Source: Paenibacillus sp. JNUCC-31 (GTDB lineage: Bacteria > Bacillota > Bacilli > Paenibacillales > Paenibacillaceae). Taken from it: DNA of 64,000 nucleotides. The stretch's first letter is position 1, and every line of letters begins with the position of its first letter. The position numbers were made by a program, and so were the translations under genes. The notes beneath the pieces are model-generated. The model had not been told where the DNA came from. It searched no databases and saw only the letters and a list, made by a program, of their open reading frames with translations. Positions 1 to 64,000 of the stretch are shown piece after piece. Location: assembly GCF_014844075.1 (NCBI RefSeq), contig NZ_CP062165.1, forward strand, positions 3,844,001-3,908,000, in the 5' to 3' direction.

Positions 1-571
1 TGTAGACGCTCAGCGGCAGGAACGTATCCGAGTTGATCAGATCGGCAAAATACATCAGATCCATGCCAGCCACGACCGCCAGGATGGATGAGTTTTTGAC
101 CAAATTGATAAACTGGTTGCCGATGGACGGCAATACAATTTTGATCGCCTGCGGAAGAATGATCAGGTTCATGGCCTGTACATAAGACAAACCGGAAGAT
201 CTTGCGGCCTCTAGCTGCCCGCGAGGGACCGTCTGAATACCCGCCCGGATCGCTTCGGCAATAAATGCTGCCGTATAGATGGTCAAACCGAGTGTGCCCG
301 AGATGAATCCATCCAGTGAGATGCCGAGTGCAGGCAGTCCGAGATAGAAGAAAAACACGACGAGCAGCAAGGGGATGTTGCGGATAAACTCAACAAAAGC
401 CGTGCCGATCCAGTTGAGCGGCTTGATAGGCGAGATTCGAAAGATGGCCATGATTGCACCAAGAATAAAGCTGCCAATCAAGGCCATAATGCTCACCTGG
501 ATGGTATTGAGGAAGCCTTCCAGGAATCGATCCGAGTGTTTGATCAGTATACTGAAGTCCAATTTGCCCAT
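1..571 (-). CDS. Polar amino acid ABC transporter permease (3' end outside window)
   Basis: Membrane subunit of a glutamine/glutamate-type ABC importer. It is open to the window edge, so only about 190 N-terminal residues are visible. Reading the minus strand from the ATG at 571 gives a first membrane segment (FLNTIQVSIMALIGSFILGA), a FVEFIRNIPLLLVVFFFYLG segment and the permease EAA-loop region (EAIRAGIQTVPRGQLEAARS ... ILPQAIKIVLPS), which contacts the ATPase. A GGAGAACGGAGG ribosome binding site lies just upstream of the ATG. It is the third gene of the run glnQ-glnH-permease, all on the minus strand. The family is clear; the substrate is inferred from the neighbours. Confidence 0.9.
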   Translation of the reverse strand, partial: MGKLDFSILIKHSDRFLEGFLNTIQVSIMALIGSFILGAIMAIFRISPIKPLNWIGTAFVEFIRNIPLLLVVFFFYLGLPALGISLDGFISGTLGLTIYTAAFIAEAIRAGIQTVPRGQLEAARSSGLSYVQAMNLIILPQAIKIVLPSIGNQFINLVKNSSILAVVAGMDLMYFADLINSDTFLPLSVY

Positions 572-674
572 ATAGGCGAAGCCTCCGTTCTCCAGATGTA
601 GAAACGGCGATTACGTCCTGCCCATGCAACGCATACCACAGGCGCAGTCGCCGCTTGATCATCAGTAATCGAGG

Positions 675-1508
675 TTACTCGGGCTTGCTGCCCAGCCATT
701 TCTCGTGCAACGTATCATATTCGCCGCTATCCTTCATGCTTTTGAGCAGGCTGTTTACCTCTTCTACGAAGGCAGTGTCGCCTTTGCGAATCGCCATGCC
801 GTAAGGCTCGCTCGTGAAATTGCCACCAACCAGCTTGAAGTTGTTATCCGTCTGCTGCATGCCGATCAGGATGATGTTATCGGTCGTCAGTGCCTCGCCT
901 TTACCCGCTTTGAGGGCTGTGAAGGCATCTTGGTAATTGTCGTATTCAAGCACCTCGGCATCCGGGGCTTTCTCGCGAATATTTTGAGCCGAAGTAGAGC
1001 CTTTGACGGCCAGCACTTTCACGCCTCCCAGACTATCCAGACCGGTAATGGTGCTGTCATTTTTTACAAGAAGGGATTGCCCGGCTTCAAAGTAAACATC
1101 GCTGAAGTCCACTTGCTCTTTGCGTTCGTCCGTAATCGTCATCGTGGCGATGATGATGTCAATGTCGCCATTTTGCAGCATCGGAATGCGCGTTTTGGAT
1201 GTCACTTCTTTCAGTTCCAGCTTGGTTTCGTCCCCAAGGATCTGCTTGGCGAGTGCTTTGGCAATATCAATATCGAAGCCTTCGACTTCGCCGCTTGCCG
1301 GGTCTTTCAGACCGAACAATTTCGTATCATATTTCACGCCGGCAATGAGCTTGCCGCGCTCTTTAATCTGTTCAATCGTCCCTTTGGCCTTGGCATCCCC
1401 GCCTGAACCGCCGCTATTGCTGCTTTCCTCTCCGGTACTACAGCCGGACAAGACAAGGGATAGAATCAATACGAGCATAAACGACGACCACTTCAACCTA
1501 TTTTTCAT
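675..1508 (-). CDS. glnH: Polar amino acid ABC transporter substrate-binding lipoprotein, GlnH-like
   Basis: Extracytoplasmic binding protein for a polar amino acid, probably glutamine or glutamate. The 277-residue protein has a lipoprotein signal with lipobox LVLSGC (Cys23) and a low-complexity Ser/Gly linker. A periplasmic-binding-protein fold (SBP_bac_3) follows, with family-typical segments GFDIDIAKALA, DIIIATMTITDERKEQVDFS and EPYGMAIRKGD. Its length is normal. It lies between the ATPase gene (63 nt upstream) and the permease gene (about 100 nt downstream) on the same strand, which makes it the receptor of the same importer. Substrate specificity cannot be read from the sequence; aspartate, glutamate or cystine are alternatives. 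Confidence 0.9.
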   Translation of the reverse strand: MKNRLKWSSFMLVLILSLVLSGCSTGEESSNSGGSGGDAKAKGTIEQIKERGKLIAGVKYDTKLFGLKDPASGEVEGFDIDIAKALAKQILGDETKLELKEVTSKTRIPMLQNGDIDIIIATMTITDERKEQVDFSDVYFEAGQSLLVKNDSTITGLDSLGGVKVLAVKGSTSAQNIREKAPDAEVLEYDNYQDAFTALKAGKGEALTTDNIILIGMQQTDNNFKLVGGNFTSEPYGMAIRKGDTAFVEEVNSLLKSMKDSGEYDTLHEKWLGSKPE

Positions 1509-1571
1509 TGGATAAAGACCCCTTTTCGAAATGGATTATGGTATGGATGTTTTGAATTTCTGTGGTGAATC

Positions 1572-2300
1572 TCAGTGGTGAATCAGACGACTCAGGAATT
1601 GCTTGGCCCGTTCTTCTTTCGGGTTGTCGAAAAATTCAGCGGCGGCCGCTTCTTCCACAATCCGGCCTTCATCCATGAAGATGACCCGGTCTGCGACCTC
1701 GCGGGCAAATCCCATCTCATGTGTTACGACAACCATCGTCATCCCGTTATGGGCCAGAGATCGCATGACATCCAGCACTTCCCCGATCATTTCGGGGTCC
1801 AGCGCGGAGGTGGGTTCGTCAAAAAGCATGATTTTGGGCTCCATGGCGAGACCTCTTGCGATGGCTACACGCTGCTGTTGTCCACCGGACAACTGGGAAG
1901 GATAGCTGTCTGCTTTGTCGGCAATGCCTACGCGGGTCAAATATTTCATCGCCGTTGAAGCTGCCTGTGCTTTGGGTTGTTTGCGCACCTTCATCGGTGC
2001 AAGGGTAATGTTATCGATGACTTTTTTGTGAGGATAGAGATTGAAGTGTTGAAATACCATGCCAATGTCTCGGCGGAAGAGGTTGATGTCCACCTTTTTC
2101 TGATGTAAAGGGACACCACTGACGACTAGTTCACCTTCGGTAATTGTCTCCAGGCGGTTGATGCAGCGGAGCAAGGTGCTTTTGCCTGAGCCGGAAGGGC
2201 CGATAATCACAACGACCTCTCCTTCTTCAATGTGAAGATGAATATCTTTGAGGACATGAAAATGACCAAAATGCTTCTGGACACCCCTAAATTCAATCAA
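1572..2300 (-). CDS. glnQ: Polar amino acid ABC transporter ATP-binding protein, GlnQ-like
   Basis: ATPase that drives the adjacent amino acid importer from the cytoplasmic face. The 242-residue protein has Walker [10 protein letters not shown], the Q-loop region with [13 protein letters not shown], signature LSGGQQQR, Walker [13 protein letters not shown] and switch VVTHEM, all in the order and spacing of the GlnQ/HisP family. It is the first gene of a three-gene minus-strand operon with the binding lipoprotein and the permease. The ATG at 2300 fits the usual family start ([12 protein letters not shown]). No regulatory element was identified upstream beyond AT-rich sequence. Confidence 0.93.
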
Positions 2301-2767
2301 GAGTACACCCCATCCTTTCTGCCACGTTTGTTTGAGAAGGAATATTAAGGAATAAATTGAAACTAGTTATTTAATCATACATACTCATCCTGCCAAAGGC
2401 AATTGGTTTGTTATAAAAAATGACATAAGTAATAGGTTTTATAGGGCTATAGCCCAAAATTATGTTATATATCTGTCATATTATTAAACTCTTTGTGACG
2501 AATCCTGACAGAAAAATGAATCGATTCTCCTAGTGGTTTTACAACCATTGGAATAGATGTATAGAGTATACTGGAAGAGATATTCAATTTATGACTCTGA
2601 TCATAAAAACAAATAACATGAAGTTCCAATCGCAATTGGCAAAAAAGATCAACCTGGCTACCTTGGGACATTGATATGATGGAGCGAGATGCCATTTCAT
2701 CGAAAGAATGTTATGCAATAGTGATAAGAGTCCGATCCCATTACAAGCAGAGAGGATGTTCTGAACG
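2301..2767. other. Divergent intergenic region between glnQ and the GH28 gene
   Basis: This 467-nt AT-rich stretch carries the promoters of two divergent units. A possible plus-strand promoter is TTTACA at 2538 with TATAGA at 2560 (16-nt spacer), about 200 nt ahead of the glycosidase. No riboswitch fold, cre site or repeat was seen. A 76-codon open frame on the minus strand (2465-2695) has no ribosome binding site and was not called. Confidence 0.4.
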
Positions 2768-4381
2768 ATGAATACATATTACTCCCCACTCCGTAAAGGT
2801 CAAGGTATTGAATCCGATGTGCAAGGTTATGAGGTCACTTTACCGGATATTCCGGCCCGGGAATTTCAGATTACGGATTTTGGAGCTGTAGGGGACGGTG
2901 TTACAGATAATACCGAGATGTTTCGTCTGGCCATAGCGACTTGCGCAGAAGCCGGCGGCGGTCGGGTTGTTATCCCTGCGGGGATCTGGCTGACGGGTCC
3001 GATTGTCCTCCGAAGTCGAATTGAACTTCATGTTCAGACAGGTGCTCTGGTTACGTTCAGTCGTAATTTTGATCAGTATCCCCTGATTGCTTCCAGCTTC
3101 GAAGGTTGGCAGGCCGTGCGGTGTCAGTCACCCATTGATGGTGAACACCTGGAGGATATTGCGATTACGGGCGAAGGCACTTGGGATGGTGGTGGCGAGG
3201 CCTGGCGCCCGGTGAAGCGTTCCAAGATGACTTCTTCGCAGTGGAACCAGTTGGTTTCATCCGGTGGTGTGGTAGAGCAGGCGGATGGAGATGATGCGAT
3301 CTGGTGGCCTTCGACTTCGGCCCTTGAAGGTGGCACGATTGTGAGTCGTCTGCATTCGGAGCAAGTGCGTGATGTGGCAGCATACGAGGGAGCCAGAGAC
3401 TTTTTGCGTCCTAACATGGTTAGCTTGCGTCAATGTAAACGGGTGCTGCTGGACGGCCCAACGTTCCAGAACTCACCTGCATGGAATCTGCATCCATGGG
3501 CATCGGAGCATGTCACGATTCGTAATGTGAGTGTGAGGAATCCGTGGTTCTCCCAGAATGGGGATGGACTGGACATTGACTCCTGCAGACATGTTGCGGT
3601 GGAAAACAGTGTATTCGATGTGGGTGATGATGCCATCTGTCTGAAATCCGGCAAAGATTCGGAGGGGCGGGAACTCGGTCTGCCATCCGAATACATCACC
3701 ATTCGGAACTGCACGGTGTATCACGGTCATGGGGGTTTTGTCATTGGCAGTGAAATGTCCGGCGGCGTGCGGCATGTGCGGGTCTCGGATTGTACGTTTA
3801 TCGGAACGGATATTGGGCTCCGCTTTAAAAGCGCGCGTGGGCGCGGCGGGGTGGTTGAAGATATTCAGGTGGAGCGCATCTATATGAAAGATATCATTAT
3901 GGAAGCCATCTCGTTTTCCTTTTTCTATGCGAATCAGGAAGGCTCGGCTCGCGGCAGCGATCTGTCCCAGGAAATTAGCGAAGAGACCCCGGTGTTTCGG
4001 GATATCCGAATCTCGGATGTCGTCTGTGCGGGGGCGGAGACGGCGCTGTTGGTGAGCGGGCTGCCGGAAATGCCTTTGGACGGTCTGGTGATTGAAGGGT
4101 ACAAAGTAAATGCACGAAAAGGAGTGCAGTGCGCGCATGCGAAACATCTGCGGATTGCCGAACTGCACGCGAATATTACTGAAGGTTCACTGATTCATCT
4201 GCACCAGTGCAAAGGGGCAGAAGTGGAAGCTATTGAGGGGGCAGGCCCGGATGGACGGCTTCTGACGGTGACTGGACATGAATCAGCAGGTATTGTTTGC
4301 CGGGAGGGTGATGCTGATGAAGAGGGGCGACAGATCTCCGTCGGTCCTGAAGTACGAAGTGGTGTAATCATTCGCAGGTAA
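2768..4381 (+). CDS. Glycoside hydrolase family 28 (polygalacturonase-like)
   Basis: Likely hydrolyses galacturonic-acid-containing oligosaccharides from pectin. The 537-residue protein begins with the pectate-lyase-like motif FQITDFGAVGDGVTDNTEMF and is a right-handed beta-helix. All four GH28 signatures are visible: N264-G-D266, G286-D287-D288, G320-H321-G322 and R352-F-K354. There is no signal peptide, so the enzyme should be cytoplasmic and act on imported oligomers, as in Bacillales oligogalacturonide pathways. The start ATG follows an AGAGAGGATG-type ribosome binding site. It is convergent with an AraC regulator that may control it, separated by a shared terminator. No transporter or other pectin gene is nearby, so exo-activity and substrate are inferred. 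Confidence 0.88.
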   Translation: MNTYYSPLRKGQGIESDVQGYEVTLPDIPAREFQITDFGAVGDGVTDNTEMFRLAIATCAEAGGGRVVIPAGIWLTGPIVLRSRIELHVQTGALVTFSRNFDQYPLIASSFEGWQAVRCQSPIDGEHLEDIAITGEGTWDGGGEAWRPVKRSKMTSSQWNQLVSSGGVVEQADGDDAIWWPSTSALEGGTIVSRLHSEQVRDVAAYEGARDFLRPNMVSLRQCKRVLLDGPTFQNSPAWNLHPWASEHVTIRNVSVRNPWFSQNGDGLDIDSCRHVAVENSVFDVGDDAICLKSGKDSEGRELGLPSEYITIRNCTVYHGHGGFVIGSEMSGGVRHVRVSDCTFIGTDIGLRFKSARGRGGVVEDIQVERIYMKDIIMEAISFSFFYANQEGSARGSDLSQEISEETPVFRDIRISDVVCAGAETALLVSGLPEMPLDGLVIEGYKVNARKGVQCAHAKHLRIAELHANITEGSLIHLHQCKGAEVEAIEGAGPDGRLLTVTGHESAGIVCREGDADEEGRQISVGPEVRSGVIIRR

Positions 4382-4454
4382 AAAATTCCGTTTGGCTGAA
4401 ACGGAGAGTGCTTGACGTTCTTCATCACGTATACAATCTCTAATGTCCATGTTA

Positions 4455-4501
4455 AAAGGAGCGTACCACAGGGCCATTTCATGACCCATGGTACGCTTTT
4501 A
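4455..4501. terminator. Bidirectional terminator between GH28 and araC-type genes
   Basis: Perfect 9-bp inverted repeat AGCGTACCA / TGGTACGCT, preceded by an A-run and followed by a T-run. It can therefore end transcripts coming from either side. Confidence 0.8.
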
Positions 4502-4553
4502 TGTTGAATCGTCCGCCTCAGAAGGAGGCGGAACTCGTTTGGCGTTTTGCTTT

Positions 4554-5414
4554 CTAGGAGTGAACACCTTGTTCTTTGCGATACCGGAGCGGTGTCGTTC
4601 CGGTCACCTGTTTAAACGTTTTATTAAAATGAGCCGTGTGCTCGAATCCTACCTTTTCCGCAATCAATTGCACCCGCTCCTGAGTCGAAAGTAAACGTCT
4701 CTGTGCTTCACGAACCCGTACAACACGCAAATATTCGCTAAACCGGAATCCGGTAAAACGGCTGAACATCCGGCTCAAATACGATGGGCTGATGTAAAAG
4801 CGCGCTGCAGCCTCTTCTAACGTAAGGGGGTCACTATAATGATTATTCACATATGCAGCGATTTCACTGATCTTATCCTGCATCGGATGAATCGGACCCG
4901 GAGAGGACTGACGGGTATTCTCTTCAACCCGGTGGATGTTAATCAGGACCTGGGCAAGCAGGCTTCTAACTGCGATTTCATAATGAGGCTTGCGTTCCTT
5001 GCACTCTTGCAGCATTTGCCACAGCATTCGTTCCATTTCGGGCTGGTCCGCTTCGGTGAAATGCAGCATCCTTGAACAAGCAAAGGGCAGCAGACCGCAT
5101 AGGCCGAGCTCCATCCCGGTGGCAAAAGCAGGTGAGAACCCAATCAGAATCCGCTCGAAGCCGGGCGTGGTTCCTTTGGACGTGGTATGTATATCATGGG
5201 GATTGATCAGGATCAGATCGCCTTTGCAGGCGGTAAGAAGCTGGCCATTCATGGAATAAACGCGTTCTCCTTCAAGGAGATAATACAGCTCGTAAAAAGG
5301 ATGGGCGTGAGGCTGTGGCATGGCGTTTCCATCATGTCTGCTCATATATTCAATGGTGAATGAACTCTCGCCAATCCGATATTTGGGTCCAATCCGATCC
5401 TCTATAACACTCAT
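4554..5414 (-). CDS. AraC-family transcriptional regulator with N-terminal cupin
   Basis: One-component sugar-responsive regulator. The 286-residue protein has an N-terminal cupin-type sensing domain (segments PHAHPFYELYYLLEGERVY and GDLILINPHDIHTT) and two C-terminal helix-turn-helix units. The second unit shows the AraC signature region VQLIAEKVGFEHTAHFNKTFK ending in TGTTPLRYRKE. This layout is typical of regulators of carbohydrate genes in Paenibacillus. It faces the GH28 gene and a perfect CcpA site lies about 70 nt ahead of its start, so it is probably under catabolite control. Its target is inferred to be the GH28 gene; its ligand is unknown. Confidence 0.9.
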   Translation of the reverse strand: MSVIEDRIGPKYRIGESSFTIEYMSRHDGNAMPQPHAHPFYELYYLLEGERVYSMNGQLLTACKGDLILINPHDIHTTSKGTTPGFERILIGFSPAFATGMELGLCGLLPFACSRMLHFTEADQPEMERMLWQMLQECKERKPHYEIAVRSLLAQVLINIHRVEENTRQSSPGPIHPMQDKISEIAAYVNNHYSDPLTLEEAAARFYISPSYLSRMFSRFTGFRFSEYLRVVRVREAQRRLLSTQERVQLIAEKVGFEHTAHFNKTFKQVTGTTPLRYRKEQGVHS

Positions 5415-5482
5415 AACACGGCTCCTCTCTGCGCCAGCTGATTTACGGTTATATCCACATCATAACGGAAAATCCAGTTTGT

Positions 5483-5496
5483 TGTAAACGCTATCA
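5483..5496. promoter_or_regulatory. CcpA cre site upstream of the araC-type gene
   Basis: TGTAAACGCTATCA matches the consensus TGWAANCGNTNWCA at all 14 positions. It sits 69-82 nt upstream of the AraC-type start codon on the minus strand, where it would overlap or flank the promoter and repress during growth on preferred sugars. The Cupin_5 gene starts 178 nt away on the other side. Confidence 0.8.
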
Positions 5497-5673
5497 TATG
5501 GGTGAAAGCTCAGGTCAACCTGAATCAATGGAACACTGGGCCGGTGAAAGTGGTTGGGCTTGTGTAGCCTGGAAAGGTGACAAAAGTCTATTCATGTTTT
5601 ACAGTAGGAATAGTGAGGCTACACTCTGGATATCGAGTACCTCCAATACAATTTGGAAGGAAGGAAACAGGTT

Positions 5674-6132
5674 ATGACGACACATGAATTATCGCCATTG
5701 GTTGCTGCACTGAATATGCAGCCCCACGTTGAAGGCGGTTGGTATAAGGAAGAATGGAAGGCATCGTATCAAATTCCACAATCCGTACTGCCGGATACAT
5801 ACTCGGGCCCTCGATTCTCGGCAAGTTCGACGTATTTCCTGCTGCACTCGCATGAAGTCTCGGAATGGCATACCGTTTTGTCCGATGAGCTCTGGTTGTG
5901 GCATAGCGGCAGTCCGGTTGAATTGAAATTGGGCGGCAACGGGGAAAACCCGGAAAATGAAGAAGTGCTCGTATTGGGTATGGATATCGAAGCGGGGCAA
6001 TCACCGCAGGTGCTCGTTCCAGCCGGCGTATGGCAAACGGCACGTCCATTGGGTGATGAGCCTGTGCTGGTAACGTGCGTTGTAGCGCCAGGCTTCCATT
6101 TTGATGATTTCAAACTGGTTTCCAAGGGCTAA
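5674..6132 (+). CDS. Cupin_5 (DUF985) family protein
   Basis: Small soluble beta-barrel protein of the Cupin_5/DUF985 family, about 152 residues. Family marks are LNMQPHVEGGWYKE at the N-terminus, SSTYFLLHSHEVSEWHTV, DELWLWHSG and the C-terminal VVAPGFHFDDFKL. The His and Glu residues in HSHEVSEWH would line the barrel. Biochemical function is not established; some relatives are suggested to act on sugars. I start at the ATG at 5674, which follows GGAAGGAAGG with good spacing. A TTG at 5653 lies inside or ahead of that site and would only add seven residues. It is followed by its own terminator and is probably monocistronic. Confidence 0.85.
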   Translation: MTTHELSPLVAALNMQPHVEGGWYKEEWKASYQIPQSVLPDTYSGPRFSASSTYFLLHSHEVSEWHTVLSDELWLWHSGSPVELKLGGNGENPENEEVLVLGMDIEAGQSPQVLVPAGVWQTARPLGDEPVLVTCVVAPGFHFDDFKLVSKG

Positions 6133-6153
6133 TATAACCATGAATGAACAAGC

Positions 6154-6198
6154 AAAATCCCGCTCCTGATGCGTCTGCATCCGGAGCGGGATTTTTTT
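6154..6198 (+). terminator. Terminator after the Cupin_5 gene
   Basis: AAATCCCGCTCC pairs with GGAGCGGGATTT and is followed by a run of seven T. The A-run on the other side also suits the convergent aldo/keto reductase gene. Confidence 0.9.
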
Positions 6199-6222
6199 GA
6201 GGGTTGAAATCCTGATGATATG

Positions 6223-7050
6223 TTAAAAGTTAAAGTTATCCGGATCAGAACCGAAGCGTTTGTTCTCGTTCAGTTGATTAATGTGCTCGACTTCTTCCGT
6301 TGTCAACTCAAAGTCATAGAGGTCTGCATTATCGCGAATGCGCTGTGGTGTAACGGATTTCGGTATGGTCACAATGCCATTTTGCAGATCCCAACGCAGG
6401 ATAACCTGTGCAGGTGACTTGCCGTACTTGGCAGCAATGTCCTGAAGCAGCGGATGTTCCAGGAGATGTCCCTGACCAAGTGGAGACCAGGCTTCAATCT
6501 GAATCTGATGTTTGCTGCAATACTCCCGAAGTTCCGTTTGAATCAGGAGCGGGTGGAGTTCCACCTGATTCACAGCAGGTTTAATGGTGGCATCGGTCAT
6601 CAGGTCTTCCAAGTGATGAATCTGGAAGTTGCTTACACCAATCGCACGGATGCGTCCTTCCTTGTGCAGCTTCTCCAGTGCTCTCCAGGTATCTTTATAC
6701 TTTCCTTTGACAGGCCAGTGAATGAGGTAGAGATCCAGATATTCCAGTTCGAGTCGTTCCATACTGGCTTCGAAGGCTGCCAAAGTGGATTCGTAACCTT
6801 GATCCCCGTTCCATACCTTGGTGGTAATGAACAGATCCTCGCGGGCGATTCCGGATTCACGAATACCCTGGGCTACACCCGTTTCGTTGTTATACGCTTT
6901 GGCCGTATCGATGCTGCGGTAACCGGCCTGAATCGCCGTTTTGACGGCTTCAACCACTTCTTCTCCGTCCTTAACCTTAAATACGCCAAAACCCAGCCAA
7001 GGCATTTTGACTCCATTGTAGAGTGTCGTTGTGTCCTGCACGTGTTTCAT
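6223..7050 (-). CDS. Aldo/keto reductase
   Basis: NADPH-dependent reductase of carbonyl compounds, similar to the Bacillus YvgN/YtbE group. The 275-residue protein has the full catalytic tetrad Asp48, Tyr53 ([11 protein letters not shown]), Lys78 (TTKVW) and His111 (LIHWP). It also has the cofactor-binding signature [13 protein letters not shown] near the C-terminus and the usual GVSNF motif. Length is standard for the family. The start ATG has an AGGAGG site just upstream. It is transcribed alone on the minus strand, convergent with the Cupin_5 gene. The physiological substrate (methylglyoxal or another aldehyde) is not visible from context. Confidence 0.92.
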
Positions 7051-7310
7051 GGTCCGAAATTCCTCCTTTGATTCATCAATGATTTCATGATGTAATTACC
7101 CTGTGGTCTGGCCACCAATCGGAAAAAGGGAAGCCATCTGTATTAATTATACTAAACCTCTTTGGCATTGGAAAAGAATACAACCATTTCGATAGGAAAA
7201 ATCCTTAATTTATCCTTTTTCGCCAGGCAGAGGTTTGGTTTTGACTCGTGCGGGTGATAAGATGAAGTATACGAAATATGGAAACAGAGGTTTACCTTAT
7301 TGAAGGGTTC

Positions 7311-7382
7311 ACAGATGAACAGATGAACAGAGGAGCACGGGAGCACGGGAGCACGGGGAAGTCGGGTAACACTCAACCCGTG
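7311..7382 (+). repeat. Two adjacent 8-bp tandem repeats and a hairpin in the leader of the DUF445 gene
   Basis: ACAGATGA occurs 2.5 times from 7311, followed directly by three copies of GGAGCACG at 7332-7355. Then CACGGG at 7353 can pair with CCCGTG at 7377, with an inner CGGGT/ACCCG pair. The array ends about 30 nt before the DUF445 start codon, so it may lie in the untranslated leader. Confidence 0.6.
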
Positions 7383-7410
7383 TGATTAACGATAAAGGAG
7401 TAAGAATATA

Positions 7411-8667
7411 ATGGCTAAACCGAAACAAACCAAAAAAGCAGCAGCGTGGTCTCTCGTTGTTATGGGAGCCGGATTTGCCGCCTCATTGCCGTTTCAGGGC
7501 GGTATTGTAGGAAAAATGCTGGTAGGCTCATTTGAGGCGGGGTTGGTAGGCGGACTTGCGGACTGGTTCGCTGTAACAGCGTTGTTCCGTCATCCGCTGG
7601 GTATTCCGATTCCACATACGGCACTGTTGCCGAAGAATCGGGATAAGATGACCGAAGGTCTGGTCTCTGCGGTGGAAAATAACTTGCTGAACAAGGATAG
7701 CATCACCGAGAAAATCGCAGGCTTTAAAGCGGCGGAGACGGTACTGGATACGTTAACACGTGAACTCCATAGCGATGGAATCAAAACCATGATTGATACG
7801 CTCTGCAAACGTATCCTTGCCGGTCTTCCGCTGGAGCAGATTGCGCCACTGGTGGCGGGTGAGATCAAATCACAGGCAGGAACCTTTGATCTGGGTCCGA
7901 TTCTGGAACGGGCTTCGATCCAGATGAGTGAGCGTGGACATGATGCCAAAGCGCTGGACTACGCTTTGAAGCAGGCAGAGGAGTGGCTGGTGAAGCCGGA
8001 GACCATTATGTTTTTGGGCGAAAGCGGTCTGAAGGCGATCAGCGGAATCCAAATGAACGGATTGATGCAATTTGCGATGAATGCGTTCATGGGCTATCTG
8101 AACGAGGAGCGTATGGGTGGCATTTTGCAGGGATATCTGTTTGACCGGGTAGAGGACATGAAGCGGGAAGGCAGTGCTCTCCGTTACAAAGTGCTCGATC
8201 TGTTGCGAACCCAGGCTATCCGACTGGCGATGAGTGAGAGTGTGCAGGATGGAGTCAACGGCTGGAAGAACAGCATGCTGGATGGATGGAACGCAGAGGA
8301 AACCGTGCTGAACAAACTGGTCGAGCTGAGGGAAAAGGCGCTGGCTGCGATGGAAGATGGACAGTATGTGGATACATATGCGCTACCTGCCATTGAGCGT
8401 GTTTTGTCTGATTTGCGTTCCGATGAAGCGTTGTTAGCAGGATTGAATGCCAAGATTGTGGAAGGTGTAACAACGCTACTGGAGAAGAACCATTCCAAAA
8501 TCGGTAACCTTGTGCGCGAAAATGTGGGCAAAATGGACAATGCCTCCCTGGTCTCGCTGATCGAGGACAAAGTAGGGCAGGATCTGCAGTGGATTCGGAT
8601 TAACGGAGCCGTTACCGGGTTTATAATCGGAATTGCACTGACCGCGCTGCGGATGGTATTGGAATAA
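7411..8667 (+). CDS. DUF445 domain membrane protein
   Basis: Membrane-anchored protein of the DUF445 family. The 418-residue protein has an N-terminal membrane segment (AAAWSLVVMGAGFAASLP) followed by the family hallmark VGSFEAGLVGGLADWFAVTALFRHPLGIPIPHTALLPKNRDK. It then has a long helical soluble part, and a C-terminal membrane anchor (INGAVTGFIIGIALTALRMV). Function of the family is not established; a role at the cell envelope is likely from topology. The start has a strong AAAGGAG site. It is flanked by terminators and probably monocistronic. Confidence 0.88.
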   Translation: MAKPKQTKKAAAWSLVVMGAGFAASLPFQGGIVGKMLVGSFEAGLVGGLADWFAVTALFRHPLGIPIPHTALLPKNRDKMTEGLVSAVENNLLNKDSITEKIAGFKAAETVLDTLTRELHSDGIKTMIDTLCKRILAGLPLEQIAPLVAGEIKSQAGTFDLGPILERASIQMSERGHDAKALDYALKQAEEWLVKPETIMFLGESGLKAISGIQMNGLMQFAMNAFMGYLNEERMGGILQGYLFDRVEDMKREGSALRYKVLDLLRTQAIRLAMSESVQDGVNGWKNSMLDGWNAEETVLNKLVELREKALAAMEDGQYVDTYALPAIERVLSDLRSDEALLAGLNAKIVEGVTTLLEKNHSKIGNLVRENVGKMDNASLVSLIEDKVGQDLQWIRINGAVTGFIIGIALTALRMVLE

Positions 8668-8671
8668 CATG

Positions 8672-8715
8672 CAAAGAGCCACCCTTGAAGTGGAAATTGG
8701 GGTAGGCTCTTTTTG
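8672..8715 (+). terminator. Terminator after the DUF445 gene
   Basis: AAAGAGCC pairs with GGCTCTTT around a loop with two further C-G pairs, followed by a T-run immediately after the stop codon. Confidence 0.8.
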
Positions 8716-8763
8716 TTATGCCAATTATCGATGGTTAGAGGACTGTAGTCCCCCATATTCTTT

Positions 8764-9117
8764 CTATTTGGAGGTCAACTGTTTTGCATGCCCGGGCAAA
8801 TCGTCTGCCGTAACCTCTTCCCAGTGTGTTACACCACGCAGCGTGGATACATATAGTTTCAAGTAAGCGCCAGTTTTAAGCAGCTTGCTGGTAGAGAAGC
8901 TCAGTGTTTTCGATTTTCCCTCGTCCGTATATCCGACCAGTTCATAGGCATATCTGCCGTTATCATCTTTGTTGACCGTAGACTGATTCACAATGGTATA
9001 GTAGGTTGTTTTGCCGGCAGGGTTATCGGGAGTCAGTTTGGCCGGGTCCATGAAGAAGAGCCACAGGCAAGTTAAAATAACGAGTACCAAAGCGAGAATG
9101 GTGAGTGCTTTTTTCAT
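8764..9117 (-). CDS. YxeA-family (DUF1093) small exported protein
   Basis: 117-residue protein with an N-terminal membrane anchor (KALTILALVLVILTCLWLFF) and an extracytoplasmic domain. Its pattern YYTIVNQ ... YAYELVGYTDEGKSKTLSF ... LLKTGAYLKLYVS ... GVTHWEEV is that of the YxeA/DUF1093 family. It lies 28 nt downstream of the last immunity permease gene, and so is very likely the final gene of the lanFEG operon. In Bacillus subtilis yxeA is the last gene of yxdJKLM-yxeA, a peptide-sensing two-component/ABC module. That parallel suggests an accessory role in detecting or resisting the lantibiotic. This role is inference; the biochemical activity is unknown. Confidence 0.85.
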   Translation of the reverse strand: MKKALTILALVLVILTCLWLFFMDPAKLTPDNPAGKTTYYTIVNQSTVNKDDNGRYAYELVGYTDEGKSKTLSFSTSKLLKTGAYLKLYVSTLRGVTHWEEVTADDLPGHAKQLTSK

Positions 9118-9145
9118 ATTTTGTACTCCTTTGATCTGTGTAAAT

Positions 9146-9877
9146 TTAGGATGATGCGATGTCTTTGTATTTCAGGCGGCGAATGGACCAGATAGCAAAC
9201 AGAAGAATAAAGAGACTGTTCATCAACAGAAAGACGATATTCTCCGCGGAGGTCAGTCCCTTCTGGCTCAGTACGCCCATGCCTATGGTTAACAGGGAAT
9301 AAGGGAATAACATGCCGATTTTCAGCACATACATGCCCAGTCCGAGAAAGACCGCACAAAGGCTGATGCCAATTGGCGTAGCGAAGCTTCGTATCCGTAT
9401 CGATAACCCCAGTTGCAGTGCGGCAATGGATATAGCGGCGAACCAGCCTCGCAGGCTCCACACCACCGTTTCCATCGGGAATGAGCCCGGTATGGAGAAC
9501 AGTTGGCCTGCTGCCCAGTACATGAGCATGAAGAAGGCTTGGGCCGAGAAGATCAAAATGCCGACAATGACCAACTTGGCGACAAACAGACTGGTGACCG
9601 ACAACGGAGAAGCCAGAATCATATTCCAGTTGCGATTGCTGTGTTCCAGGCGGCATACAAAGGCACAACAGATGGCGATCAGGATGGGAAGGAAGAATTC
9701 TCCATAGAATAAACTGACCTGTGTCCACAGGCTGTACCACCCGTTTTGCAAGGCCGCTTGATTGAAATAAAAGTTAAAGCATCCGATGAGCAGGCTGATG
9801 ATAGGCAGAATGGCCAGTACCAGGCTGATCCGGGAATGCCGAAGTTTAAGCCATTCGGCGGAAATACTCCTCAGCAT
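9146..9877 (-). CDS. lanG: Lantibiotic immunity ABC transporter permease, LanG-type
   Basis: Second membrane subunit of the self-protection exporter. The 243-residue protein has about six hydrophobic segments and the ABC-2/MutG-EpiG layout: AEWLKLRHSRISLVLAILP at the N-terminus, FLPILIAICCAFVCRLEHSNRNWNMILASP in the middle and a basic C-terminus. The LEHSNRNW stretch corresponds to the conserved E-x(3-4)-W motif typical of LanE/LanG proteins. It lies 12 nt after lanE. With lanF and lanE it should remove the lantibiotic from the producer's membrane. LanG versus LanE assignment rests on gene order and is less sure than the function. Confidence 0.85.
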   Translation of the reverse strand: MLRSISAEWLKLRHSRISLVLAILPIISLLIGCFNFYFNQAALQNGWYSLWTQVSLFYGEFFLPILIAICCAFVCRLEHSNRNWNMILASPLSVTSLFVAKLVIVGILIFSAQAFFMLMYWAAGQLFSIPGSFPMETVVWSLRGWFAAISIAALQLGLSIRIRSFATPIGISLCAVFLGLGMYVLKIGMLFPYSLLTIGMGVLSQKGLTSAENIVFLLMNSLFILLFAIWSIRRLKYKDIASS

Positions 9878-9889
9878 GTGGTTCCCTCC

Positions 9890-10639
9890 TCAAATCTCTT
9901 GTCTTGAAGCATGAATATTCCCTGCAAAATAGAAGATGGCAGCCATCAACAAGGCGGCTATGAACAGACCGAAGGGCAGCATACCCGATACATAGGTGCC
10001 TGAAGATGCACTGTAAATGTAAGTGACCGGATTCAGATCCATGTAGTAGGACCAAATGAAGAGGTGACGAATACCTGCAGGGAACAACCCTGAAGTTGTT
10101 CCGATAAATCCGCCCAACATGCCCAGGCATAATGCAAAGGCCTGATTGCGGACCGTAAGAGACAACCATTGTTGGAGTGCCGTTATTGCAAGCGTAGTTA
10201 ACAGTGTCCCTGCAGCGAATTGCACAAGCAGGGAGAATGGCAGCGGTCCGGGAATATTTTTGGATAGACCAAAACCTACAATGAAGACAGCCTGAGCAAG
10301 GATACCGTACAGGATCAGGCTGTTTGCACAGATGTATTTGGCTGTGTAGACATGATTGCGTCCGGTGTTGGTCGTCATTAGCATCTTCCATGTGTTTCCC
10401 TTATGCTCCATGTCACAGATTCGGGATACAACGATAGCCGATATAATCGGCAGAAACAGACCGTTCATGGAAGCAATGCTGAAGATCAGCGCTTCCCAGC
10501 TCGCATTGGCTTCACTTCGGGAGATGGAGATGCTCATGGACATGGAGGCCCAGATCATCTCTGCAGCAAGAAACAGAGTTAGCATGACCCAGATCTTTTT
10601 GCGACGAATTTTGAAATATTCCAGAGATAGAGCTTTCAT
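9890..10639 (-). CDS. lanE: Lantibiotic immunity ABC transporter permease, LanE-type
   Basis: First membrane subunit of the immunity exporter. It has 249 residues, an N-terminal cytoplasmic KIRRKKIWVML segment and about six membrane helices. The conserved region VSRICDMEHKGNTWKMLMTT carries the EHKGNTW motif seen in LanE/MutE proteins. The ATG at 10639 overlaps the TAA of lanF by one base (TAATG), a clear sign of translational coupling. Members of this family pump mature lantibiotic from the membrane to the outside. A bacitracin-type BcrB permease is the main alternative, but the adjacent lanA-lanM-lanT genes favour LanE. Confidence 0.88.
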   Translation of the reverse strand: MKALSLEYFKIRRKKIWVMLTLFLAAEMIWASMSMSISISRSEANASWEALIFSIASMNGLFLPIISAIVVSRICDMEHKGNTWKMLMTTNTGRNHVYTAKYICANSLILYGILAQAVFIVGFGLSKNIPGPLPFSLLVQFAAGTLLTTLAITALQQWLSLTVRNQAFALCLGMLGGFIGTTSGLFPAGIRHLFIWSYYMDLNPVTYIYSASSGTYVSGMLPFGLFIAALLMAAIFYFAGNIHASRQEI

Positions 10640-11556
10640 TACAGACTCCGCTCCTTTCCGGTCAGATCGAGGAAAATATCCTCCAGACTTTTTTTGTGTT
10701 CCTCAATACGGATGACGGGAATATCGTGTTCCACCAGCACTTTGTTCATCCGTGAGACATCCTCGTCACGAAGATAGTCGAACACAAGCTGCTTCCCCTG
10801 TATCTTGGGCATGTAGCCTTGAGTCAAAAGGATTTTCTCTGCCCTTGCCGGGTCTGTGGTCTGAAAACGAATGGTAGCCTTGTTGTTGGCCTGAAGGCTC
10901 TGCATGGTTCCCTGGAACAGCAGCTTACCATCGCTGATAATACCCACTGAAGTAGCAATCTGTTCAATCTCTGACAACAGATGGCTGGAGAGCAGAACTG
11001 TTATGCCATATTGACTTGGAAGGGACTTGATCAATTCCCGGATCTCACCGATACCAGCCGGATCAAGTCCATTTGTAGGCTCATCGAGGATCAGCAAGCT
11101 GGGGAAGGCGAGCAGGGCCATGGCAATACCAAGCCGTTGCTTCATGCCCAGAGAATACTGATCGGCCTGCTTGTGTTTTTGATTTTCGAGCCTTACGATT
11201 TTGAGGGCTTCGTCAATATTTTTAGTTGGTACATTCCGCAGTCGCTGCATGACTTTCATATTCTCGAGTCCAGTCAAGTGGCCGTAATAGGATGGGGATT
11301 CGATCAATGACCCAGTCTGGTTCAGAATGGACGGACGATGTTTATTCAGATCTTTGCCGAACACCTTTACGGTGCCTTCGGTGGGTTTGATCAAACCCAA
11401 CAGCATTTTTAACGTGGTTGTTTTGCCAGCTCCGTTAGGGCCCAGAAACCCAAAAATCTGCCCTGTTTCAACAGCCAGATTAACCTGGTGTACGCGGTTA
11501 GTACCGCCATAAGATTTGGACAGGTTATGAGTTTCCACGATGGGGGAAGTGTTCAT
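10639..11556 (-). CDS. lanF: Lantibiotic immunity ABC transporter ATP-binding protein, LanF-type
   Basis: ATPase of the LanFEG self-immunity exporter. The protein of about 305 residues has Walker A GPNGAGKTTT, signature YSLGMKQRLGIA, Walker B LLILDEPTNGLD and switch VLLSSH. A C-terminal extension (RIEEHKKSLEDIFLDLTG) is typical of the BcrA/LanF group. I start at the ATG at 11556, preceded by GGAGTTGAG. The upstream in-frame ATG at 11574 overlaps that site and has none of its own. It heads the minus-strand operon lanF-lanE-lanG-yxeA and is divergent from lanR-lanK, which probably senses the peptide and turns both units on. Confidence 0.88.
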   Translation of the reverse strand: MNTSPIVETHNLSKSYGGTNRVHQVNLAVETGQIFGFLGPNGAGKTTTLKMLLGLIKPTEGTVKVFGKDLNKHRPSILNQTGSLIESPSYYGHLTGLENMKVMQRLRNVPTKNIDEALKIVRLENQKHKQADQYSLGMKQRLGIAMALLAFPSLLILDEPTNGLDPAGIGEIRELIKSLPSQYGITVLLSSHLLSEIEQIATSVGIISDGKLLFQGTMQSLQANNKATIRFQTTDPARAEKILLTQGYMPKIQGKQLVFDYLRDEDVSRMNKVLVEHDIPVIRIEEHKKSLEDIFLDLTGKERSL

Positions 11557-11632
11557 TATTGATCTCAACTCCATTTCACTAGTGTCTCTGTTGCTCTAAA
11601 TATAGATCAGGCTTCTTGCTCGTGGCTGAAGA

Positions 11633-11651
11633 TAACCTTACATTTACCTTA
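11633..11651 (+). promoter_or_regulatory. Possible response-regulator direct repeat between lanF and lanR
   Basis: TAACCTTA and TTACCTTA lie 11 bp apart, one helical turn, as expected for tandem OmpR-family sites. A perfect -10 hexamer TATAAT follows at 11691, 22 nt ahead of the lanR start codon, with no good -35, which fits activator dependence. LanR binding is inferred. Confidence 0.4.
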
Positions 11652-11712
11652 AATGGAAATGGAAAATATCGGGTGAATACCTTTATCATGTATAATAAAA
11701 AGGGTGATGTGA

Positions 11713-12426
11713 ATGGACTTAATGAAGAATAAGAAAATATTGATCGTTGATGATGAGCCCGAAATCCGGGAAATGATTGAGCGTTTTTTACGTAAAGAGG
11801 GTTTTTTTCGGGTATACACGGCCGATAACTTCGTGAATGCCTTGGCAGTATGCAGGCTTGAAAAGCCGGATGCAGCTATCCTGGACGTGATGCTTCCAGA
11901 CGGGGATGGCTTCTCTCTGCTCTCTTCGATCCGGTCATTCTCGGATATGCCCGTTCTGTTCCTGTCTGCGCGTGGTGAAGATGAGGATCGACTGCTCGGT
12001 CTGGGCCTGGGAGCAGATGATTACATGGTTAAACCCTTTCTTCCGAGAGAGTTGATCCTTCGGCTGATGGCCATTCTGAAACGGGTATATGCCTCTAATA
12101 CGGTGGAGAGGTTGCCTGTATTCCGGTTGGGTGGACAAACCATTGATTTGGAAAGCGCTGTTGTACAGGGGAGAGATAGGGAGCTTCCACTGACAGCCAA
12201 GGAGCACGCCATACTGATCAAGTTGTATGAGAATCAGGGCCGGATCGTAACCAGTGATGCCCTGTGTCAAGCCGTATGGGGAGACGAGAGTTATGGTTAT
12301 GAAAATACACTTATGGTGCATGTTCGGCGAATTCGGGAAAAGATTGAGGAAGACCCATCCAAACCGGTATTTCTGCTAACGGTTCGGGGACTTGGTTATA
12401 AACTGATGGCTCAGGAGTCCAGGTAA
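11713..12426 (+). CDS. lanR: OmpR-family response regulator of the lantibiotic locus
   Basis: DNA-binding half of a two-component system. The 237-residue protein has a receiver domain with acidic pocket IVDDEPE, phosphoacceptor Asp58 (AAILDVMLPDGDG) and the conserved Lys in DDYMVKPF. A C-terminal winged helix follows (LTAKEHAILIKLYENQGRIV ... VHVRRIREKIE ... VRGLGYKL). Its stop overlaps the ATG of the kinase gene (TAATG). It sits between the immunity operon and the biosynthetic genes, so it most likely controls immunity and possibly lanA. Start at 11713 is supported by GGGTGATGTG; the internal ATG at 11722 is possible. Confidence 0.88.
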   Translation: MDLMKNKKILIVDDEPEIREMIERFLRKEGFFRVYTADNFVNALAVCRLEKPDAAILDVMLPDGDGFSLLSSIRSFSDMPVLFLSARGEDEDRLLGLGLGADDYMVKPFLPRELILRLMAILKRVYASNTVERLPVFRLGGQTIDLESAVVQGRDRELPLTAKEHAILIKLYENQGRIVTSDALCQAVWGDESYGYENTLMVHVRRIREKIEEDPSKPVFLLTVRGLGYKLMAQESR

Positions 12427-13808
12427 TGGATGGCGTTGTTCGAATTCTTAGAAGGTTCGTCGGGTCAACCATTCTGGTATCTGTGGTGCTGTTACTATTC
12501 AATCTAATTCTGCTAGGTTCGCTGATCTTCAAGGAAATTCATGAGGGTCCTTCCCCTGGTGCGGTTGTGAAGCAGATGGCCAGTGGCCTGAGCAAGGGAG
12601 AGCAGGGGGACTATGCTCTGGACAGTGATGGAATGCAACTGCTGGATACATATCAGGCTTGGGCGATGCTGCTTGATCCTCAGGGCAAGGTACAGTGGAG
12701 CGAGCGGCTTCCGGCTGAAATCCCGCGCTCATATAACGTGACGGATGTTGCTAAATTCTCTCGGTATTATCTTAAGGAATACCCGGTGTATGTGTGGGAA
12801 CGTGAAGATGGATTATTGGTCGTAGGCTACCCCAAGAATACGTACGGAAAATACCAGTTCGACTTTCTGGCAGAGTGGCTCAAGTCATTGCCTGTTCGGA
12901 TTATATTATTATTGGTGTGTAATGTGGCTCTTGCTCTTCTGGTATCCATATTAATTGGAACGCGGGTGATCCGTAGTATTCGACCGTTGATCCATGGCAT
13001 TCATGCACTGGCAAAGGAAGAACCTGTTCATGTCGAGACCAAGGGTATATTTAATGATCTGTCTCAAAGCATCAATTCAACATCCCGCATGCTTCAGGAC
13101 AAAAATGACGATCTAAAAGCAAGGGATGAAGCGCGATCCAACTGGATTGCAGGCATATCTCATGATATACGGACACCATTGTCAATGATTCTGGGATACG
13201 CGAGTGAATTGGAGGAACAATCGGATTTGACAGCCGAGCAGAAACAGCAGGCAGCCATTATTCGTCGTCAGGGTGAACGTCTGCGATCACTGGTCAGTGA
13301 TCTGAATCTGGTATCCATGCTGGAGTATGAGATGCAGCCCTTACATTTGAAGTCGATTCGACTTTCCGTTCTGGCAAGGCAAGTGGTTTCGGATTTTTTG
13401 AACAATGGCCTGGATGAACGATATCCGATCTCGCTACATGTCCAGGACGAGAGTCTGCATGTGATGGGAGATGAGCGCTTGCTGTATCGTGCAGTAACGA
13501 ATCTGGTACAAAACAGTATTAGGCATAACCCGGATGGGTGTGCAATTGAGCTGGAAACGAAGCGTGCAGCGGAGGATTTATTTTGTGAATTTGTGGTGTC
13601 TGATGATGGAGAAGGGATTCCCAAAGAGTACTTGGACGATGTAGTGGTTCTCCCCTATACCGCAGGGCGTATACGGCCTTCCCGCCAGGGACATGGTTTG
13701 GGACTCCCCATGGTAGCAAGGATTGCGCAGGCCCACCGGGGCAGGCTTGTTCTGGAGAGTGGAAGCGGAGAAGGGCTTAGAGCAGTATTGAAATTACCAG
13801 CAACGTAG
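12426..13808 (+). CDS. lanK: Sensor histidine kinase of the lantibiotic locus
   Basis: Membrane sensor paired with the upstream regulator. The 460-residue protein has two membrane helices (near residues 15-36 and 160-182) flanking an extracytoplasmic domain of about 120 residues. A short HAMP-like stretch follows, then the H-box GISHDIRTPLSMILGYASEL. The N-box is NLVQNSIRHNP, the G1 box VSDDGEGIP and the G2 box GHGLGLPMV. The large extracellular domain differs from the tiny loops of BceS-type kinases and resembles NisK/SpaK-type peptide sensors. The most likely signal is the lantibiotic or cell-wall damage. Ligand and targets are inferred from position. Confidence 0.88.
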   Translation: MDGVVRILRRFVGSTILVSVVLLLFNLILLGSLIFKEIHEGPSPGAVVKQMASGLSKGEQGDYALDSDGMQLLDTYQAWAMLLDPQGKVQWSERLPAEIPRSYNVTDVAKFSRYYLKEYPVYVWEREDGLLVVGYPKNTYGKYQFDFLAEWLKSLPVRIILLLVCNVALALLVSILIGTRVIRSIRPLIHGIHALAKEEPVHVETKGIFNDLSQSINSTSRMLQDKNDDLKARDEARSNWIAGISHDIRTPLSMILGYASELEEQSDLTAEQKQQAAIIRRQGERLRSLVSDLNLVSMLEYEMQPLHLKSIRLSVLARQVVSDFLNNGLDERYPISLHVQDESLHVMGDERLLYRAVTNLVQNSIRHNPDGCAIELETKRAAEDLFCEFVVSDDGEGIPKEYLDDVVVLPYTAGRIRPSRQGHGLGLPMVARIAQAHRGRLVLESGSGEGLRAVLKLPAT

Positions 13809-13810
13809 AA

Positions 13811-13836
13811 AGTACCTGTCTTGGGACAGGTATTTA
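13811..13836 (+). terminator. Weak terminator after lanK
   Basis: TACCTGTC pairs with GACAGGTA around a TTGG loop right after the lanK stop codon. Only a short T-run follows, so it may be partial. Confidence 0.5.
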
Positions 13837-13934
13837 AAATTGTATGCGTATAACAACGTAATAACACAATCTTGTCGTGATGGAAGTAAAATTCACTTTT
13901 TTTGTCAAAATGATGGAAAAAACAAAAAAAGAGA

Positions 13935-13964
13935 TTTACAAAAAATAGCAAATCATGATAGAGT
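13935..13964 (+). promoter_or_regulatory. lanA: Candidate lanA promoter
   Basis: TTTACA at 13935 and TAGAGT at 13959 are separated by 18 nt, and the -10 is extended by TGA directly upstream. Transcription would begin near 13971, about 114 nt before the lanA start codon, leaving a long AT-rich leader. Confidence 0.55.
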
Positions 13965-13976
13965 AAGGACAAGGAA

Positions 13977-14006
13977 TAATTACATAATTTTAAATTTATG
14001 TAATTA
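13977..14006. promoter_or_regulatory. 30-bp near-perfect palindrome in the lanA leader
   Basis: TAATTACATAA (13977-13987) and TTATGTAATTA (13996-14006) are exact reverse complements. The 8-nt centre pairs too except for one T-T position. It starts about 6 nt after the predicted transcription start, so it could be an operator or a 5' mRNA-stabilising hairpin. A second hairpin, TAGCTT/AAGCTA with a T5 loop, follows at 14034-14050. Confidence 0.7.
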
Positions 14007-14084
14007 AATGTATTCCAATTCAACTTTGGTGTTTAGCTTTTTTTAAGCTATACATATAAAAAAAATTGAATGGAGGTTTTTTCA

Positions 14085-14267
14085 ATGAAACAATTCAATC
14101 TCGAAGCACTGGGAGCAATCGAGGACATCAGTGATGACGAACTTATGGTCATTACAGGGGCGGTATCGGTAATTGATGCCCAAGCTAGCGGTGGTGTATT
14201 CTGTACGGTAAGTCATGAATGCCATTATAATTCGGTTTCACCTTCTTCCTGGCTGACTTGTTGTTAA
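14085..14267 (+). CDS. lanA: Lacticin 481-group class II lantibiotic precursor
   Basis: Ribosomally made precursor of a lanthionine antibiotic, 60 residues. The leader (about residues 1-26) is acidic and ends in DDELMVITGA. This fits the lacticin 481 leader pattern ELxxIxGA, with cleavage after Gly-Ala by the LanT peptidase. The 34-residue core contains CTVSHECHYNS ... TCC. By homology, core Thr15-Cys20, Ser17-Cys33 and Ser24-Cys34 should form the three rings, and Thr32 dehydrobutyrine. Oddities are an extra Cys14, seven rather than five residues between NS and TCC, and a long start with a second Gly-Gly (QASGG). The start at 14085 follows GGAGG by 8 nt; an ATG at 14070 overlaps that site. 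Confidence 0.93.
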   Translation: MKQFNLEALGAIEDISDDELMVITGAVSVIDAQASGGVFCTVSHECHYNSVSPSSWLTCC

Positions 14268-14281
14268 ATTTTGCTCTCATC

Positions 14282-14322
14282 TTCAAGCACATAGCTGATT
14301 TCAGTTATGTGCTTGAATTTTT
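14282..14322 (+). terminator. Attenuating terminator between lanA and lanM
   Basis: TTCAAGCACATA pairs perfectly with TATGTGCTTGAA (12 bp) and is followed by a T-run. In lantibiotic operons such a hairpin keeps precursor mRNA abundant and lets limited read-through make the modification enzyme. Confidence 0.9.
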
Positions 14323-14370
14323 TATGAGGGTTTTGGGCACCAAACATCAATTAGAAGGGGAGATAAAACG

Positions 14371-17300
14371 ATGAGCATACAAGAGCAGTTAAATAACTCC
14401 CGCTGGAGTGATGCACTCTACCTAACGGAGAAATATAAGCAGTTTGTGCAGCGATATGCTGTCCCAGTTCCCGACGATGTCTTATCTAGCGGGGATGCTG
14501 CTGCTGAAATAAATGAAGAAAATATAATCACTAACAATCAGAGTGTGGACATGCCTGTAGGACAAAATTCTGATTCTGGAAGGATGCAGCAGTGGCTCGA
14601 CAAGTTTTTTCAGGATCAGGAGCATTTGTCGGATCGCTTCAGAGCAGAATCGATGAATGTTGATACGGTGCAGGATTTGTTTAATGATATGGGCTTCTTG
14701 TATGAATTTGCAGAGACGCCTTGGCACCAGGAACTTCGGAAAACATTCCTTGAGAATGACCATTTGGAAATTGAACATTTTATTGAGGGTGATACGGAAG
14801 AAATTCCGTTTTTTGAGTTTTCCAGACCCTTTCTGCAACGATCGATTCAGATCATGACTGAAGGCTTGACGGATGGATATGACTGGTTGGACAAACGGCG
14901 TGTTACCGGGCTGGTTCTGAAGACGGTTTCGGATAAAGTATTCCACATGTCTGCCAAAACACTAATCTATGAATTAAATAAAGCGAGATTGCAAGCAGAA
15001 TTGAGAGGTGAGGATTCCCGGCAACGATATCAGCACTTTGTGAGTCAGAGAATAAAGTCCAGAGAACAGATTCTGGCCTTTTTGTTGGAATATCCTGTTC
15101 TTGCCCGGGGTATTGTTGAGCACACTCTGCGAATCAGCCTGAATATGATGCGTGTTCTGGAGCGCTTAACGAGGGATCGATATGAACTGGAAACCTTTTT
15201 TGAATTCAAGCTGGATAAGCTGGAGGATATCGTATTTCTCGGGGATTCCCATAATGGGGGAGCCAGCGTATTGCGGCTGAAGTTTTCGGAAGGGGTCAAT
15301 GTCATGTACAAACCAAGGGACATGGCCATTGATACCGCTTTTGCCGGACTGCTGCAATGGTTTAACGATCAGAAGATCGGATTGCCTTTCCGCATTGCCA
15401 AATCGCTGGATCGTTCCGAATATGGCTGGCAGCAGTTCATTCCGTATGAGGAAGTTACAAGTCTGGAGGGAGTCGAACGTTTTTTTGAGCGGCAGGGGCA
15501 GTATCTGGCCATTCTGTACGCCGTTAACGCAACAGACATGCACATGGAGAACATCGTTGCCCAGGGTGAGCATCCATTCTTCGTTGATCTGGAATCGCTG
15601 TTGCACAATCAACCCTTCAAGTACACGGAAGAGAAGGATCAGTATACAGCCCTGGAGAAGACCCTTTCCATATTGAATGACTCCGTGTTAAAAACAAGCA
15701 TGCTGCCCACGTTGGACTCCAACGCTTTGTATCACAGTGATCTGAGCGGGCTCGCAGGAGATGTGGATCAGATACTCAATACGTATGAGATTCACGATAA
15801 AAACACAGATACCATGAGAATAAAAAGAAGCAAGGTAAGTGTAAGCCGGTTCAGCCACCTGCCTTCATATGAGCATACACCAATTAAACCTGAACGATAT
15901 ATCCAAAGTTTAAAAAAGGGTTTCTATCGTATATACAGTGCCATCATGGAGCAAAAAGAGTTATTTATCTCAACCGTTTACAATTATTTCCATGGCTGCG
16001 CTGTACGGACTATTGCTCGCCCGACCATTACGTATTTTACGCTGATCGAAGCCAGCTCCCATCCAAAATATCTTAGAAACGGACTGGATAAAAGTCTGTT
16101 GTTCGACATGATGTGGATCATTGTGCGGCAGGATCGTAATCGTGAAAAACTGGTGAAATATGAGTGCCATGATCTGTTGCACGGAGATGTGCCTATGTTC
16201 CAGACCTTCATCGGTGAGGAAATGCTGTTTCACCACCATGACAACAAAGTGATTGATGGCGTATTTTCCTCTGATATTTTAACGCAGACCGCGGATAAAG
16301 TGCGGGCAATGAATCAGGAAGACATGGAGATGCAGTGGGAATTTACTGAGCGGACACTCCAGACCAAGTATGTGCTGGAACGCTCATTCGCCATGGAGAA
16401 GAGTACAGCAAGCGTTCGGCCGGAAAAATTGAATGAACATCGAATACCCATGACTAAAGAAGAATATCTGCATGAAGCCGTAAGGATCGGGGAGTACATA
16501 AAAGATATTGCTATTATGGGAGATGACGGCCGCTCGGTGTCATGGATCAGTATGGGTATGGATGCAGATGAGAAGTTAATCTACAAGTCTTCCGAGTTGG
16601 GATTATATAACGGAGTAACAGGCATTGCCTATTTCTACCTTTATCTGAGTCAGGAGACGGGTGACCCTAAATATGTGCAGATGGTTGATCTGTGTATCCA
16701 GACAGCCTGGGAAATGATTCGCAAAAAAATAGACAGGAACATCTCATTGTTCACTGGCTACGGATCACTCCTCTATCTGCTGGTGCATAAAGCCAAAGTG
16801 TGTTCGGAACAGGGTATCCATCCTGCTATGATGGAGTTGCTCGATATACTGGACGAGATGATCGATAATGATCAGCAACTGGATGTAATCTCGGGTTGTG
16901 CGGGCACATTGATGGCATGTGTGGACATGTATATAAGTTTTCAGTCGCAACAAGCGCTGGACGTGGCTGTACGATGCGGAGACCGCTTACTGAATCTTGC
17001 ACAACCGATGGATCATGGCATAGCTTGGGTGACATCAGCGATCAATAAAACACCACTTAGCGGCATTGCACATGGGAACGCAGGCATCTGTCTAAGTCTG
17101 GCTCGACTGTACAGTGCTACAGGCAACAAAGCCTATCTTGAAACCTGTATGGAAGGACTGAAGTATGAGGAATCCCTCTACAGCCCGGAAGTAAACAATT
17201 GGAAAGATCTGCGATTCACCGATGGCAGCATGCCGGAAGAACATTATGTCATGTACTGGTGTAACGGTGCACCCGGTCTGGGAATCGCCCGAATAGGGAT

Positions 17301-17781
17301 AGCGCAGCAATTGAACTCCTTGGGAGCTATCGATATGTTAGAAACAGACATCCGCAGAGCGATAGCTAAAACGATGGAAGACGGTTTTACAGAAGTTAGC
17401 TATTCGCTCTGCCATGGGGATATGGGCAATTTGGAGCTGATGCTGCTTGCAGCCGATTATTTGCAGGATGAAGCATTGGAGGAGTATTCGGTTCAGATGG
17501 CAGACTATATTATGGCACAGGTGAGAAGTGATAACGGTCATTGGAGATGCGGGATTCCTGGTCGTCAGCAAATTCCAGGACTGATGCTCGGACTTGCCGG
17601 CATTGGGTATCAATTGCTGCGACTGTATAACCGTAAACTGCCTTCAGTACTGATGATGGAGGGGCCGGAACGCAAGGAAATGAGGGATATAGCACAGACA
17701 TACGTTATGGAAACGGCATCCGCCCAGCAGCAGATGAACACTGCGGGACAGCCATCTCATTTGGGGCGTAACTATGCCTGA
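14371..17781 (+). CDS. lanM: Class II lanthionine synthetase LanM
   Basis: Bifunctional enzyme that dehydrates Ser/Thr of the LanA core and then cyclises Cys onto them. The 1136-residue protein has an N-terminal dehydratase (DUF4135) with kinase-like residues in VMYKPRDMAID and NATDMHMENIV ... FFVDLESL. The C-terminal LanC-like cyclase carries repeats such as GYGSLLYLL, SGCAGTLMA, GIAHGNAGICLSLARLY and YWCNGAPGLGIAR. Predicted zinc ligands Cys964, Cys1014 and His1015 are all present, so it should be active. It is longer than LctM-type enzymes (about 920 residues). The ATG follows AGAAGGGGAG. Its 3' end overlaps lanT by 8 nt, giving coupled expression. Confidence 0.96.
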   Translation: MSIQEQLNNSRWSDALYLTEKYKQFVQRYAVPVPDDVLSSGDAAAEINEENIITNNQSVDMPVGQNSDSGRMQQWLDKFFQDQEHLSDRFRAESMNVDTVQDLFNDMGFLYEFAETPWHQELRKTFLENDHLEIEHFIEGDTEEIPFFEFSRPFLQRSIQIMTEGLTDGYDWLDKRRVTGLVLKTVSDKVFHMSAKTLIYELNKARLQAELRGEDSRQRYQHFVSQRIKSREQILAFLLEYPVLARGIVEHTLRISLNMMRVLERLTRDRYELETFFEFKLDKLEDIVFLGDSHNGGASVLRLKFSEGVNVMYKPRDMAIDTAFAGLLQWFNDQKIGLPFRIAKSLDRSEYGWQQFIPYEEVTSLEGVERFFERQGQYLAILYAVNATDMHMENIVAQGEHPFFVDLESLLHNQPFKYTEEKDQYTALEKTLSILNDSVLKTSMLPTLDSNALYHSDLSGLAGDVDQILNTYEIHDKNTDTMRIKRSKVSVSRFSHLPSYEHTPIKPERYIQSLKKGFYRIYSAIMEQKELFISTVYNYFHGCAVRTIARPTITYFTLIEASSHPKYLRNGLDKSLLFDMMWIIVRQDRNREKLVKYECHDLLHGDVPMFQTFIGEEMLFHHHDNKVIDGVFSSDILTQTADKVRAMNQEDMEMQWEFTERTLQTKYVLERSFAMEKSTASVRPEKLNEHRIPMTKEEYLHEAVRIGEYIKDIAIMGDDGRSVSWISMGMDADEKLIYKSSELGLYNGVTGIAYFYLYLSQETGDPKYVQMVDLCIQTAWEMIRKKIDRNISLFTGYGSLLYLLVHKAKVCSEQGIHPAMMELLDILDEMIDNDQQLDVISGCAGTLMACVDMYISFQSQQALDVAVRCGDRLLNLAQPMDHGIAWVTSAINKTPLSGIAHGNAGICLSLARLYSATGNKAYLETCMEGLKYEESLYSPEVNNWKDLRFTDGSMPEEHYVMYWCNGAPGLGIARIGIAQQLNSLGAIDMLETDIRRAIAKTMEDGFTEVSYSLCHGDMGNLELMLLAADYLQDEALEEYSVQMADYIMAQVRSDNGHWRCGIPGRQQIPGLMLGLAGIGYQLLRLYNRKLPSVLMMEGPERKEMRDIAQTYVMETASAQQQMNTAGQPSHLGRNYA

Positions 17782-19990
17782 ACGGCCTGTATTCCGTCGC
17801 GGGAAGAGACAACGCAAAGTCCCTGTCAAACTACAAATGAATCAATATGATTGTGGTCCCAGCTGCCTGCATATGTTACTTGCGTACCATGGCTATGAAG
17901 CGGATTTTACCGATTTGAAGGAACGTTTTGCGATGCTGGGGAACGGTCGGGATGGCAGTTCCATGCTCAAAATGAAAGAAGTTGCCCAAACCTATCATTT
18001 GAAAGGGATAGCCAAAAAAGCTCCTGTAGAATCACTTAACAATGATTTCCTGCCGGTCATTTGTTTCTGGGAGGACAGACATTTTGTGGTGGTTGAGCGG
18101 GTTAAGGCGGGAGGGCATTTCATTATTGTCGATCCGGCTTTGGGGAGGCTGGTAATCAGCAGACAGGAGTTTGCGGAGAAATATTCAGGTGTTTTTCTGC
18201 TCGTAATTCCGGATGAGGATTTTGTGCCCTTGTCCGAGAAGAAGATTAGCAAAGTGGCGTATTTCAAGGATTTGATTCGCAGTAACAAAAAGTATTTTGT
18301 TTGGACCATTCTGCTCGCTCTGGGACTGCAACTGGTTTCGGTGGCCTTTCCGTTCCTGATGCAAGTTTCAATCGATGCAGCTACAAGCGGTGAAGGATAC
18401 TCGTTATTTCCTGTCCTGATCACCAGCATTGTGCTGTTAACCCTGTTCCAGATCGGCTTCAGTTATACGAAGGATATGTGTATCGTAAGGCTTCAGGAAG
18501 TACTGGATTCTCAGCTAACGACAAGTTTTGTCTCCCATATGCTCAGACTGCCTTATCAATATTTTGAGATTCGATCCCGTGGAGATCTGATGCTGCGGAT
18601 TAATAGCAACACGACCATCCGGGAAATTTTGTCCCAGAAGATGATTTCTACGCTGATCAATCTATTTTTGATAGTTGTTACCTTCACGTATATTGTGATC
18701 CAATCACGTCTGATCGCGTTCACACTGCTTGGTGTAGGATTAATGCAAATTCTTATTTTTGTATACACTCGGAGCAGATTCAAGAAGCTTACCCAAACCC
18801 AGATTGTCGCCCAGAGTCTGGCTGGATCGTTCATGACGGAAGTGTTGGAAGGCATCTCAACCATCAAATCACTCGGAATTGAGGAGCGTACCGGGGAGAA
18901 ATGGAGAGCGCTATTCAAGCATCAACTCGCAACGGTCAAGGAAAAGGCAGTTTTTCAGACAAGAGTGAATACCGTGACTAACACGATGAATTTTATGACA
19001 CCGATGCTTATTTTGATTGTAGGATTATATCAGATTATGCAGGGGAATATGACCCTCGGCATGCTCGTATCATTCCAGTCCCTGGCTGCGCTGTTTCTGG
19101 GGCCGCTGAACTCGCTTGCTTTGATGCTGAACGAGTTCGTGATGGCAGATGCGCTGCTGGATCGAATCTATGATGTCATTCAAGCCGAAGAGAGTAATAA
19201 ATTCAAGAAGAAATCAACGGCACCTCTTCAAGATGTGAAGCTGAATGGGGATATTACGATCGATCAGGTCAGCTTCAGGTATACAGACTACGGTGAAGAT
19301 GTGCTGAAAAATATCAATATTACGATTAAAGCAGGTCAAAGGATTGCCCTGGTTGGTAAATCTGGTTCAGGAAAGAGTACCTTGGCGAAATTGCTGGTAG
19401 GGCTGTATACTCCCACACAGGGAAATATCTATTTCGATGGGTTAAATATAGAAGAACTTGAGCAGCGGGATATTCGCAGTCAGATCAGTATTGTGCTTCA
19501 GGATAACTTTGTCTTTAACAACACGGTGTATGACAACATCAGGCTGCATGCAGAGGAGTCGACGACGGAGGATGTAATGATCGCAGCAAAGCTGGCCGAT
19601 ATTCACGCCGATATTGAGAAGATGCCGATGAAGTACAACACGCTAATCTCTGAGGCAGGTTCGAATCTGTCCGGAGGGCAGAAGCAGCGGGTAGCTCTCG
19701 CGCGAGCATTGGTGAGCAGACCTAAAATTCTTCTGTTGGATGAGGCAACCAGTGCGCTGGATACCGTTACAGAAGCGACCATTGCTTATAATCTGAATAT
19801 GTTGAAATGTACCCAGATTATCATTGCCCACAGGCTGAGTACCATCCGAAGCGCGGACACCATATATGTACTTGATCAGGGCGAACTCGTTGATGCTGGA
19901 ACACATGATGAATTGATTGAACGGTGTGAGCGGTACAATAGTCTTGTAGGTGAACAGTTGGCTGAAACCGGGGCCAGACAATATGGATAG
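17774..19990 (+). CDS. lanT: Lantibiotic transporter-peptidase LanT
   Basis: Exports the modified peptide and removes its leader. The 738-residue protein has an N-terminal C39 cysteine peptidase with catalytic Cys27 (NQYDCGPSCL), His103 (DRHFVVV) and Asp120 (IIVDPALG). A six-helix ABC membrane domain spans about residues 160-460. A C-terminal ATPase follows with Walker A GKSGSGKST, signature LSGGQKQR and Walker B ILLLDEATSALD. All catalytic positions are intact. Bifunctional PCAT-type LanTs cut after Gly-Gly or Gly-Ala, which fits the lanA leader. It is the last gene of lanA-lanM-lanT and is followed by a terminator. Confidence 0.96.
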   Translation: MPERPVFRRGKRQRKVPVKLQMNQYDCGPSCLHMLLAYHGYEADFTDLKERFAMLGNGRDGSSMLKMKEVAQTYHLKGIAKKAPVESLNNDFLPVICFWEDRHFVVVERVKAGGHFIIVDPALGRLVISRQEFAEKYSGVFLLVIPDEDFVPLSEKKISKVAYFKDLIRSNKKYFVWTILLALGLQLVSVAFPFLMQVSIDAATSGEGYSLFPVLITSIVLLTLFQIGFSYTKDMCIVRLQEVLDSQLTTSFVSHMLRLPYQYFEIRSRGDLMLRINSNTTIREILSQKMISTLINLFLIVVTFTYIVIQSRLIAFTLLGVGLMQILIFVYTRSRFKKLTQTQIVAQSLAGSFMTEVLEGISTIKSLGIEERTGEKWRALFKHQLATVKEKAVFQTRVNTVTNTMNFMTPMLILIVGLYQIMQGNMTLGMLVSFQSLAALFLGPLNSLALMLNEFVMADALLDRIYDVIQAEESNKFKKKSTAPLQDVKLNGDITIDQVSFRYTDYGEDVLKNINITIKAGQRIALVGKSGSGKSTLAKLLVGLYTPTQGNIYFDGLNIEELEQRDIRSQISIVLQDNFVFNNTVYDNIRLHAEESTTEDVMIAAKLADIHADIEKMPMKYNTLISEAGSNLSGGQKQRVALARALVSRPKILLLDEATSALDTVTEATIAYNLNMLKCTQIIIAHRLSTIRSADTIYVLDQGELVDAGTHDELIERCERYNSLVGEQLAETGARQYG

Positions 19991-20023
19991 GGTTTGAAAT
20001 GACCCTGTTAACGGAATAATACC

Positions 20024-20067
20024 GGCTTTCTTTTCTGCACATGACGTGTCGAAGAGAAAGCTTTTTG
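20024..20067 (+). terminator. Terminator after lanT
   Basis: GCTTTCTTTTC pairs with GAAGAGAAAGC (one G-U), followed by TTTTT. It marks the end of the lantibiotic biosynthetic operon. The next 290 nt to the lipoprotein gene are AT-rich, and no clear motif was seen there. Confidence 0.8.
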
Positions 20068-20371
20068 TTATATGTGGAAAAATTGAGAAGTTAAAGTGAT
20101 GCAAAATTCAGGAAAGTGGGTAATGTACACCGGAATGGACTAACGGAATCATTTAGGAACAAAGTTACATAAAAACGATGCCAACAGCCGATGTGTCCAT
20201 GGTAGTTTTATACTATGATGCAGATAACAGAAGAAAAAGTGGACAACTGATGAAGCCAGGTCGCATAAGCTAGATCATGATGACATCAGTGGGAGCGTTT
20301 GGCGTTTGGGGAAGTGGGACGAGAAGATCGATTAGGGTTATTAATGAATCGAAAAAGAAAAGGTGATTGAT

Positions 20372-20731
20372 ATGAGGTTGAAGCGACAATTCGCATGTAT
20401 GCTTTTTTTGACCATACTATCCACTTTCATTTTGGGAGGGTGTCAGAATATGAAGGAAAGTGAAAAACAGGCCTATTTTAAAGAAGCGGAAGCGGAGGCT
20501 GTAAAATATCTGAAGAATAAATACGAATTGGATGTAGTCATCACGAATAAAGAGTTGTTACCCGAGATGGCGCTTGACTCTATTGCCATGGAAGGACATG
20601 TGGTAGATCATGAAAAGCAGGAATTTACGATTTCGTACGATTATGAGGATAAAAAAATCAAAAACTTTGGCATGAGTCCAGCAATAAAGGAAGCTATTAT
20701 AGCAAAGGGATATGATCCGTTTAACAAATAA
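20372..20731 (+). CDS. Small lipoprotein, candidate immunity protein for the downstream lipase
   Basis: Surface-anchored lipoprotein of 119 residues with lipobox ILGGC and a mature domain of about 95 residues. The domain has an alpha helix (EAEAEAVKYLKNKYELDVVI) followed by beta-strand-rich sequence (VVDHEKQEFTISYDYEDKK), a cystatin-like outline. I do not recognise a named family with certainty; DUF1433/DUF4467-type lipoproteins are the closest I recall. It lies 40 nt ahead of the lipase gene. In the staphylococcal TslA system a lipoprotein of similar build gives immunity to a secreted lipase, so that role is proposed here by analogy. The ATG at 20372 follows AAAGGTG; a GTG at 20363 lies inside that site. 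Confidence 0.75.
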   Translation: MRLKRQFACMLFLTILSTFILGGCQNMKESEKQAYFKEAEAEAVKYLKNKYELDVVITNKELLPEMALDSIAMEGHVVDHEKQEFTISYDYEDKKIKNFGMSPAIKEAIIAKGYDPFNK

Positions 20732-20771
20732 ATCATAATTCAGGATTGATTTTCTTGGAGGTGCAGCGGTT

Positions 20772-22064
20772 GTGAGCGAATCACCAAAAATTGATGATGA
20801 AACATACAACAAGATGTCAGAATTAGCTTATGAGAACCTGAAATCAGGTGTTGAGTTCGAGGACCTTCCCGGATGGCAGGTTCTTGAGGATACTCATGGA
20901 AACAAAAAATCCGGTTTTGATGCGGTGACCTTCTATAATCCTGAGACCAAACAGGCGGTTATCGCTTATCGGGGCACAGAGGGAAGTGCATCGTTGGATC
21001 GCAGCGCCCCTGACTATTATGCGGACGCTCAAATCGGCTTGCCTGAGCTTGGCAGAAAGATCGAACAAAGTACTGACCTTACGCCAGATTGGTTGGCTAA
21101 TGGAATTCAGAAGGTAAGAGATGTGACCGGGATTACCAAAGTCGAGAATGTTGTAGGAGATCTGGATAAAAAGCTGGATAAGACATTTGGACTGGGCCCC
21201 AACCAAATGTATGAAGCGGAAGACTACGCCAAAGATATGCAAAAAAAGTACAAGGATTTGGATTTTTCGCTGACAGGACATTCGCTTGGAGGGGGGAATG
21301 CCCAATATGCAGCTGCATACACGGGACTTACCGCGGTGACGTTCAGTGCGCCATCCGTGATTTCCAGTCTCACGCCAGAAGCGAAACGAAAGGCCGAAGA
21401 GGGTGGGTTTGATAGCCAAATCATCAACTACGGACATCCCGGAGATTTTGTAACCAGCGGATTTTTTGGTGGATATGATCGACACGTCGGTTCCATGTAT
21501 TACATCAATTCCAACTACAAGGATATGAATGATGACATGAGCATGATGGATAAAATCAGTAACACCTTTGGCGGTAAAGAGTACCACAGTCTGAAACAGT
21601 ACAAGTTCGAGAATGGCTATATTTCCAACGATCTATATGATCCGGTTACAGGCGAGAAAATCAGTTATTCACCACGTGAGCCGTCCAATGTCCTGTCTGA
21701 TCTTGCAGCATTTATGCGGAACCTGGGTGGGCAAGCAGGTAACCTTGCAAGAAGCATCGCCGCAGCAGCAGGAGCGTCTGGTCTGATTCAAGTAACGCCG
21801 GAAGAACTGAAAAGTGTCGCTGCCCGGTGGAAGCAAAATGCTCAACAGTGCAATGCAGAGTTGAATACGGTAAGGAGTCGGATGGCCCAATACCTGCATT
21901 CCAGCCGTAGTCGCAGACTTGAGCCTATCGTCACTCATTTGGATGCATCTATTAACGAATTAAGCACATGGCACTTGAAACACACCAGCCAGTTCCTGGA
22001 CTTCATCGATGCAAAAGCGGATGCCTTCAGACAGGCGGATGAGAGTCCGGTCCATTTTAATTAA
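20772..22064 (+). CDS. Lipase with C-terminal WXG-like helical domain (putative type VII effector)
   Basis: 430-residue alpha/beta-hydrolase. The lipase_3-type core has AVIAYRGTEG (oxyanion strand) and the nucleophile elbow TGHSLGGGNAQ with Ser171. Asp225 (HPGDFVTSG) and His272 (EYHSLKQ) are the likely rest of the triad. No signal peptide is present. After a Gly/Ala-rich linker near residue 325, the C-terminal 95 residues are helical and begin IQVTPEELKSVAARW, like a WXG100 protein. This catalytic-first, targeting-last order matches the reverse-arrangement type VII lipase TslA. The start is a GTG with GGAGGTG 8 nt upstream. A housekeeping intracellular lipase is the alternative. Confidence 0.8.
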   Translation: MSESPKIDDETYNKMSELAYENLKSGVEFEDLPGWQVLEDTHGNKKSGFDAVTFYNPETKQAVIAYRGTEGSASLDRSAPDYYADAQIGLPELGRKIEQSTDLTPDWLANGIQKVRDVTGITKVENVVGDLDKKLDKTFGLGPNQMYEAEDYAKDMQKKYKDLDFSLTGHSLGGGNAQYAAAYTGLTAVTFSAPSVISSLTPEAKRKAEEGGFDSQIINYGHPGDFVTSGFFGGYDRHVGSMYYINSNYKDMNDDMSMMDKISNTFGGKEYHSLKQYKFENGYISNDLYDPVTGEKISYSPREPSNVLSDLAAFMRNLGGQAGNLARSIAAAAGASGLIQVTPEELKSVAARWKQNAQQCNAELNTVRSRMAQYLHSSRSRRLEPIVTHLDASINELSTWHLKHTSQFLDFIDAKADAFRQADESPVHFN

Positions 22065-22119
22065 GACTCAGGTGTGGTGGCAGATTGCCACATCACACGT
22101 ACATAAGGAGGGAACACGA

Positions 22120-22392
22120 GTGAGCGGACAATTGCTGGTGGAATTAAGCGATCTCCGGATTGCGGAAAAAGAACTGACACAGCTGCTTGCCCGTCTGCAA
22201 GCCGATGAGCAGGAAGCCAGGGTGTTATATGGCCGGCTTAATGATTGGAAAGGACAATCCGCTGATTATACAAGAGAGCAGATCGAATCGTTCTTCGCGG
22301 GTCTGTCGGGAAGGATTCAGTCGATTGAACAGCAGAAGAAGAGTTTACTGCAATATATTGAAGTAATGATCCAGACGGATGAGGGACGATAA
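22120..22392 (+). CDS. Small WXG-motif helical protein, likely secretion partner of the lipase
   Basis: 90-residue, entirely helical, charged protein. It has a central turn NDWKGQSADY that carries a W-x-G motif at residues 43-45, between two long helices (helix-WXG-helix). This is the layout of WXG100/ESAT-6-type proteins and of small partner proteins of LXG effectors. The GTG start at 22120 follows AAGGAGG; the open frame extends further upstream into the lipase gene, but nothing there looks like a start. It lies 55 nt after the lipase and should be in the same operon. A role as targeting partner is inferred from size, motif and position. Confidence 0.75.
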   Translation: MSGQLLVELSDLRIAEKELTQLLARLQADEQEARVLYGRLNDWKGQSADYTREQIESFFAGLSGRIQSIEQQKKSLLQYIEVMIQTDEGR

Positions 22393-22476
22393 GGAAAGAG
22401 CCGTAAGGACGCTGCTCTTAACCAGTGAGCGTAAGCATGTGTTTGAAATCAAAATTAGCGTATGCATATAGATAAC

Positions 22477-22533
22477 AAAAAGGAGCCACGGCACATCGGG
22501 ATAGACCCCGTTTGCCAAAGGCTCCTTTCTTTA
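22477..22533. terminator. Bidirectional terminator between the lipase module and ycnI
   Basis: AAAGGAGCC (22479-22487) pairs with GGCTCCTTT (22520-22528). An A-run on one side and a T-rich tail on the other serve the two convergent units. Confidence 0.8.
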
Positions 22534-22563
22534 TCTATCTACTATTAAACTACAGGGTATCTC

Positions 22564-23334
22564 TTAACGTCTTTTGCGACGTGTTGCCAGAGCAATACCC
22601 AGGAAGGACATGATCAATGCCAGAATGGACACGATCAGTGTTGCCTGTTGCAGCTTCAATGTGCCTGGGTCGGAATTCGTATTGTTTGGCTCACCTGTAA
22701 CCGTATCGTTCAAGGCGTCTCCCAGAGTGGCATCATCGTTGGTCTTGGTATCGTCACCTGCTGCTGTTTTATCATCATGACCCGCATTGCCAGCTGTGCC
22801 AGCACTATCGTGACCTCCGCCTGCCGTGGCATTACCTGTAGCAGCAGGATCTTGGCTAATTGCCGTAATACTGTGCGGGTTGCTGTCGCTTGGTCCGCCT
22901 GTCCATTCCACGATGCTGCCATCGCTATAATACTGGAACGCATCCCAGGCTACTTCCGTTTCGGCATCCGGATTCTGTGCCACGAAGTTGAACTGCTGGA
23001 ATTGACCAGCCAAAATCCCTTCGTTATCCCCGTCCACTTCCCACGTAATGGATGTTACTTCATTGGAATCATTTTTCTCCGTAGAGATTTTCCAGCCAGC
23101 CAGCGGTTGGTATTGCTTGAATGCAACGCCTTTTGGTACTTTCAGTGTAACTTTGGTGGTAGGCAGCTCTTTTTCGGATGGAATTTTGATGCTATACGTC
23201 TGCCATGCTCCCGTTTGTGCCACAGTTGGGTTGACGGTGACGTGCGCACTGGCGAATCCGGCGAACAGCATTAGTGCAGCAGCGCCTGCAGTGAGGCTTG
23301 ATGTCAGTTTGGAAGTCCATGATGTTTTCTTCAA
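22564..23334 (-). CDS. ycnI: YcnI-family copper-binding exported protein
   Basis: Membrane-anchored copper chaperone. The 256-residue protein has a signal peptide ending FAGFASA, so the mature protein starts with HVTVNP. The N-terminal His that coordinates copper in the YcnI (DUF1775) family is therefore present. The domain continues with WQTYSIKIPSEKELPTTKV and ends near WDAFQYYSDGSIVEWTG. A Gly/Asp/Thr-rich linker leads to a C-terminal membrane anchor (ATLIVSILALIMSFLGIALA) and a basic tail. It lies directly downstream of copCD on the minus strand, 245 nt apart with a repeat element between. Together they resemble the Bacillus ycnJI copper uptake genes; a ycnK repressor gene is not seen. 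Confidence 0.9.
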   Translation of the reverse strand: MKKTSWTSKLTSSLTAGAAALMLFAGFASAHVTVNPTVAQTGAWQTYSIKIPSEKELPTTKVTLKVPKGVAFKQYQPLAGWKISTEKNDSNEVTSITWEVDGDNEGILAGQFQQFNFVAQNPDAETEVAWDAFQYYSDGSIVEWTGGPSDSNPHSITAISQDPAATGNATAGGGHDSAGTAGNAGHDDKTAAGDDTKTNDDATLGDALNDTVTGEPNNTNSDPGTLKLQQATLIVSILALIMSFLGIALATRRKRR

Positions 23335-23417
23335 AATAATGTACCCCTCTCAATTCTTCTAATATATAAGTTCAACTAAAGAATATTTACACTAGCCACT
23401 ACAATGACAGAACAACC

Positions 23418-23550
23418 TTCCGATCGCTGTTATCCCCAGATTTTTTTGATCCTCTTCTTCAAAGGGGAAAATCCGGTGATAAAGGCGAACGCTTCGCTTC
23501 TTCAGGTTTTTTCTGTCCTCTCCGTTATTGTGTAAATGTTTAGTTGAACA
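23418..23550 (+). repeat. Dispersed hairpin repeat, copy 1 (between ycnI and copCD)
   Basis: About 133 nt starting CCGATCGCTGTTATCCCC and ending GTGTAAATGTTTAGTTGAAC. An internal near-palindrome of GTTATCCCC with GGTGATAAAGGCGA can fold into a long hairpin. The 3' part (GCTTCGCTTCTTCAGGTT, then TTTCTGTCCTCT) matches the copy at 60331 closely, and the 5' part matches the copy at 53653. Confidence 0.8.
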
Positions 23551-23579
23551 TATAAGGCCAATCATTAATCGGTTAAAAC

Positions 23580-25274
23580 CTACGGATTAGCGGTGTCGAT
23601 CTCAAATTCGGTATCCAGCGAATCCAGGGATCGGGTTAGCAGATGCACCTTGATGTTCCAGCGTCCTGGCATGGAGATGTATTCTTCTGCCTCGTATACG
23701 CCAGTATCATTTTTTGGAATCGTAATCTCGTAAATGCCCATATCCATATCCAGATGAGTCAGTGAAAGTGTGATCTGTTCCAGGTCGTTAACTGTAGTGC
23801 CATCCGGTTTCTTCACGTCAACCTTGAACTGGTTCTCTCCGGTAACGTTTGGACTTACCTGGAGTGTAATGGTTGTGCCATCATCCGTGGTCTGCGTTTC
23901 GTTATAAGGTCCTGCCACTGCAGGTTGTCCGGGAGACAGGTGTGTCAACACAGCAGCCAGCGCAAGAACAACAGCACCCGCAATCAGTTCAGTCTTGAGA
24001 CTGCCTGCGAGTCGGTTGCCACTGCCTGTCCGTGCAATTCTGGCATGGCGCGAGGCCAGTACAAGCATGACAACAAGCAAGATAACTTTGGCAATAAGCA
24101 CGAGACCATATGCTGTTGTGAACAGTGACGTAATTACAGGGGCTGGCAAAATGATCAAGCTGCTGTATATCCCCGTAGCGACGAGAGCAGCAACAGCACC
24201 AATGCCCCAGGCTGTAAAGCGCCGTATGGCCGTCCAATAGACTTCTCCTCGCACAGTAGAGGGCAGTTTATCCGCGAGCGGAGGCAGACACACGGCCATG
24301 GCAGTAAGTGCTCCAATCCAGAATGCGGCTCCGATCAGATGCACAAAGTCCATGGCGATCGCGAGCGCGCGCTGTTCTGCCGCAGCCGGATGTCCTGTCA
24401 TGGCGTGGGTGAACAACCACCCGAGAACGAGTACCAATGAACCATACGATGACCAGATACGGATACGCAGCGAGCGGTCACGGTCGTATCCCGAGAGAAT
24501 GGTAACCGCCAGCAGCATGACGACGAGCATCTGCACCATCCAGATCTGGCCAAATGACGTCAGTTTGAGTGCACTGCCCATCAGTGCCCAGCTGAATTCC
24601 CCGATAGATACACCTGATTCATATAACGTGTTCAGAGGCAGGCTGATCAGAGCGGCAACTGAAGCGGCGCCATAACTGATCCATAACAACCTGTAGCTTC
24701 TAGGTACCTCCAGAGGTTCTCTCGCCATGGAAGCAGGTGCAATCCGGAACAGCAGGAAGGCAAGTGTGCCCAAAATCACAGACAACCCAAGATACTGAAT
24801 CCAATCTGTCAGTGACAAAATCCATTTTAACGGTCCGCCAACCTGACCAGAACCTGAAGTTAAATCCGCGAGGCCGGCAGGAGAGCCGGAAGGTTCGCCA
24901 ATATGAAACACATAAGCGCCTTGAATGGGGTGACCATCGGCGGATACGGCCTTCCAATTCACGGCATAGGTTCCGTTTCCAAGTCCGGTACGAAGACCGG
25001 TCTCCAGAATATGTGGACGATCCGCATCCACCTGAACATTGCCGTCGTCGGCCTGTGTTCCATCCGGTCCGGTGATTTTAATATCAAAAAAGGCCGTTTG
25101 CAAAGATTCGTTGAACTCCAGGGTAAGGCGTGCAGGTGCAGTCGCAACCAGTTCATCTTCACCTGGCGAGGCCTGCACGATATAAGCATGGGCGGATGCC
25201 CATTGTGGCATAACAAGGCAACACAATAACATCAGGGCGCCCATCAGTGCCCAGTGTCGTTTGCCCCATTTCAT
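23580..25274 (-). CDS. ycnJ: CopC/CopD fusion copper transport protein (YcnJ-like)
   Basis: Copper uptake protein combining three parts. A signal peptide (MKWGKRHWALMGALMLL ... ASA) precedes an extracytoplasmic CopC domain beginning HAYIVQASPGEDE, where the N-terminal His is a copper ligand. A CopD membrane domain of eight helices includes HAMTGHPAA and MDFVHLIGAAFWIG. A C-terminal YtkA-like beta domain carries ITLSLTHLDMDMGIYEI, and Met/His residues suited to copper. I start at 25274 because the signal peptide begins there; the frame also opens at 25331 without a good ribosome binding site. It is upstream of ycnI. In Bacillus the homologue imports copper under limitation. Confidence 0.9.
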   Translation of the reverse strand: MKWGKRHWALMGALMLLCCLVMPQWASAHAYIVQASPGEDELVATAPARLTLEFNESLQTAFFDIKITGPDGTQADDGNVQVDADRPHILETGLRTGLGNGTYAVNWKAVSADGHPIQGAYVFHIGEPSGSPAGLADLTSGSGQVGGPLKWILSLTDWIQYLGLSVILGTLAFLLFRIAPASMAREPLEVPRSYRLLWISYGAASVAALISLPLNTLYESGVSIGEFSWALMGSALKLTSFGQIWMVQMLVVMLLAVTILSGYDRDRSLRIRIWSSYGSLVLVLGWLFTHAMTGHPAAAEQRALAIAMDFVHLIGAAFWIGALTAMAVCLPPLADKLPSTVRGEVYWTAIRRFTAWGIGAVAALVATGIYSSLIILPAPVITSLFTTAYGLVLIAKVILLVVMLVLASRHARIARTGSGNRLAGSLKTELIAGAVVLALAAVLTHLSPGQPAVAGPYNETQTTDDGTTITLQVSPNVTGENQFKVDVKKPDGTTVNDLEQITLSLTHLDMDMGIYEITIPKNDTGVYEAEEYISMPGRWNIKVHLLTRSLDSLDTEFEIDTANP

Positions 25275-25454
25275 GGTGAACCTACTCAAAATCAAAAAAT
25301 CATCACCCTTAGGTCTAGAATTGTAAGTCATTCTTTGTTATCCAAGCACAATCTATACCATTATAACTTTGTCCAAAATAACACCGTATGACAACATTTG
25401 GCTATAAAAAAACGAAATGATCCATCGAATTGTGACAAAAGCATGAATGCTCCG

Positions 25455-26111
25455 CTATTTGCGAAGCTTACGGCCTGCCAGTCCGCTTTCCAGGGCATAG
25501 CGGGTCAATTGCACGCGATTTTCGAGCTGGAGTTTTTGCAAAATATTTTTCAGGTGATTCTTCACCGTTTGGTCCGAAATGCCAAGCTGTTCGGCAATCT
25601 CACGATTCGTATATCCGGCAGAAACCCATTGCAGAATCTCAAGCTCACGCGTAGTTAGTGGATTATCCGGTACATCCTCACTGCGCGGTGCTGGGAACTC
25701 CTGTAGAATACGGTAGGCAAGTTCTTTGCTCAAGGGTGCATCATCGCTGACGATAGCGCGAAGGTATTCAAGCCATGTGGATGGTGCCAGGTTTTTGAGC
25801 AGATATCCTTGAGCCCCTTGCTTTAGTGCTTCGAACAGGAATGTTACATCATCCGATACCGTTACCATGACGATGATGACATAAGGAAAGCGCAGTTTGA
25901 TCTGACGGGTGGCTTCGAGCCCATCCATATCCGGCATCTGCACGTCCATCAGAATAAGATCGGGCATCCATTGCCCGGTAAGCTCCAAGGCCTCCAGTCC
26001 ACTCGAAGCGGTACCAATGACTTCAAACAGGCTGTCCTCGGATAAAATACTGCAGATCGCTTCACGCGCATGCGCGTGATCGTCGACAACCAATACTCGT
26101 ACAAGTTTCAT
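25455..26111 (-). CDS. NarL/LuxR-family response regulator
   Basis: 218-residue two-component regulator. The receiver has VVDDHAHARE, phosphoacceptor Asp56 (LILMDVQMPDMDG) and Lys in GYLLKNLAP. The C-terminal LuxR-type helix-turn-helix begins LTTRELEILQWVSAGYTNRE and continues IAEQLGISDQTVKNHLKNIL. I start at 26111, where AAAGGGG has proper spacing. This leaves it one base after the kinase stop (TAATATG arrangement); a TTG at 26132 would overlap the kinase. It should act with that kinase. The adjacent copper genes are on the same strand 120 nt downstream, so a link to copper or redox control is possible but unproven. Confidence 0.88.
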   Translation of the reverse strand: MKLVRVLVVDDHAHAREAICSILSEDSLFEVIGTASSGLEALELTGQWMPDLILMDVQMPDMDGLEATRQIKLRFPYVIIVMVTVSDDVTFLFEALKQGAQGYLLKNLAPSTWLEYLRAIVSDDAPLSKELAYRILQEFPAPRSEDVPDNPLTTRELEILQWVSAGYTNREIAEQLGISDQTVKNHLKNILQKLQLENRVQLTRYALESGLAGRKLRK

Positions 26112-26112
26112 A

Positions 26113-26943
26113 TTAAGCATGCCCCTTTCCAATGGTCATTTGTGTGTAACCAGGCCTTGAATCGAGGGCGAATGACCAACCCATCTGAACAGCACGTTCC
26201 TTTGTTATTCGCAGGCCGTACCGATCCTTGAGGTGCAGTGGATCTCCGCTCACACCAACACCGTTATCCCGGATTCGTACCGACCAGGCAAAAGGAGTAC
26301 CGTCTGCAATCACCTGAATATCCGTAGCCCGGGCATGTTTGCGCACATTGAGCAGTGCTTCCCGAACACAAGCGAGCAGTTCCACCTGTTCCTTAGCTGA
26401 GAAGAAGGTGCTGTCCAGATTCCATGCGAGGCGCGCCGAAGGAACCGTCTCCTCTATAAGCAGTTCCACCTGTGACAGCAAGGATGCTTCTTCCGATACT
26501 GTGGCTTGTCCAGGGACGTAGCGGAGATGGGCGATGGCCTGCCGTACATAGGCGTTAACCTCGTGTACAGTTTTGCGTATTTCTTGGATTTCATTCTCAT
26601 GACCGCTGCCGGCCAAACTGCGCTCAGCCTTATCTGTTTTTACCGACAGAAGAAAAAGAGACTGCGAGATGCCGTCGTGAAGCTCACGGGCCAGTTGGTC
26701 CCGCGCTTCGAGCGCCGCTTTGGATGCGCGCTCCTGTTCCAGAGCAGCCCGGGCACTTTCCAGCATATTGAATAGACGGCTCAGCAAGGTGACGCTTATG
26801 AGATAAAGGATAATGGGAGTAAGCCAGTTTCCCACATCCATGGAAAGGTAGGGCATCAGAAATTGGTGACGGATGTATTCCCAGAGACCAACCGTGAACG
26901 TGGGGACTAGCAGAATCATCCATTTAATCTGTTTGTATGACAT
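26113..26943 (-). CDS. NarL-partner sensor histidine kinase (HisKA_3)
   Basis: 276-residue sensor kinase. Two short membrane helices at the N-terminus (residues about 5-22 and 40-58) leave almost no extracellular loop, as in cell-envelope stress sensors. A coiled-coil linker (LEQERASKAALEARDQLA) leads to the dimerisation/phosphoacceptor helix with His89 in RELHDGISQSLFLLSVK. The ATPase domain has VREALLNVRKHA (N-box) and IRDNGVGV (G-box). It lies directly upstream of its regulator gene. The signal cannot be read from the sequence; the lack of an input domain points to sensing in or near the membrane. Confidence 0.87.
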   Translation of the reverse strand: MSYKQIKWMILLVPTFTVGLWEYIRHQFLMPYLSMDVGNWLTPIILYLISVTLLSRLFNMLESARAALEQERASKAALEARDQLARELHDGISQSLFLLSVKTDKAERSLAGSGHENEIQEIRKTVHEVNAYVRQAIAHLRYVPGQATVSEEASLLSQVELLIEETVPSARLAWNLDSTFFSAKEQVELLACVREALLNVRKHARATDIQVIADGTPFAWSVRIRDNGVGVSGDPLHLKDRYGLRITKERAVQMGWSFALDSRPGYTQMTIGKGHA

Positions 26944-27244
26944 GAATACAGAACTCCTTTGAGATAAGATCCACTTTTAGGTATCCGTTTCAAGGGATGG
27001 CACCATTATAACGCATGCTTGCCCCAGACCCTAGTCTGTCTTTTTCGGAGGAACCTGGGGTGGATTAGGGAGTATTTAGAAGGATATCTAAGAACAACAG
27101 GGGGTGAAATTATGTCACGCAGGGTGAGGCTTGGTGAGCACAGATGAGCGAAGCTGTATCCATTTTCCCTAACGGAGAAGGTCCTCTATACTTAATAAAG
27201 AACGTGAATTCATTACAAAACATGTTAAGGAGTGACGCAACAAC

Positions 27245-27412
27245 ATGAGTCAAGAAGTATTGGAACGCCGCAGTGAATTGCTCAAAAAGAACATTCATCA
27301 GATGCTTGTTCAAGACAATCAGCACGGAATCAGTCGCCAAGACAACATGTTTTTGCAGCAGATGATCAAAGAGCTGCATCAGACCTCACATGAACTGAAT
27401 ACCAATCGATAA
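27245..27412 (+). CDS. Small hydrophilic helical protein, unknown function
   Basis: 55-residue protein (MSQEVLERRSELLKKNIHQM ... LHQTSHELNTNR). It is wholly charged/polar and predicted to form two helices with a short break at HGISRQDN. AAGGAG lies 12 nt ahead of the ATG, and a strong terminator follows, so it looks like a real single-gene unit. I do not recognise the family. Size and charge recall small Bacillales regulators such as Spo0E-like or Sda-like proteins, but the Spo0E SQELD signature is absent. Confidence 0.65.
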   Translation: MSQEVLERRSELLKKNIHQMLVQDNQHGISRQDNMFLQQMIKELHQTSHELNTNR

Positions 27413-27473
27413 CGTAGAATCTGCACGAGAATGAAACAGTCTGGTGTACGATTCATTCCATGATGAACATGAA

Positions 27474-27513
27474 AATGGCGCTATCCCCGATCAGACCGGG
27501 GGTAGCGCTTTTG
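27474..27513 (+). terminator. Terminator after the 55-residue protein gene
   Basis: GCGCTATCCCC (27478-27488) pairs with GGGGGTAGCGC (27498-27508), with TTTT after it and AAAA before it. It may also serve the convergent GGDEF/HD-GYP gene. Confidence 0.8.
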
Positions 27514-27545
27514 GCTTTACCAAGTGTTATCAGGGGGCATGACGG

Positions 27546-29378
27546 CTACACCATTTGCTGCTGTACGGTCCGTTTCTGAATATACCGGATGAACAGCTCG
27601 GCAAGCTCGGGATCGAACTGTGAACCGGAACACATCTGGAGTTCCTTGATCGCTTCACCCATATTTTTCGTTTCCTGATACGGTCGCTCCGTCGTCATCG
27701 CGTCAAAGGAGTCAATTACCGTGAGCATACGGCACAATCGGGGAATCTCACAGCCCTTTAGACCATAAGGGTAGCCAGCCCCGTCATATCGTTCATGATG
27801 CAATTCAATATAGGGAATCAGATCGGCGAAGCGTTCGTTGGTCATGGCCATTTTTTTGCCCCAAGTGACATGGCCCTTAATCGTTTCCCACTCTTCCGCA
27901 GTAAGCTTCTCTTTCTTATTGAGGATGGACCACGGAATCTCGAGCTTTCCGATATCATGAATCAGAGCACCCAGCACGAAATTACGCTTTTCCACATTGT
28001 CGAGCTCCAGCAGCTCACTTAAATCAAGTGCATATTTATATACACGTTTGGAATGCTTGAATGTATCCATATCCTTATATCGAAACAGGTTGAGCTGCTG
28101 CTCGATATCCCGTACATCCTGAACCAGATCGATCTCATGCTCCATACCGTCATTGCTGCCGTGGCGATGAACATTGTTTTTCCCCTGTTTCTTGGCATAA
28201 TACAGCGCCTTATCTGCCTGATCCACGAGTTGGGACTTGTTATACATATCGACCTCGTAACGCGCCACACCTGCGGAGAACGAAAGACAACCGTGCGGAA
28301 AGACTTCAACTCCTTCAAAAGGTGTATCGTTCAGCTGCTTGCGCAGCTTGTTCATGAACGCATAGGCTTGGTCCAGATCCATTCCCGGCATGAGCAGGGT
28401 AAATTCTTCTCCGCCATAACGAAAAGCGGTGACGTTCGAGCCATCGGTTTTCCGATTGAGAAAATCCCCAAGAAGGGCGAGCAGACTGTCACCCTGCAGG
28501 TGACCGAAGCGGTCATTATACTTTTTGAAATCATCAATATCGATGAGCCCCAGTGAAAGCGGGGTTCCCTGGGAACGAGCGATAGCGAGCTCACTCTCCA
28601 GCATGTTTTCGAAATGACTGTGGTTGAACAGACCTGTGCGTTGATCGGTATTCGCCTTTTCCTCGATACTCTGATACATGACGAACAGCTGTTTGAACGC
28701 GTGGGATAGCAGGATGCTGAGACTCAAATAGAGGAGCAGGCCAAGCACGCCGTTATGCACGACAAGAATGGTCAGAACAAGCGCCAAAATCAGTGTACAT
28801 AAATAGACAAGCAGGGACTCGGTAACGAACACACGCTTCATCTGCTGTAATGCATCCTTCGTTGAGAAGTGAAAGAACATACCGAGGGTAATCGTATTAA
28901 TAATGAAATACGCGGCGAGTGCTGCAAAATAAGGCAACAGGTTGTATCCGTCGAGTGCTCCCGGTATACCGCCAGTCCATGTGAACACCGAAGCAGCTCC
29001 GGCAATCATGAGGCTGTAAATGCTGAAGTTGACGATGTGTTTCCACCAGGCCAGTTTGCGATCTTTGATTAACAGAATGAGGGAAACAGGCAGCAGAACA
29101 GACAGACTGAACGCACCGCCGAACATGAAGATACAGGCGAGGTATACGGATGAGTCCATGGATTGCTGATTTCCCTTGGGCGGAATCTGAAATGTGAAAT
29201 AATCCAGAATCAGCGCAGCCCCGAGCATCGTGTAGACCATTACCCATTCGTCAGTGGATAGGCGGAAATAAGACCACTTGTTCAAATACAAAAAAATTCC
29301 GATGCCTGCGCAGCTGAGCAAGACAACATACATGCTGCTACGATCTGCTTTATGGATCAGGTTACGAATAAAGTTCAT
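27546..29378 (-). CDS. Membrane protein with GGDEF and HD-GYP domains (c-di-GMP metabolism)
   Basis: 610-residue signalling enzyme. About seven N-terminal membrane helices form an input module. A GGDEF diguanylate cyclase domain follows near residues 245-400 with an intact RYGGEEF active site. An HD-GYP phosphodiesterase domain fills the C-terminus, with HDIGKLEIPWSIL, HHERYDGAGYPYGLKG and the DSFDAMTTERPY motif. Both catalytic halves appear intact, so it could make and degrade c-di-GMP, with the membrane part choosing. It sits downstream of the 34-residue peptide and DUF5317 genes on the same strand but after a terminator. The signal is unknown. Confidence 0.92.
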   Translation of the reverse strand: MNFIRNLIHKADRSSMYVVLLSCAGIGIFLYLNKWSYFRLSTDEWVMVYTMLGAALILDYFTFQIPPKGNQQSMDSSVYLACIFMFGGAFSLSVLLPVSLILLIKDRKLAWWKHIVNFSIYSLMIAGAASVFTWTGGIPGALDGYNLLPYFAALAAYFIINTITLGMFFHFSTKDALQQMKRVFVTESLLVYLCTLILALVLTILVVHNGVLGLLLYLSLSILLSHAFKQLFVMYQSIEEKANTDQRTGLFNHSHFENMLESELAIARSQGTPLSLGLIDIDDFKKYNDRFGHLQGDSLLALLGDFLNRKTDGSNVTAFRYGGEEFTLLMPGMDLDQAYAFMNKLRKQLNDTPFEGVEVFPHGCLSFSAGVARYEVDMYNKSQLVDQADKALYYAKKQGKNNVHRHGSNDGMEHEIDLVQDVRDIEQQLNLFRYKDMDTFKHSKRVYKYALDLSELLELDNVEKRNFVLGALIHDIGKLEIPWSILNKKEKLTAEEWETIKGHVTWGKKMAMTNERFADLIPYIELHHERYDGAGYPYGLKGCEIPRLCRMLTVIDSFDAMTTERPYQETKNMGEAIKELQMCSGSQFDPELAELFIRYIQKRTVQQQMV

Positions 29379-29474
29379 AAAAATTCTCCTGCTTGGTTTA
29401 GTCTGCTCTTGATGTGTATATATCGATTTGCCCTATATTGATGTATACCATAACAAGTTACCTCCCAAAAATCC

Positions 29475-29510
29475 AGAAAGAAAAAACAGGCCGCTGGCAG
29501 CCTGTTTGTC
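29475..29510 (-). terminator. Terminator after the 34-residue peptide gene
   Basis: On the minus strand AAACAGGC pairs with GCCTGTTT, followed by TTTTTTCTTTC. It ends the DUF5317-peptide unit before the GGDEF/HD-GYP gene. Confidence 0.85.
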
Positions 29511-29530
29511 TTGGATGGCGAGTTTATGTA

Positions 29531-29635
29531 CTAGCCTCCCAGTTTGTAACCAGAAGTCAATGCAACAACGACAGAAGCTACGATGATCGCGTTGATGACA
29601 ATGCGAGAATACTTAATGCCTTCGAATTTTTTCAT
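29531..29635 (-). CDS. 34-residue hydrophobic peptide, unknown function
   Basis: Very short gene that length-limited gene callers would miss. GGGAGG lies 8 nt ahead of the ATG, close to ideal, and a clear terminator follows. The peptide starts MKKFEGIKYSRIVIN, has a single hydrophobic helix (AIIVASVVVALTSG) and ends GYKLGG. It could be a membrane miniprotein or a secreted signal precursor. It is 39 nt after the DUF5317 gene and lies between it and a c-di-GMP enzyme. No family is recognised; AgrD-type pheromone motifs (Cys/Ser thiolactone residue and acidic tail) are absent. Confidence 0.7.
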   Translation of the reverse strand: MKKFEGIKYSRIVINAIIVASVVVALTSGYKLGG

Positions 29636-29674
29636 GGAATAGACCTCCCTTCCTTGGAGTCTGTCCTACTCACT

Positions 29675-30265
29675 TCAGGCCTGATGGGTTTCAGTGGCTT
29701 GTACAGCCTTGCTGCTTCGATTCACCATCATGTACTGGATAAACAGGAATATGCCAACGTTCATGACAACATCACCAATGCTGATGACCTGAGTACGCGG
29801 GTACGGGTTGGACAGCGGGATAATATCGCCAAGAAAGGACAGACGAGTCGAGGCATCCATCATAAAATGCTTCGAGATTGCGCCACCTTCCCGCAACATA
29901 TCTACATAATAAGGGCCTAGCACGGCCGAGGCTTCAATGGAAACCGGCATGCGTCCGCCATTCACTGCCATGACTATAAAATTGAGAAGTACCCCAATCC
30001 AAATCAGCATGAATCCCTGGTAATGCCTGTTCAACCATAGAAACGCGAGGCCGGTGATATACACAGCGGCAAACAGATAACCGTTAATGGATGCGACCCA
30101 CGCCAACTTCTCCTGTAGGAAAAAGATGCCGAATTGGGCCAGTAACAACAACGGGAAAATCCAGCCGCCTCGCAGCTTGAGTGCTGCGAACTGGTGGAGC
30201 CCATACCGGAATCCTCCCCGGAAGAGTCCAACGATTAAACCAAGCAGAATACCATCGTATACCAT
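29675..30265 (-). CDS. DUF5317 family membrane protein
   Basis: 196-residue integral membrane protein beginning MVYDGILLGLIVGLFRGGFR, characteristic of DUF5317. About six hydrophobic segments are seen. The conserved stretch VMAVNGGRMPVSIEA, a following helix-loop with KHFMMDASTRLSFLGDIIPL and the C-terminal ISIGDVVMNVGIFLFIQYMM are typical. Function is unknown. It appears to be co-transcribed with the 34-residue peptide gene, which ends its operon. The link to the next gene (c-di-GMP enzyme) is by neighbourhood only. Confidence 0.8.
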   Translation of the reverse strand: MVYDGILLGLIVGLFRGGFRYGLHQFAALKLRGGWIFPLLLLAQFGIFFLQEKLAWVASINGYLFAAVYITGLAFLWLNRHYQGFMLIWIGVLLNFIVMAVNGGRMPVSIEASAVLGPYYVDMLREGGAISKHFMMDASTRLSFLGDIIPLSNPYPRTQVISIGDVVMNVGIFLFIQYMMVNRSSKAVQATETHQA

Positions 30266-30393
30266 CAGTAACTCCTGTTCGTGCGGATATGTGTAATGTC
30301 ATTGCGTGTTTATGTACCTATGTTATTCGACCTTTTACTGGTAAATCCTGCAACGAAATCATGTTTTCAGCAAAAGAAATTTGCGGAAAAACA

Positions 30394-30463
30394 AATAAAA
30401 AACCGTTTTTACGAACCAAGGGGTCGAAACCCTTGTAAAGTTCAGTAAATACGGCTTTTTATT
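30394..30463 (-). terminator. Nested hairpin terminator downstream of the secreted-protein gene
   Basis: An outer imperfect stem (AATAAAAAGCCGT region with ACGGTTTTTTATT) encloses an inner perfect CAAGGG/CCCTTG hairpin. On the minus strand it ends in a long T-rich tract. It follows the stop at 30505, so a terminator is the simplest reading; it also lies about 130 nt upstream of the DUF5317 start. I saw no riboswitch consensus. Confidence 0.65.
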
Positions 30464-30504
30464 GAGTCAAAGAATGTTGATTATTGCAAGGTGTTGCGTG
30501 TTAT

Positions 30505-31947
30505 CTATTCGGATTCTCCATTCAGATAGTTGAAAAATGGCTGATCCACCCAGAAGGTGTAGCTGGAGATATTGGCTTCAGGAGCCAGCTTGCGGAAGCC
30601 CTCCTGAATGGCTTTGGCATTCTCTTTCAGGGAGAAGGATTGCGCATAATAATTGCCAAGCGTAATTTTGGTATTGGCGATCACAGGGTAACCTGCAATT
30701 GTGGTTGGTGAGTAGTACAGCGGCTGCCACCAGGAAGCGTAGATCAGGGCAGATGTGTCATCACTGTTCTTTTTGGCATATTTCGAAATGATGTCATTGA
30801 AACGGGCTTTGTCCGCTGCGTTGTTAAACTCGAATTGAATATCATATTCCTTGGCGTAGGCAATATAGTTGCCGTTCTCAATCTGTGTCACCTTGTAATC
30901 CGGTGTTTCCTTGGGCTCGCCCCATTCTTTCAAATAGATGAAGGCCGATGTCTTCGGCTGGAACTGTACGTCTGCATCAATGCCCTCACTGCGCAGCAAA
31001 CCAATCAGTTGAACCGCATGTTTGATATCGTCATGTCCATAGGACAGTGTCAGTTCATCAATAAAGTTGGAATTGTAGCGGTTATCCTTCAGGTTATATC
31101 CTGTGACGAGATTGTCTCGCAGAGCCTGGTCCACAATCTGTTTCAATTCTGGAGCTTCAATAAGATCCGCTGTACGGTATGCATCATATAGCTTGGAATA
31201 GATGTCGGCATCACCGGAGCGTCCAATCTCATGTTTATATTTACCCTGACTGGTCAGTACTCGTCCAAGCAAGATGTTGGCAAAGTCGGAACTTGCTTCG
31301 CCGCCCTTGCGGAGAGCGGGGTACAGGCTTTCCGGGATCAGACCGGTATCAATGGCAGCGGCCAGTTCCTGTGCAGCTTGTCCCTGAACACGGTTCGGGC
31401 TAATGCCGAGTTTTGCAAGCGCCTTCGCTGTTTTGGCTTCAGGATATGTATAGGCCAGCTCTTTGAATCCGGCTGCTTTGACTGCGATGAAGACAGCAGC
31501 ATAAGTGCTCAGCTTGTCGTTGGCACGTACTTCCGTGCCAGATAGGATGCCGTTGTTATATAAGGAAACGGCAGCATCATAAGTGGAATCATCCGAGGTC
31601 AGGTCGGTAAAGGTCGGCACCTTGGTGTCACTGTTAGTTGTCTCATCTGTATCAGCCGCTTGATCTGCTTGTATAAGGGCAGCAATTGCCTGTATAAAGG
31701 CGCCCTTGGTCAACTGCTGGGGCAAGTGCACATTATACTTGGCCTGCAAAAATTGAGCGTAATCGGCAGCGCTTTCGGTATAAGAAACCGATGGAGCCTG
31801 AGATGCCGGGCCGGGGGCAGTTTGAGAGGTAGCTTGTCCTACTGGCGTGGCATTTGCTGCTGAAGCAGAAGCGGGCAAGCCAAAGCTGCTGAACGTAACC
31901 GGAGCGGCTAGTAGTGCTGACAGGGTGATCTTGGTGATCTTTTTCAA
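30505..31947 (-). CDS. Secreted protein with SLH-like N-terminal segment, unknown function
   Basis: 480-residue exported protein with a Sec signal peptide (MKKITKITLSALLAAPVTF ... ASAS) and a Pro/Ala/Gln-rich linker. A region near residues 105-160 resembles an S-layer homology repeat (FTDLTSDDSTYDAAVSLYNNGILSG ending KLSTYAAVFIAVKAAGF, interrupted by a variable loop). The remaining 300 residues form a domain I do not recognise; it has repeated Tyr/Trp-rich stretches such as ASWWQPLYYSPTTIAGYP. It probably sits in the cell wall. It is the only gene of its unit, with a terminator behind it. No catalytic motif was found. Confidence 0.75.
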   Translation of the reverse strand: MKKITKITLSALLAAPVTFSSFGLPASASAANATPVGQATSQTAPGPASQAPSVSYTESAADYAQFLQAKYNVHLPQQLTKGAFIQAIAALIQADQAADTDETTNSDTKVPTFTDLTSDDSTYDAAVSLYNNGILSGTEVRANDKLSTYAAVFIAVKAAGFKELAYTYPEAKTAKALAKLGISPNRVQGQAAQELAAAIDTGLIPESLYPALRKGGEASSDFANILLGRVLTSQGKYKHEIGRSGDADIYSKLYDAYRTADLIEAPELKQIVDQALRDNLVTGYNLKDNRYNSNFIDELTLSYGHDDIKHAVQLIGLLRSEGIDADVQFQPKTSAFIYLKEWGEPKETPDYKVTQIENGNYIAYAKEYDIQFEFNNAADKARFNDIISKYAKKNSDDTSALIYASWWQPLYYSPTTIAGYPVIANTKITLGNYYAQSFSLKENAKAIQEGFRKLAPEANISSYTFWVDQPFFNYLNGESE

Positions 31948-32138
31948 ATGAATAACCTCCTTAAAATGGGTTGGAAAATAATGAAGATCGGGTTATAATT
32001 CTGACAAATCCTATCTGAATATAATAATTGGATTGACTTTAGCACGGAGAAGCACCGGATGTCAACGGGAAAAAGCCTGATATAAAGCCTCTTCCAGCAC
32101 TTCGGAATATTCAAAATAGTAATTATATTTAATTTGAG

Positions 32139-32152
32139 TGTAAACGCTCAAA
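32139..32152. promoter_or_regulatory. CcpA cre site upstream of the nucleoside transporter operon
   Basis: TGTAAACGCTCAAA matches TGWAANCGNTNWCA at 13 of 14 positions. It lies immediately ahead of the -35 box of the nucleoside operon promoter and inside a TTTGAG/CTCAAA inverted repeat. Confidence 0.65.
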
Positions 32153-32158
32153 GATTTA

Positions 32159-32188
32159 TTGACAAGGATCGACAGTATCCGCTAGGAT
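32159..32188 (+). promoter_or_regulatory. Sigma-A promoter of the nucleoside ABC operon
   Basis: TTGACA at 32159 and TAGGAT at 32183 with an 18-nt spacer, about 30 nt ahead of the ribosome binding site of the binding protein gene. Confidence 0.65.
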
Positions 32189-32223
32189 TATAAAAAAGAA
32201 TTGTGAAAAGGGGAATTTTCAAA

Positions 32224-33273
32224 ATGAAAAGAGGTTTATCGTTCGTCTTATCGATCATGATGTTGGCTATTTTATTGGCGGCTTGTGGAACTTCGGCTCC
32301 TAAAGACGAACAATCGGCCCAAGGTAACGATTCTGCCCAAGGCAGCAATTCGGAGAAATCACTGCGCATGGCGCTTGTCCTTCCTGAAAAAATCGGGGTT
32401 AACCCGTTCTTTGTACAAATGGATGAAGGTTTCAAAAAAGCAGGTGAAGAGTTCAAGGTGGATACCAAAACGATTGAATCCACAGACCCGGCTGCATTTG
32501 AGCAAAATCTGCGTGCTGCAGTTGCCGAGAACTACGATCTGATTATTACAGCAACATTCCAGGCAGAAGATGCTTTGAAAAAGGTTGCCGCGGAAAATCC
32601 GGACAAGTCCTTTGCCATTGTGGATACCACCGTTGATCTGCCGAACGTTCGAAGCGTTGGTTTCCGTGAATATGAAGGGGCGTATCTGCTTGGTGCAGCT
32701 GCAGGATTGTCTACGAAAACGGACAAAGTCGGCATGATCGCTGCGATGGACGTTCCATTGATCAAGAAATACACCGAAGGTTTCAGAGCCGGTCTGGAAT
32801 CGGTAAATCCAAAAGCGGAATTCCTTGTAAACTATGTTGGCGGATTTAACGACGTAGCCAAAGCAAAAGAATTGGCGCTGGTGCAATTTGGGAAAGGCGC
32901 TGACTTCATCGCTGGTGCATCTGCTGTAGGCGATCTGGGCGTGTTCGAAGCCGCTAAGGAAAAAGGCTTCTATACTTCCGGACAGGACACGGACCGTACC
33001 GTTGAAGATCCGGAGCATATCGTATTGTCTCAATTGAAGTCGACCGACACGGTTGCGTATCAGACTGTGAAGGATTTTGTAGAAGGAAACTTCAAAGCTG
33101 GTGCTGTGAACTACGGCTTGAAAGAAGATGGCGTTGGCCTGACTTATGTTACACGTGATAGCGAATCTCTATTGAATGCTTTTGTTGGACAAGAAGTAAT
33201 CGACAAGGTTAAAGCGATCAAGGACGACATCGTATCCGGCAAAATCGTCGTGAAAGATCCATTGCAACAGTAA
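32224..33273 (+). CDS. BMP-family nucleoside-binding lipoprotein
   Basis: Extracellular receptor of a nucleoside ABC importer. The 349-residue protein has lipobox ILLAACG and the BMP (PnrA/Med) fold, with marks such as LVLPEKIGVNPFFVQMDEGF, YDLIITATFQAEDAL, VGFREYEGAYLLGAAAGL and FYTSGQDTDRT. The ATG at 32224 follows AAAAGGGGA at proper spacing; a GTG at 32203 is upstream of that site. It heads a long operon with two-domain ATPase, two permeases, a molybdopterin protein and a nucleoside phosphorylase. An attenuator-like hairpin right after it would keep it more abundant than the other subunits. Purine nucleosides are the likely ligand. Confidence 0.92.
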   Translation: MKRGLSFVLSIMMLAILLAACGTSAPKDEQSAQGNDSAQGSNSEKSLRMALVLPEKIGVNPFFVQMDEGFKKAGEEFKVDTKTIESTDPAAFEQNLRAAVAENYDLIITATFQAEDALKKVAAENPDKSFAIVDTTVDLPNVRSVGFREYEGAYLLGAAAGLSTKTDKVGMIAAMDVPLIKKYTEGFRAGLESVNPKAEFLVNYVGGFNDVAKAKELALVQFGKGADFIAGASAVGDLGVFEAAKEKGFYTSGQDTDRTVEDPEHIVLSQLKSTDTVAYQTVKDFVEGNFKAGAVNYGLKEDGVGLTYVTRDSESLLNAFVGQEVIDKVKAIKDDIVSGKIVVKDPLQQ

Positions 33274-33314
33274 TAGTGTTTGTTTGTTCCATAAGTAAGT
33301 GATGGAGTTGATCA

Positions 33315-33344
33315 GCCGGCTGCCCGACCAGGCAGCCGGTTTTG
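33315..33344 (+). terminator. Attenuator hairpin after the binding-protein gene
   Basis: CCGGCTGCC pairs perfectly with GGCAGCCGG around CGACCA, followed by TTTT. Placed inside the operon, it should reduce but not stop transcription into the ATPase gene. Confidence 0.75.
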
Positions 33345-33379
33345 CTGCTATTTAAGACCGAGAGGAGAGAACGCGAGAT

Positions 33380-34879
33380 ATGCTGTTGGAGATGGAACAG
33401 ATTACGAAGAAATACGGCGGCTTCACCGCGAATCGGGACATCCGTTTTAATTTGCGAGAAGGAGAGATTCATGCCCTCGTAGGGGAGAACGGAGCTGGTA
33501 AAACAACCCTGATGCGCATGTTGTATGGAATGGAGCAACCGACATCAGGCACAATCAAAGTTCGTGGACGCGAGGTAAGCTTCGCTACCCCGTCTCAGGC
33601 CATGGCAAGCGGTATCGGCATGGTACATCAGCATTTCATGCTGTTTCCTTCCTTTACGGTTGCCGAGAACATCGTGATCGGCCGTGAACCGTCTGCCGCA
33701 GGTGTATTTGACCGCAAGCAGGCTGCGGCCCAGGTGAATGAGCTCGGCAGAACGTATGGCATGCCGGTTGATCCGTGGAAAAAAGTATTTGAGTGCCCCC
33801 TCGGCATGCAGCAGCGTGTTGAAATTTTGAAAGTGCTGCATCAGGGCGCGGATATCATTATATTGGACGAACCGTCAGCGGTATTGACGCCGTTGGAAGT
33901 GAAAGAACTGCTTGCGAATATGAAATCCCTTGCCAAGCTCGGCAAGACCTTTGTATTGATCACGCACAAGCTGCAGGAAGTCATGGATGTGGCAGACCGG
34001 ATCACGGTCCTCCGTGATGGTCAGGTGACAGGTACGCTGGAAGCGAAAGATACGAATGTAGAGGAACTGTCCCGCTTGATGGTTGGGCGTGAGCTGGTTC
34101 GCATGGACAAGCAGCCATCCGTTCCGGGGGAAGCTGTGCTTCAGGTGGAAGCGGTAAATCTGTCAGGGGCAGAGGACCGCTCTGCACTTCAGAATATCCA
34201 TATGGAAGTTCGAAAAGGCGAGGTCGTTGGAATTGCGGGTATTTCCGGAAACGGTCAGTCGGAACTGATCCAGATCATTGCGGGACTGCGCAAGGCAGAT
34301 AGCGGTCGTGTCCTGCTGTCAGGGCAGGATACAACCCATTGGCCTGTGCGGCGCATTCGGGAGCATGGGCTTGCCCATATCCCGGAAGACCGTTATATGT
34401 GGGGAGCCGCGAAGGATGCGAGCGTTCGTGAAAATGGACTGATGGGCCATCATCACCGGCTTCAATCACGCGGGATCATTAAAGCAAAAGCAGCACGGAC
34501 CATGGTGGAGAACTGGATCAAGCAGTTCAGCATCAAGACCGGTTCCGCCGAAACGAAGGCACAATTCCTTTCCGGAGGAAACTTGCAGAAGCTGATTGCC
34601 GCGCGTGAATTTGCCCAGGATACGCCGTTTCTGATTGCGGCTGAACCAACAAGGGGCGTAGACATCGGAGCGATGGAGACCATCCACGCCGAATTGCTTC
34701 GCAAACGGAATGAGGGTGCGGGTATTTTACTCGTTTCCTCCGAGTTGTCCGAGATTTTGCAATTATCGGATCGGATCATTGTCATGTATGAAGGCGGAAT
34801 CGCTGGTGAATTGAAGGCAGATGAAGCCACAGAAGAACAGATCAGCTTGTTGATGGCAGGAGGGAAAGAGCGGATATGA
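33380..34879 (+). CDS. Nucleoside ABC transporter ATP-binding protein (two ATPase domains)
   Basis: 499-residue ATPase with two fused nucleotide-binding domains. The first has Walker A GENGAGKTT, signature LGMQQRVEI and IIILDEPSAVLTP. The second has GISGNGQSE and LSGGNLQKL, ending with a degenerate Walker B (FLIAAEPTRGVDIGA), as usual for this family of ribose/nucleoside importers (NupA/YufO-like). HLPEDR-type sequence (AHIPEDRYMWG) is also typical. Its stop overlaps the next permease start by 4 nt. It works with the BMP lipoprotein upstream and two permeases downstream. Confidence 0.93.
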   Translation: MLLEMEQITKKYGGFTANRDIRFNLREGEIHALVGENGAGKTTLMRMLYGMEQPTSGTIKVRGREVSFATPSQAMASGIGMVHQHFMLFPSFTVAENIVIGREPSAAGVFDRKQAAAQVNELGRTYGMPVDPWKKVFECPLGMQQRVEILKVLHQGADIIILDEPSAVLTPLEVKELLANMKSLAKLGKTFVLITHKLQEVMDVADRITVLRDGQVTGTLEAKDTNVEELSRLMVGRELVRMDKQPSVPGEAVLQVEAVNLSGAEDRSALQNIHMEVRKGEVVGIAGISGNGQSELIQIIAGLRKADSGRVLLSGQDTTHWPVRRIREHGLAHIPEDRYMWGAAKDASVRENGLMGHHHRLQSRGIIKAKAARTMVENWIKQFSIKTGSAETKAQFLSGGNLQKLIAAREFAQDTPFLIAAEPTRGVDIGAMETIHAELLRKRNEGAGILLVSSELSEILQLSDRIIVMYEGGIAGELKADEATEEQISLLMAGGKERI

Positions 34880-35943
34880 ATCGGGTAAAAGAATCACTTC
34901 GCGGACTCGTCCAGCCGCTGCTTGCCGTATTCATCGGTTTGCTGGCAGGTGCTGTAGCCATTCTGGTCGTTGGCGGGTCCGTGGTGGACACGTATGCGGA
35001 GATGTGGAAAGGGGCCTTCGGCAACTTTTACTTCTTCACCAATACATTGGCACGTTCCACGCCAATTATTCTCGCGGGACTGGGCGTAGCACTCGCGTTC
35101 CGCGCCGGATTTTTCAACATGGGTGCCGAAGGACAGATGGTTCTTGGCGGACTTAGTGCAGCGCTGACGGCGCTCTACTTGCCAGGTCCAGGCTGGTTTG
35201 TCTGTATTGCAGCCATTGTGGCAGGGATCATTGCCGGAGGAGTCTGGTCGCTGTTTGCAGGCTGGCTGGATGCCCGCTTTGGCATGAATCTGTTAATCAC
35301 AACGCTGCTGCTCAATTATATTGCGATATATTTTGGAGGATACATGGTATCCTATCCGTTCAAAGACCGCACTGGATCGGCGGCGATGGCCCAGACGCCC
35401 ATGATTGATCAGAGTGTCTGGCTGCCGAAGCTGTTCCAGGGCATGGGGCTGCATGCCGGTTTCATCATTGCGATCGTAGCGGCCATTCTCATCTACTGGT
35501 TCACACACAAGACGGTAACCGGTTATGAGATTCGTATGCTGGGCAGTAATCCTTCATTTGCAACGTATGGCGGTGTGCGCCGTATCCGCATGATGATGCT
35601 GTCCATGATCATCAGCGGTGGACTTGCCGGTCTTGCGGGTGCAGGGGAAGTACTGGGTACACAGTACCGTTTCCTAGATGGCTCGCTGTCATCCGCAAGT
35701 TATGCATGGAGCGGCATTATGGCAACATTGCTTGCCCGCTCGCATCCGCTGGGAACAGCTGTGGCGGCAATCCTGCTTGCGGCGCTCCAGACCGGTGCCA
35801 TGGGGATGGAACGGAATACGGATGTGCCGCTGGAAGTCGGCAGTGTCATCCAAGCGGTATTGACGTTATTTGTATCGGCTCAGATCGGTTACTCATTCCT
35901 GAAGCGGAGAAAGGAGAAAAAGTCCAATGCAACAACTGTTTGA
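34876..35943 (+). CDS. Nucleoside ABC transporter permease, first subunit
   Basis: 355-residue integral membrane protein of the BPD_transp_2 class (NupB/YufP-like) with about nine to ten helices. Typical marks are RSTPIILAGLGVALAFRAGF, FNMGAEGQMVLGGL and GYEIRMLGSNPSFATYGGV (cytoplasmic coupling segment), then GGLAGLAGAGEVLGTQYRF. It overlaps the ATPase gene by 4 nt and the second permease by 17 nt, so the three are translated as a set. A basic C-terminal tail (KRRKEKKSN) faces the cytoplasm. Confidence 0.92.
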   Translation: MNRVKESLRGLVQPLLAVFIGLLAGAVAILVVGGSVVDTYAEMWKGAFGNFYFFTNTLARSTPIILAGLGVALAFRAGFFNMGAEGQMVLGGLSAALTALYLPGPGWFVCIAAIVAGIIAGGVWSLFAGWLDARFGMNLLITTLLLNYIAIYFGGYMVSYPFKDRTGSAAMAQTPMIDQSVWLPKLFQGMGLHAGFIIAIVAAILIYWFTHKTVTGYEIRMLGSNPSFATYGGVRRIRMMMLSMIISGGLAGLAGAGEVLGTQYRFLDGSLSSASYAWSGIMATLLARSHPLGTAVAAILLAALQTGAMGMERNTDVPLEVGSVIQAVLTLFVSAQIGYSFLKRRKEKKSNATTV

Positions 35944-36850
35944 TGCAGCCATGTTTGGCTCTACTCTGCGGATTATGACGCCGATTCTGCTTGCAGCGCT
36001 CGGTGGGGCTTTGTGCTCCCGTGTCGGTCTGTTCAACGTGGGTCTGGAAGGACTCGTTCTGATCGGCGCTTTCTCCGCTATTGTCGGTAACTACCTGTTC
36101 GGAAATGTACTATTGGCCGTCATATTCTCGATTGTGATCGTCATGTTGTTCTCTGCGCTATTTGCCTTTATCAGTATTAATCTGAAGGCCAACGCCATTG
36201 TGGTCGGGATCTCGCTTAACTTTCTGGCGACAGGACTGACGACGTTTGCGCTGCGTGCGATTTTTGATGTAAAAGGTGCTTACTATGACAAGGATATGGT
36301 GGGACTCCCCAAATGGGACATTCCTCTTATTAAGGACATTCCGTGGGTAGGAGATGTCATCTCAGGGCATAGCCCGCTGGTGTATCTCGGGATTATTATC
36401 GTGATTGCCCTGCAGTTTTATCTGTTCAAAAGTGTCTCCGGTTTCCGTCTTCGTTCGGTTGGCGAGAATCCCGTAGCGGCACAGAGTATCGGCATCAAAG
36501 TACGCGGTATCCAATATGGGGCAGTCTTGATGTGCGGTGTATTGTGCGCCCTGGCAGGTGCGCAGCTATCACTCGGTCAGGTTACGATGTTTACCGAAGG
36601 CATGACCGCTGGTCGCGGGTTTATCGCATTGGTAGCAACCATGTTGGGTCAAGCGAATCCGCTTGGCGTTATGGGGTCCAGTGTGCTGTTCGGATTCATG
36701 GAAGCACTCAGCATTCGATTGCAGGGCTTCACTCTGCCAACGCACTTTACCATGATGCTGCCGTATATTGTGACACTGGTGGCCATGTTCTTCTTCAAGG
36801 ATCGCACCTATGCACAAGATGCACTCAAAGCGGGTGGAAGCTCGCGTTAA
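35927..36850 (+). CDS. Nucleoside ABC transporter permease, second subunit
   Basis: 307-residue partner permease (NupC/YufQ-like), with about eight to nine helices. Family marks include TPILLAALGGALCSRVGLFN, VGLEGLVLIGAFSA, FRLRSVGENPVAAQSIGIKV and GALCALAGAQLSLG-like sequence. It overlaps the first permease by 17 nt and carries its ribosome binding site (AGAAAGGAG) inside that gene. It completes the importer together with the BMP lipoprotein and the double ATPase. Confidence 0.92.
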   Translation: MQQLFDAAMFGSTLRIMTPILLAALGGALCSRVGLFNVGLEGLVLIGAFSAIVGNYLFGNVLLAVIFSIVIVMLFSALFAFISINLKANAIVVGISLNFLATGLTTFALRAIFDVKGAYYDKDMVGLPKWDIPLIKDIPWVGDVISGHSPLVYLGIIIVIALQFYLFKSVSGFRLRSVGENPVAAQSIGIKVRGIQYGAVLMCGVLCALAGAQLSLGQVTMFTEGMTAGRGFIALVATMLGQANPLGVMGSSVLFGFMEALSIRLQGFTLPTHFTMMLPYIVTLVAMFFFKDRTYAQDALKAGGSSR

Positions 36851-36897
36851 TTCCTGAATGTTATGCTGGAGGCATATAAAGAAGGAGGAATCCACAC

Positions 36898-37569
36898 ATG
36901 CATAATAAGGCTGAACGTCTGAAAAAAACGAAAAGCCCTGCACCCAAAGCGGGTGCTGAGCACGGGGATCGGCTGCCGCCAGGGCAGGTGCTGACGGAGA
37001 AATTTCCGATTCTGCATGAAGGTGAAGTGCCGGAATATGATCTCTCCACCTGGGATCTGAAAGTATTCGGCGAGGTAGAAGAGGAAAAGGTATTCTCCTT
37101 TGCTGAGCTTCAGGCCATGCCGCAGGTGAATACGGTCAGTGATATCCACTGCGTCACCCGCTGGTCCAAGTTCGACACGCCGTGGGAAGGCATCCGGTTC
37201 TCGGATTTCATTAAGCTTCTGGGCGTCAAACCCGAAGCCAAATATGTCATGATCCACGCGGATCATGATTATGAAACCAATGTTCCACTCGAAGAATTGA
37301 TGCATGACGATGTGTTGCTTGCTTTTAAATATAACGGTGAGCCGCTGACACCGAAGCACGGTTATCCGTTGCGCCTGGTTGTTCCGCAGCTCTACTTCTG
37401 GAAGAGCGCGAAGTGGATACGGGGTCTGGAGTTTATGACAGAAGACCGTAACGGATTCTGGGAAGTCAATGGTTTCCATCATTTTGCTGATCCGTTCAAG
37501 GAGCAGCGCTTCTCTGGTGAAGATATTCCGATTCCGGAAGACGAGTGGACGAAGAAGGAATTTGATTAA
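36898..37569 (+). CDS. Sulfite-oxidase-like molybdopterin oxidoreductase
   Basis: 223-residue cytoplasmic protein with a single molybdopterin-binding domain of the sulfite oxidase superfamily. The candidate molybdenum ligand is the Cys in SDIHCVTRWSKFDTPW. Other family marks are MIHADHDYETNVPLEEL, KHGYPLRLVVPQLYFWKSAKWIRGLEF and HFADPFKEQRFSGED. There is no Tat signal and no dimerisation domain, so it resembles short YuiH-like proteins rather than YedY. It lies 47 nt after the nucleoside permease with its own GAAGGAGG site. Why it sits between nucleoside import and phosphorolysis genes is unclear, and its substrate is unknown. Confidence 0.87.
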   Translation: MHNKAERLKKTKSPAPKAGAEHGDRLPPGQVLTEKFPILHEGEVPEYDLSTWDLKVFGEVEEEKVFSFAELQAMPQVNTVSDIHCVTRWSKFDTPWEGIRFSDFIKLLGVKPEAKYVMIHADHDYETNVPLEELMHDDVLLAFKYNGEPLTPKHGYPLRLVVPQLYFWKSAKWIRGLEFMTEDRNGFWEVNGFHHFADPFKEQRFSGEDIPIPEDEWTKKEFD

Positions 37570-37628
37570 AAGAGCTTGAGTATAGAATTTTTGAGTAAAT
37601 GAAGTTTGATTAAAAGGAGTGGATGGAC

Positions 37629-38387
37629 ATGTTGCTGCCCATTTTGCAAATTCATTCAGAAGACATGCCCGCTTATGCCATCGTCTGCGGTGACCCGGCA
37701 CGGGCAGAGAAGATTTCCCGCAAGCTGGACGGGGCGAAGGAACTCGCATTTAGCCGCGAATATCGTACCTTTGTAGGGGAGTTCGAAGGTGTTCAAATGG
37801 CTGTGGTCAGTCATGGCGTAGGTTCACCCGGAGCGGCGGTCTGCTTTGAGGAACTAATCCGGGCAGGGGTAACGACCCTGATTCGTGTAGGTACAGCGGG
37901 CTCGTATACCGCAGATTATCCTGCGGGCAGTGTAATCGTCAGCACGGCTGCTGTACGTACGGACGGGCTGACACGTCAGCTCGTACCGGATGGTTTCCCT
38001 GCGGTAGCGGACCTTGGCGTTACACAAGCGTTAATTGAAGCGACTCGTGAGCCTGCAAGTGGCGCGGATGCTTCGAGTGCGGGCAAAGTTGGCGTAGGCA
38101 TTACCGTTACGCTGGATGCTTTCTTCACTGGGGTCGAAGAGATTCCTCACCGCAAGTACAAGCAGGCCGGTGCTCTTGCTGCTGAGATGGAGATTGCGGC
38201 GCTCTACATCGTCAGCACGTTGCGCGGTGCACGTGCGGGAGCCATTGTTGCCATCGACGGCTTTGCGGACAGCGATCTGGCCGCCGAGTATGATCCGCAT
38301 ACGGAAGCGGTAGCCCAAGCGGTGGAGCACGAGATTGAAGCAGCGCTGCGTGCACTGGCAGCAATCGCTCGTCAGGATCAGGCGTAA
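37629..38387 (+). CDS. Nucleoside phosphorylase (uridine phosphorylase family)
   Basis: Cleaves a nucleoside with phosphate to base and pentose-1-phosphate. The 252-residue protein of the PNP/UDP family has YAIVCGDPARAEKISRKLD (phosphate-binding Gly-Asp-Pro), SHGVGSPGAAVCFEEL, LIRVGTAGSY and the base-site region ALAAEMEIAALYIVS with Glu-Met-Glu. I start at 37629, where AAAGGAG has 9-nt spacing; the ATG at 37623 is too close. As last gene of the importer operon it would process imported nucleosides. Uridine or adenosine/guanosine specificity cannot be fixed by eye. Confidence 0.88.
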   Translation: MLLPILQIHSEDMPAYAIVCGDPARAEKISRKLDGAKELAFSREYRTFVGEFEGVQMAVVSHGVGSPGAAVCFEELIRAGVTTLIRVGTAGSYTADYPAGSVIVSTAAVRTDGLTRQLVPDGFPAVADLGVTQALIEATREPASGADASSAGKVGVGITVTLDAFFTGVEEIPHRKYKQAGALAAEMEIAALYIVSTLRGARAGAIVAIDGFADSDLAAEYDPHTEAVAQAVEHEIEAALRALAAIARQDQA

Positions 38388-38475
38388 AGCTGAGATCAGC
38401 AGGGCATTTTAAGGTGCTGCTGCTGATAAAAAGCAAAACACGTAAATGATGTCCATCTGAGGTGGACAATACTAG

Positions 38476-38518
38476 AGGGCGTCCCATAAGGTCATGAATA
38501 TGATCTTGGGGGCGCCCT
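38476..38518. terminator. Inverted repeat after the nucleoside phosphorylase gene
   Basis: AGGGCG...CGCCCT with an inner CCCATAAG / CTTGGGG pairing. There is no T-run, so it is only a possible terminator. The rest of 38388-38647 shows no gene. Confidence 0.4.
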
Positions 38519-38647
38519 ATTGATTTGGGTATAGGGAGCGACTGGTGCTGCATGTGTGACTGTAGCGATCGTGCTTGTGATTGTAACTGCAACTATAGCC
38601 TTAAAACCGTCACCGTCATACCTTCACAATGACCGAAGCCCAATTTT

Positions 38648-38832
38648 TTAACGAATTCAGCAGGTCTTATGATGGGGATTTTCGCAGATTTGGGGAGCAG
38701 ACGAATCGTAGACACGTTATTTCGCGTTTCCGAACCTTATCTCATAACTTTCTATCCGTATAACATGTCTGGAGTTCGTAAGATGATCCAATCTACGATA
38801 TATGCCACAATAAGGTGCAATCGATTCGTTAG
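38648..38832. repeat. Four-motif F-F-R-R repeat element, copy 1
   Basis: Four copies of a 24-nt motif (CTAACGAATC, six variable, ACGTTATT) begin at 38648 and 38698 (forward) and at 38759 and 38809 (reverse). Within each pair the period is exactly 50 nt. The last reverse copy runs into the lysR-type gene and supplies its stop codon. Confidence 0.85.
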
Positions 38833-39716
38833 CGTTGTCCAAACAACTGCTGCGCCGTTTCAATAAATAACCGGGATGCGGGAGAAGCTTCGACAAGTGA
38901 AGGAACGGCAATCTCGATATTGCGGTAGGCTTTCGGCTCTGTAGGGAGTGCTTTGACACCCGGAGGCAGCCAGGATAGAGAGATTGCAGGCAGCATGGCG
39001 GTTCCGAGCCCCTGCTCAATCATGCTGAGGCAAGTGTTTACGTTATACACTACGAATCCAAAATGTAGTTCCGCATCTGCTCGATGGAACAGATCAACAA
39101 TCGGTACCTCGTAGCCCCCTTTGCAGATAATCATGGGGTGTTTGTCCAGCATTTGTACGGGCAATACTTCCCGGTTCGCAAAAGGCTCATCGTCCCGGAA
39201 CACGGCCAGCATCTCCTCACTATAGAGCGGAAGCGTCTCGTAAGCTACATCTACAGGCTCTTTGTCTGTTGCAATGATGAGAGCGACATCGATAGCGCGT
39301 GAATTTAGCCATTCCTGAATCTCATGGATGTTGCCCTCGTGCAGCTCAAACTGAATCTGAGGATAGCGGTCCCGAATCGAGCGGATGATTTTTGGCAGCA
39401 GATGGGCGGATGACATGGGGAAGGAGCCAATACGGATCGTACCAATCTCCAATCCTTTTTCGGCGGCAACAACCTGCTGCACCTTATCATATTGCTGCAA
39501 AATCCGGCGGAAAATGACCAAAATTCGCTGTCCCACATCCGTAAGCACAATGCCGTTCCTGCGATCGCGTATGATTAGAGTGACATCCAGTTCATTCTCC
39601 AGCGAAGAGATGGCTCGACTGACTGCGGGCTGTGTCATATTCAGTTCCTGGCCTGCACGGGTGAAACTTCCCGTCTCTGCAATTTTCACGAATAACTGTA
39701 ACTGTGAGTTGTTCAT
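38829..39716 (-). CDS. LysR-family transcriptional regulator
   Basis: 295-residue regulator. The N-terminal winged helix has LQLFVKIAETGSFTRAGQEL followed by NMTQPAVSRAISSLENELDV. The C-terminal effector domain is of the CysB/LTTR type (IGTIRIGSFPMSSAHLLPKI, VALIIATDKEPV, MIEQGLGTAMLPAISLSWL). I start at the ATG at 39716, the normal LysR start. The frame remains open to 39926, but that extra segment is not protein-like. It is divergent from an EamA transporter gene 210 nt away, the classic arrangement for a LysR regulator and its target. The stop codon lies inside a dispersed repeat motif. Confidence 0.9.
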   Translation of the reverse strand: MNNSQLQLFVKIAETGSFTRAGQELNMTQPAVSRAISSLENELDVTLIIRDRRNGIVLTDVGQRILVIFRRILQQYDKVQQVVAAEKGLEIGTIRIGSFPMSSAHLLPKIIRSIRDRYPQIQFELHEGNIHEIQEWLNSRAIDVALIIATDKEPVDVAYETLPLYSEEMLAVFRDDEPFANREVLPVQMLDKHPMIICKGGYEVPIVDLFHRADAELHFGFVVYNVNTCLSMIEQGLGTAMLPAISLSWLPPGVKALPTEPKAYRNIEIAVPSLVEASPASRLFIETAQQLFGQR

Positions 39717-39926
39717 AACAAATATGGTATGCTCCTTATGATTAACATGCATTTCAATTATTCCGATCCTTATTGTATCATGAAGACACGGAACGATCAA
39801 AGAACGGATGTAGAACGGGTCTGGATCGGATTCCAAATGATTTGCAGGCACAGAAAGAGCGCAGGATAAAGAGTACGATTGATTAAACTGCGCCTGTAAA
39901 TGTGTGCCGGATAGGAGAATAAACAT

Positions 39927-40817
39927 ATGGCTTTATCACGTGCAAAAGCAGGCTGGGTCCTGGCTTTTCTAGTACTCATGTGGGGAGTGAACTGGCCCCT
40001 GACCAAATACGCATTAAACTACACACCGCCACTTATATTCGCAGGCATGCGTCTGTTAATTGGGGGCTTTGTACTGGGGTTATATGCTTTTCCCCGCTAC
40101 AAAACGCTGCGGCTGAAGCAAACCTGGCATATCTATGCCATATCTGCAGTGCTTAATATTATTTTTTTCTACGGCTTTCAGACGATGGGGCTGACGGAAG
40201 TGCCGGCAGGTTTATTTTCCTCCATCGTGTTCCTACAACCTGTGCTGCTTGGAATCGGGGCCTGGCTATGGCTAGGGGAGTCCATGTATGGAATGAAAAT
40301 CGCAGGGTTGGTGCTCGGTTTTGCAGGGGTGGCTACGATCAGTATTGGCGGTATGACAGGCAAAGTATCCCCTGAAGGGGTAATGCTTGGACTGTTCAGT
40401 GCAATTAGCTGGGCGATCGGGACCATATATATGAAGCGAACTTCAATGAAGGTTGATGGAATCTGGATGACAGCCATTCCGATCCTGATCGGCGGAGTTG
40501 TGCTGACATTGACAGGTACGGTCACAGAGAGCTGGGCTGATGTGCAGTGGGTGCTTCCTTTTATACTGGATACGCTGTTTATTTCGGTGTTTGTCATTGC
40601 GTTGGGTTGGCTGGCGTTCTTCAAACTGGTTAGCTCCGGCGAAGCCAGCAAGGTAGGATCGTTTACGTTTCTGATTCCGCTGATCGCCTTGCTATGCAGT
40701 GTGCTGTTTCTCGGAGAGTCGGTGACGGTCAATCTGATCGCAGGTCTGGTCATGATTATTGCGAGCATCCTGCTTGTGAATGTTAAGGTGAAAGGCAGCA
40801 AGGTGGCGAAAATATAG
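39927..40817 (+). CDS. EamA/DMT-family transporter
   Basis: 296-residue membrane transporter with ten predicted helices arranged as two EamA repeats, each about 140 residues. Marks include LMWGVNWPLTKYALNYTPPL (first helix with the typical WG-N-P), MGLTEVPAGLFSSIVFLQPV and the second-repeat motif AISWAIGTIYMKR, with SKVGSFTFLIPLIALLCS near the end. Members export metabolites or drugs. The ATG follows AGGAGAATAAACAT. Divergent lysR suggests inducible expression; the substrate is unknown. Confidence 0.9.
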   Translation: MALSRAKAGWVLAFLVLMWGVNWPLTKYALNYTPPLIFAGMRLLIGGFVLGLYAFPRYKTLRLKQTWHIYAISAVLNIIFFYGFQTMGLTEVPAGLFSSIVFLQPVLLGIGAWLWLGESMYGMKIAGLVLGFAGVATISIGGMTGKVSPEGVMLGLFSAISWAIGTIYMKRTSMKVDGIWMTAIPILIGGVVLTLTGTVTESWADVQWVLPFILDTLFISVFVIALGWLAFFKLVSSGEASKVGSFTFLIPLIALLCSVLFLGESVTVNLIAGLVMIIASILLVNVKVKGSKVAKI

Positions 40818-40822
40818 AGTTT

Positions 40823-40881
40823 GGGGCGAACCTTTTTGCATCGGCTATTGTAGCTGAAGTGAGAGGTTAGCCCTTTTTTTA
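40823..40881 (+). terminator. Terminator after the EamA gene
   Basis: GGGCGAACCT pairs with AGGTTAGCCC (one mismatch) over a long loop and is followed by seven T. Confidence 0.75.
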
Positions 40882-40981
40882 TTCGACAATGATTTAGATA
40901 TAAATGAAATAGAAGAGGGGATACAGGTATAACAGCGAATTGTACTTGCGTGGTAATTCATTAAGTAGGAGGCGATTAAAT

Positions 40982-41593
40982 ATGGGCTGGAGTGAATTTC
41001 GTGAAATCCCTAATGAATACAACGTTGAAGTACAGCAGATTGATGGGCAACTTTTGAAGCTGGTCGCTGCCAGAAGGAATATAACCGGTGCTGTCCAATA
41101 TCACCCCCCTCAAGATACCATCGATCAATGGGTAAAGTTATTGGATATGAAGGAGGAAGATATCCGATATGTTCTCCGTAGCGTTCAGCCGATACCACAA
41201 CGGCATTACTTTCCACGTGAGCCCCTTCTATTGAAGGGTGTTGTGCCGATCATGAAGAAAACGATCAAAGATTCATGTGAGTACATCATTACGCATTCGA
41301 TGCAGTATGAAGGTGAAAGTCTCGTTTATGTGGAAATTCAATATAAGGGAAATGATGCTGAACGTATACAGGTGGTGCCACAATTGGCTCTTGAGGTGTT
41401 GAGCGGACAGAGACATATGACTATGAGACACGGCAGTCGTGGAGGTGGCGGCGAGACACAACTCAGTTTTCGAGTAGTTCCTGCCCTGCCTTTTTCTCTG
41501 GAAAACGTTCAATTCTCTTTAATTCCTTCTATACCAGAGTTGGAGCACAAAGTGGAGGAAGTCATTTTGGATAAACCAGTGGACTTTGATTAA
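40982..41593 (+). CDS. Hypothetical protein, 203 residues
   Basis: Soluble protein without signal peptide or membrane helix. The N-terminal half is mixed alpha/beta (MGWSEFREIPNEYNVEVQQI, then GQLLKLVAARRN). The C-terminal half is beta-rich with a glycine loop (MTMRHGSRGGGGETQLSFRV). TAGGAGGCGATTAAAT directly precedes the ATG at 40982, so the start is secure even though the frame opens earlier. I do not recognise a family and no catalytic motif stands out. It is bounded by terminators and probably expressed alone. Confidence 0.75.
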   Translation: MGWSEFREIPNEYNVEVQQIDGQLLKLVAARRNITGAVQYHPPQDTIDQWVKLLDMKEEDIRYVLRSVQPIPQRHYFPREPLLLKGVVPIMKKTIKDSCEYIITHSMQYEGESLVYVEIQYKGNDAERIQVVPQLALEVLSGQRHMTMRHGSRGGGGETQLSFRVVPALPFSLENVQFSLIPSIPELEHKVEEVILDKPVDFD

Positions 41594-41616
41594 AAAAAAA
41601 ATTATAAAAGATGAAA

Positions 41617-41669
41617 AATGACGTATAGATGATGCGCATGTATTAAGGGAGCATCATCTATACGTCATT
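41617..41669. terminator. 19-bp perfect inverted repeat, likely shared terminator
   Basis: AATGACGTATAGATGATGC (41617-41635) is the exact reverse complement of 41651-41669. On the minus strand it runs into a T-rich tract; on the plus strand the T-run is poor. It could end the minus-strand fragment described next as well as the 203-residue gene. Confidence 0.7.
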
Positions 41670-41747
41670 ATGTTTATCCGGGGAAATAACGCCTTTCTCC
41701 TTTTCATAGGCCTCAATCTGCTGCTCAATCAAATACTCAATTTGCAT
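41658..41747 (-). CDS. Short minus-strand frame, possible gene remnant
   Basis: 29 codons beginning MQIEYLIEQQIEAYEKEKG and ending in HNDV at a TAG inside the inverted repeat. The in-frame residues before the ATG (ADKNKRFIA) also look protein-like until a TGA about 45 nt upstream. Amphipathic, charge-patterned helix and a terminator right at the stop suggest the 3' end of a former gene or a mini-protein. No ribosome binding site was seen, so it may not be expressed. Confidence 0.35.
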   Translation of the reverse strand: MQIEYLIEQQIEAYEKEKGVISPDKHNDV

Positions 41748-41904
41748 CGCAATGAATCGTTTGTTTTTGTCGGCAATATATCATTTTTCATCAAAGTAAA
41801 ATACATAAATCAGAGGATATACTTGCTCATCAGAATGACAATGCAAAAAATGGGTAAGTTATATACAGGAACATCACCATGAATACGAAGAGGAGGACTC
41901 CAGC

Positions 41905-42090
41905 ATGACACAACAGAACAATCAACCTCAGGATGAGGCAGAAATCCGCAACAAATTGGATGAAGACGGGGATTCCCTAATGGAGAAAAAGAAAATTTTG
42001 AGCGGTGTGGATATTGAGCCGCAAGCGGACGAATGGTCTGCCAAACCGTCACCTGTAGCATTTGATGAAGGTAAATCATCCAAAGAATAA
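41905..42090 (+). CDS. Small acidic hydrophilic protein, unknown function
   Basis: 61-residue protein, highly charged and probably disordered (MTQQNNQPQDEAEIRNKLDE ... KPSPVAFDEGKSSKE). GAGGAGG lies about 8 nt ahead of the ATG and a good terminator follows, so it is probably expressed as a single gene. No family is recognised. Composition is like small stress or sporulation proteins of Bacillales, but no SASP-type motif is present. Confidence 0.65.
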   Translation: MTQQNNQPQDEAEIRNKLDEDGDSLMEKKKILSGVDIEPQADEWSAKPSPVAFDEGKSSKE

Positions 42091-42110
42091 GAGGAACCAA
42101 ATATAGCTTG

Positions 42111-42146
42111 AAAAGGAGCGGATACCGTTAAGGTATCTGCTCTTTT
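42111..42146 (+). terminator. Terminator after the 61-residue protein gene
   Basis: AAAGGAGCGGATACC pairs with GGTATCTGCTCTTT (one mismatch) around a GTTAA loop and is followed by T residues. Confidence 0.8.
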
Positions 42147-42237
42147 ATATCAGTATGGTAAATACGTTTCGAAGCATCATCTTCCTGGTATCTTATTGTA
42201 TAATCATGGGAAACGTTTGTGAGAGGAGAATGTGAAG

Positions 42238-42720
42238 ATGAGTGAGATTGCCATTAGACAGGCTGTTATCAGAGATTACACCGGGGTATCTGCATTAATG
42301 GATGAACTTCATCACTTGCATGTAGAGGCTAGGCCTGACGTATACAGAGAGTTACAGACGAGAATGGGCGAAAAGGAATATCAACAACTACTGGAAACGG
42401 ATCACCGTTATCTCTTTGTTGCTGAAATGGTGAATCAAGGTGAAATTGTTGGATATGCAAGTGCACAGTTAAATGTAATTCAAAATGTAGATTTGTTAAA
42501 AGACCGAAAGATGCTGTACATCAGTGAGATCATCGTTGGCAGCAAGCATCGCGGACATGGGACAGGCAAACTGTTGATGCAGGAATTAATCGAACTAGGC
42601 AAAGAAATGCAGGTCGACAGTGTTGAGCTGACGGTATCTACGTTTAATACCGGTGCCCAGGCTTTTTATGAGCAACTAGGTCTGGCTGTACGCAGCAGCA
42701 GAATGGAATACATACTATAA
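42238..42720 (+). CDS. GNAT-family N-acetyltransferase
   Basis: 160-residue acetyltransferase. It has the GNAT fold with an N-terminal IRQAVIRDYTGVSALMDELH and the acetyl-CoA loop in IIVGSKHRGHGTGKLLMQEL (R-x-x-G-x-G/A pattern). The C-terminal strand-helix is VELTVSTFNTGAQAFYEQLG. I start at the ATG at 42238 with GAGGAG 9 nt upstream; a GTG at 42232 would be too close. The acceptor substrate is unknown. It is followed closely by a phosphotransferase-fold gene (55 nt), perhaps one unit. Confidence 0.88.
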   Translation: MSEIAIRQAVIRDYTGVSALMDELHHLHVEARPDVYRELQTRMGEKEYQQLLETDHRYLFVAEMVNQGEIVGYASAQLNVIQNVDLLKDRKMLYISEIIVGSKHRGHGTGKLLMQELIELGKEMQVDSVELTVSTFNTGAQAFYEQLGLAVRSSRMEYIL

Positions 42721-42775
42721 TGTCCGGCTCTAAGGGACTTTGAAGCAATACGTAGTCTACAGAGGGGGCGAAGCG

Positions 42776-44011
42776 ATGAAAGATAATTCAAATAAACAGA
42801 TGGAACCAGTCCATATTTTGGAATCGGCAGAGGATATGGAATATCTTGCTCTCACTGTACAAAGAATATTGGGGGAGTCTTGCGCTGTAGTGCAGTCGTG
42901 GGAAGCTGAATCCATCAATCCAGGCCAGCTTAATTTCACCACATCGGGCATATATCGTATACATGGAGCGGCTGCGGCGGGTGAAGCACTGAGGCAGTGG
43001 TCTTTTATTCTAAAAATCATTAAACCAGATTCGTCGGAAAAAGAAGATGTATCATACCATAATTACTGGAAAAGGGAAGCGGAAATCTTCACTTCTGGAA
43101 TACTTGATCATTTACCAAGGCGAGTTGTCGCACCCAATTGTTACGCGGTGCAGAACAGATTGAATAATACCATTGCACTGTGGATGGAAGACGTTGCCGG
43201 ATATTCTGAACGCACTCATGTATGGCAATTGGATGACTGGAGTTGGGTCGCTGAATGTCTTGGTGAGTTTCATGGTGCTTACTTGACGGAAACGGAGCTG
43301 CCTCAACATGATTGGATTTGCCCGGCTTGGCTAAAGTCTTGGGTTAGAGGCTGTCGTCAGTATTCTCCTGAGATCATCGAGCCTTGCCTCGAAAGGTCTG
43401 GAGATGATCCTGCGAAGGGTAAAGAAAGATATCCTGAATTGGAAAGTAACATACATGATCAAGCTTATTTTATCTGGCGATGGTTTACGAAGTTCAGCAA
43501 GCAAATGGACGAGCTCTTGGTCTCACTGGAACGTCTGCCACGGGTGCTGTCACATCAGGATCTGGGACAAGGTAATATATTTTTGCCGGCAGAGCGTGAT
43601 CATGAAACTCTTCTTACCCTCATTGATTGGCAATTCATGAGTATTTCTGGAATAGGAGAGGAATTGGGCAAGTTATATGGTGTCAACGCAAGTTTGGGTC
43701 ACATAGCCGAAAAAGATTTTATATCAGCCAAAGAAAAATTGTTCGAGCGCTACATATACGGTCTTCGAACAGCAGGCTGGCCAGGAGATGAACGAATTGC
43801 AAGATATGGTTATTGTGTAGGAGTAGCTGCCCGGAGCATGTGGGAAGTGCCTCAGTGGTTGAAATGGGTGGAGGAATTAAGGAGTTCTTCTAATCAAAAT
43901 CATGAGCTTTTCAGCAAAATAGCGGCTCGAACCCAGATCATCTCCATTCAAATGGACATGGCGGCAGAGGCTGTTGCACTTGCTAACACTATATTTGTGG
44001 CAGAGAAATAA
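42776..44011 (+). CDS. APH-fold phosphotransferase
   Basis: 411-residue protein of the aminoglycoside/choline kinase-like superfamily. The catalytic loop is VLSHQDLGQGNIF (H-x-D-x5-N), followed by LLTLIDWQFMSISGIGEELG, which carries the metal-binding Asp. N-terminal lobe strands (SFILKIIKPDSS, then YHNYWKREAEIF with the Lys and Glu) are also visible. The ATG at 42776 follows GAGGGGG; upstream in-frame codons to 42740 are not supported. Members phosphorylate small molecules such as antibiotics, sugars or choline; the target here is unknown and resistance should not be assumed. Confidence 0.82.
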   Translation: MKDNSNKQMEPVHILESAEDMEYLALTVQRILGESCAVVQSWEAESINPGQLNFTTSGIYRIHGAAAAGEALRQWSFILKIIKPDSSEKEDVSYHNYWKREAEIFTSGILDHLPRRVVAPNCYAVQNRLNNTIALWMEDVAGYSERTHVWQLDDWSWVAECLGEFHGAYLTETELPQHDWICPAWLKSWVRGCRQYSPEIIEPCLERSGDDPAKGKERYPELESNIHDQAYFIWRWFTKFSKQMDELLVSLERLPRVLSHQDLGQGNIFLPAERDHETLLTLIDWQFMSISGIGEELGKLYGVNASLGHIAEKDFISAKEKLFERYIYGLRTAGWPGDERIARYGYCVGVAARSMWEVPQWLKWVEELRSSSNQNHELFSKIAARTQIISIQMDMAAEAVALANTIFVAEK

Positions 44012-44043
44012 ATCGTATTAAGAAAAATGAAGAAATAGTCTTG

Positions 44044-44062
44044 CATACCCCCATGGGGTATG
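44044..44062. promoter_or_regulatory. CsoR operator upstream of csoR
   Basis: CATACCCCCATGGGGTATG is a palindrome of the CsoR type (TACCC then GGGGTA). It lies 40 nt before the csoR start, between probable promoter elements, so csoR-copZ is autoregulated by copper. Confidence 0.85.
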
Positions 44063-44101
44063 TTACTCTTATAACAGAACGAAAGAAGAGGGGTGTTCGC
44101 G

Positions 44102-44503
44102 ATGGAACATCAGAGCCATCCCAAGGAACCTTTGGAGTCATCGATAACAGATGTGAACGAAGTCTCACAGACCGATGATCAGCAAGCCAATTCATGTCAT
44201 ACGGCAGGCAGTGACGGGAAGCCTGTTCGCAAGAGCCATCACTCCCAAGAGATGAAGGGCAACCTGATTTCTCGCCTGAACCGTGTTGAAGGACAGATTC
44301 GCGGGATCAAGGGATTGATTGACAAGGACACCTATTGTGATGATGTGCTGACACAGATCGCGGCGGCTCAGTCTGCTCTCAATTCGGTAGGCAAGCTGTT
44401 GCTTGAAGGTCACATGAAGAGCTGTATTGTTGAGCGCATTCAGGCTGGAGAACATGAGGTTGTGGATGAGTTGCTGGTAACGGTGAGGAAACTAATGAAG
44501 TAA
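44102..44503 (+). CDS. csoR: Copper-sensing transcriptional repressor CsoR
   Basis: 133-residue repressor that leaves DNA on binding Cu(I). The conserved CsoR/RcnR helical domain begins at about residue 52 (NLISRLNRVEGQIRGIKGLI). The copper ligands Cys79 (DTYCDD), His104 and Cys108 (GHMKSC) are all present, which separates it from the nickel and formaldehyde branches. An unusual N-terminal extension of about 50 polar residues contains a Cys-His pair and a His-His pair. The ATG at 44102 has GAGGGG upstream. It is followed by copZ in one unit, and copA has its own copy of the operator. Confidence 0.92.
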   Translation: MEHQSHPKEPLESSITDVNEVSQTDDQQANSCHTAGSDGKPVRKSHHSQEMKGNLISRLNRVEGQIRGIKGLIDKDTYCDDVLTQIAAAQSALNSVGKLLLEGHMKSCIVERIQAGEHEVVDELLVTVRKLMK

Positions 44504-44560
44504 AAATGAAGTAATTCATTTAATTGAAGCAATTATTTATATCATAAGGAGGAACTACCC

Positions 44561-44761
44561 ATGTCTAATATTACGTTGAACGTTACAGGAATGTCTTGCA
44601 ATCACTGTGTGAATTCGGTTGAAGAAGCCGTCAAGAATGTGGGAGCAAAGGGTCAGGTTGATTTGGCAGCAGGAACCGTCGCAGTTGAGTATGATGAACA
44701 GAAAGTCAATGTGGATCAGATCAAGGCTGCCATTGAAGATCAAGGGTACGACGTAGTCTAA
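44561..44761 (+). CDS. copZ: Copper chaperone CopZ
   Basis: 66-residue cytoplasmic heavy-metal-associated (HMA) protein that binds Cu(I) and hands it to CopA. The metal motif is GMSCNHCVNSVE (CxxC at residues 13 and 16), followed by the ferredoxin-like fold ending AAIEDQGYDVV. AAGGAGG precedes the ATG. It lies 57 nt after csoR and ahead of a large terminator hairpin, so csoR and copZ form one operon and copA the next. Confidence 0.95.
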   Translation: MSNITLNVTGMSCNHCVNSVEEAVKNVGAKGQVDLAAGTVAVEYDEQKVNVDQIKAAIEDQGYDVV

Positions 44762-44767
44762 TTACTG

Positions 44768-44856
44768 CAGGCTTAAACTGAACTCCCTTTTGCATGGAAA
44801 GGACTTTAATAGATCTTTTCCAATGAATGAGTTCATGATTTAAGCCTGATTTTCTG
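44768..44856 (+). terminator. Long hairpin terminator after copZ
   Basis: CAGGCTTAAA (44768) pairs with TTTAAGCCTG (44839). GAACTC/GAGTTC and GGAAA/TTTTCC pairings lie inside, and an ATTTTCT tail follows. It separates csoR-copZ from copA. Confidence 0.7.
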
Positions 44857-44864
44857 CCTTATAT

Positions 44865-44881
44865 ATACCCCTTGGGGGTAT
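44865..44881. promoter_or_regulatory. CsoR operator upstream of copA
   Basis: ATACCCCTTGGGGGTAT, a near-identical partner of the box before csoR, 42 nt ahead of the copA start. It indicates that copA is derepressed by copper through CsoR. Confidence 0.85.
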
Positions 44882-44922
44882 TGGATGCGTGGTAATATTT
44901 CATAATGAAAGGAGCTATCCTC

Positions 44923-47457
44923 ATGAATAAATCATCAACAACGGAAAACGCAACAGCATCAGAACCCATACCTTCACCTTCACCGGAAGCAGCGGGCTTA
45001 CAGACTACACTGCAAATTACAGGGATGACCTGTGCTGCCTGCTCTACCCGGATTGAGAAGGGGTTGTCTCGAATGGAAGGGGTCAATCAGGCGAATGTTA
45101 ACCTCGCCATAGAACAAGCAACCGTATCCTATGATCCAAAGACAACGAATATTAACGCATTACGGGATAAGGTGGAGGCGCTTGGGTATGGTACAGTAAC
45201 GGAATCCGTGGATCTAGACATTACAGGCATGACCTGTGCTTCTTGTTCTGCTCGAATTGAAAAAGGGCTTTCCCGGTTGCCGGGTGTATCCCGTGCAAAC
45301 GTGAATTTGGCTCTGGAAACGGGACATGTGGAATTCGCAGCGGGAGCATTGAAGGCATCCGATATTACTGCGAAGATCAAGCAGCTTGGTTATGGCGCTG
45401 AATTGCAGCAGACACAGGAAGATACCCAATCGGTTCGTGAGCGTGAATTACAGCGCAAAAAGTGGAAATGGATGATCTCCGCTTTGTTATCTTTGCCATT
45501 GCTATGGGCGATGGTGGGTCATTTCTCATTCGCTTCGTGGATCTGGGTACCGGATCTGTTCATGAACCCGTGGTTCCAGTTGGTGTTGGCAACACCGGTA
45601 CAGTTTGTCATCGGATGGCAATTCTATGTGGGAGCCTATAAAGCGCTGCGCAATGGCAGTGCCAATATGGACGTACTGGTTTCTTTGGGCACAAGTGCGG
45701 CTTTCTTCTACAGTCTGTATCTGACCCTGACCAGTGGCAATACAGCTTCGACCATGTTGGATCATGGCGGGGCGGGAATGGCGACAGCAGCCATGCCAAC
45801 CGTGGAGCTTTATTATGAGACGAGTGCGGTTCTGATTACGCTGATCCTATTGGGAAAATGGTTAGAAGCCGTAGCCAAAGGGCGCTCCTCTCAGGCGATT
45901 AAGAGTCTCATTGAATTGGCTCCGCGTGAAGCCAGAGTGATTCGCGATGGACAGGAGGTTATTATACCTTCGGCGTATGTCGCGGTAGGTGATCTGGTTC
46001 TGGTAAAACCGGGAGACAGCATTCCTGTAGATGGCGTCGTGGAAGAGGGGCAGTCTTCTGTCGATGAATCCATGTTAAGCGGAGAGAGCCTGCCCGTTGA
46101 TAAAAAACCGGGGGATGCCGTTACAGGTGCTACGCTGAACAAAAATGGGGTATTACGACTGCGTGCCACCCGCGTTGGTTCGGACACGGCGTTATCGCAG
46201 ATTATTAAAGTGGTTGAGCAGGCGCAGGGCTCCAAAGCACCCATTCAGCGGATTGCAGATGTGATCTCAGGTATCTTTGTTCCGATTGTTGTAGGCATCG
46301 CGGCAGTGACGTTCCTGATCTGGTATCTATTCGCCAGTCCCGGCGACTTTGCTGGTTCGCTGGAGAAGGCGATTGCTGTACTGGTGATTGCCTGTCCTTG
46401 TGCGCTTGGCCTAGCAACGCCAACCTCCATTATGGCTGGATCAGGACGTGCGGCTGAATATGGCGTGTTGTTCAAAGGCGGAGAACATCTGGAATCGGCA
46501 CAGCAGATTCAGACCGTTGTACTGGACAAAACAGGTACAGTTACCCAAGGGAAGCCCGTGCTTACGGATGTAGTGACGGCTCCAGAATGGACGGAAGCAG
46601 AGCTGCTTCAACGTGTGGGAGCGGCAGAGCAGAGTTCAGAGCATCCTTTGGCTGAGGCGATTGTGGAAGGAATTCGAGGTAAAGGTCTGGAGCTGACCCA
46701 GCCAGAGCAGTTCGAGAACATACCGGGATATGGTGTGCGGGCCCGGGTTCAGGGACAAGAGATCCTGGTCGGGACACGCCGACTGCTTATGGATGCGAAG
46801 GTGAGTGTTTCCGAAGACATCATGCAGCAGATGAACAACCTGGAAGAACAAGGACGCACGGCAATGCTGATCGCCGTGGATGGTCAATGGGCTGGGATCG
46901 TTGCTGTGGCTGATACCATCAAGGAAACATCCCGTGAAGCGATTGGCAGATTACAGGCCATGGGAATCGATGTCATCATGATTACGGGAGACAATGAGCG
47001 AACCGCTCGTGCCGTGGCAGAACAGGCGGGAATCGGTAAAGTTTTGGCCGAGGTACTGCCTGAAGGCAAAGCGACGGAAGTGAAAAAGCTTCAGGAGAGC
47101 GGCCTCAAGGTAGCGATGGTTGGAGATGGTATCAATGATGCTCCGGCACTTGCTACAGCCGACATTGGCATGGCGATTGGAACCGGAACGGATGTAGCGA
47201 TGGAAGCGGCGGACATTACGTTGATGCGCGGTGATCTGAACAGTATTGCAGATGCGATCGAGATGAGCCGGCGCACCATGGGCAATATCAAGCAGAACCT
47301 GTTCTGGGCACTGGGGTATAACGTTATTGGTATTCCTATTGCAGCAGTGGGTTTTCTGGCACCGTGGCTGGCTGGTGCGGCGATGGCGTTCAGCTCTGTG
47401 TCAGTGGTATTGAACTCGCTACGTCTGCAACGAATGAAACTGAAAAGCAATGACTGA
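44923..47457 (+). CDS. copA: Copper-exporting P1B-type ATPase CopA
   Basis: 844-residue copper efflux pump in the cytoplasmic membrane. Two N-terminal HMA domains have [14 protein letters not shown] and [14 protein letters not shown]. Eight membrane helices include the CPC ion site ([13 protein letters not shown]). The actuator loop has SGES, the phosphorylation site is DKTGTVTQG, the nucleotide site has SSEHPLAEA and the hinge is [13 protein letters not shown]. All catalytic positions are intact. I start at 44923 with AAAGGAG 8 nt upstream; the ATG at 44905 lies at the site itself. A CsoR box precedes it and a strong terminator follows. Confidence 0.96.
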
Positions 47458-47512
47458 CGTCCATTGAGGGACGTGATTCAACTTTTCATTGTGCTCAATA
47501 GTAAGCATAGAG

Positions 47513-47544
47513 TGCGGTCCGCTACGGCGGACCGTGCTTTTTTT
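47513..47544 (+). terminator. Terminator after copA
   Basis: CGGTCCGC pairs with GCGGACCG around TACG, followed by a long T-run. Confidence 0.9.
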
Positions 47545-47689
47545 GTTGGGGAAAGGTGGTTGAGATATGTTAGATGAAGTGCCCTTTCCTTGTTAATAGA
47601 GTGAGGATGTAAAATGTTGTCCTCTTATGAAACGGAATATCATTGTTTGCGAAATACATCTTTATCTTTCTGAACCTTTCAGAAATTGA

Positions 47690-47718
47690 TTGACAATATA
47701 GACATATGGATTTAAAAT
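47690..47718 (+). promoter_or_regulatory. Sigma-A promoter of the ABC-2 membrane protein gene
   Basis: TTGACA at 47690 and TAAAAT at 47713 with a 17-nt spacer, near consensus. Transcription would start near 47725, inside the operator-like repeat. Confidence 0.8.
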
Positions 47719-47720
47719 TT

Positions 47721-47750
47721 AAAACAATCGTTTGATTAAAACAATCGTTT
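47721..47750. promoter_or_regulatory. Operator-like double repeat at the transcription start
   Basis: AAAACAATCGTTT occurs twice (47721-47733 and 47738-47750), 17 bp apart, directly after the -10 box. Each copy is itself an AAAC...GTTT half-palindrome. Position fits a repressor site; the TetR-type protein encoded 1.4 kb downstream is the natural candidate. Confidence 0.6.
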
Positions 47751-47790
47751 ACATCAAATTCGAACTAATCAGTAATGGAGGACATCATTT

Positions 47791-48951
47791 ATGTTGCAGG
47801 CTTTACGGATTTTGTTGAAAAAACCGCCAGTAATTGTGGGGATCGTGACGGCACTTATGTTCCAAGTGATCTTCAGCGTGATCTGGATGACAGCATATTC
47901 CGGAGTGAATGACCGGATGAATGAATTGACAGTTGCCGTGGTGAATGAGGATGGCGAACAGTCCAAGGGGATTGCAGATCGCATAGCTGAGACGCTTCCT
48001 TTCCATACGGTATCTAACCTGAGTGCTGCTGAAGCACTTGATCAGTTGAACCATCGCAAGATTCATATGGTGCTGAATATTCCAGCGGGCTTTAACGAGC
48101 TGATTCAGACAGCCGGTTCCACTGCCGAGATTAAGTACACCATTAACGAGGCGAACCCGGTTACGATTAAAAGCATGATGCAAGGTGTATCGCAAAGCGT
48201 GACAAACACGATTAACAAGCAAGCAACAGCTCAAGGCGTACAGACGGTATTAACGGCTTCCGGGGCGCCTGCGGATCAAGCTGCTGAAGCTGCTACCAAC
48301 CTAACTACCCGTGTGGAAAGTACAACCACTTCAATCAATCCGGTTAACGGCATGAATAACCAGATGGTTCCGATGATGATGGTACTGGCCTCTTATGTGG
48401 GAGCCATGATCATGGGTATGAACCTGCAGGCAGCGATGGGCATGCTGTCCGCTACTTACTCCCGTTTAACTCTGTTTGGCGCAAGAATGGTCATTAACAT
48501 TGGGTCTGCCCTGCTCGTATCTCTGCTCGGTTCTTCGTTGATCGTTTCGCTGGGTGGACAGATTGAGCAAGGCTTTATCTCATTCTGGTTGTTCCAGGCA
48601 TTGTTCCTGTGCACGTTCATGTTCTTCTCCCAGTTCTTCCTGATCTGCTTTGGTCCAGCGGGAAGCCTGTTCAACATCATTTCACTGTCTATGCAACTGG
48701 TATCTTCCGGTGCCATGGTGCCACGTGAACTGCTGAACAGCTTCTACAGCGGTATTGGTCAGTATCTGCCAGCCACATATGCCGTTCAAGGCATTCTGAG
48801 CGTTCAACTGGGCGGACCTGGAGTTCAATCCGCTGCTGGCTCGGTTGCCATTGTGTTGCTCGTTGCTGTAGCTCTTTCTTTGATGGTGACGTTGTTGAAA
48901 AAACAACATATGCCAGCTGGGGCTCCAAGTCCAGCTCCAATGAGCAGCTAA
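47791..48951 (+). CDS. YhgE/Pip-like ABC-2 type membrane protein
   Basis: 386-residue membrane protein. One N-terminal helix (VIVGIVTALMFQVIFSVIWM) is followed by an extracytoplasmic domain of about 160 residues (LTVAVVNEDGEQSKGIADRI ... LNIPAGFNELIQTAGS). Five or six C-terminal helices of the ABC-2 permease type complete it. This is the layout of YhgE/Pip and DUF3533 proteins, which lack their own ATPase gene here. Such proteins are often controlled by a neighbouring TetR repressor, as seems the case. Export of a hydrophobic compound or an envelope role is inferred. Confidence 0.8.
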   Translation: MLQALRILLKKPPVIVGIVTALMFQVIFSVIWMTAYSGVNDRMNELTVAVVNEDGEQSKGIADRIAETLPFHTVSNLSAAEALDQLNHRKIHMVLNIPAGFNELIQTAGSTAEIKYTINEANPVTIKSMMQGVSQSVTNTINKQATAQGVQTVLTASGAPADQAAEAATNLTTRVESTTTSINPVNGMNNQMVPMMMVLASYVGAMIMGMNLQAAMGMLSATYSRLTLFGARMVINIGSALLVSLLGSSLIVSLGGQIEQGFISFWLFQALFLCTFMFFSQFFLICFGPAGSLFNIISLSMQLVSSGAMVPRELLNSFYSGIGQYLPATYAVQGILSVQLGGPGVQSAAGSVAIVLLVAVALSLMVTLLKKQHMPAGAPSPAPMSS

Positions 48952-48987
48952 TTTGCAGCAGATGTACGGGTCTTCATAGGAAATGAT

Positions 48988-49024
48988 CAAGCCCCCCGGT
49001 GATTTTCGCCGGGGGGCTTGGTTT
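48988..49024 (+). terminator. Strong terminator before the tetR-type gene
   Basis: CAAGCCCCCCGG pairs perfectly with CCGGGGGGCTTG, followed by GTTT. Confidence 0.85.
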
Positions 49025-49175
49025 AATGGTAGGTTGAGGGTGACCGGCTTTGGTGGATCAGGGCAGCACACCTTGCGCTTTGATGCACAAACTTTCATAA
49101 TAAAACGATAGAGCAGTCTCGCTGCAGCCCCATGAGCTGGAGCAATGAATAGAACGGACAAGAGGAGCGGACGGA

Positions 49176-49784
49176 ATGACGGAACCGGAATTGGATATAA
49201 AAACGAGGATTTTGCTTGCAGCCAAAAAACTTTTTGCACAGCAGGGGTATGACGGGACAAGTGTTCGTCAAATCTGTGATGAGGCGGGTGCGAATGTGTC
49301 ACTGGTTTCGTACCATTTTGGCGGGAAAGAAAAGGTGTTCGAAGCATTATTTGAGCACTTTTTTCCTGATCATATGATGAACGAGCTGGCTGAAGAGTCC
49401 ATGTCCTCCCCTGTGGAGGGTATCCGGCGAATCATAGGTGAAGTTGTAAAGTTCACAATGACGGACCGGGAGATGAGCGATATTGTGCAGCTGGAAATTA
49501 CGCTGCGTACCCATCGCACAGCTACCGTGTTTCGTTTTTTGGACCCCGTCTGGACCAGAGTGAGAGAACTGCTGCAAGAAGGCAAGGAGCAGGGTGTATT
49601 TCAGATCGAGTCCGTATCTTATGCGATGCTTCAGGTCATGGGTGTAGCTTTGGCGCACAAACGGGCCAAGAACTCACGATTTAGCTTTGACTATCAGGAT
49701 ATGAACAAAGATGAACTGGCCGAGCAGACCATTGAATTCGTACTACGAGGATTGGGAGTGAATAGCAATGAACGAAACCATTGA
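49176..49784 (+). CDS. TetR-family transcriptional regulator
   Basis: 202-residue repressor. The N-terminal DNA-binding domain has ILLAAKKLFAQQGYDGTSVR and then QICDEAGANVSLVSYHFGGK followed by EKVFEALFEHF. The ligand domain is of the CecR/TetR_C type with a YAMLQVMGVALAHKRAKNSR helix. It lies downstream of the ABC-2 type gene, whose promoter carries a repeat operator, and overlaps the nitroreductase start by 17 nt. It probably senses a toxic compound and controls both neighbours; the ligand is unknown. Confidence 0.88.
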   Translation: MTEPELDIKTRILLAAKKLFAQQGYDGTSVRQICDEAGANVSLVSYHFGGKEKVFEALFEHFFPDHMMNELAEESMSSPVEGIRRIIGEVVKFTMTDREMSDIVQLEITLRTHRTATVFRFLDPVWTRVRELLQEGKEQGVFQIESVSYAMLQVMGVALAHKRAKNSRFSFDYQDMNKDELAEQTIEFVLRGLGVNSNERNH

Positions 49785-50511
49785 ATTGATGATGAAACAT
49801 CGCTCCGTGCGGAAATTCAAGCCGGATCCGGTAAGCGAGGAACAGCTGGCTGCAATCGTGGCTGCGGGACAGATGGCTTCCTCTTCAAGCAGTGTGCAGG
49901 CCTATACTGTAATTGCGGTTACTGAGCTGGAGCAGAAGGCCAAATTGGCTGAATTGGCAGGCAATCAGTCATACGTCAACGAATGTCCTGTGTTTCTCGT
50001 ATGGTGTGCTGACCTTTATCGGCTGAGCGATGCTGCCAAGCGTCATTTGCCTGAAAAGGAATCCTATGCGGACTCTACTGAAAACTTTATGGTGGCCACA
50101 ATTGATGTTGCACTCGCATCGCAAAATGCTGCGCTTGCAGCAGAATCACTGGGTTTCGGAATTGTATATATTGGTGGGCTGCGCAACCGCATTGAGGAAG
50201 TTAGCGAACTATTGGGCTTGCCTGAAGGCGTATATCCAGTATATGGAATGTGCATTGGTGTTGCTGATCAGGAGACGGGTATTCGTCCGCGTCTACCGCT
50301 TGATGCGGTCTTACACCATGGCCGCTATAATGCCGAGCAGACGCTCAAAGGTGTCGAGAGCTATGATGAAACGACCGCTGCATACATGAAGGAGCGCACC
50401 CAAGGGGAACGTTCTACACCGTGGTCCGAAATGATGGCGAAGCGTCTTACCGAGCCGGTACGTTTACAGATGAAGCCGTTTCTCGAAGGCAAAGGATTCT
50501 TGAAGCGTTAA
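49768..50511 (+). CDS. Nitroreductase (NfsA/FRP-type NADPH oxidoreductase)
   Basis: 247-residue FMN-dependent reductase. The N-terminal FMN-binding motif is MKHRSVRKFKPDPVSEEQLA, then AGQMASSSSSVQAYTVIAV, and the central helix is DVALASQNAALAAESLGFG followed by IVYIGGLRN. The C-terminal arm (ERTPWSE-type sequence GERSTPWSEMMAKRLTEPVR) matches NfsA-like oxygen-insensitive nitroreductases. It overlaps the tetR gene end, indicating co-expression. Substrates may be quinones or nitro compounds that the TetR protein senses. Confidence 0.9.
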   Translation: MNETIELMMKHRSVRKFKPDPVSEEQLAAIVAAGQMASSSSSVQAYTVIAVTELEQKAKLAELAGNQSYVNECPVFLVWCADLYRLSDAAKRHLPEKESYADSTENFMVATIDVALASQNAALAAESLGFGIVYIGGLRNRIEEVSELLGLPEGVYPVYGMCIGVADQETGIRPRLPLDAVLHHGRYNAEQTLKGVESYDETTAAYMKERTQGERSTPWSEMMAKRLTEPVRLQMKPFLEGKGFLKR

Positions 50512-50521
50512 TGATAAACCA

Positions 50522-50562
50522 AAAAAAGAAGTCAGTTCGGCCGGAGCCGACTGACTTCTTTT
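50522..50562. terminator. Bidirectional terminator after the nitroreductase gene
   Basis: GAAGTCAGTTCGG pairs with CCGACTGACTTC (one bulge). An A-run precedes it and TTTT follows, so it may also serve the convergent TatD gene. Confidence 0.85.
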
Positions 50563-50672
50563 GGGTGTTGCCCCTTTTTTGTTGGGAAATCAGCAAGAGG
50601 TTGGGCACCAATCTGATTAAATTTGCTTCCTTGGCGTGAGAGTTGTCAGGGTAAATGGATACGTCTAAGCGC

Positions 50673-51479
50673 TTAAAGCAGACCATAGAAGCGTTTCGTA
50701 TTCTGATAAAAGAGACGCGCAGCTCGCTCCGTTCCCATACCAGTCACTTCGCTCCACGCTTGAATGACCTGTCGGGTCATGACAGGGTGTGTCATTCTTC
50801 CCTGAAAAGGACCCTCAAAGGGCCAAGGTCCATCGGTCTCTGCCATAACCTGCTCGGAAGGATACTGGCGAGCTAATTCGCGAATTTCATCTTCGTATAT
50901 GATATCAGGAGTGAATGAGACAAAGTATCCGTTGTCAGCCATTCGCTGGACGGTCCGCTTCGAACCTTTGAACCAGTGAAAATGAGCCCGGCGATAATGA
51001 TATTGCTCCAGCAGATCACAGGCGATATCGGCGTCCTCGTATACAGCATGCAGTACGATCGGTTTACCATGTCGTTTCGCCAGCTGGATAAATCGCTCCA
51101 ACAGATCGACATAGCCGCTTTGATCAAAGGGTTGTCCAGCCCGTTCGGCTTCCTGCCGATTGTAGTAGGGCAATCCAACTTCCCCAATGGCTGCAGCTCG
51201 TCCGATATGCTTCTCGATCCAGTCGAAGAACAGATCCTGCTCTGCCAGGGACGGAAGGGACTGCTCGGGGTGGAAACCAAAGGCCGGATATACGGTGCGA
51301 GGGTACTGTGAAGCCAGTTCCAGGTTGGCTTGGGCAGATGCCAGATTCATAGAAACGGCGATAACCGCTTCAACCTGCTGGGACGGGAAAGAGTTTAACA
51401 ACTCTTGTTGTTCGTCGGATGTATATTTGTCCAGGTGAAGATGGGCATCGATCAAGGGTGCAAAGGCTGTAGAATGCAT
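50673..51479 (-). CDS. TatD-family metal-dependent hydrolase
   Basis: 268-residue amidohydrolase-fold enzyme. The metal ligands are visible: LIDAHLHLDKY (HxH), AIGEVGLPYY (Glu), GKPIVLHAVYEDA (His), HFHWFKG (His) and AETDGPWPFEG (Asp). Members act as 3'-5' DNases or in quality control. I start at 51479, where AAGGAGGGG has proper spacing; the frame opens at 51545 without a site. The first lines deviate from canonical TatD (PIVLHA rather than IHSR), so it belongs to a divergent TatD branch. It is downstream of the thiamine transporter operon but after a terminator. Confidence 0.85.
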   Translation of the reverse strand: MHSTAFAPLIDAHLHLDKYTSDEQQELLNSFPSQQVEAVIAVSMNLASAQANLELASQYPRTVYPAFGFHPEQSLPSLAEQDLFFDWIEKHIGRAAAIGEVGLPYYNRQEAERAGQPFDQSGYVDLLERFIQLAKRHGKPIVLHAVYEDADIACDLLEQYHYRRAHFHWFKGSKRTVQRMADNGYFVSFTPDIIYEDEIRELARQYPSEQVMAETDGPWPFEGPFQGRMTHPVMTRQVIQAWSEVTGMGTERAARLFYQNTKRFYGLL

Positions 51480-51561
51480 GAGATGGGCCCCTCCTTTTTG
51501 TCTTTTACAAATGATACGCAGAGTGGTGTGTGTTGGATCACCCATTTAAGGAAAAAAATAA

Positions 51562-51596
51562 CTTAAAAACCCGCGCTATTTGGATAGGCGGGTTTT
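51562..51596 (-). terminator. Terminator overlapping the end of thiZ
   Basis: AAAACCCGC pairs with GCGGGTTTT, followed on the minus strand by a T-rich tract. One arm lies in the last codons of the ATPase gene, and the TAG stop is in the loop. Confidence 0.8.
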
Positions 51597-52481
51597 CTGC
51601 TGTTCTTCTCTCATCCACTGGGAAATCTGCCGTTTCCGTTCAAGAAAAGCAGACTCCTCCGTGATCGCTTCGCGACGTGGACGATCAAAGGGAACATCGA
51701 CCTCGTGCAGTACAGTGGCAGGCCGGTTGGATAGAACATAGATCCGGTCAGCAAGCAATAATGCTTCCTCGATATTGTGGGTAATGAACAGCACGGAGCG
51801 GCGGTTCTGTTCCCAGATATCGAGCAGCCAACGCTGCATGTCGCTGCGGGTCAGTGCATCCAGCGCACTGAAAGGCTCGTCCAGCAGCATCAACTCCTGC
51901 GGACTGAGCAGGGCGCGCAGAAATGCCACCCGCTGCTGCATGCCACCCGATAACATATGCGGATAGGCTCGTTCGAACCCGGCGAGGCCCACACTTCCCA
52001 GCCACTTCCGGGCATCGGCGAGCGCCTCAGCTCGGGGTGGTGCATCTGCAGACACTTCGCCTGCAAGCAGCACATTGTCTTCAATGGTGCGCCATGGGAA
52101 AAGAGCAGGCTGCTGCGGCATATAGCTAATCTTGCCGCGTTGTCCCGTAACATCCTGACCATTCATCAAGATTTGGCCCTCCTGCGGTTTCAGTAAGCCG
52201 CCGATGATGTGAAACAGGGTGCTTTTGCCGCAGCCGGAAGGACCGACGATGGCTACGAATTCTCCTTGTTCCACAGTCAGGGACAAGCTATCCAGCACGG
52301 GCAATATACTGCGTCGCTCGCGGAACGAGGCATGTATATCCAATACCTCCAGCGCTGGCGGTGAGTTTTTTTCTTTTATAGCCATGGCTCCATGTTCAGG
52401 ACCTCCGCCATGCGTTGGAGTGGTTACAACCGCATCCGGCGCAGCAGCAGCAGCTCCCCGCTCGTTGTGTTCGGCTGTCAT
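51576..52481 (-). CDS. thiZ: Thiamine-precursor ABC transporter ATP-binding protein
   Basis: 301-residue ATPase of the nitrate/taurine/HMP (SsuB/ThiZ) group. After an Ala/Gly-rich N-terminal tail of about 40 residues come Walker A GPSGCGKST, QQPALFPWRTIEDNVLL, signature MLSGGMQQRVAF and Walker B LMLLDEPFSALD, with switch FITHNIEEA. It is the last gene of a four-gene minus-strand operon led by a TPP riboswitch, so it should import the pyrimidine part of thiamine. A sulfonate transporter would be the alternative without the riboswitch. Confidence 0.87.
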   Translation of the reverse strand: MTAEHNERGAAAAAPDAVVTTPTHGGGPEHGAMAIKEKNSPPALEVLDIHASFRERRSILPVLDSLSLTVEQGEFVAIVGPSGCGKSTLFHIIGGLLKPQEGQILMNGQDVTGQRGKISYMPQQPALFPWRTIEDNVLLAGEVSADAPPRAEALADARKWLGSVGLAGFERAYPHMLSGGMQQRVAFLRALLSPQELMLLDEPFSALDALTRSDMQRWLLDIWEQNRRSVLFITHNIEEALLLADRIYVLSNRPATVLHEVDVPFDRPRREAITEESAFLERKRQISQWMREEQQKTRLSK

Positions 52482-52524
52482 CTCGTCATCACTTCCTAAC
52501 CTTTATATGGGGCTTATTTCAAAG

Positions 52525-53283
52525 TTATCGCTTCTGCGGCCGCCAGCGTACGAGCAGTTTCTCCAATAGCGCAATGAGCAGGAAGAGCAGCAGACTCAGT
52601 GCCACAATAATCATGATGGCCACGAAAAGACGATCCGTCCGATAGGCCGATTTTTGCAGCATCATATAATAGCCGATGCCTTTATCTGCACCGATCCATT
52701 CAGCGATGATCGCACCCATGACGCTATACGTAGCGGCAATTTTAATCCCCGAGAACACCGAGGGCAAGGCATGCGGCAGTTCGAGCTTCCAGAAAATTTG
52801 GCCGCGTTTTGCACCAGCCATGCGCATATAGTTCATCATCGCCGCATCGGTGCGGGTCAACCCGTCCATGGCGGCTACAGCCACCGGGAAGAAGCAGACC
52901 AGGATGATGGTAATCAGTTTGGGCAGCAGCCCAAATCCGAACCAGATCAGCAAGAGCGGAGCAAGCGCAATGGTCGGTATATTTTGGCTAAGAATAAGTA
53001 ATGGATAGAGTGCAGATTTCAAAAATGGAATCAAATGCAGCACCATTGCAATCAGTAATCCCACGAGCGTACCTGCTGCAAACCCTATCAATGTCAGCTG
53101 AATTGTTGCCCATGCATGCATGCCAAGTCGCTCGGATTGGGATGCTGCTTCATGGGCGATGTCCGAAGGCGCTGGCAGCATCCATTTCTCGATATGAAAC
53201 AGGGAGACGGCTCCCTGCCATACCGCTATAAAGAGAATAACCGCCACAAAGGGCGGCCATACGCTTTTCCAATAGGCATGCAT
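52525..53283 (-). CDS. thiX: Thiamine-precursor ABC transporter permease
   Basis: 252-residue permease with six helices and the EAA-loop sequence YMRMAGAKRGQIFWKLELPHALPSVFSGIKIA (positions 130-160). This is typical of the SsuC/TauC/ThiX class. The ATG overlaps the TAA of the upstream thiamine-binding gene (TAATG), which couples their translation. The downstream ATPase gene follows after 43 nt. Function in pyrimidine precursor import is inferred from the TPP riboswitch and the NMT1-like binding protein. Confidence 0.88.
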   Translation of the reverse strand: MHAYWKSVWPPFVAVILFIAVWQGAVSLFHIEKWMLPAPSDIAHEAASQSERLGMHAWATIQLTLIGFAAGTLVGLLIAMVLHLIPFLKSALYPLLILSQNIPTIALAPLLLIWFGFGLLPKLITIILVCFFPVAVAAMDGLTRTDAAMMNYMRMAGAKRGQIFWKLELPHALPSVFSGIKIAATYSVMGAIIAEWIGADKGIGYYMMLQKSAYRTDRLFVAIMIIVALSLLLFLLIALLEKLLVRWRPQKR

Positions 53284-53573
53284 TAGCGATATTTCTCCGT
53301 CAGGGTGTCCATGCTGAAGCCGCTCGGGCTATGGGCAATCTTGATCTGTGAGATGATGCTTGGGCTGCCAGCTTCCACGAGAACTTCGTGCATTTTGCGG
53401 ACAACCTCAAGCAGTTCCTCCAGTTCTCCCTCCATCGTGGTATCGAGTGGGTTAACCTGATATTTTAATCCCGACTGCTGGATAACTTCGATAGCACGAT
53501 CAACGTAAGGATAGGAATTTTCGCCATTTGGCGTTTTGGGAATGACTTGAATGCTAAGCAGTGTACTTGCCAT
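53283..53573 (-). CDS. MTH1187/YkoF-family thiamine-binding protein
   Basis: 96-residue cytoplasmic protein of the MTH1187 (DUF77, thiamine_BP) family. It starts MASTLLSIQVIPKTPNGENS and has YPYVDRAIEVIQQSGLKYQV, then NPLDTTMEGELEELLEVVRK, a ferredoxin-like fold that assembles into tetramers. Relatives bind thiamine or its pyrimidine part. It lies between the binding lipoprotein and the permease genes of the thiamine operon, and may buffer the imported ligand inside the cell. The ligand is inferred. Confidence 0.88.
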   Translation of the reverse strand: MASTLLSIQVIPKTPNGENSYPYVDRAIEVIQQSGLKYQVNPLDTTMEGELEELLEVVRKMHEVLVEAGSPSIISQIKIAHSPSGFSMDTLTEKYR

Positions 53574-53652
53574 AAAAGATCACGTTTCCTTTCGAGTTAA
53601 ATTGCATGAGTTAAACCAGCTTTACACTTTACCACTTCGATTGCAGTACCCT

Positions 53653-53789
53653 CTTCCGATCGCTGTTATCCCCGGATTTTTTGATTCCATTTTCCTCATG
53701 GGGGAAATCCGGGGATAAAGGCGACCACTTCGTTTCTACAGATGGGTTCTGCACTCTTCGTTCTGGTGTAAAAAAGTTAAACTTAAACA
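53653..53789 (+). repeat. Dispersed hairpin repeat, copy 2 (inside the thiamine operon)
   Basis: About 137 nt starting TTCCGATCGCTGTTATCCCC. TTATCCCCGGATTT pairs perfectly with AAATCCGGGGATAA (14 bp), flanked by CGC/GCG. The 5' half matches the copy at 23418 closely; the 3' half has drifted. It lies between thiY and the thiamine-binding gene. Confidence 0.8.
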
Positions 53790-53793
53790 ATTT

Positions 53794-54840
53794 TTATTGG
53801 GGTAGAAACTCGTTTGTATACGCTTTGGATACATCAACCTGCTGATCAAGCAGTTTTTTGCTAAACATCCAATCGGTATAGTTCTGCCATACTTCCTGCT
53901 TCTGCTCACCCCAGCGCGGTGCGTCATCCTGATATTTCGGACTCAGCCACTTCTGGCTCGCGAGTACAAGGTCCTTGTCCAGATCCGGTACGGCCTTAAT
54001 CAGAATGTTGGCAGCGTCTTCGGGATGTTCGATCGCATATTGATATCCTTCGGAAGTCGCCTTCAAGAACGCTTTAACCAGCTCGGGATCGTTCTGAATC
54101 GTCTGTTCATTGGTCACGAGTACAGGGGTGTAGTAGTCCAGCGCATCGGAATAATCCTTCACATACAGCATGTCGATGGGTTCTCCGCGAAGCTCGGCTT
54201 CAATACCCGTCCAGGCGTAGAAAATCCAGGCAAAGTCGATATCGCGTTTCACAGCTGTGAAAAAGTCTGCATCGCCCATGTTAATATTTTTTACTTTGGA
54301 TACATCAGCGCCTTCGCCTTCCATAATGGACTGCATCACGGCTTCTTCTACCGGTGAACCCCAGCCACCATAGGTTTTGCCTTCAAAATCTTTGGGAGAC
54401 TTGATGTTCCGTTCCGCCGGAGCGGCAAATCCGGATGTATTATGCTGAATGACTGCAGCGATGGACACGAGCGGTACGCCCTGTGTGCGGGCCTGGGTCA
54501 CGCTCTCCTGATAACTTACGCCAAATGGCACTTCATTCGAAGCCACCATTGTATCCGCGCCTCCGGCACCTGGCTGTACAATCTCGACATTTAAGCCTTC
54601 GGCTTTATAAAAACCCTGATCTACGGCCGCATACAGGCCGGTATGATTCGTATTTGGTGTCCAGTCCAGTACCACTTTAATATCCTTGAGGGCTGCATTG
54701 TCACCTTCATTGCTGTTTTCGGTGCTGCTGCTGCCATTTTCTCCTGAAGGTGCAGCTTCTTTGCCGCCACATGCGGCCACAGCCACTAGTAGTACACACA
54801 AGAGCAATAGGCCCATCATTTTACGCCATCTCATCGTCAT
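53794..54840 (-). CDS. thiY: NMT1/THI5-like substrate-binding lipoprotein
   Basis: 348-residue extracellular receptor. The signal peptide has lipobox LVAVAACGG and is followed by a Ser/Asn/Glu linker. The NMT1/THI5-like fold begins VKVVLDWTPNTNHTGLYAAV-like (DIKVVLDWTPNTNHTGLYAA) and continues DQGFYKAEGLNVEIVQPGAG, the hallmark of hydroxymethylpyrimidine-binding ThiY proteins. YGGWGSPVEEAVM and FAWIFYAWTGIEAELRG further support this. It is the first gene behind the TPP riboswitch, so thiamine shortage should switch it on. Formylaminopyrimidine or HMP is the expected ligand. Confidence 0.92.
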   Translation of the reverse strand: MTMRWRKMMGLLLLCVLLVAVAACGGKEAAPSGENGSSSTENSNEGDNAALKDIKVVLDWTPNTNHTGLYAAVDQGFYKAEGLNVEIVQPGAGGADTMVASNEVPFGVSYQESVTQARTQGVPLVSIAAVIQHNTSGFAAPAERNIKSPKDFEGKTYGGWGSPVEEAVMQSIMEGEGADVSKVKNINMGDADFFTAVKRDIDFAWIFYAWTGIEAELRGEPIDMLYVKDYSDALDYYTPVLVTNEQTIQNDPELVKAFLKATSEGYQYAIEHPEDAANILIKAVPDLDKDLVLASQKWLSPKYQDDAPRWGEQKQEVWQNYTDWMFSKKLLDQQVDVSKAYTNEFLPQ

Positions 54841-54984
54841 TTCTCTCCTTCATGTTGTCCGGCCAGTGGCGCGGGGTACTCCTTGGCTTCATATCCAAGC
54901 TTCTTGCATAAATCGACAGATTTATACCAGCTATGATCCGGATGACGTCTTTTTTTCAGCTCTTCTGGCTATGTAAAAGAACAT

Positions 54985-55013
54985 TAAAAAAGCGCCCCGT
55001 TACTCCGGGACGC
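54985..55013 (-). terminator. Riboswitch expression-platform terminator
   Basis: On the minus strand GCGTCCCG pairs with CGGGGCGC and is followed by TTTTTT. It lies between the TPP aptamer and thiY, as expected of a transcription-terminating riboswitch. Confidence 0.88.
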
Positions 55014-55074
55014 GTGCAGGCGTTAGAGATGTGGCACTCAGCAAAGAGGCTAGGCTGGGCCAATTCGATATACT

Positions 55075-55166
55075 CCGATTCCTACGCTGGCATGATCCAG
55101 ATCAGGTCTAAGGGTCAGTATCTTGGTGGGATACACTCTCAGCCGGCCAATTCCGACTCCCCTGGG
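55075..55166 (-). promoter_or_regulatory. TPP riboswitch (THI element)
   Basis: On the minus strand the aptamer shows the conserved pieces GGGGAGTC, GGCTGAGAGTG, TACTGACCCTTAGACCTGAT and CTGGATCATGCCAGCG, in order. These are the TPP-binding core (CUGAGA and ACCUGAUCUGGAU-type). With the downstream terminator it should shut off the thiamine-precursor transporter when thiamine pyrophosphate is plentiful. Confidence 0.95.
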
Positions 55167-55319
55167 AAACTATGAAGTTACGGGCATTACTAGGTGTAAT
55201 TATAGGCCAGAGGCCGATGCATGTCCAGTCAGGAACTGGATAGGGGCACGTATGAAGTAATCAAAGAGGCCCTTATACATGCGTATAACGACCTCTGTCG
55301 ATGTGTGATTTTTTAACTT
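55167..55319. other. Intergenic stretch upstream of the TPP riboswitch
   Basis: It must carry the promoter of the thiamine operon. It also contains a GAGG...TTATAC / GTATAA...CCTC hairpin (55264-55293), which could end transcription from the pseudogene side. No gene was seen. Confidence 0.4.
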
Positions 55320-55556
55320 TTATCGTGGAGAATCATATAAGGAAATCTGACTGAGTGCAAAAGCATCGGCTTTCGGTTCATAGCCTACCTTTTTCTGAGT
55401 GGATTCGAGATTTAATCGTTTAAACCGATTATTCGAGATCCCATGCAGTATGGTGAAGGGCTCCAGATCTGTAGCTGTAATTGCTTTGAACATCAAATTA
55501 CACAAGTCAGCCGGACTAATATACGCGCTCATATCCCTTCCTCCAGCGCGGGTCCA
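55320..55556 (-). pseudogene. C-terminal remnant of an NAD-dependent epimerase/uronate dehydrogenase-like gene
   Basis: About 77 codons resembling only the C-terminus of NAD(P)-dependent sugar epimerase/dehydratase proteins. They read GWTRAGGRDMSAYISPADL, a helix CNLMFKAITATDLEPFTIL, HGISNNRFKRLNLEST and the closing VGYEPKADAFALS. The Rossmann nucleotide-binding part and catalytic YxxxK are missing. The frame is closed by a TGA about 12 codons upstream of the only ATG (55532), and the VOC gene begins 50 nt further on. A fortuitous GGAAGGGAT precedes that ATG. It is best read as a 5'-deleted gene relic. Confidence 0.7.
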
Positions 55557-55604
55557 TCCGGTTGAAAATCATCATATGCACCTATACATAGTCAGCTCCA
55601 ATTC

Positions 55605-55991
55605 TTAGCGCTGGAAGAACTCAATCCATTCCTTCTCGGGTCCATAAATGAAGAAATAACGGTAACCGTTGGGCAGTGTAATGATCTCTCCATCAATAAA
55701 CTCGGCCTCGGTTGCCTTAATGCGGTTGTACTCGGACTCAAGGTCATCGACATGGATGGCAAAATGGTGCACTGTTCCTTCGGAAGGCAGCTTGTCGCTG
55801 TATCCCTGAATCAACTCAATCTCAGTCTCGTTGCTTCCGTTGAAGCCGAGAAAGGCGAGCTGGATGACGCCGTTGGTATGGGTTACCCGGTCTTTCAATT
55901 CAAGACCAACAATCTCCGTATAGAAACGGAGTGTGGTCTCCAGATCACGAACGGCAATGCCAACGTGGTCAATGCGCTTTTGAAAACTCAT
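55605..55991 (-). CDS. VOC/glyoxalase-family protein
   Basis: 128-residue metalloenzyme-fold protein made of two beta-alpha-beta-beta-beta units. The first has RIDHVGIAVRDLETTLRFY (metal His in DHVGI) and TEIELIQG (Glu); the second has GTVHHFAIHVDDLESEYN (His) and EKEWIEFFQ (Glu). These four residues are the usual metal ligands, and the whole resembles methylmalonyl-CoA epimerase or lactoylglutathione lyase-like proteins. AAGGAGG precedes the ATG. It is a single gene; its substrate is not evident. Confidence 0.87.
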   Translation of the reverse strand: MSFQKRIDHVGIAVRDLETTLRFYTEIVGLELKDRVTHTNGVIQLAFLGFNGSNETEIELIQGYSDKLPSEGTVHHFAIHVDDLESEYNRIKATEAEFIDGEIITLPNGYRYFFIYGPEKEWIEFFQR

Positions 55992-56179
55992 AATCCAAAT
56001 CCTCCTTATATTGAGTAAATATTTTCTACCATTTTAAGGGATATCATAGGACTGTGCTATGGGGTTGTCAAACAGGATTTTAATTTTTGGACAAGTCGGC
56101 AATGTTCACATAATGTTCACTTATGTGAGGGGGTTCGTCATCTCTATAATTACGAAGGTAAACAGAAAGGATGAGAGAA

Positions 56180-56680
56180 TTGCCAACAACGAAGAAAGAA
56201 CAAATTGTTTTTGGAATGCTGATGTGCACAGGGATGGTCGTCGTCATGATGACATTTAATTTATGGCACAATGGGTTACTCGGCAAGATGTCCCCGCTTG
56301 AGATATTACTTCAGTTCATATTATGTTTTGTCATCGCGTTTTTGGTGGAGTCTTTCATTGTCGGACCTGTAGCGAGAAAGATTGCATTCTCCTTGCCCTT
56401 CGACAAGTCCAATAAGATTCTGGGTGTGCTCGCCATGTCATTTTTCATGGTGATTGGTATGGTACTGATCATGTCCATGTATGGAATGATCTCGGCATAT
56501 CTCGCGGATCAATTAAACGGGGCATCCATACTCCGTACGTACCTTCATACAATCGCTCGTAACTTCAGCCTGGCGCTTCCATATCAGTTGATCATTCTGG
56601 GGCCACTCGTGCGATATGTATTTGGTAAATTCATCAAGGATAATGGATCTGTATTGCCTGCCGTTAACAAAAGTGTGTGA
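56180..56680 (+). CDS. DUF2798-family membrane protein
   Basis: 166-residue membrane protein with two tandem DUF2798 units, four helices in all. Each unit follows the pattern of a helix ending FVIAFLVESFIVGPVARKIA-type sequence, seen in full once and as LALPYQLIILGPLVRYVFGK the second time. I start at the TTG at 56180 because AAAGGA lies 8 nt upstream; the ATG at 56171 overlaps that site. Function of the family is unknown. It is probably monocistronic and is followed by an F-F-R-R repeat element. Confidence 0.8.
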   Translation: MPTTKKEQIVFGMLMCTGMVVVMMTFNLWHNGLLGKMSPLEILLQFILCFVIAFLVESFIVGPVARKIAFSLPFDKSNKILGVLAMSFFMVIGMVLIMSMYGMISAYLADQLNGASILRTYLHTIARNFSLALPYQLIILGPLVRYVFGKFIKDNGSVLPAVNKSV

Positions 56681-56799
56681 TTCAGATGGGCCTAAAGTAT
56701 TTCCTGGGTAATCTTGTGCAAATAAATAGATCGTATGCTCACCTTTAATGAAAGGTGATCTGAGGCAAAGATAGGACACTTTCTACCATGATTACAGCG

Positions 56800-56994
56800 C
56801 TAACGAATCGAGAACATCTTATTGGGCCGGTTTTTAAGGAACGAAAAATCTAACGAATCTCAGCGGCGTTACTATGCTAAGAAACTGCAACGAGAGCTTG
56901 ATTTGGAGCTAATTATCTAGAATAACGTCTCTAGGATTCGTTAGATTTCAAACATGCAGAAATGGAGATGAATAGCGTGTACCAGGTTCGTTAG
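56800..56994. repeat. Four-motif F-F-R-R repeat element, copy 2
   Basis: 24-nt motifs start at 56800 and 56850 (forward) and at 56921 and 56971 (reverse); period 50 nt, first forward to first reverse 121 nt. Geometry is identical to the copy at 60124. It lies between convergent genes. The sequence 56681-56799 shows no gene. Confidence 0.9.
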
Positions 56995-57014
56995 AACAGA
57001 ATAACGCTAAACAA

Positions 57015-57047
57015 GATGTCCACCGCCAATTCATGACGGTGGACATC
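57015..57047. terminator. Inverted repeat between DUF2798 and MFS genes
   Basis: GATGTCCACCG pairs perfectly with CGGTGGACATC around an 11-nt loop. The tract on the minus strand is TTGTTTA, so it probably ends the MFS transcript. Confidence 0.65.
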
Positions 57048-57112
57048 TCAATCTCTATAATAGGTATTTTGTTTCTGATTCTAATTCTCAGGTTTGCCTC
57101 GACACATAACTG

Positions 57113-58348
57113 TTAAGTCACTGTATCGACCGCATGTTTGTTCTGCCATTGATACGTGATCACGCTAATGACAAGCAGCCCAACCGCAAAGATGGCGAGC
57201 ATCCATGCGGATTGGTTAACTTCCAGATGATCCAGACTCCAGCCTGTAACCAAAGGCAGAATGGCACCGCCAACTCCACCTGATGCAATCAGGATACTGG
57301 GCGTCGATTCTTCGGTTCCAAGCAGCATTTTGCTGGCGAAGACGAGGGCGATGGAGAACACGCCAGACAGTGCAAGTCCCAGTAAGAGAATGATTAAAAA
57401 TGCGGACCAGATCTGGTTGGTGAACGGAAAAATCATCAATAGCAGAACGGCCGCGAGGCAGCTGTACAGAACGTAGACGCGATATTGAAACTTCTCCGCA
57501 ATATATCCGGCAAACAGCCGTCCAACAGACATGGCGATCCAGAAGCAGGTAACACTAAGCGCAGCACCTGCTTCCTTCATGTTCATTTTCTCAATCAGAA
57601 TGGCGGGCATGAAGTTGGCAAGACTCATTTCGGTTCCAACGTAGAGAAAGAAAAACAGAACAAATAAAGACAGAAGAGCCAAATTGCGCCCGCGATAGAT
57701 TGAACGAGATGGCTCAACGTCTGAAGGGGTTGTTCCATTTGGCGATGCAGCAGCGTGAGCGTGTACAGGAGTCTGGTCTGAGCTACGTCGACTCAGCTCG
57801 CTGTCCAGCTCACCGAATGAACTTTTGGCCCAGAAAATGAAGGTCATCGCTGCACAGACAGCAACCACAAGGAAAGACAGCCGCCAGTATCCGGCAGAGA
57901 TTAGACCGCTGGCAATGAGCGGCATGACCATGGCCCCGATACCGAATAACACTTCGAGTCGGCTCATGGCGACCGCGGTATTATCTTTAATTGCAGCAAT
58001 GATGATTGTACCGATGACAGCCTCAATCATCCCGAATCCGAATCCGGCTGCAGGAGCAATGACGTACATCCAACCCCAAGGTGGCAGCAGCATGTAGGAT
58101 AACTCTGCAATGCAAAGCAGGGCCGCGGCAATTAATAGACCGCCTCGTTTGCCAAAGCGTTTATTCAACCACGGAGATAGTAGTACCCCACCCAGGAACC
58201 CGGCAAATTGGGCGAAAATAAGCGTTCCTCCTTGACTGTAATCCTTGCCATAATGTTCAAGGGCAACAGGCAGGATGGAGCCGAGAACTACATGGGCAAG
58301 TCCGATGAGGAAATAGGACAAGCATCCGATCCAAAGCAATTTTTTCAT
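57113..58348 (-). CDS. Major facilitator superfamily transporter
   Basis: 411-residue transporter with 12 predicted helices in two halves, joined by a charged central loop near residues 175-220 (LDSELSRRSSDQTPVHAHAA). Marks are GCLSYFLIGLAHVVLGSILP in helix 1 and SPWLNKRFGKRGGLLIAAAL at the helix 2-3 loop, the motif-A position. YIAEKFQYRVYVLYSCLAA marks the corresponding place in the second half. It resembles sugar or drug MFS proteins of the FucP/YfkF kind. The start ATG follows GAAGGAG. No regulator is adjacent, so the substrate is open. Confidence 0.87.
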   Translation of the reverse strand: MKKLLWIGCLSYFLIGLAHVVLGSILPVALEHYGKDYSQGGTLIFAQFAGFLGGVLLSPWLNKRFGKRGGLLIAAALLCIAELSYMLLPPWGWMYVIAPAAGFGFGMIEAVIGTIIIAAIKDNTAVAMSRLEVLFGIGAMVMPLIASGLISAGYWRLSFLVVAVCAAMTFIFWAKSSFGELDSELSRRSSDQTPVHAHAAASPNGTTPSDVEPSRSIYRGRNLALLSLFVLFFFLYVGTEMSLANFMPAILIEKMNMKEAGAALSVTCFWIAMSVGRLFAGYIAEKFQYRVYVLYSCLAAVLLLMIFPFTNQIWSAFLIILLLGLALSGVFSIALVFASKMLLGTEESTPSILIASGGVGGAILPLVTGWSLDHLEVNQSAWMLAIFAVGLLVISVITYQWQNKHAVDTVT

Positions 58349-58439
58349 GAAGAAAAACTCCTTCTAAATATATGATGTATATGTAGCGAGTCTGCCATTC
58401 AGGAGCATTTCCCAAAAACAAACAATCTCTATCATAACA

Positions 58440-58715
58440 GGACATGTAAGGGGGTGCACGGATAACTTGCGATGAGGCGAACGATCGTATATACTGAAAC
58501 ACAACAATTACAGATCGGACCATGCCGTTGAAGAGCATCCAACTCGGAGGCGTTTTCGCCAGGGGAGCGAACATTTCCCCAAGTTAACCGGAACCGCCCG
58601 TTATCGCGGACCAAGAGGCTGAACCAGAATATTCTGGTTCGGCAAGTTGGGTGGCACCGCGAGCAGAGCGCTCCTCGTCCCAAGGGATGAGGGCGCTCTT
58701 TGTATTTTTACAGCC
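58440..58715 (+). promoter_or_regulatory. T-box riboswitch upstream of serS
   Basis: The leader contains the T-box core AAGTTGGGTGGCACCGCGAG (58644-58663), whose TGGC part pairs with the NCCA end of uncharged tRNA. It is followed by a strong terminator hairpin AGAGCGCTCCTC / GAGGGCGCTCT with a T-rich tail (58665-58712). Uncharged serine tRNA should favour the antiterminator. I could not assign the specifier codon with confidence. Confidence 0.9.
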
Positions 58716-58731
58716 AAAGGAGACGGTGACC

Positions 58732-60027
58732 ATGTTGGAAATGAAGTGGATTCGGGAGCATGCAGAAGAGGTGCAAGCTGCGGCAGACGGAAAACGAATC
58801 AATGTGAATATTCGTGAGTTACTGAAACGGGACGAAGAACGCAGAGCACTTTTGCAGGAAAGCGAAGAAGGACGCAGGGTAAGGAACACCTTATCAGCGG
58901 ACATCGGCAAGCTGATGCAAGCTGGTGAGCGTGAACAGGCCGAGGGTTTAAGGGAACAGGTGAAACAGCTGAACGATCAGTTGGAGCATGTTGAAGCCAA
59001 GCTTGCCGTTGTGCAAGAGGAAGTGACAAGGCTGCAATGGTTGGTACCCAATGTCGTATCACCGGATACGCCAATGGGCGCATCGGACGCGGATAATGTG
59101 GAGCTGCGACGTGTGGGTGAGCTGCCGGTATTCGATTATGAGGCTAAGGACCACGTAGAACTCGGTGAACGGCATGATCTGATCGATATCCCGCGCGGGG
59201 TGAAGATTGGCGGAACACGAAGCTACGTGCTCAAAGGAGCAGGACTGCTCCTGCATCGGGCTGTACAGCAACTTGCGCTTGATCTGCTGTTGAAGCATGA
59301 TTTTGTGCCACTGGAGGTTCCTTTGATGGTGAGGGAGAATACGCTCCTCAACACAGGATTCTTCCCCACAGGACGGGATCAGGTCTATGAATTGCAAGGC
59401 GAGAACAAATGGCTGGTGGGCACATCGGAAGTGCCGCTGGTTTCGTATTATGCGGATGAGATTTTAGATGTGCAGGAGCCGATCAAGCTGGCTGCCGTAT
59501 CGACGTGTTTCCGCAGTGAGGTTGGCTCAGGCGGGCGGGATGTGCGCGGGTTGTACCGGGTGCATCAATTTGCCAAGGTGGAACAGGTGGTCATTTGTGC
59601 GCCAGCTGCTGAAGAGTCGGAACGTATGCTGCAAGAAATTACGGGGCACGCCGAGGAATTATTGCAATTGCTGGAATTACCTTATCGTGTGGTGGCTGTG
59701 TGTACAGGGGATATGTCGCAGAAAACGTACAAACAGTACGATATTGAGACCTGGATGCCAAGCCGCAATGCCTACGGAGAGACACATTCGTCGTCGAATC
59801 TGCATGACTTCCAGGCTCGTCGTTCCAATATTCGCTGTCGTGATGCCGAAGGCAAGCTGGCATACTGCCATACATTGAACAATACGGCTGTGGCTTCGCC
59901 ACGCATTCTGATTCCATTGCTCGAAAATCATCAGCAGGCGGATGGAAGCATTCGCATTCCGGCGGCACTTCAGCCCTATATGGGCGGTACTGAATATTTG
60001 AATTTGCCAGAGCTGCATGATGAGTAA
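58732..60027 (+). CDS. serS: Seryl-tRNA synthetase
   Basis: 431-residue class II aminoacyl-tRNA synthetase that charges tRNA-Ser. The N-terminal tRNA-binding coiled coil is about residues 25-105 (RDEERRALLQESEEGRRVRN and onward). The catalytic domain has motif 2 STCFRSEVGSGGRDVRGLYR followed by VHQFAKVEQ and motif 3 NTAVASPRILIPLLENHQ, with WLVGTSEVPLVSYYADE between. The start at 58732 has AAAGGAG upstream and lies just past the T-box terminator. Bacilli normally carry serS near the replication origin; this copy next to unrelated genes may be a second, regulated paralogue. Confidence 0.95.
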   Translation: MLEMKWIREHAEEVQAAADGKRINVNIRELLKRDEERRALLQESEEGRRVRNTLSADIGKLMQAGEREQAEGLREQVKQLNDQLEHVEAKLAVVQEEVTRLQWLVPNVVSPDTPMGASDADNVELRRVGELPVFDYEAKDHVELGERHDLIDIPRGVKIGGTRSYVLKGAGLLLHRAVQQLALDLLLKHDFVPLEVPLMVRENTLLNTGFFPTGRDQVYELQGENKWLVGTSEVPLVSYYADEILDVQEPIKLAAVSTCFRSEVGSGGRDVRGLYRVHQFAKVEQVVICAPAAEESERMLQEITGHAEELLQLLELPYRVVAVCTGDMSQKTYKQYDIETWMPSRNAYGETHSSSNLHDFQARRSNIRCRDAEGKLAYCHTLNNTAVASPRILIPLLENHQQADGSIRIPAALQPYMGGTEYLNLPELHDE

Positions 60028-60057
60028 TAGAAAAGTGGTTAGCTAAAATAGAAAGCA

Positions 60058-60117
60058 AACAAGGGGTGTCCCGTGAGTCATGCGCATGACTTATGGAGCA
60101 TCCCTTGTTAGGGTTAT
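60058..60117 (+). terminator. Terminator after serS
   Basis: AACAAGGGGTG pairs with CATCCCTTGTT, with an inner AGTCATGC/GCATGACT hairpin and a T-rich tail. Confidence 0.8.
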
Positions 60118-60123
60118 TTTGTT

Positions 60124-60318
60124 CTAACGAATCGAGCACACGTTATTCGCTCCAATTTTCACAGGTCTGAGGTGTAACGAATCATAGAGACGTTATTTCG
60201 TCAAATGGGTTCGATTGGTAGCTTCTAACGCCATTTTATGACGGAATAACGTTAGTGAGATTCGTTAAAAGCTGTATTTTTTGATTATCGAGATTTTAAG
60301 ATGCGGTAGGTTCGTTAG
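60124..60318. repeat. Four-motif F-F-R-R repeat element, copy 3
   Basis: Motifs start at 60124 and 60174 (forward) and 60245 and 60295 (reverse), period 50 nt, first forward to first reverse 121 nt. The third copy, AATAACGTTAGTGAGATTCG, is well conserved and the fourth is the most drifted. It lies right after the serS terminator. Confidence 0.9.
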
Positions 60319-60330
60319 CGTAACCTTAAA

Positions 60331-60475
60331 GGTCGCTGTTTTCCCCAGTTTTCTTTCTGAAATCTCTTAGGCGGAGTGTATGTTTTCGAAGTAGCTTTCT
60401 TGCAGAAAGCTTGTAGCTTCGCTTCTTTAGGTTATTTCTGTCCTCTACATTGTCGTGTAATTGTTTATTTGAACA
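60331..60475 (+). repeat. Dispersed hairpin repeat, copy 3 (before the Big_2 gene)
   Basis: Begins GGTCGCTGTTTTCCCCAG and ends GTGTAATTGTTTATTTGAAC. The 3' half (GCTTCGCTTCTTTAGGTTAT then TTCTGTCCTCTA) matches the copy at 23418 closely. The central hairpin is different: AGCTTTCTTGCAGAAAGCT. It follows the F-F-R-R element after 12 nt. Confidence 0.8.
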
Positions 60476-60598
60476 TTTAATAGGAAGATGTCGAATGTTC
60501 CTCTTATCCGAAATATTGCTCCTACATTATTCACTATTATGCAATATATTTCCGATATAATATAATAGGAGTAAAATAATGGATTATAGGAGATGAAC

Positions 60599-61711
60599 AT
60601 GGAGATGAATCGAATGAAAATAGCATTGCGTGGGATGCTTGCTTTGCTCATCGTATGCACGATACTGGCTCCATCACTGGTCCAAGCAGCCACGGGTGAT
60701 GTGACCTCCATCGAGATTACCAACAGCAGTCCGCAACAGATGAGTGTATCCCAGACAACTACGCTTCAAGTGATGGCGGTTATTGAAGGATTTGATAACA
60801 AGCAGGATGTTACGGAGGGCGTCACATGGTCCACAAGTAACGCAGCTGTCGTCACCATCGTAAAAGGCAAAGTGAAAGCTGTATCAGCGGGAGAAGCAAC
60901 GATATACGCACAAGTAGATGGTGCGAAAGCGCAATTGCTTGTTAAGGTTCAGGATAAAATCAAAAGCATCACCGCTTCACCGAAATCCTATAATTTTGTT
61001 AAAGGCAGTGAGAGTGCTCTCCCTAAAGTAAGCATTAAGCGTGCGAACGGTAAGGAAGAAGACGTCACGTCTGAGATTGTATGGTCGGTATCGAGTGCTT
61101 CGGCGGTGCTGGAGAGTGGCAAAATTAAAGGAATTACGCCTGGCAGAGTGCTGCTACAAGGCAAATATGGCTCAGTGACCGTTAAAGTTCCCGTAGCCAT
61201 TACGGATGAGATTACCAAAGTCGAAGTGACGCCTGCCGTCATGCAATTGAATATTAAGAAATCGAAGGCTTTGAAGGTGATCGGTACATATGCCAATGGG
61301 AAAACGATTAATCTTTCGAAACAGGTGACATGGACCTCTTCCAATAATAATGTTGCAACTGTCAAAAATGGGGCAGTCAAAACACTGACCGAAGGACAAG
61401 CCACCTTGACAGGAACTTATCAAAATCAGACAATAAAGGCAGAGGTTACCGTCGTCCCTTTGCTCAAAAAGCTGATTGCAGGCCAGAAAAAACTGGTGTT
61501 ATCACCGCAGGCAAGCACGACACTGAGTGTGATGGCGCAGTATGATACAGGCAAGACCACGGTCGTAACAAGCAGTGCTGTGTGGAGCAGCACCAAACCA
61601 AGTGTAGCTACAGTAACAGGTGGCAAGATTGTAGCCGTGGGTAAAGGCAAAACGTCCATCACCGCCAAGTGGGGCAACAAAAAAGTTACAATACCGGTAA
61701 CGGTAAAATAA
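60599..61711 (+). CDS. Secreted protein with four bacterial Ig-like (Big_2) domains
   Basis: 370-residue exported protein. The signal peptide (MKIALRGMLALLIVCTILAP ... VQA) is followed by four repeats of about 85 residues. Each shows the Big_2 pattern V-T-W-S-T/S-S-N ... V-A-T-V-x-x-G-x-V ... G-x-A-T-I/L, for example VTWTSSNNNVATVKNG and VWSSTKPSVATVTGGKI. No enzyme domain or wall anchor is visible, so it may be an adhesin-like or matrix component. AGGAG precedes the ATG at 60599; other in-frame ATGs at 60593, 60605 and 60614 make the exact start uncertain. Confidence 0.85.
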   Translation: MEMNRMKIALRGMLALLIVCTILAPSLVQAATGDVTSIEITNSSPQQMSVSQTTTLQVMAVIEGFDNKQDVTEGVTWSTSNAAVVTIVKGKVKAVSAGEATIYAQVDGAKAQLLVKVQDKIKSITASPKSYNFVKGSESALPKVSIKRANGKEEDVTSEIVWSVSSASAVLESGKIKGITPGRVLLQGKYGSVTVKVPVAITDEITKVEVTPAVMQLNIKKSKALKVIGTYANGKTINLSKQVTWTSSNNNVATVKNGAVKTLTEGQATLTGTYQNQTIKAEVTVVPLLKKLIAGQKKLVLSPQASTTLSVMAQYDTGKTTVVTSSAVWSSTKPSVATVTGGKIVAVGKGKTSITAKWGNKKVTIPVTVK

Positions 61712-61771
61712 AGTTTTAACGAATGAAGCATATCAATTGAGGTATTTTCATCATCGTGAACAAAAACAGAT

Positions 61772-61795
61772 GGGGCGTAGACATACGCCCCTTTT
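61772..61795 (+). terminator. Terminator after the Big_2 gene
   Basis: GGGGCGTA pairs perfectly with TACGCCCC around GACA, followed by TTTT. Confidence 0.85.
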
Positions 61796-61845
61796 AGGTA
61801 TAAAAAAAATCTGAAATGCAATCGCATAAAGGAGGAAGCATCTGA

Positions 61846-62397
61846 ATGACAGATCAATTACAACCGGAAAATTGGCCAGCATGGGCAACAGAATCGGTAC
61901 AGATTGTTGAGGCTGATCCCATGTGGAGCTCACAGGCTGAGGAAGAAATCCGCCATCTCCGAGACCTTTTACAGCAGCTAAATATTCATAGATTCGAACA
62001 TATCGGGAGCACGTCCATTCCGGGGTTGCCCGCCAAGCCCATCATTGATCTGATGGGAGAAGTGCAGTCATGGGATGACATGGAACGGATTGCCGATCAG
62101 CTGAATCCGGCCGACTGGAACTACGTTCCGCCTGAACTGGATGGTCGGGAATACAGACGATTCTGGGTCAGAGTGAAAGATGGCAAGAGAGTGGTACATC
62201 TTCATCTGATGCGTCCCGGAGAGGAACGTTGGGATCGCCAAATCCAGTTTCGGGATGTGCTGAGACGGCGCCCGGATCTGGTAGAGGCCTACGCGACCTT
62301 GAAAGCTAAGCTTGCTGATGAAAATAAGGACGACAGAGAAGCGTATACCGCTGCCAAAACGGAATTTATTTTACAAGTTCTTGATGAAAGCATTTGA
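61846..62397 (+). CDS. GrpB family (UPF0157) protein
   Basis: 183-residue protein of the GrpB/UPF0157 family, a nucleotidyltransferase-like fold. The hallmark is FEHIGSTSIPGLPAKPIIDL followed by MGEV. YRRFWVRVKDGKRVVHLHLM and WDRQIQFRDVLRRRPDLVEA further support it. The N-terminal tail is longer than usual by about 40 residues. AGGAGG lies ahead of the ATG. Its last 14 nt overlap the start of the DUF2809 gene. Function is not established. Confidence 0.88.
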   Translation: MTDQLQPENWPAWATESVQIVEADPMWSSQAEEEIRHLRDLLQQLNIHRFEHIGSTSIPGLPAKPIIDLMGEVQSWDDMERIADQLNPADWNYVPPELDGREYRRFWVRVKDGKRVVHLHLMRPGEERWDRQIQFRDVLRRRPDLVEAYATLKAKLADENKDDREAYTAAKTEFILQVLDESI

Positions 62398-62803
62398 TCC
62401 ATTGATGCAGTTGTTCTTCAAAGGCAGGCTGATTTATTTCATCGCAGTGATCTTAACCATGGTGGCAGGATTGGCTTCCAGACACTTTGGCGCGCTTTTG
62501 CCGGATTTTGTGCGGGAGCATTTCGGTGATGCCTTATGGGCAGGGATGATTTATTTTGGGGTACGCATGGTTTGGATCAATCACAGCAGAGAGTTGGCGC
62601 TGGTAGTTAGCCTGGTTTTTAGCTGGGCCGTCGAATGTTCACAAATGATTCAGACCCCTGGGCTAAACGAAGTACGTTCAACGGTGCTGGGTGCGCTTAT
62701 TTTGGGACATGGATTTCTGGTGATGGATTTGCTGAGGTATGCTGTCGGCATTCTGTGTGTGTATGGGATTGATCGTTATTTCCTGAGAAATAAGAAGGCT
62801 TGA
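62384..62803 (+). CDS. DUF2809 family membrane protein
   Basis: 139-residue membrane protein with four helices. DUF2809 marks include LASRHFGALLPDFVREHFGD, then ALWAGMIYFGVRM, and the charged polar motif SWAVECSQMIQTPGLNEVRS near helix 3. The ATG at 62384 lies inside the end of grpB (14-nt overlap) and has no clear ribosome binding site, so translation is probably coupled. The frame is open upstream but that part repeats grpB sequence in another frame. Function unknown. Confidence 0.82.
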   Translation: MKAFDPLMQLFFKGRLIYFIAVILTMVAGLASRHFGALLPDFVREHFGDALWAGMIYFGVRMVWINHSRELALVVSLVFSWAVECSQMIQTPGLNEVRSTVLGALILGHGFLVMDLLRYAVGILCVYGIDRYFLRNKKA

Positions 62804-62821
62804 TGATGGGGAGTGACTTAC

Positions 62822-63379
62822 TTGAATATTGAGAAACTTTTTGCGGAATCACCCGAGTTTGAGACAGAACGGTTGGAACTTAGACGTCTTGCGCTCAATG
62901 ACCTCGATGATTACTTTAGCTTCGCCTCCGATCCGAGCGTGAGTCAGCAAAGTTTGTGGAACTGTCATGAGACGTTGGATGATTCTGTTCAATATATTCA
63001 AAGGGTTTTGGACAATTATGAGAAGAAAACGGTCTATATATGGGCCTTTATTCTGAAGGAGACCGGCAGACTGATCGGGAGAGGCGGCATTTTCCATCTC
63101 AATGAATCCATGCAAAGTGCTGAGTTGGGGTATGCGATTGCGAGCAGTTGTTGGGGCAAAGGCCTCGCAGCAGAAGCGATGCAGCCGATTGTTGACTACT
63201 GTTTTCAGGAATTGGACTGCAATCGGCTGGAGGGGAAATGTAATGCAGGCAATATCGGATCTGCACGAGTGATGGAGAAGCTGGGCATGTCGGTTGAAGG
63301 TTTGCTGCGTAAACAGTTGAAGATCAAAGGTGTGTTTACGGATCAAAAATTGTACTCCCGTATCCGGGATGATCTATAA
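62822..63379 (+). CDS. GNAT-family N-acetyltransferase (RimJ/RimL type)
   Basis: 185-residue acetyltransferase of the Acetyltransf_3 class. It shows FETERLELRRLALNDLDDYF (N-terminal strand-helix) and GYAIASSCWGKGLAAEAMQP (acetyl-CoA loop). The C-terminal block NRLEGKCNAGNIGSARVMEK followed by LGMSVEGLLRK completes it. I start at the TTG at 62822 because GGGGAG lies 8 nt upstream; a GTG at 62813 overlaps the site. The acceptor could be a ribosomal protein N-terminus or a small molecule. It lies 19 nt after the DUF2809 gene. Confidence 0.87.
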   Translation: MNIEKLFAESPEFETERLELRRLALNDLDDYFSFASDPSVSQQSLWNCHETLDDSVQYIQRVLDNYEKKTVYIWAFILKETGRLIGRGGIFHLNESMQSAELGYAIASSCWGKGLAAEAMQPIVDYCFQELDCNRLEGKCNAGNIGSARVMEKLGMSVEGLLRKQLKIKGVFTDQKLYSRIRDDL

Positions 63380-63430
63380 TATTTCCAATGGTGTACAGAT
63401 ACATAGAAGAAATTTGAAGGAGGCGGAACA

Positions 63431-63760
63431 ATGATCTACAGTATTATTTCCCAAGCGGTATGGGAGCAGGTATCCAAGCAGAGCGTGTATGCACCGGATA
63501 GTCTGGAGACGGACGGTTTCATTCATTGTTCCACCAAAGAACAGATCCCATGGGTTGCAGCCCAATATTATCAGGGGCGTACGGATTTGCTATTGATTGG
63601 TATTGATGAGAAGGCTTTGAAGCCTGAGTTGGTGTATGAGGATCTCTATGAGTTGAATGAACTATTTCCACATATTTATGGTGAACTTAATCTGGATGCT
63701 GTGCGAAAAGTGATTTCTTTTAAACCGAATGAGGATGGGACGTTTTCTTTTCCGGAATAA
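63431..63760 (+). CDS. DUF952 family protein
   Basis: 109-residue soluble protein of the DUF952 family. Marks are MIYSIISQAVWEQVSKQSVY, LETDGFIHCSTKEQI, LLIGIDEKALKPELVYEDLY and the C-terminal FPHIYGELNLDAVRKVISF, which ends in the family-typical F-P-H-x-Y-G. The fold is related to ADP-ribosyltransferase-like proteins, but activity is unknown. GAAGGAGGCGG precedes the ATG. Confidence 0.9.
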   Translation: MIYSIISQAVWEQVSKQSVYAPDSLETDGFIHCSTKEQIPWVAAQYYQGRTDLLLIGIDEKALKPELVYEDLYELNELFPHIYGELNLDAVRKVISFKPNEDGTFSFPE

Positions 63761-63793
63761 AGACATTTAACGAAGGGTTGTGAAGGCGTGGAT

Positions 63794-64000
63794 ATGAATC
63801 AGGTATTCCTGGATACAGCCGAGAAGCAATTTTTGTATTACAAGCAGCTTGGAGAGAAGGCCATGGAGCAACTGGAGTCGGAGCAACTATTTCAATCCTG
63901 GAATGAAGATACGAACAGCATAGCAGTTATTGTGAAGCATCTGTGGGGCAATATGCTGTCCCGTTGGACGGATGTGCTGACAACCGATGGAGAGAAGCCG
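63794..64000 (+). CDS. DUF1572/DinB-like protein (cut by window end)
   Basis: First 69 codons of a gene that continues beyond the window. The visible part is helical (MNQVFLDTAEKQFLYYKQLG) and shows SIAVIVKHLWGNMLSRWTDV. The His in VKHLWGNM corresponds to the first metal-binding His of DinB-fold proteins such as DUF1572. GAAGG lies 7 nt ahead of the ATG. Members are metal-binding four-helix bundles linked to thiol or damage responses; the exact role is unknown. Confidence 0.75.
   Translation, partial: MNQVFLDTAEKQFLYYKQLGEKAMEQLESEQLFQSWNEDTNSIAVIVKHLWGNMLSRWTDVLTTDGEKP

Follow-up and report, generated by a model that had tools for sequence, protein, structure and literature searches.

A Paenibacillus class II lantibiotic cluster with a predicted additional N-terminal ring and a predicted two-step leader

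The lanA gene of the window (the whole stretch of 64,000 nucleotides of Paenibacillus sp. JNUCC-31 DNA that was analysed) and the genes around it are best explained, and in our judgement likely so, as a cluster for a four-ring class II lantibiotic that resembles estercin A, loses its leader in two steps and targets lipid II. The product is probably a lacticin-481-type lantibiotic that has gained the N-terminal ring of the mersacidin group. If so, the spacer between leader and core would shift the LanT cleavage site clear of a ring that begins at residue 1, class II peptides with a ring at their very N-terminus may in general need such a spacer, and the two-step leader of mersacidin would be a recurring solution. 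The family carries both signatures of two lipid II-binding lantibiotic subgroups, the mersacidin-like and the lacticin 481-like, which are told apart by the very cysteine discussed below (PMC3918158). Because both signatures are present, and because of the branching order of the LanM enzymes, natural relatives can be used to test what the additional ring does to leader processing, stability and the binding of lipid II, with estercin A, which lacks the extra ring, and the window peptide, which is predicted to have it, as a comparison pair.

The lanA gene and its neighbours

Translation of the window gives a precursor of 60 residues, MKQFNLEALGAIEDISDDELMVITGAVSVIDAQASGGVFCTVSHECHYNSVSPSSWLTCC, with its coding part at 14085-14264 and its stop codon at 14265-14267; a GGAGG lies upstream of the ATG at 14085, its end 8 bases away. 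The precursor scores 40.9 bits with the broad lacticin 481 model PF04604 (cut-off 21.7). The gene is real and not a chance reading frame, since 17 further family members conserve the peptide and the core is unchanged relative to same-genus loci. The lanM and lanT genes lie directly 3′ of lanA. The initial annotation was right to report, in a Paenibacillus-type genome, a lacticin-481-like lantibiotic of unusual make-up. The translation likewise contains the ring motif TVSHEC that it described, with a cysteine immediately before the ring threonine, and seven residues between NS and TCC where lacticin 481 and nukacin have five. A LanM beside a Ser/Thr/Cys-rich precursor, a leader ending in GA and a C39 peptidase in LanT place the system in class II (Table 1). 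The CNG and CHG motifs visible in LanM presumably have a role in zinc binding.

Table 1. Features of the lanA region, in window coordinates
Feature	Position	Strand	Remarks
LanE/G-like permease	9146..9877	-	PF12730; TIGR03732 38.5 bits, below cut-off
LanE/G-like permease	9890..10639	-	PF12730; TIGR03733 30.4 bits, below cut-off
LanF-like ABC ATPase	10639..11574	-	TIGR03740 262.9 bits, below cut-off 309.75; 7/8 loci
Response regulator	11713..12426	+	Homolog in 8/8 loci
Sensor histidine kinase	12426..13808	+	Homolog in 8/8 loci
lanA, precursor peptide, 60 aa	14085..14267	+	PF04604 match; 17 further family members
Leader (26 aa) with the Gly-Ala LanT site at its end	14085..14162	+	
Spacer VSVIDAQA, variable, from GA to core; predicted second part of the leader	14163..14186	+	Unconserved in family
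Conserved 26-residue core	14187..14264	+	Predicted rings Ser1-Cys6, Thr7-Cys12, Ser9-Cys25, Ser16-Cys26
Codon of extra Cys (Cys40 of precursor, Cys6 of core)	14202..14204	+	
Hairpin with U-tract between lanA and lanM	14282..14317	+	Terminator scan, folding
lanM, bifunctional class II synthetase, 1136 aa	14371..17781	+	TIGR03897 863 bits, PF13575, PF05147
lanT, exporter with N-terminal C39 peptidase, 738 aa	17774..19990	+	PF03412, PF00664, PF00005

Homologs of LanA, LanM and LanT, like those of the two-component system, are found in all eight family loci, and the three ABC genes in seven, the exception being L007, where they are absent within the stretch examined. Gene order varies to some extent, with the ABC genes after LanT in L006, and the response regulator and kinase after LanT and on the opposite strand in L007. 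We infer a self-protection role for the LanF-like ATPase, such that the divergent ABC transporter would protect the producer, while the two-component system would control expression. In L001 (Paenibacillus sp. OVF10) the response regulator and kinase matches are spread over several frames, and LanM has a short open frame of 831 aa, which we attribute to assembly errors or decay.

Folding of 14265-14330, which contains the hairpin between lanA and lanM, gives -28.8 kcal/mol (z -8.1), and none of 200 shuffled sequences was equally stable; the hairpin is likely a partial terminator that would yield more lanA than lanM transcript. The open reading frames downstream at 20363-22064, a 122-aa frame without a family and an SA1320/lipase-3-like protein with a weak WXG100 match, were considered as cluster genes and rejected: homologs are present in six of the eight loci, but they lie upstream of the cluster in L002, are duplicated in L005, and none was found in L006 or L007.

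Distribution of lanA relatives

A single-sequence protein search returned 10 relatives, and a profile search, drawing on 8000 scored candidates, gave 23 matches at E up to 0.1, 17 of them with a cysteine before the ring residue and six without. Among the named sources of these proteins are Paenibacillus dendritiformis, P. lentus, Bacillus cereus and Salibacterium salarium. Genome contigs extend the list to P. xylanexedens, P. amylolyticus, P. polysaccharolyticus and further Paenibacillus, for the eight loci in total. Within the window's genus, lanA is present in 9 of 75 genomes. In a phylum-wide sample four of 398 genomes match at E up to 0.01, the window's own genome being the one strong match and the other three weak and partial (E 0.0017-0.0094). 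The search of viral contigs returned no relatives. We note also that two same-genus precursors ending in CGNFCTFTTECPFLSFCC (L053:858-1085 and L055:723-950) belong to a different class II type.

Leader, spacer and core

Alignment of the 18 family members and their relatives shows that conservation starts at Ser35 of the precursor, with an 18-member consensus of S-[GAS]-G-V/I-x-C-T/S-x-S/T-x-E-C-x-Y-N-S-x-S-P-x-x-W-x-T-C-C. The 34-residue core of the initial annotation, and with it the numbering of the cysteine as Cys14, is therefore probably wrong, and we rejected it as the conserved product on account of its variable first segment. Judged by conservation, the product is most likely one of 26 residues, SGGVFCTVSHECHYNSVSPSSWLTCC, a correction that matters for anyone expressing the peptide.

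No part of the precursor is less conserved than the segment between GA and Ser1, which consists of 5-9 unconserved residues in the 16 full-length members. The contrast with the core is apparent at the nucleotide level: between the window and seven same-genus loci (L001-L005, L008 and L016) the core has a pN of 0 at a pS of 0.17-0.59, that is, no amino-acid change with synonymous change at 17-59% of synonymous sites, whereas the spacer pN is 0.43-0.46 in five of the seven (L002-L005 and L016), 0.11 against L008 and 0 against L001. Core pN is 0.08-0.10 against the more distant L006, L007 and L038. In P0144 and P0145, the nearest relatives without the extra cysteine, there is no spacer, and GA is followed by six residues and then the ring threonine. 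One protein entry of 26 aa, P0143, is exactly SGGVFCTISHECHYNSVSPSSWMTCC; it starts at SGG and coincides with the predicted mature peptide, but is probably a contig-edge fragment.

As here, mersacidin (GA-GDMEAA) and thermolanthin have a few residues that separate the LanT site from the first modified position. According to PMC9127955, MrsT cuts mersacidin after GA and the remaining GDMEAA is removed by AprE; the acidic residues of GDMEAA are required for full modification, MrsT fails to cut where Asp or the core Cys comes immediately next, and many other class II leaders with the same LanT site are processed in one step. A heptapeptide separates the double-Gly site from the first modified position in thermolanthin and its relatives, for which a two-step leader has been proposed (PMC13060208), and mersacidin is thus not alone in its leader layout. 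An acidic residue is also found in 15 of the 16 full-length spacers of the present family, with the exception of P0010. Unlike that of mersacidin, the spacer here varies in sequence as well as in length, and the second cleavage is a prediction only.

We predict that LanT cleaves after Gly-Ala, that the exported peptide still carries VSVIDAQA, and that an extracellular protease, either an AprE-like subtilisin or an aminopeptidase halted by the N-terminal ring, then strips the spacer. Removal of the spacer by such a second cleavage seems to us moderately likely. It is unlikely, by comparison, that the same four rings are combined with a single cleavage after GA, leaving a 34-mer with a linear VSVIDAQA tail as the final product in the manner of plantaricin C. 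That peptide does retain a six-residue tail (KKTKKN) before its serine, and one-step processing of many class II leaders with this LanT site (PMC9127955) would agree with it. The aspartate immediately after GA in P0139 and P0141, a position before which MrsT does not cut, counts against the mersacidin-like two-step model. The low conservation of the spacer argues against a retained tail, as does the similar GEMNAAAK spacer of a Priestia peptide with the sequence SGGNVC. The residues before Ser1 (A in seven, D in four, K in two, N in two and E in one of the 16 full-length precursors) bear on the question in both directions: because they vary, they do not single out one specific second protease, and the spacer might remain as an N-terminal tail comparable to KKTKKN, yet 13 of the 16 fall in the AprE set listed by the estercin paper. 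In favour of a single cleavage, a scan of ten proteins around lanA revealed no second protease. The window's own genome has eight subtilisin-type family matches, two of them in one open frame, and none could be linked to this pathway. With six dehydrations the calculated masses are 2681.071 Da for the 26-mer and about 3464.48 Da for the 34-mer, with [M+3H]3+ ions at 894.698 and 1155.835; for estercin A the calculation yields 918.0629, identical to the published calculated ion (PMC11877530).

The extra cysteine and a probable fourth ring

All 18 members with a cysteine before the ring threonine or serine have a serine five residues before that cysteine, and none of ten compared relatives without the cysteine (P0144-P0149, nukacin P0136, P0134, lacticin 481 and estercin A) has a serine at that position. 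There is no upstream cysteine in any of the 18, and Ser1 is the sole invariant serine or threonine between the GA site and Cys6, which together indicate Ser1 as the partner of Cys6. The 18 sequences are related, and so this co-occurrence does not represent 18 independent events. We nevertheless regard as quite likely, from the pattern of conserved residues, a lanthionine between Ser1 and Cys6 that forms a fourth ring of the size seen in plantaricin C and actagardine. LanM would accordingly dehydrate serines and threonines in the last 26 residues and close four thioether rings, namely the six-residue Ser1-Cys6 ring, new in the lineage, and three interlocked rings (Thr7-Cys12, Ser9-Cys25 and Ser16-Cys26), with dehydrated residues beside them at Dha18 and probably Dhb24.

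The same six-residue Ser-to-Cys spacing is found in plantaricin C (SSGDIC), estercin B (SSGAIC) and a Priestia plasmid peptide (SGGNVC), all three with a Ser-x4-Cys-Thr unit. Plantaricin C has bridges 7-12 and 13-18. The equivalent ring of actagardine also has six residues (PMC2706954). The Priestia peptide, encoded on plasmid pPmC-142-5 of Priestia megaterium (L031:5080-5328), has a mersacidin-like leader and a GEMNAAAK spacer followed by SGGNVCTYSVEC..., its leader end thus reading GA-GEMNAAAK-SGGNVC, and it is a probable further Ser-x4-Cys ring peptide.

The initial annotation had left the extra cysteine free, in a fourth ring or linking two molecules; co-conservation of Ser1 favours the ring and disfavours the other two. 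We consider it improbable that the peptide has just the three estercin A rings and a cysteine that is free or in a disulfide, perhaps one that joins two molecules. In most members a Gly comes after Ser1, a poor context for dehydration, since Gly beside Ser hampers LctM in vitro (cited in PMC2706954), and other peptide types do place a second cysteine near this one. The strict co-occurrence of Ser1 and Cys6, the lack of an upstream cysteine in all 18 members, and the scan of ten proteins around lanA, in which no thiol-oxidase-type domain was seen, all speak against such a thiol.

As a control we compared 27 distinct non-family cores picked up from loci L024-L090 only, 21 of which have a cysteine before the ring residue. 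A serine five residues before this cysteine is present in four of the 21 (plantaricin C, the Priestia peptide and two CGxxC types) and in none of the six cores without the cysteine, so that serine at this place is no general companion of a cysteine before the ring. An overlapping set of eight, two of which also have the serine, has a cysteine four residues before, one of its members neighbouring TlpA- and VKOR-like genes, and in the other 11 Asn stands there; the partner of this cysteine thus differs between peptide types. Since the control concerns other peptide types, it left our odds for the present family unchanged. Cores of the form CGW[T/S]CTITDDCPNSVFVCC, with a cysteine before the ring threonine, are found at L029:5640-5771 and L027:5501-5632; we take them to be salivaricin A-like. 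They probably pair this cysteine with another cysteine, and the TlpA- and VKOR-like genes that follow LanT in L029 suggest a disulfide there.

Estercin A as a template

Estercin A of Clostridium estertheticum (PMC11877530, PMC8792950) aligns with the 26-residue core without gaps and is identical at 17 of 26 positions. Its core is GGGVITTFTHECYYNSVSPASWGGCCK (PMC8792950). As described in PMC11877530, NMR assigns rings 7-12, 9-25 and 16-26, a Dha at 18 and an unmodified Ser21; the text calls residue 9 both Thr and Ser. Our assignment of the three corresponding rings is by homology with this structure, and the ring-register positions 7, 9, 12, 16, 18, 25 and 26 coincide in the two peptides, which also have in common the NS-V-S-P loop with Trp22 and the GA leader end. 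The long C-terminal loop is therefore not unique: estercin A has the same spacing, and seven residues before TCC can no longer serve as the distinguishing trait that the initial annotation made of it. Estercin A differs in having Gly1 and Thr6, and hence no N-terminal ring, in having no spacer after GA, in Gly-Gly instead of x-Thr before CC, and in an extra C-terminal Lys.

Relationship to known lantibiotic groups

The peptide belongs cleanly to neither of the two nearest families, since it falls below the cut-offs of both specific models: 35.0 bits against 46 for NF040664 (lacticin 481) and 17.8 against 29 for NF000539 (plantaricin C), with which its relatives P0006 and P0008 score 23.5 and 19.4 bits. 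Membership in the lacticin 481 group consequently stands in the broad sense of PF04604 and not in that of the strict NCBI model. With lacticin 481 and nukacin ISK-1 the peptide has in common T-x-S-x-E/D-C, NS, TCC and the GA leader end, but it differs in the extra cysteine, Ser1, the spacer, and 11 instead of nine residues between HEC and TCC, nine being the spacing of the NF040664 type. The absence of a cysteine before the first ring threonine, given as a lacticin 481 trait in PMC3918158, does not apply here, as Cys40 is present. With plantaricin C, actagardine and mersacidin it has in common the cysteine directly before T-x-S/T-x-E-C, and with plantaricin C also the serine five residues before that cysteine; the mersacidin-group motif with a Ser/Thr partner is present in sequence as S35...C40-T41-V-S-H-E-C46. 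It departs from the plantaricin C group in a C-terminal half of lacticin 481/estercin type and in a LanM that lies elsewhere in the trees.

We searched open-access texts for the core and did not find it in those covered; an earlier description elsewhere, as in figures, supplements or subscription papers, is possible. Among the matches listed, the only lantibiotic paper is the one on the mining of estercin A.

The LanM lineage

LctM, NukM and the plantaricin C LanM share 22-25% identity with the window LanM, which in a quick tree of 77 rows (14 loci omitted by choice as duplicates or short or interrupted frames, with L061 being neither) is placed apart from the LctM/NukM clade. On these grounds we rejected the idea that it is closely related to the enzymes of lacticin 481 and nukacin. 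Identity to the C. estertheticum LanM is 40%.

A focused tree of 31 rows, comprising 30 from earlier matches and the window LanM, gives the order in finer steps; both trees are midpoint-rooted for drawing only, and the pairing of LanM rows with precursors, made by matching contigs and their lengths, is presumptive. Outermost are the putative lacticin-481-type pairs P0034/P0144 (both from B. cereus VD107) and P0040/P0147 (fork 95/94), followed by a pair that includes the C. estertheticum LanM (100/100), on a branch adjoining P0029 and this family, then by P0029 (100/100) and by 12 rows that include the window (99/98). This last clade holds every row paired with a Cys precursor (P0020, P0022, P0024, P0026, P0027, P0028 and, nearly, P0025), while P0016, P0018, P0021 and P0023 are LanM rows without a precursor pairing. 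The C. estertheticum LanM, P0031, is presumably EstM; a phylum search with it, for its precursor, returned only the window's own genome.

Provided that the root is placed correctly, the most parsimonious sequence of events would be that the longer C-terminal loop came first, followed by Ser1, Cys6 and the spacer. We give an even chance to the more specific proposal that the three-ring lacticin-481/estercin type acquired the whole mersacidin/plantaricin-type N-terminal module (Ser1, Cys6 and spacer) independently and as a unit, in one LanM lineage.

Predicted target

The retained motif and the behaviour of estercin A make lipid II very probably the target. The glutamate of the lipid II motif is kept in 18 of 18 members, and the mature 26-mer would bind lipid II via the CTxSxEC ring and block cell-wall synthesis. 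Estercin A binds lipid II in a competition assay and forms no pores, and its G24T variant loses activity (PMC11877530). Because Thr24 is found in all 18 members of the present family, activity cannot be transferred blindly from estercin A. That the product is a signalling or otherwise non-antibacterial lanthipeptide is very improbable: a two-component system adjoins lanA, but the conserved glutamate, the LanFEG-like homologs in seven of eight loci and the binding of lipid II by the closest studied relative all point to a lantibiotic.

Elsewhere in the window's own genome (7.55 Mb) two other places match the LanC-like family. A second LanM-like gene is located outside the window at G000:C1:3950547-3953336, about 92 kb from the window LanM, and about 4.4 kb beyond it there is a subtilisin-family match (3957745).
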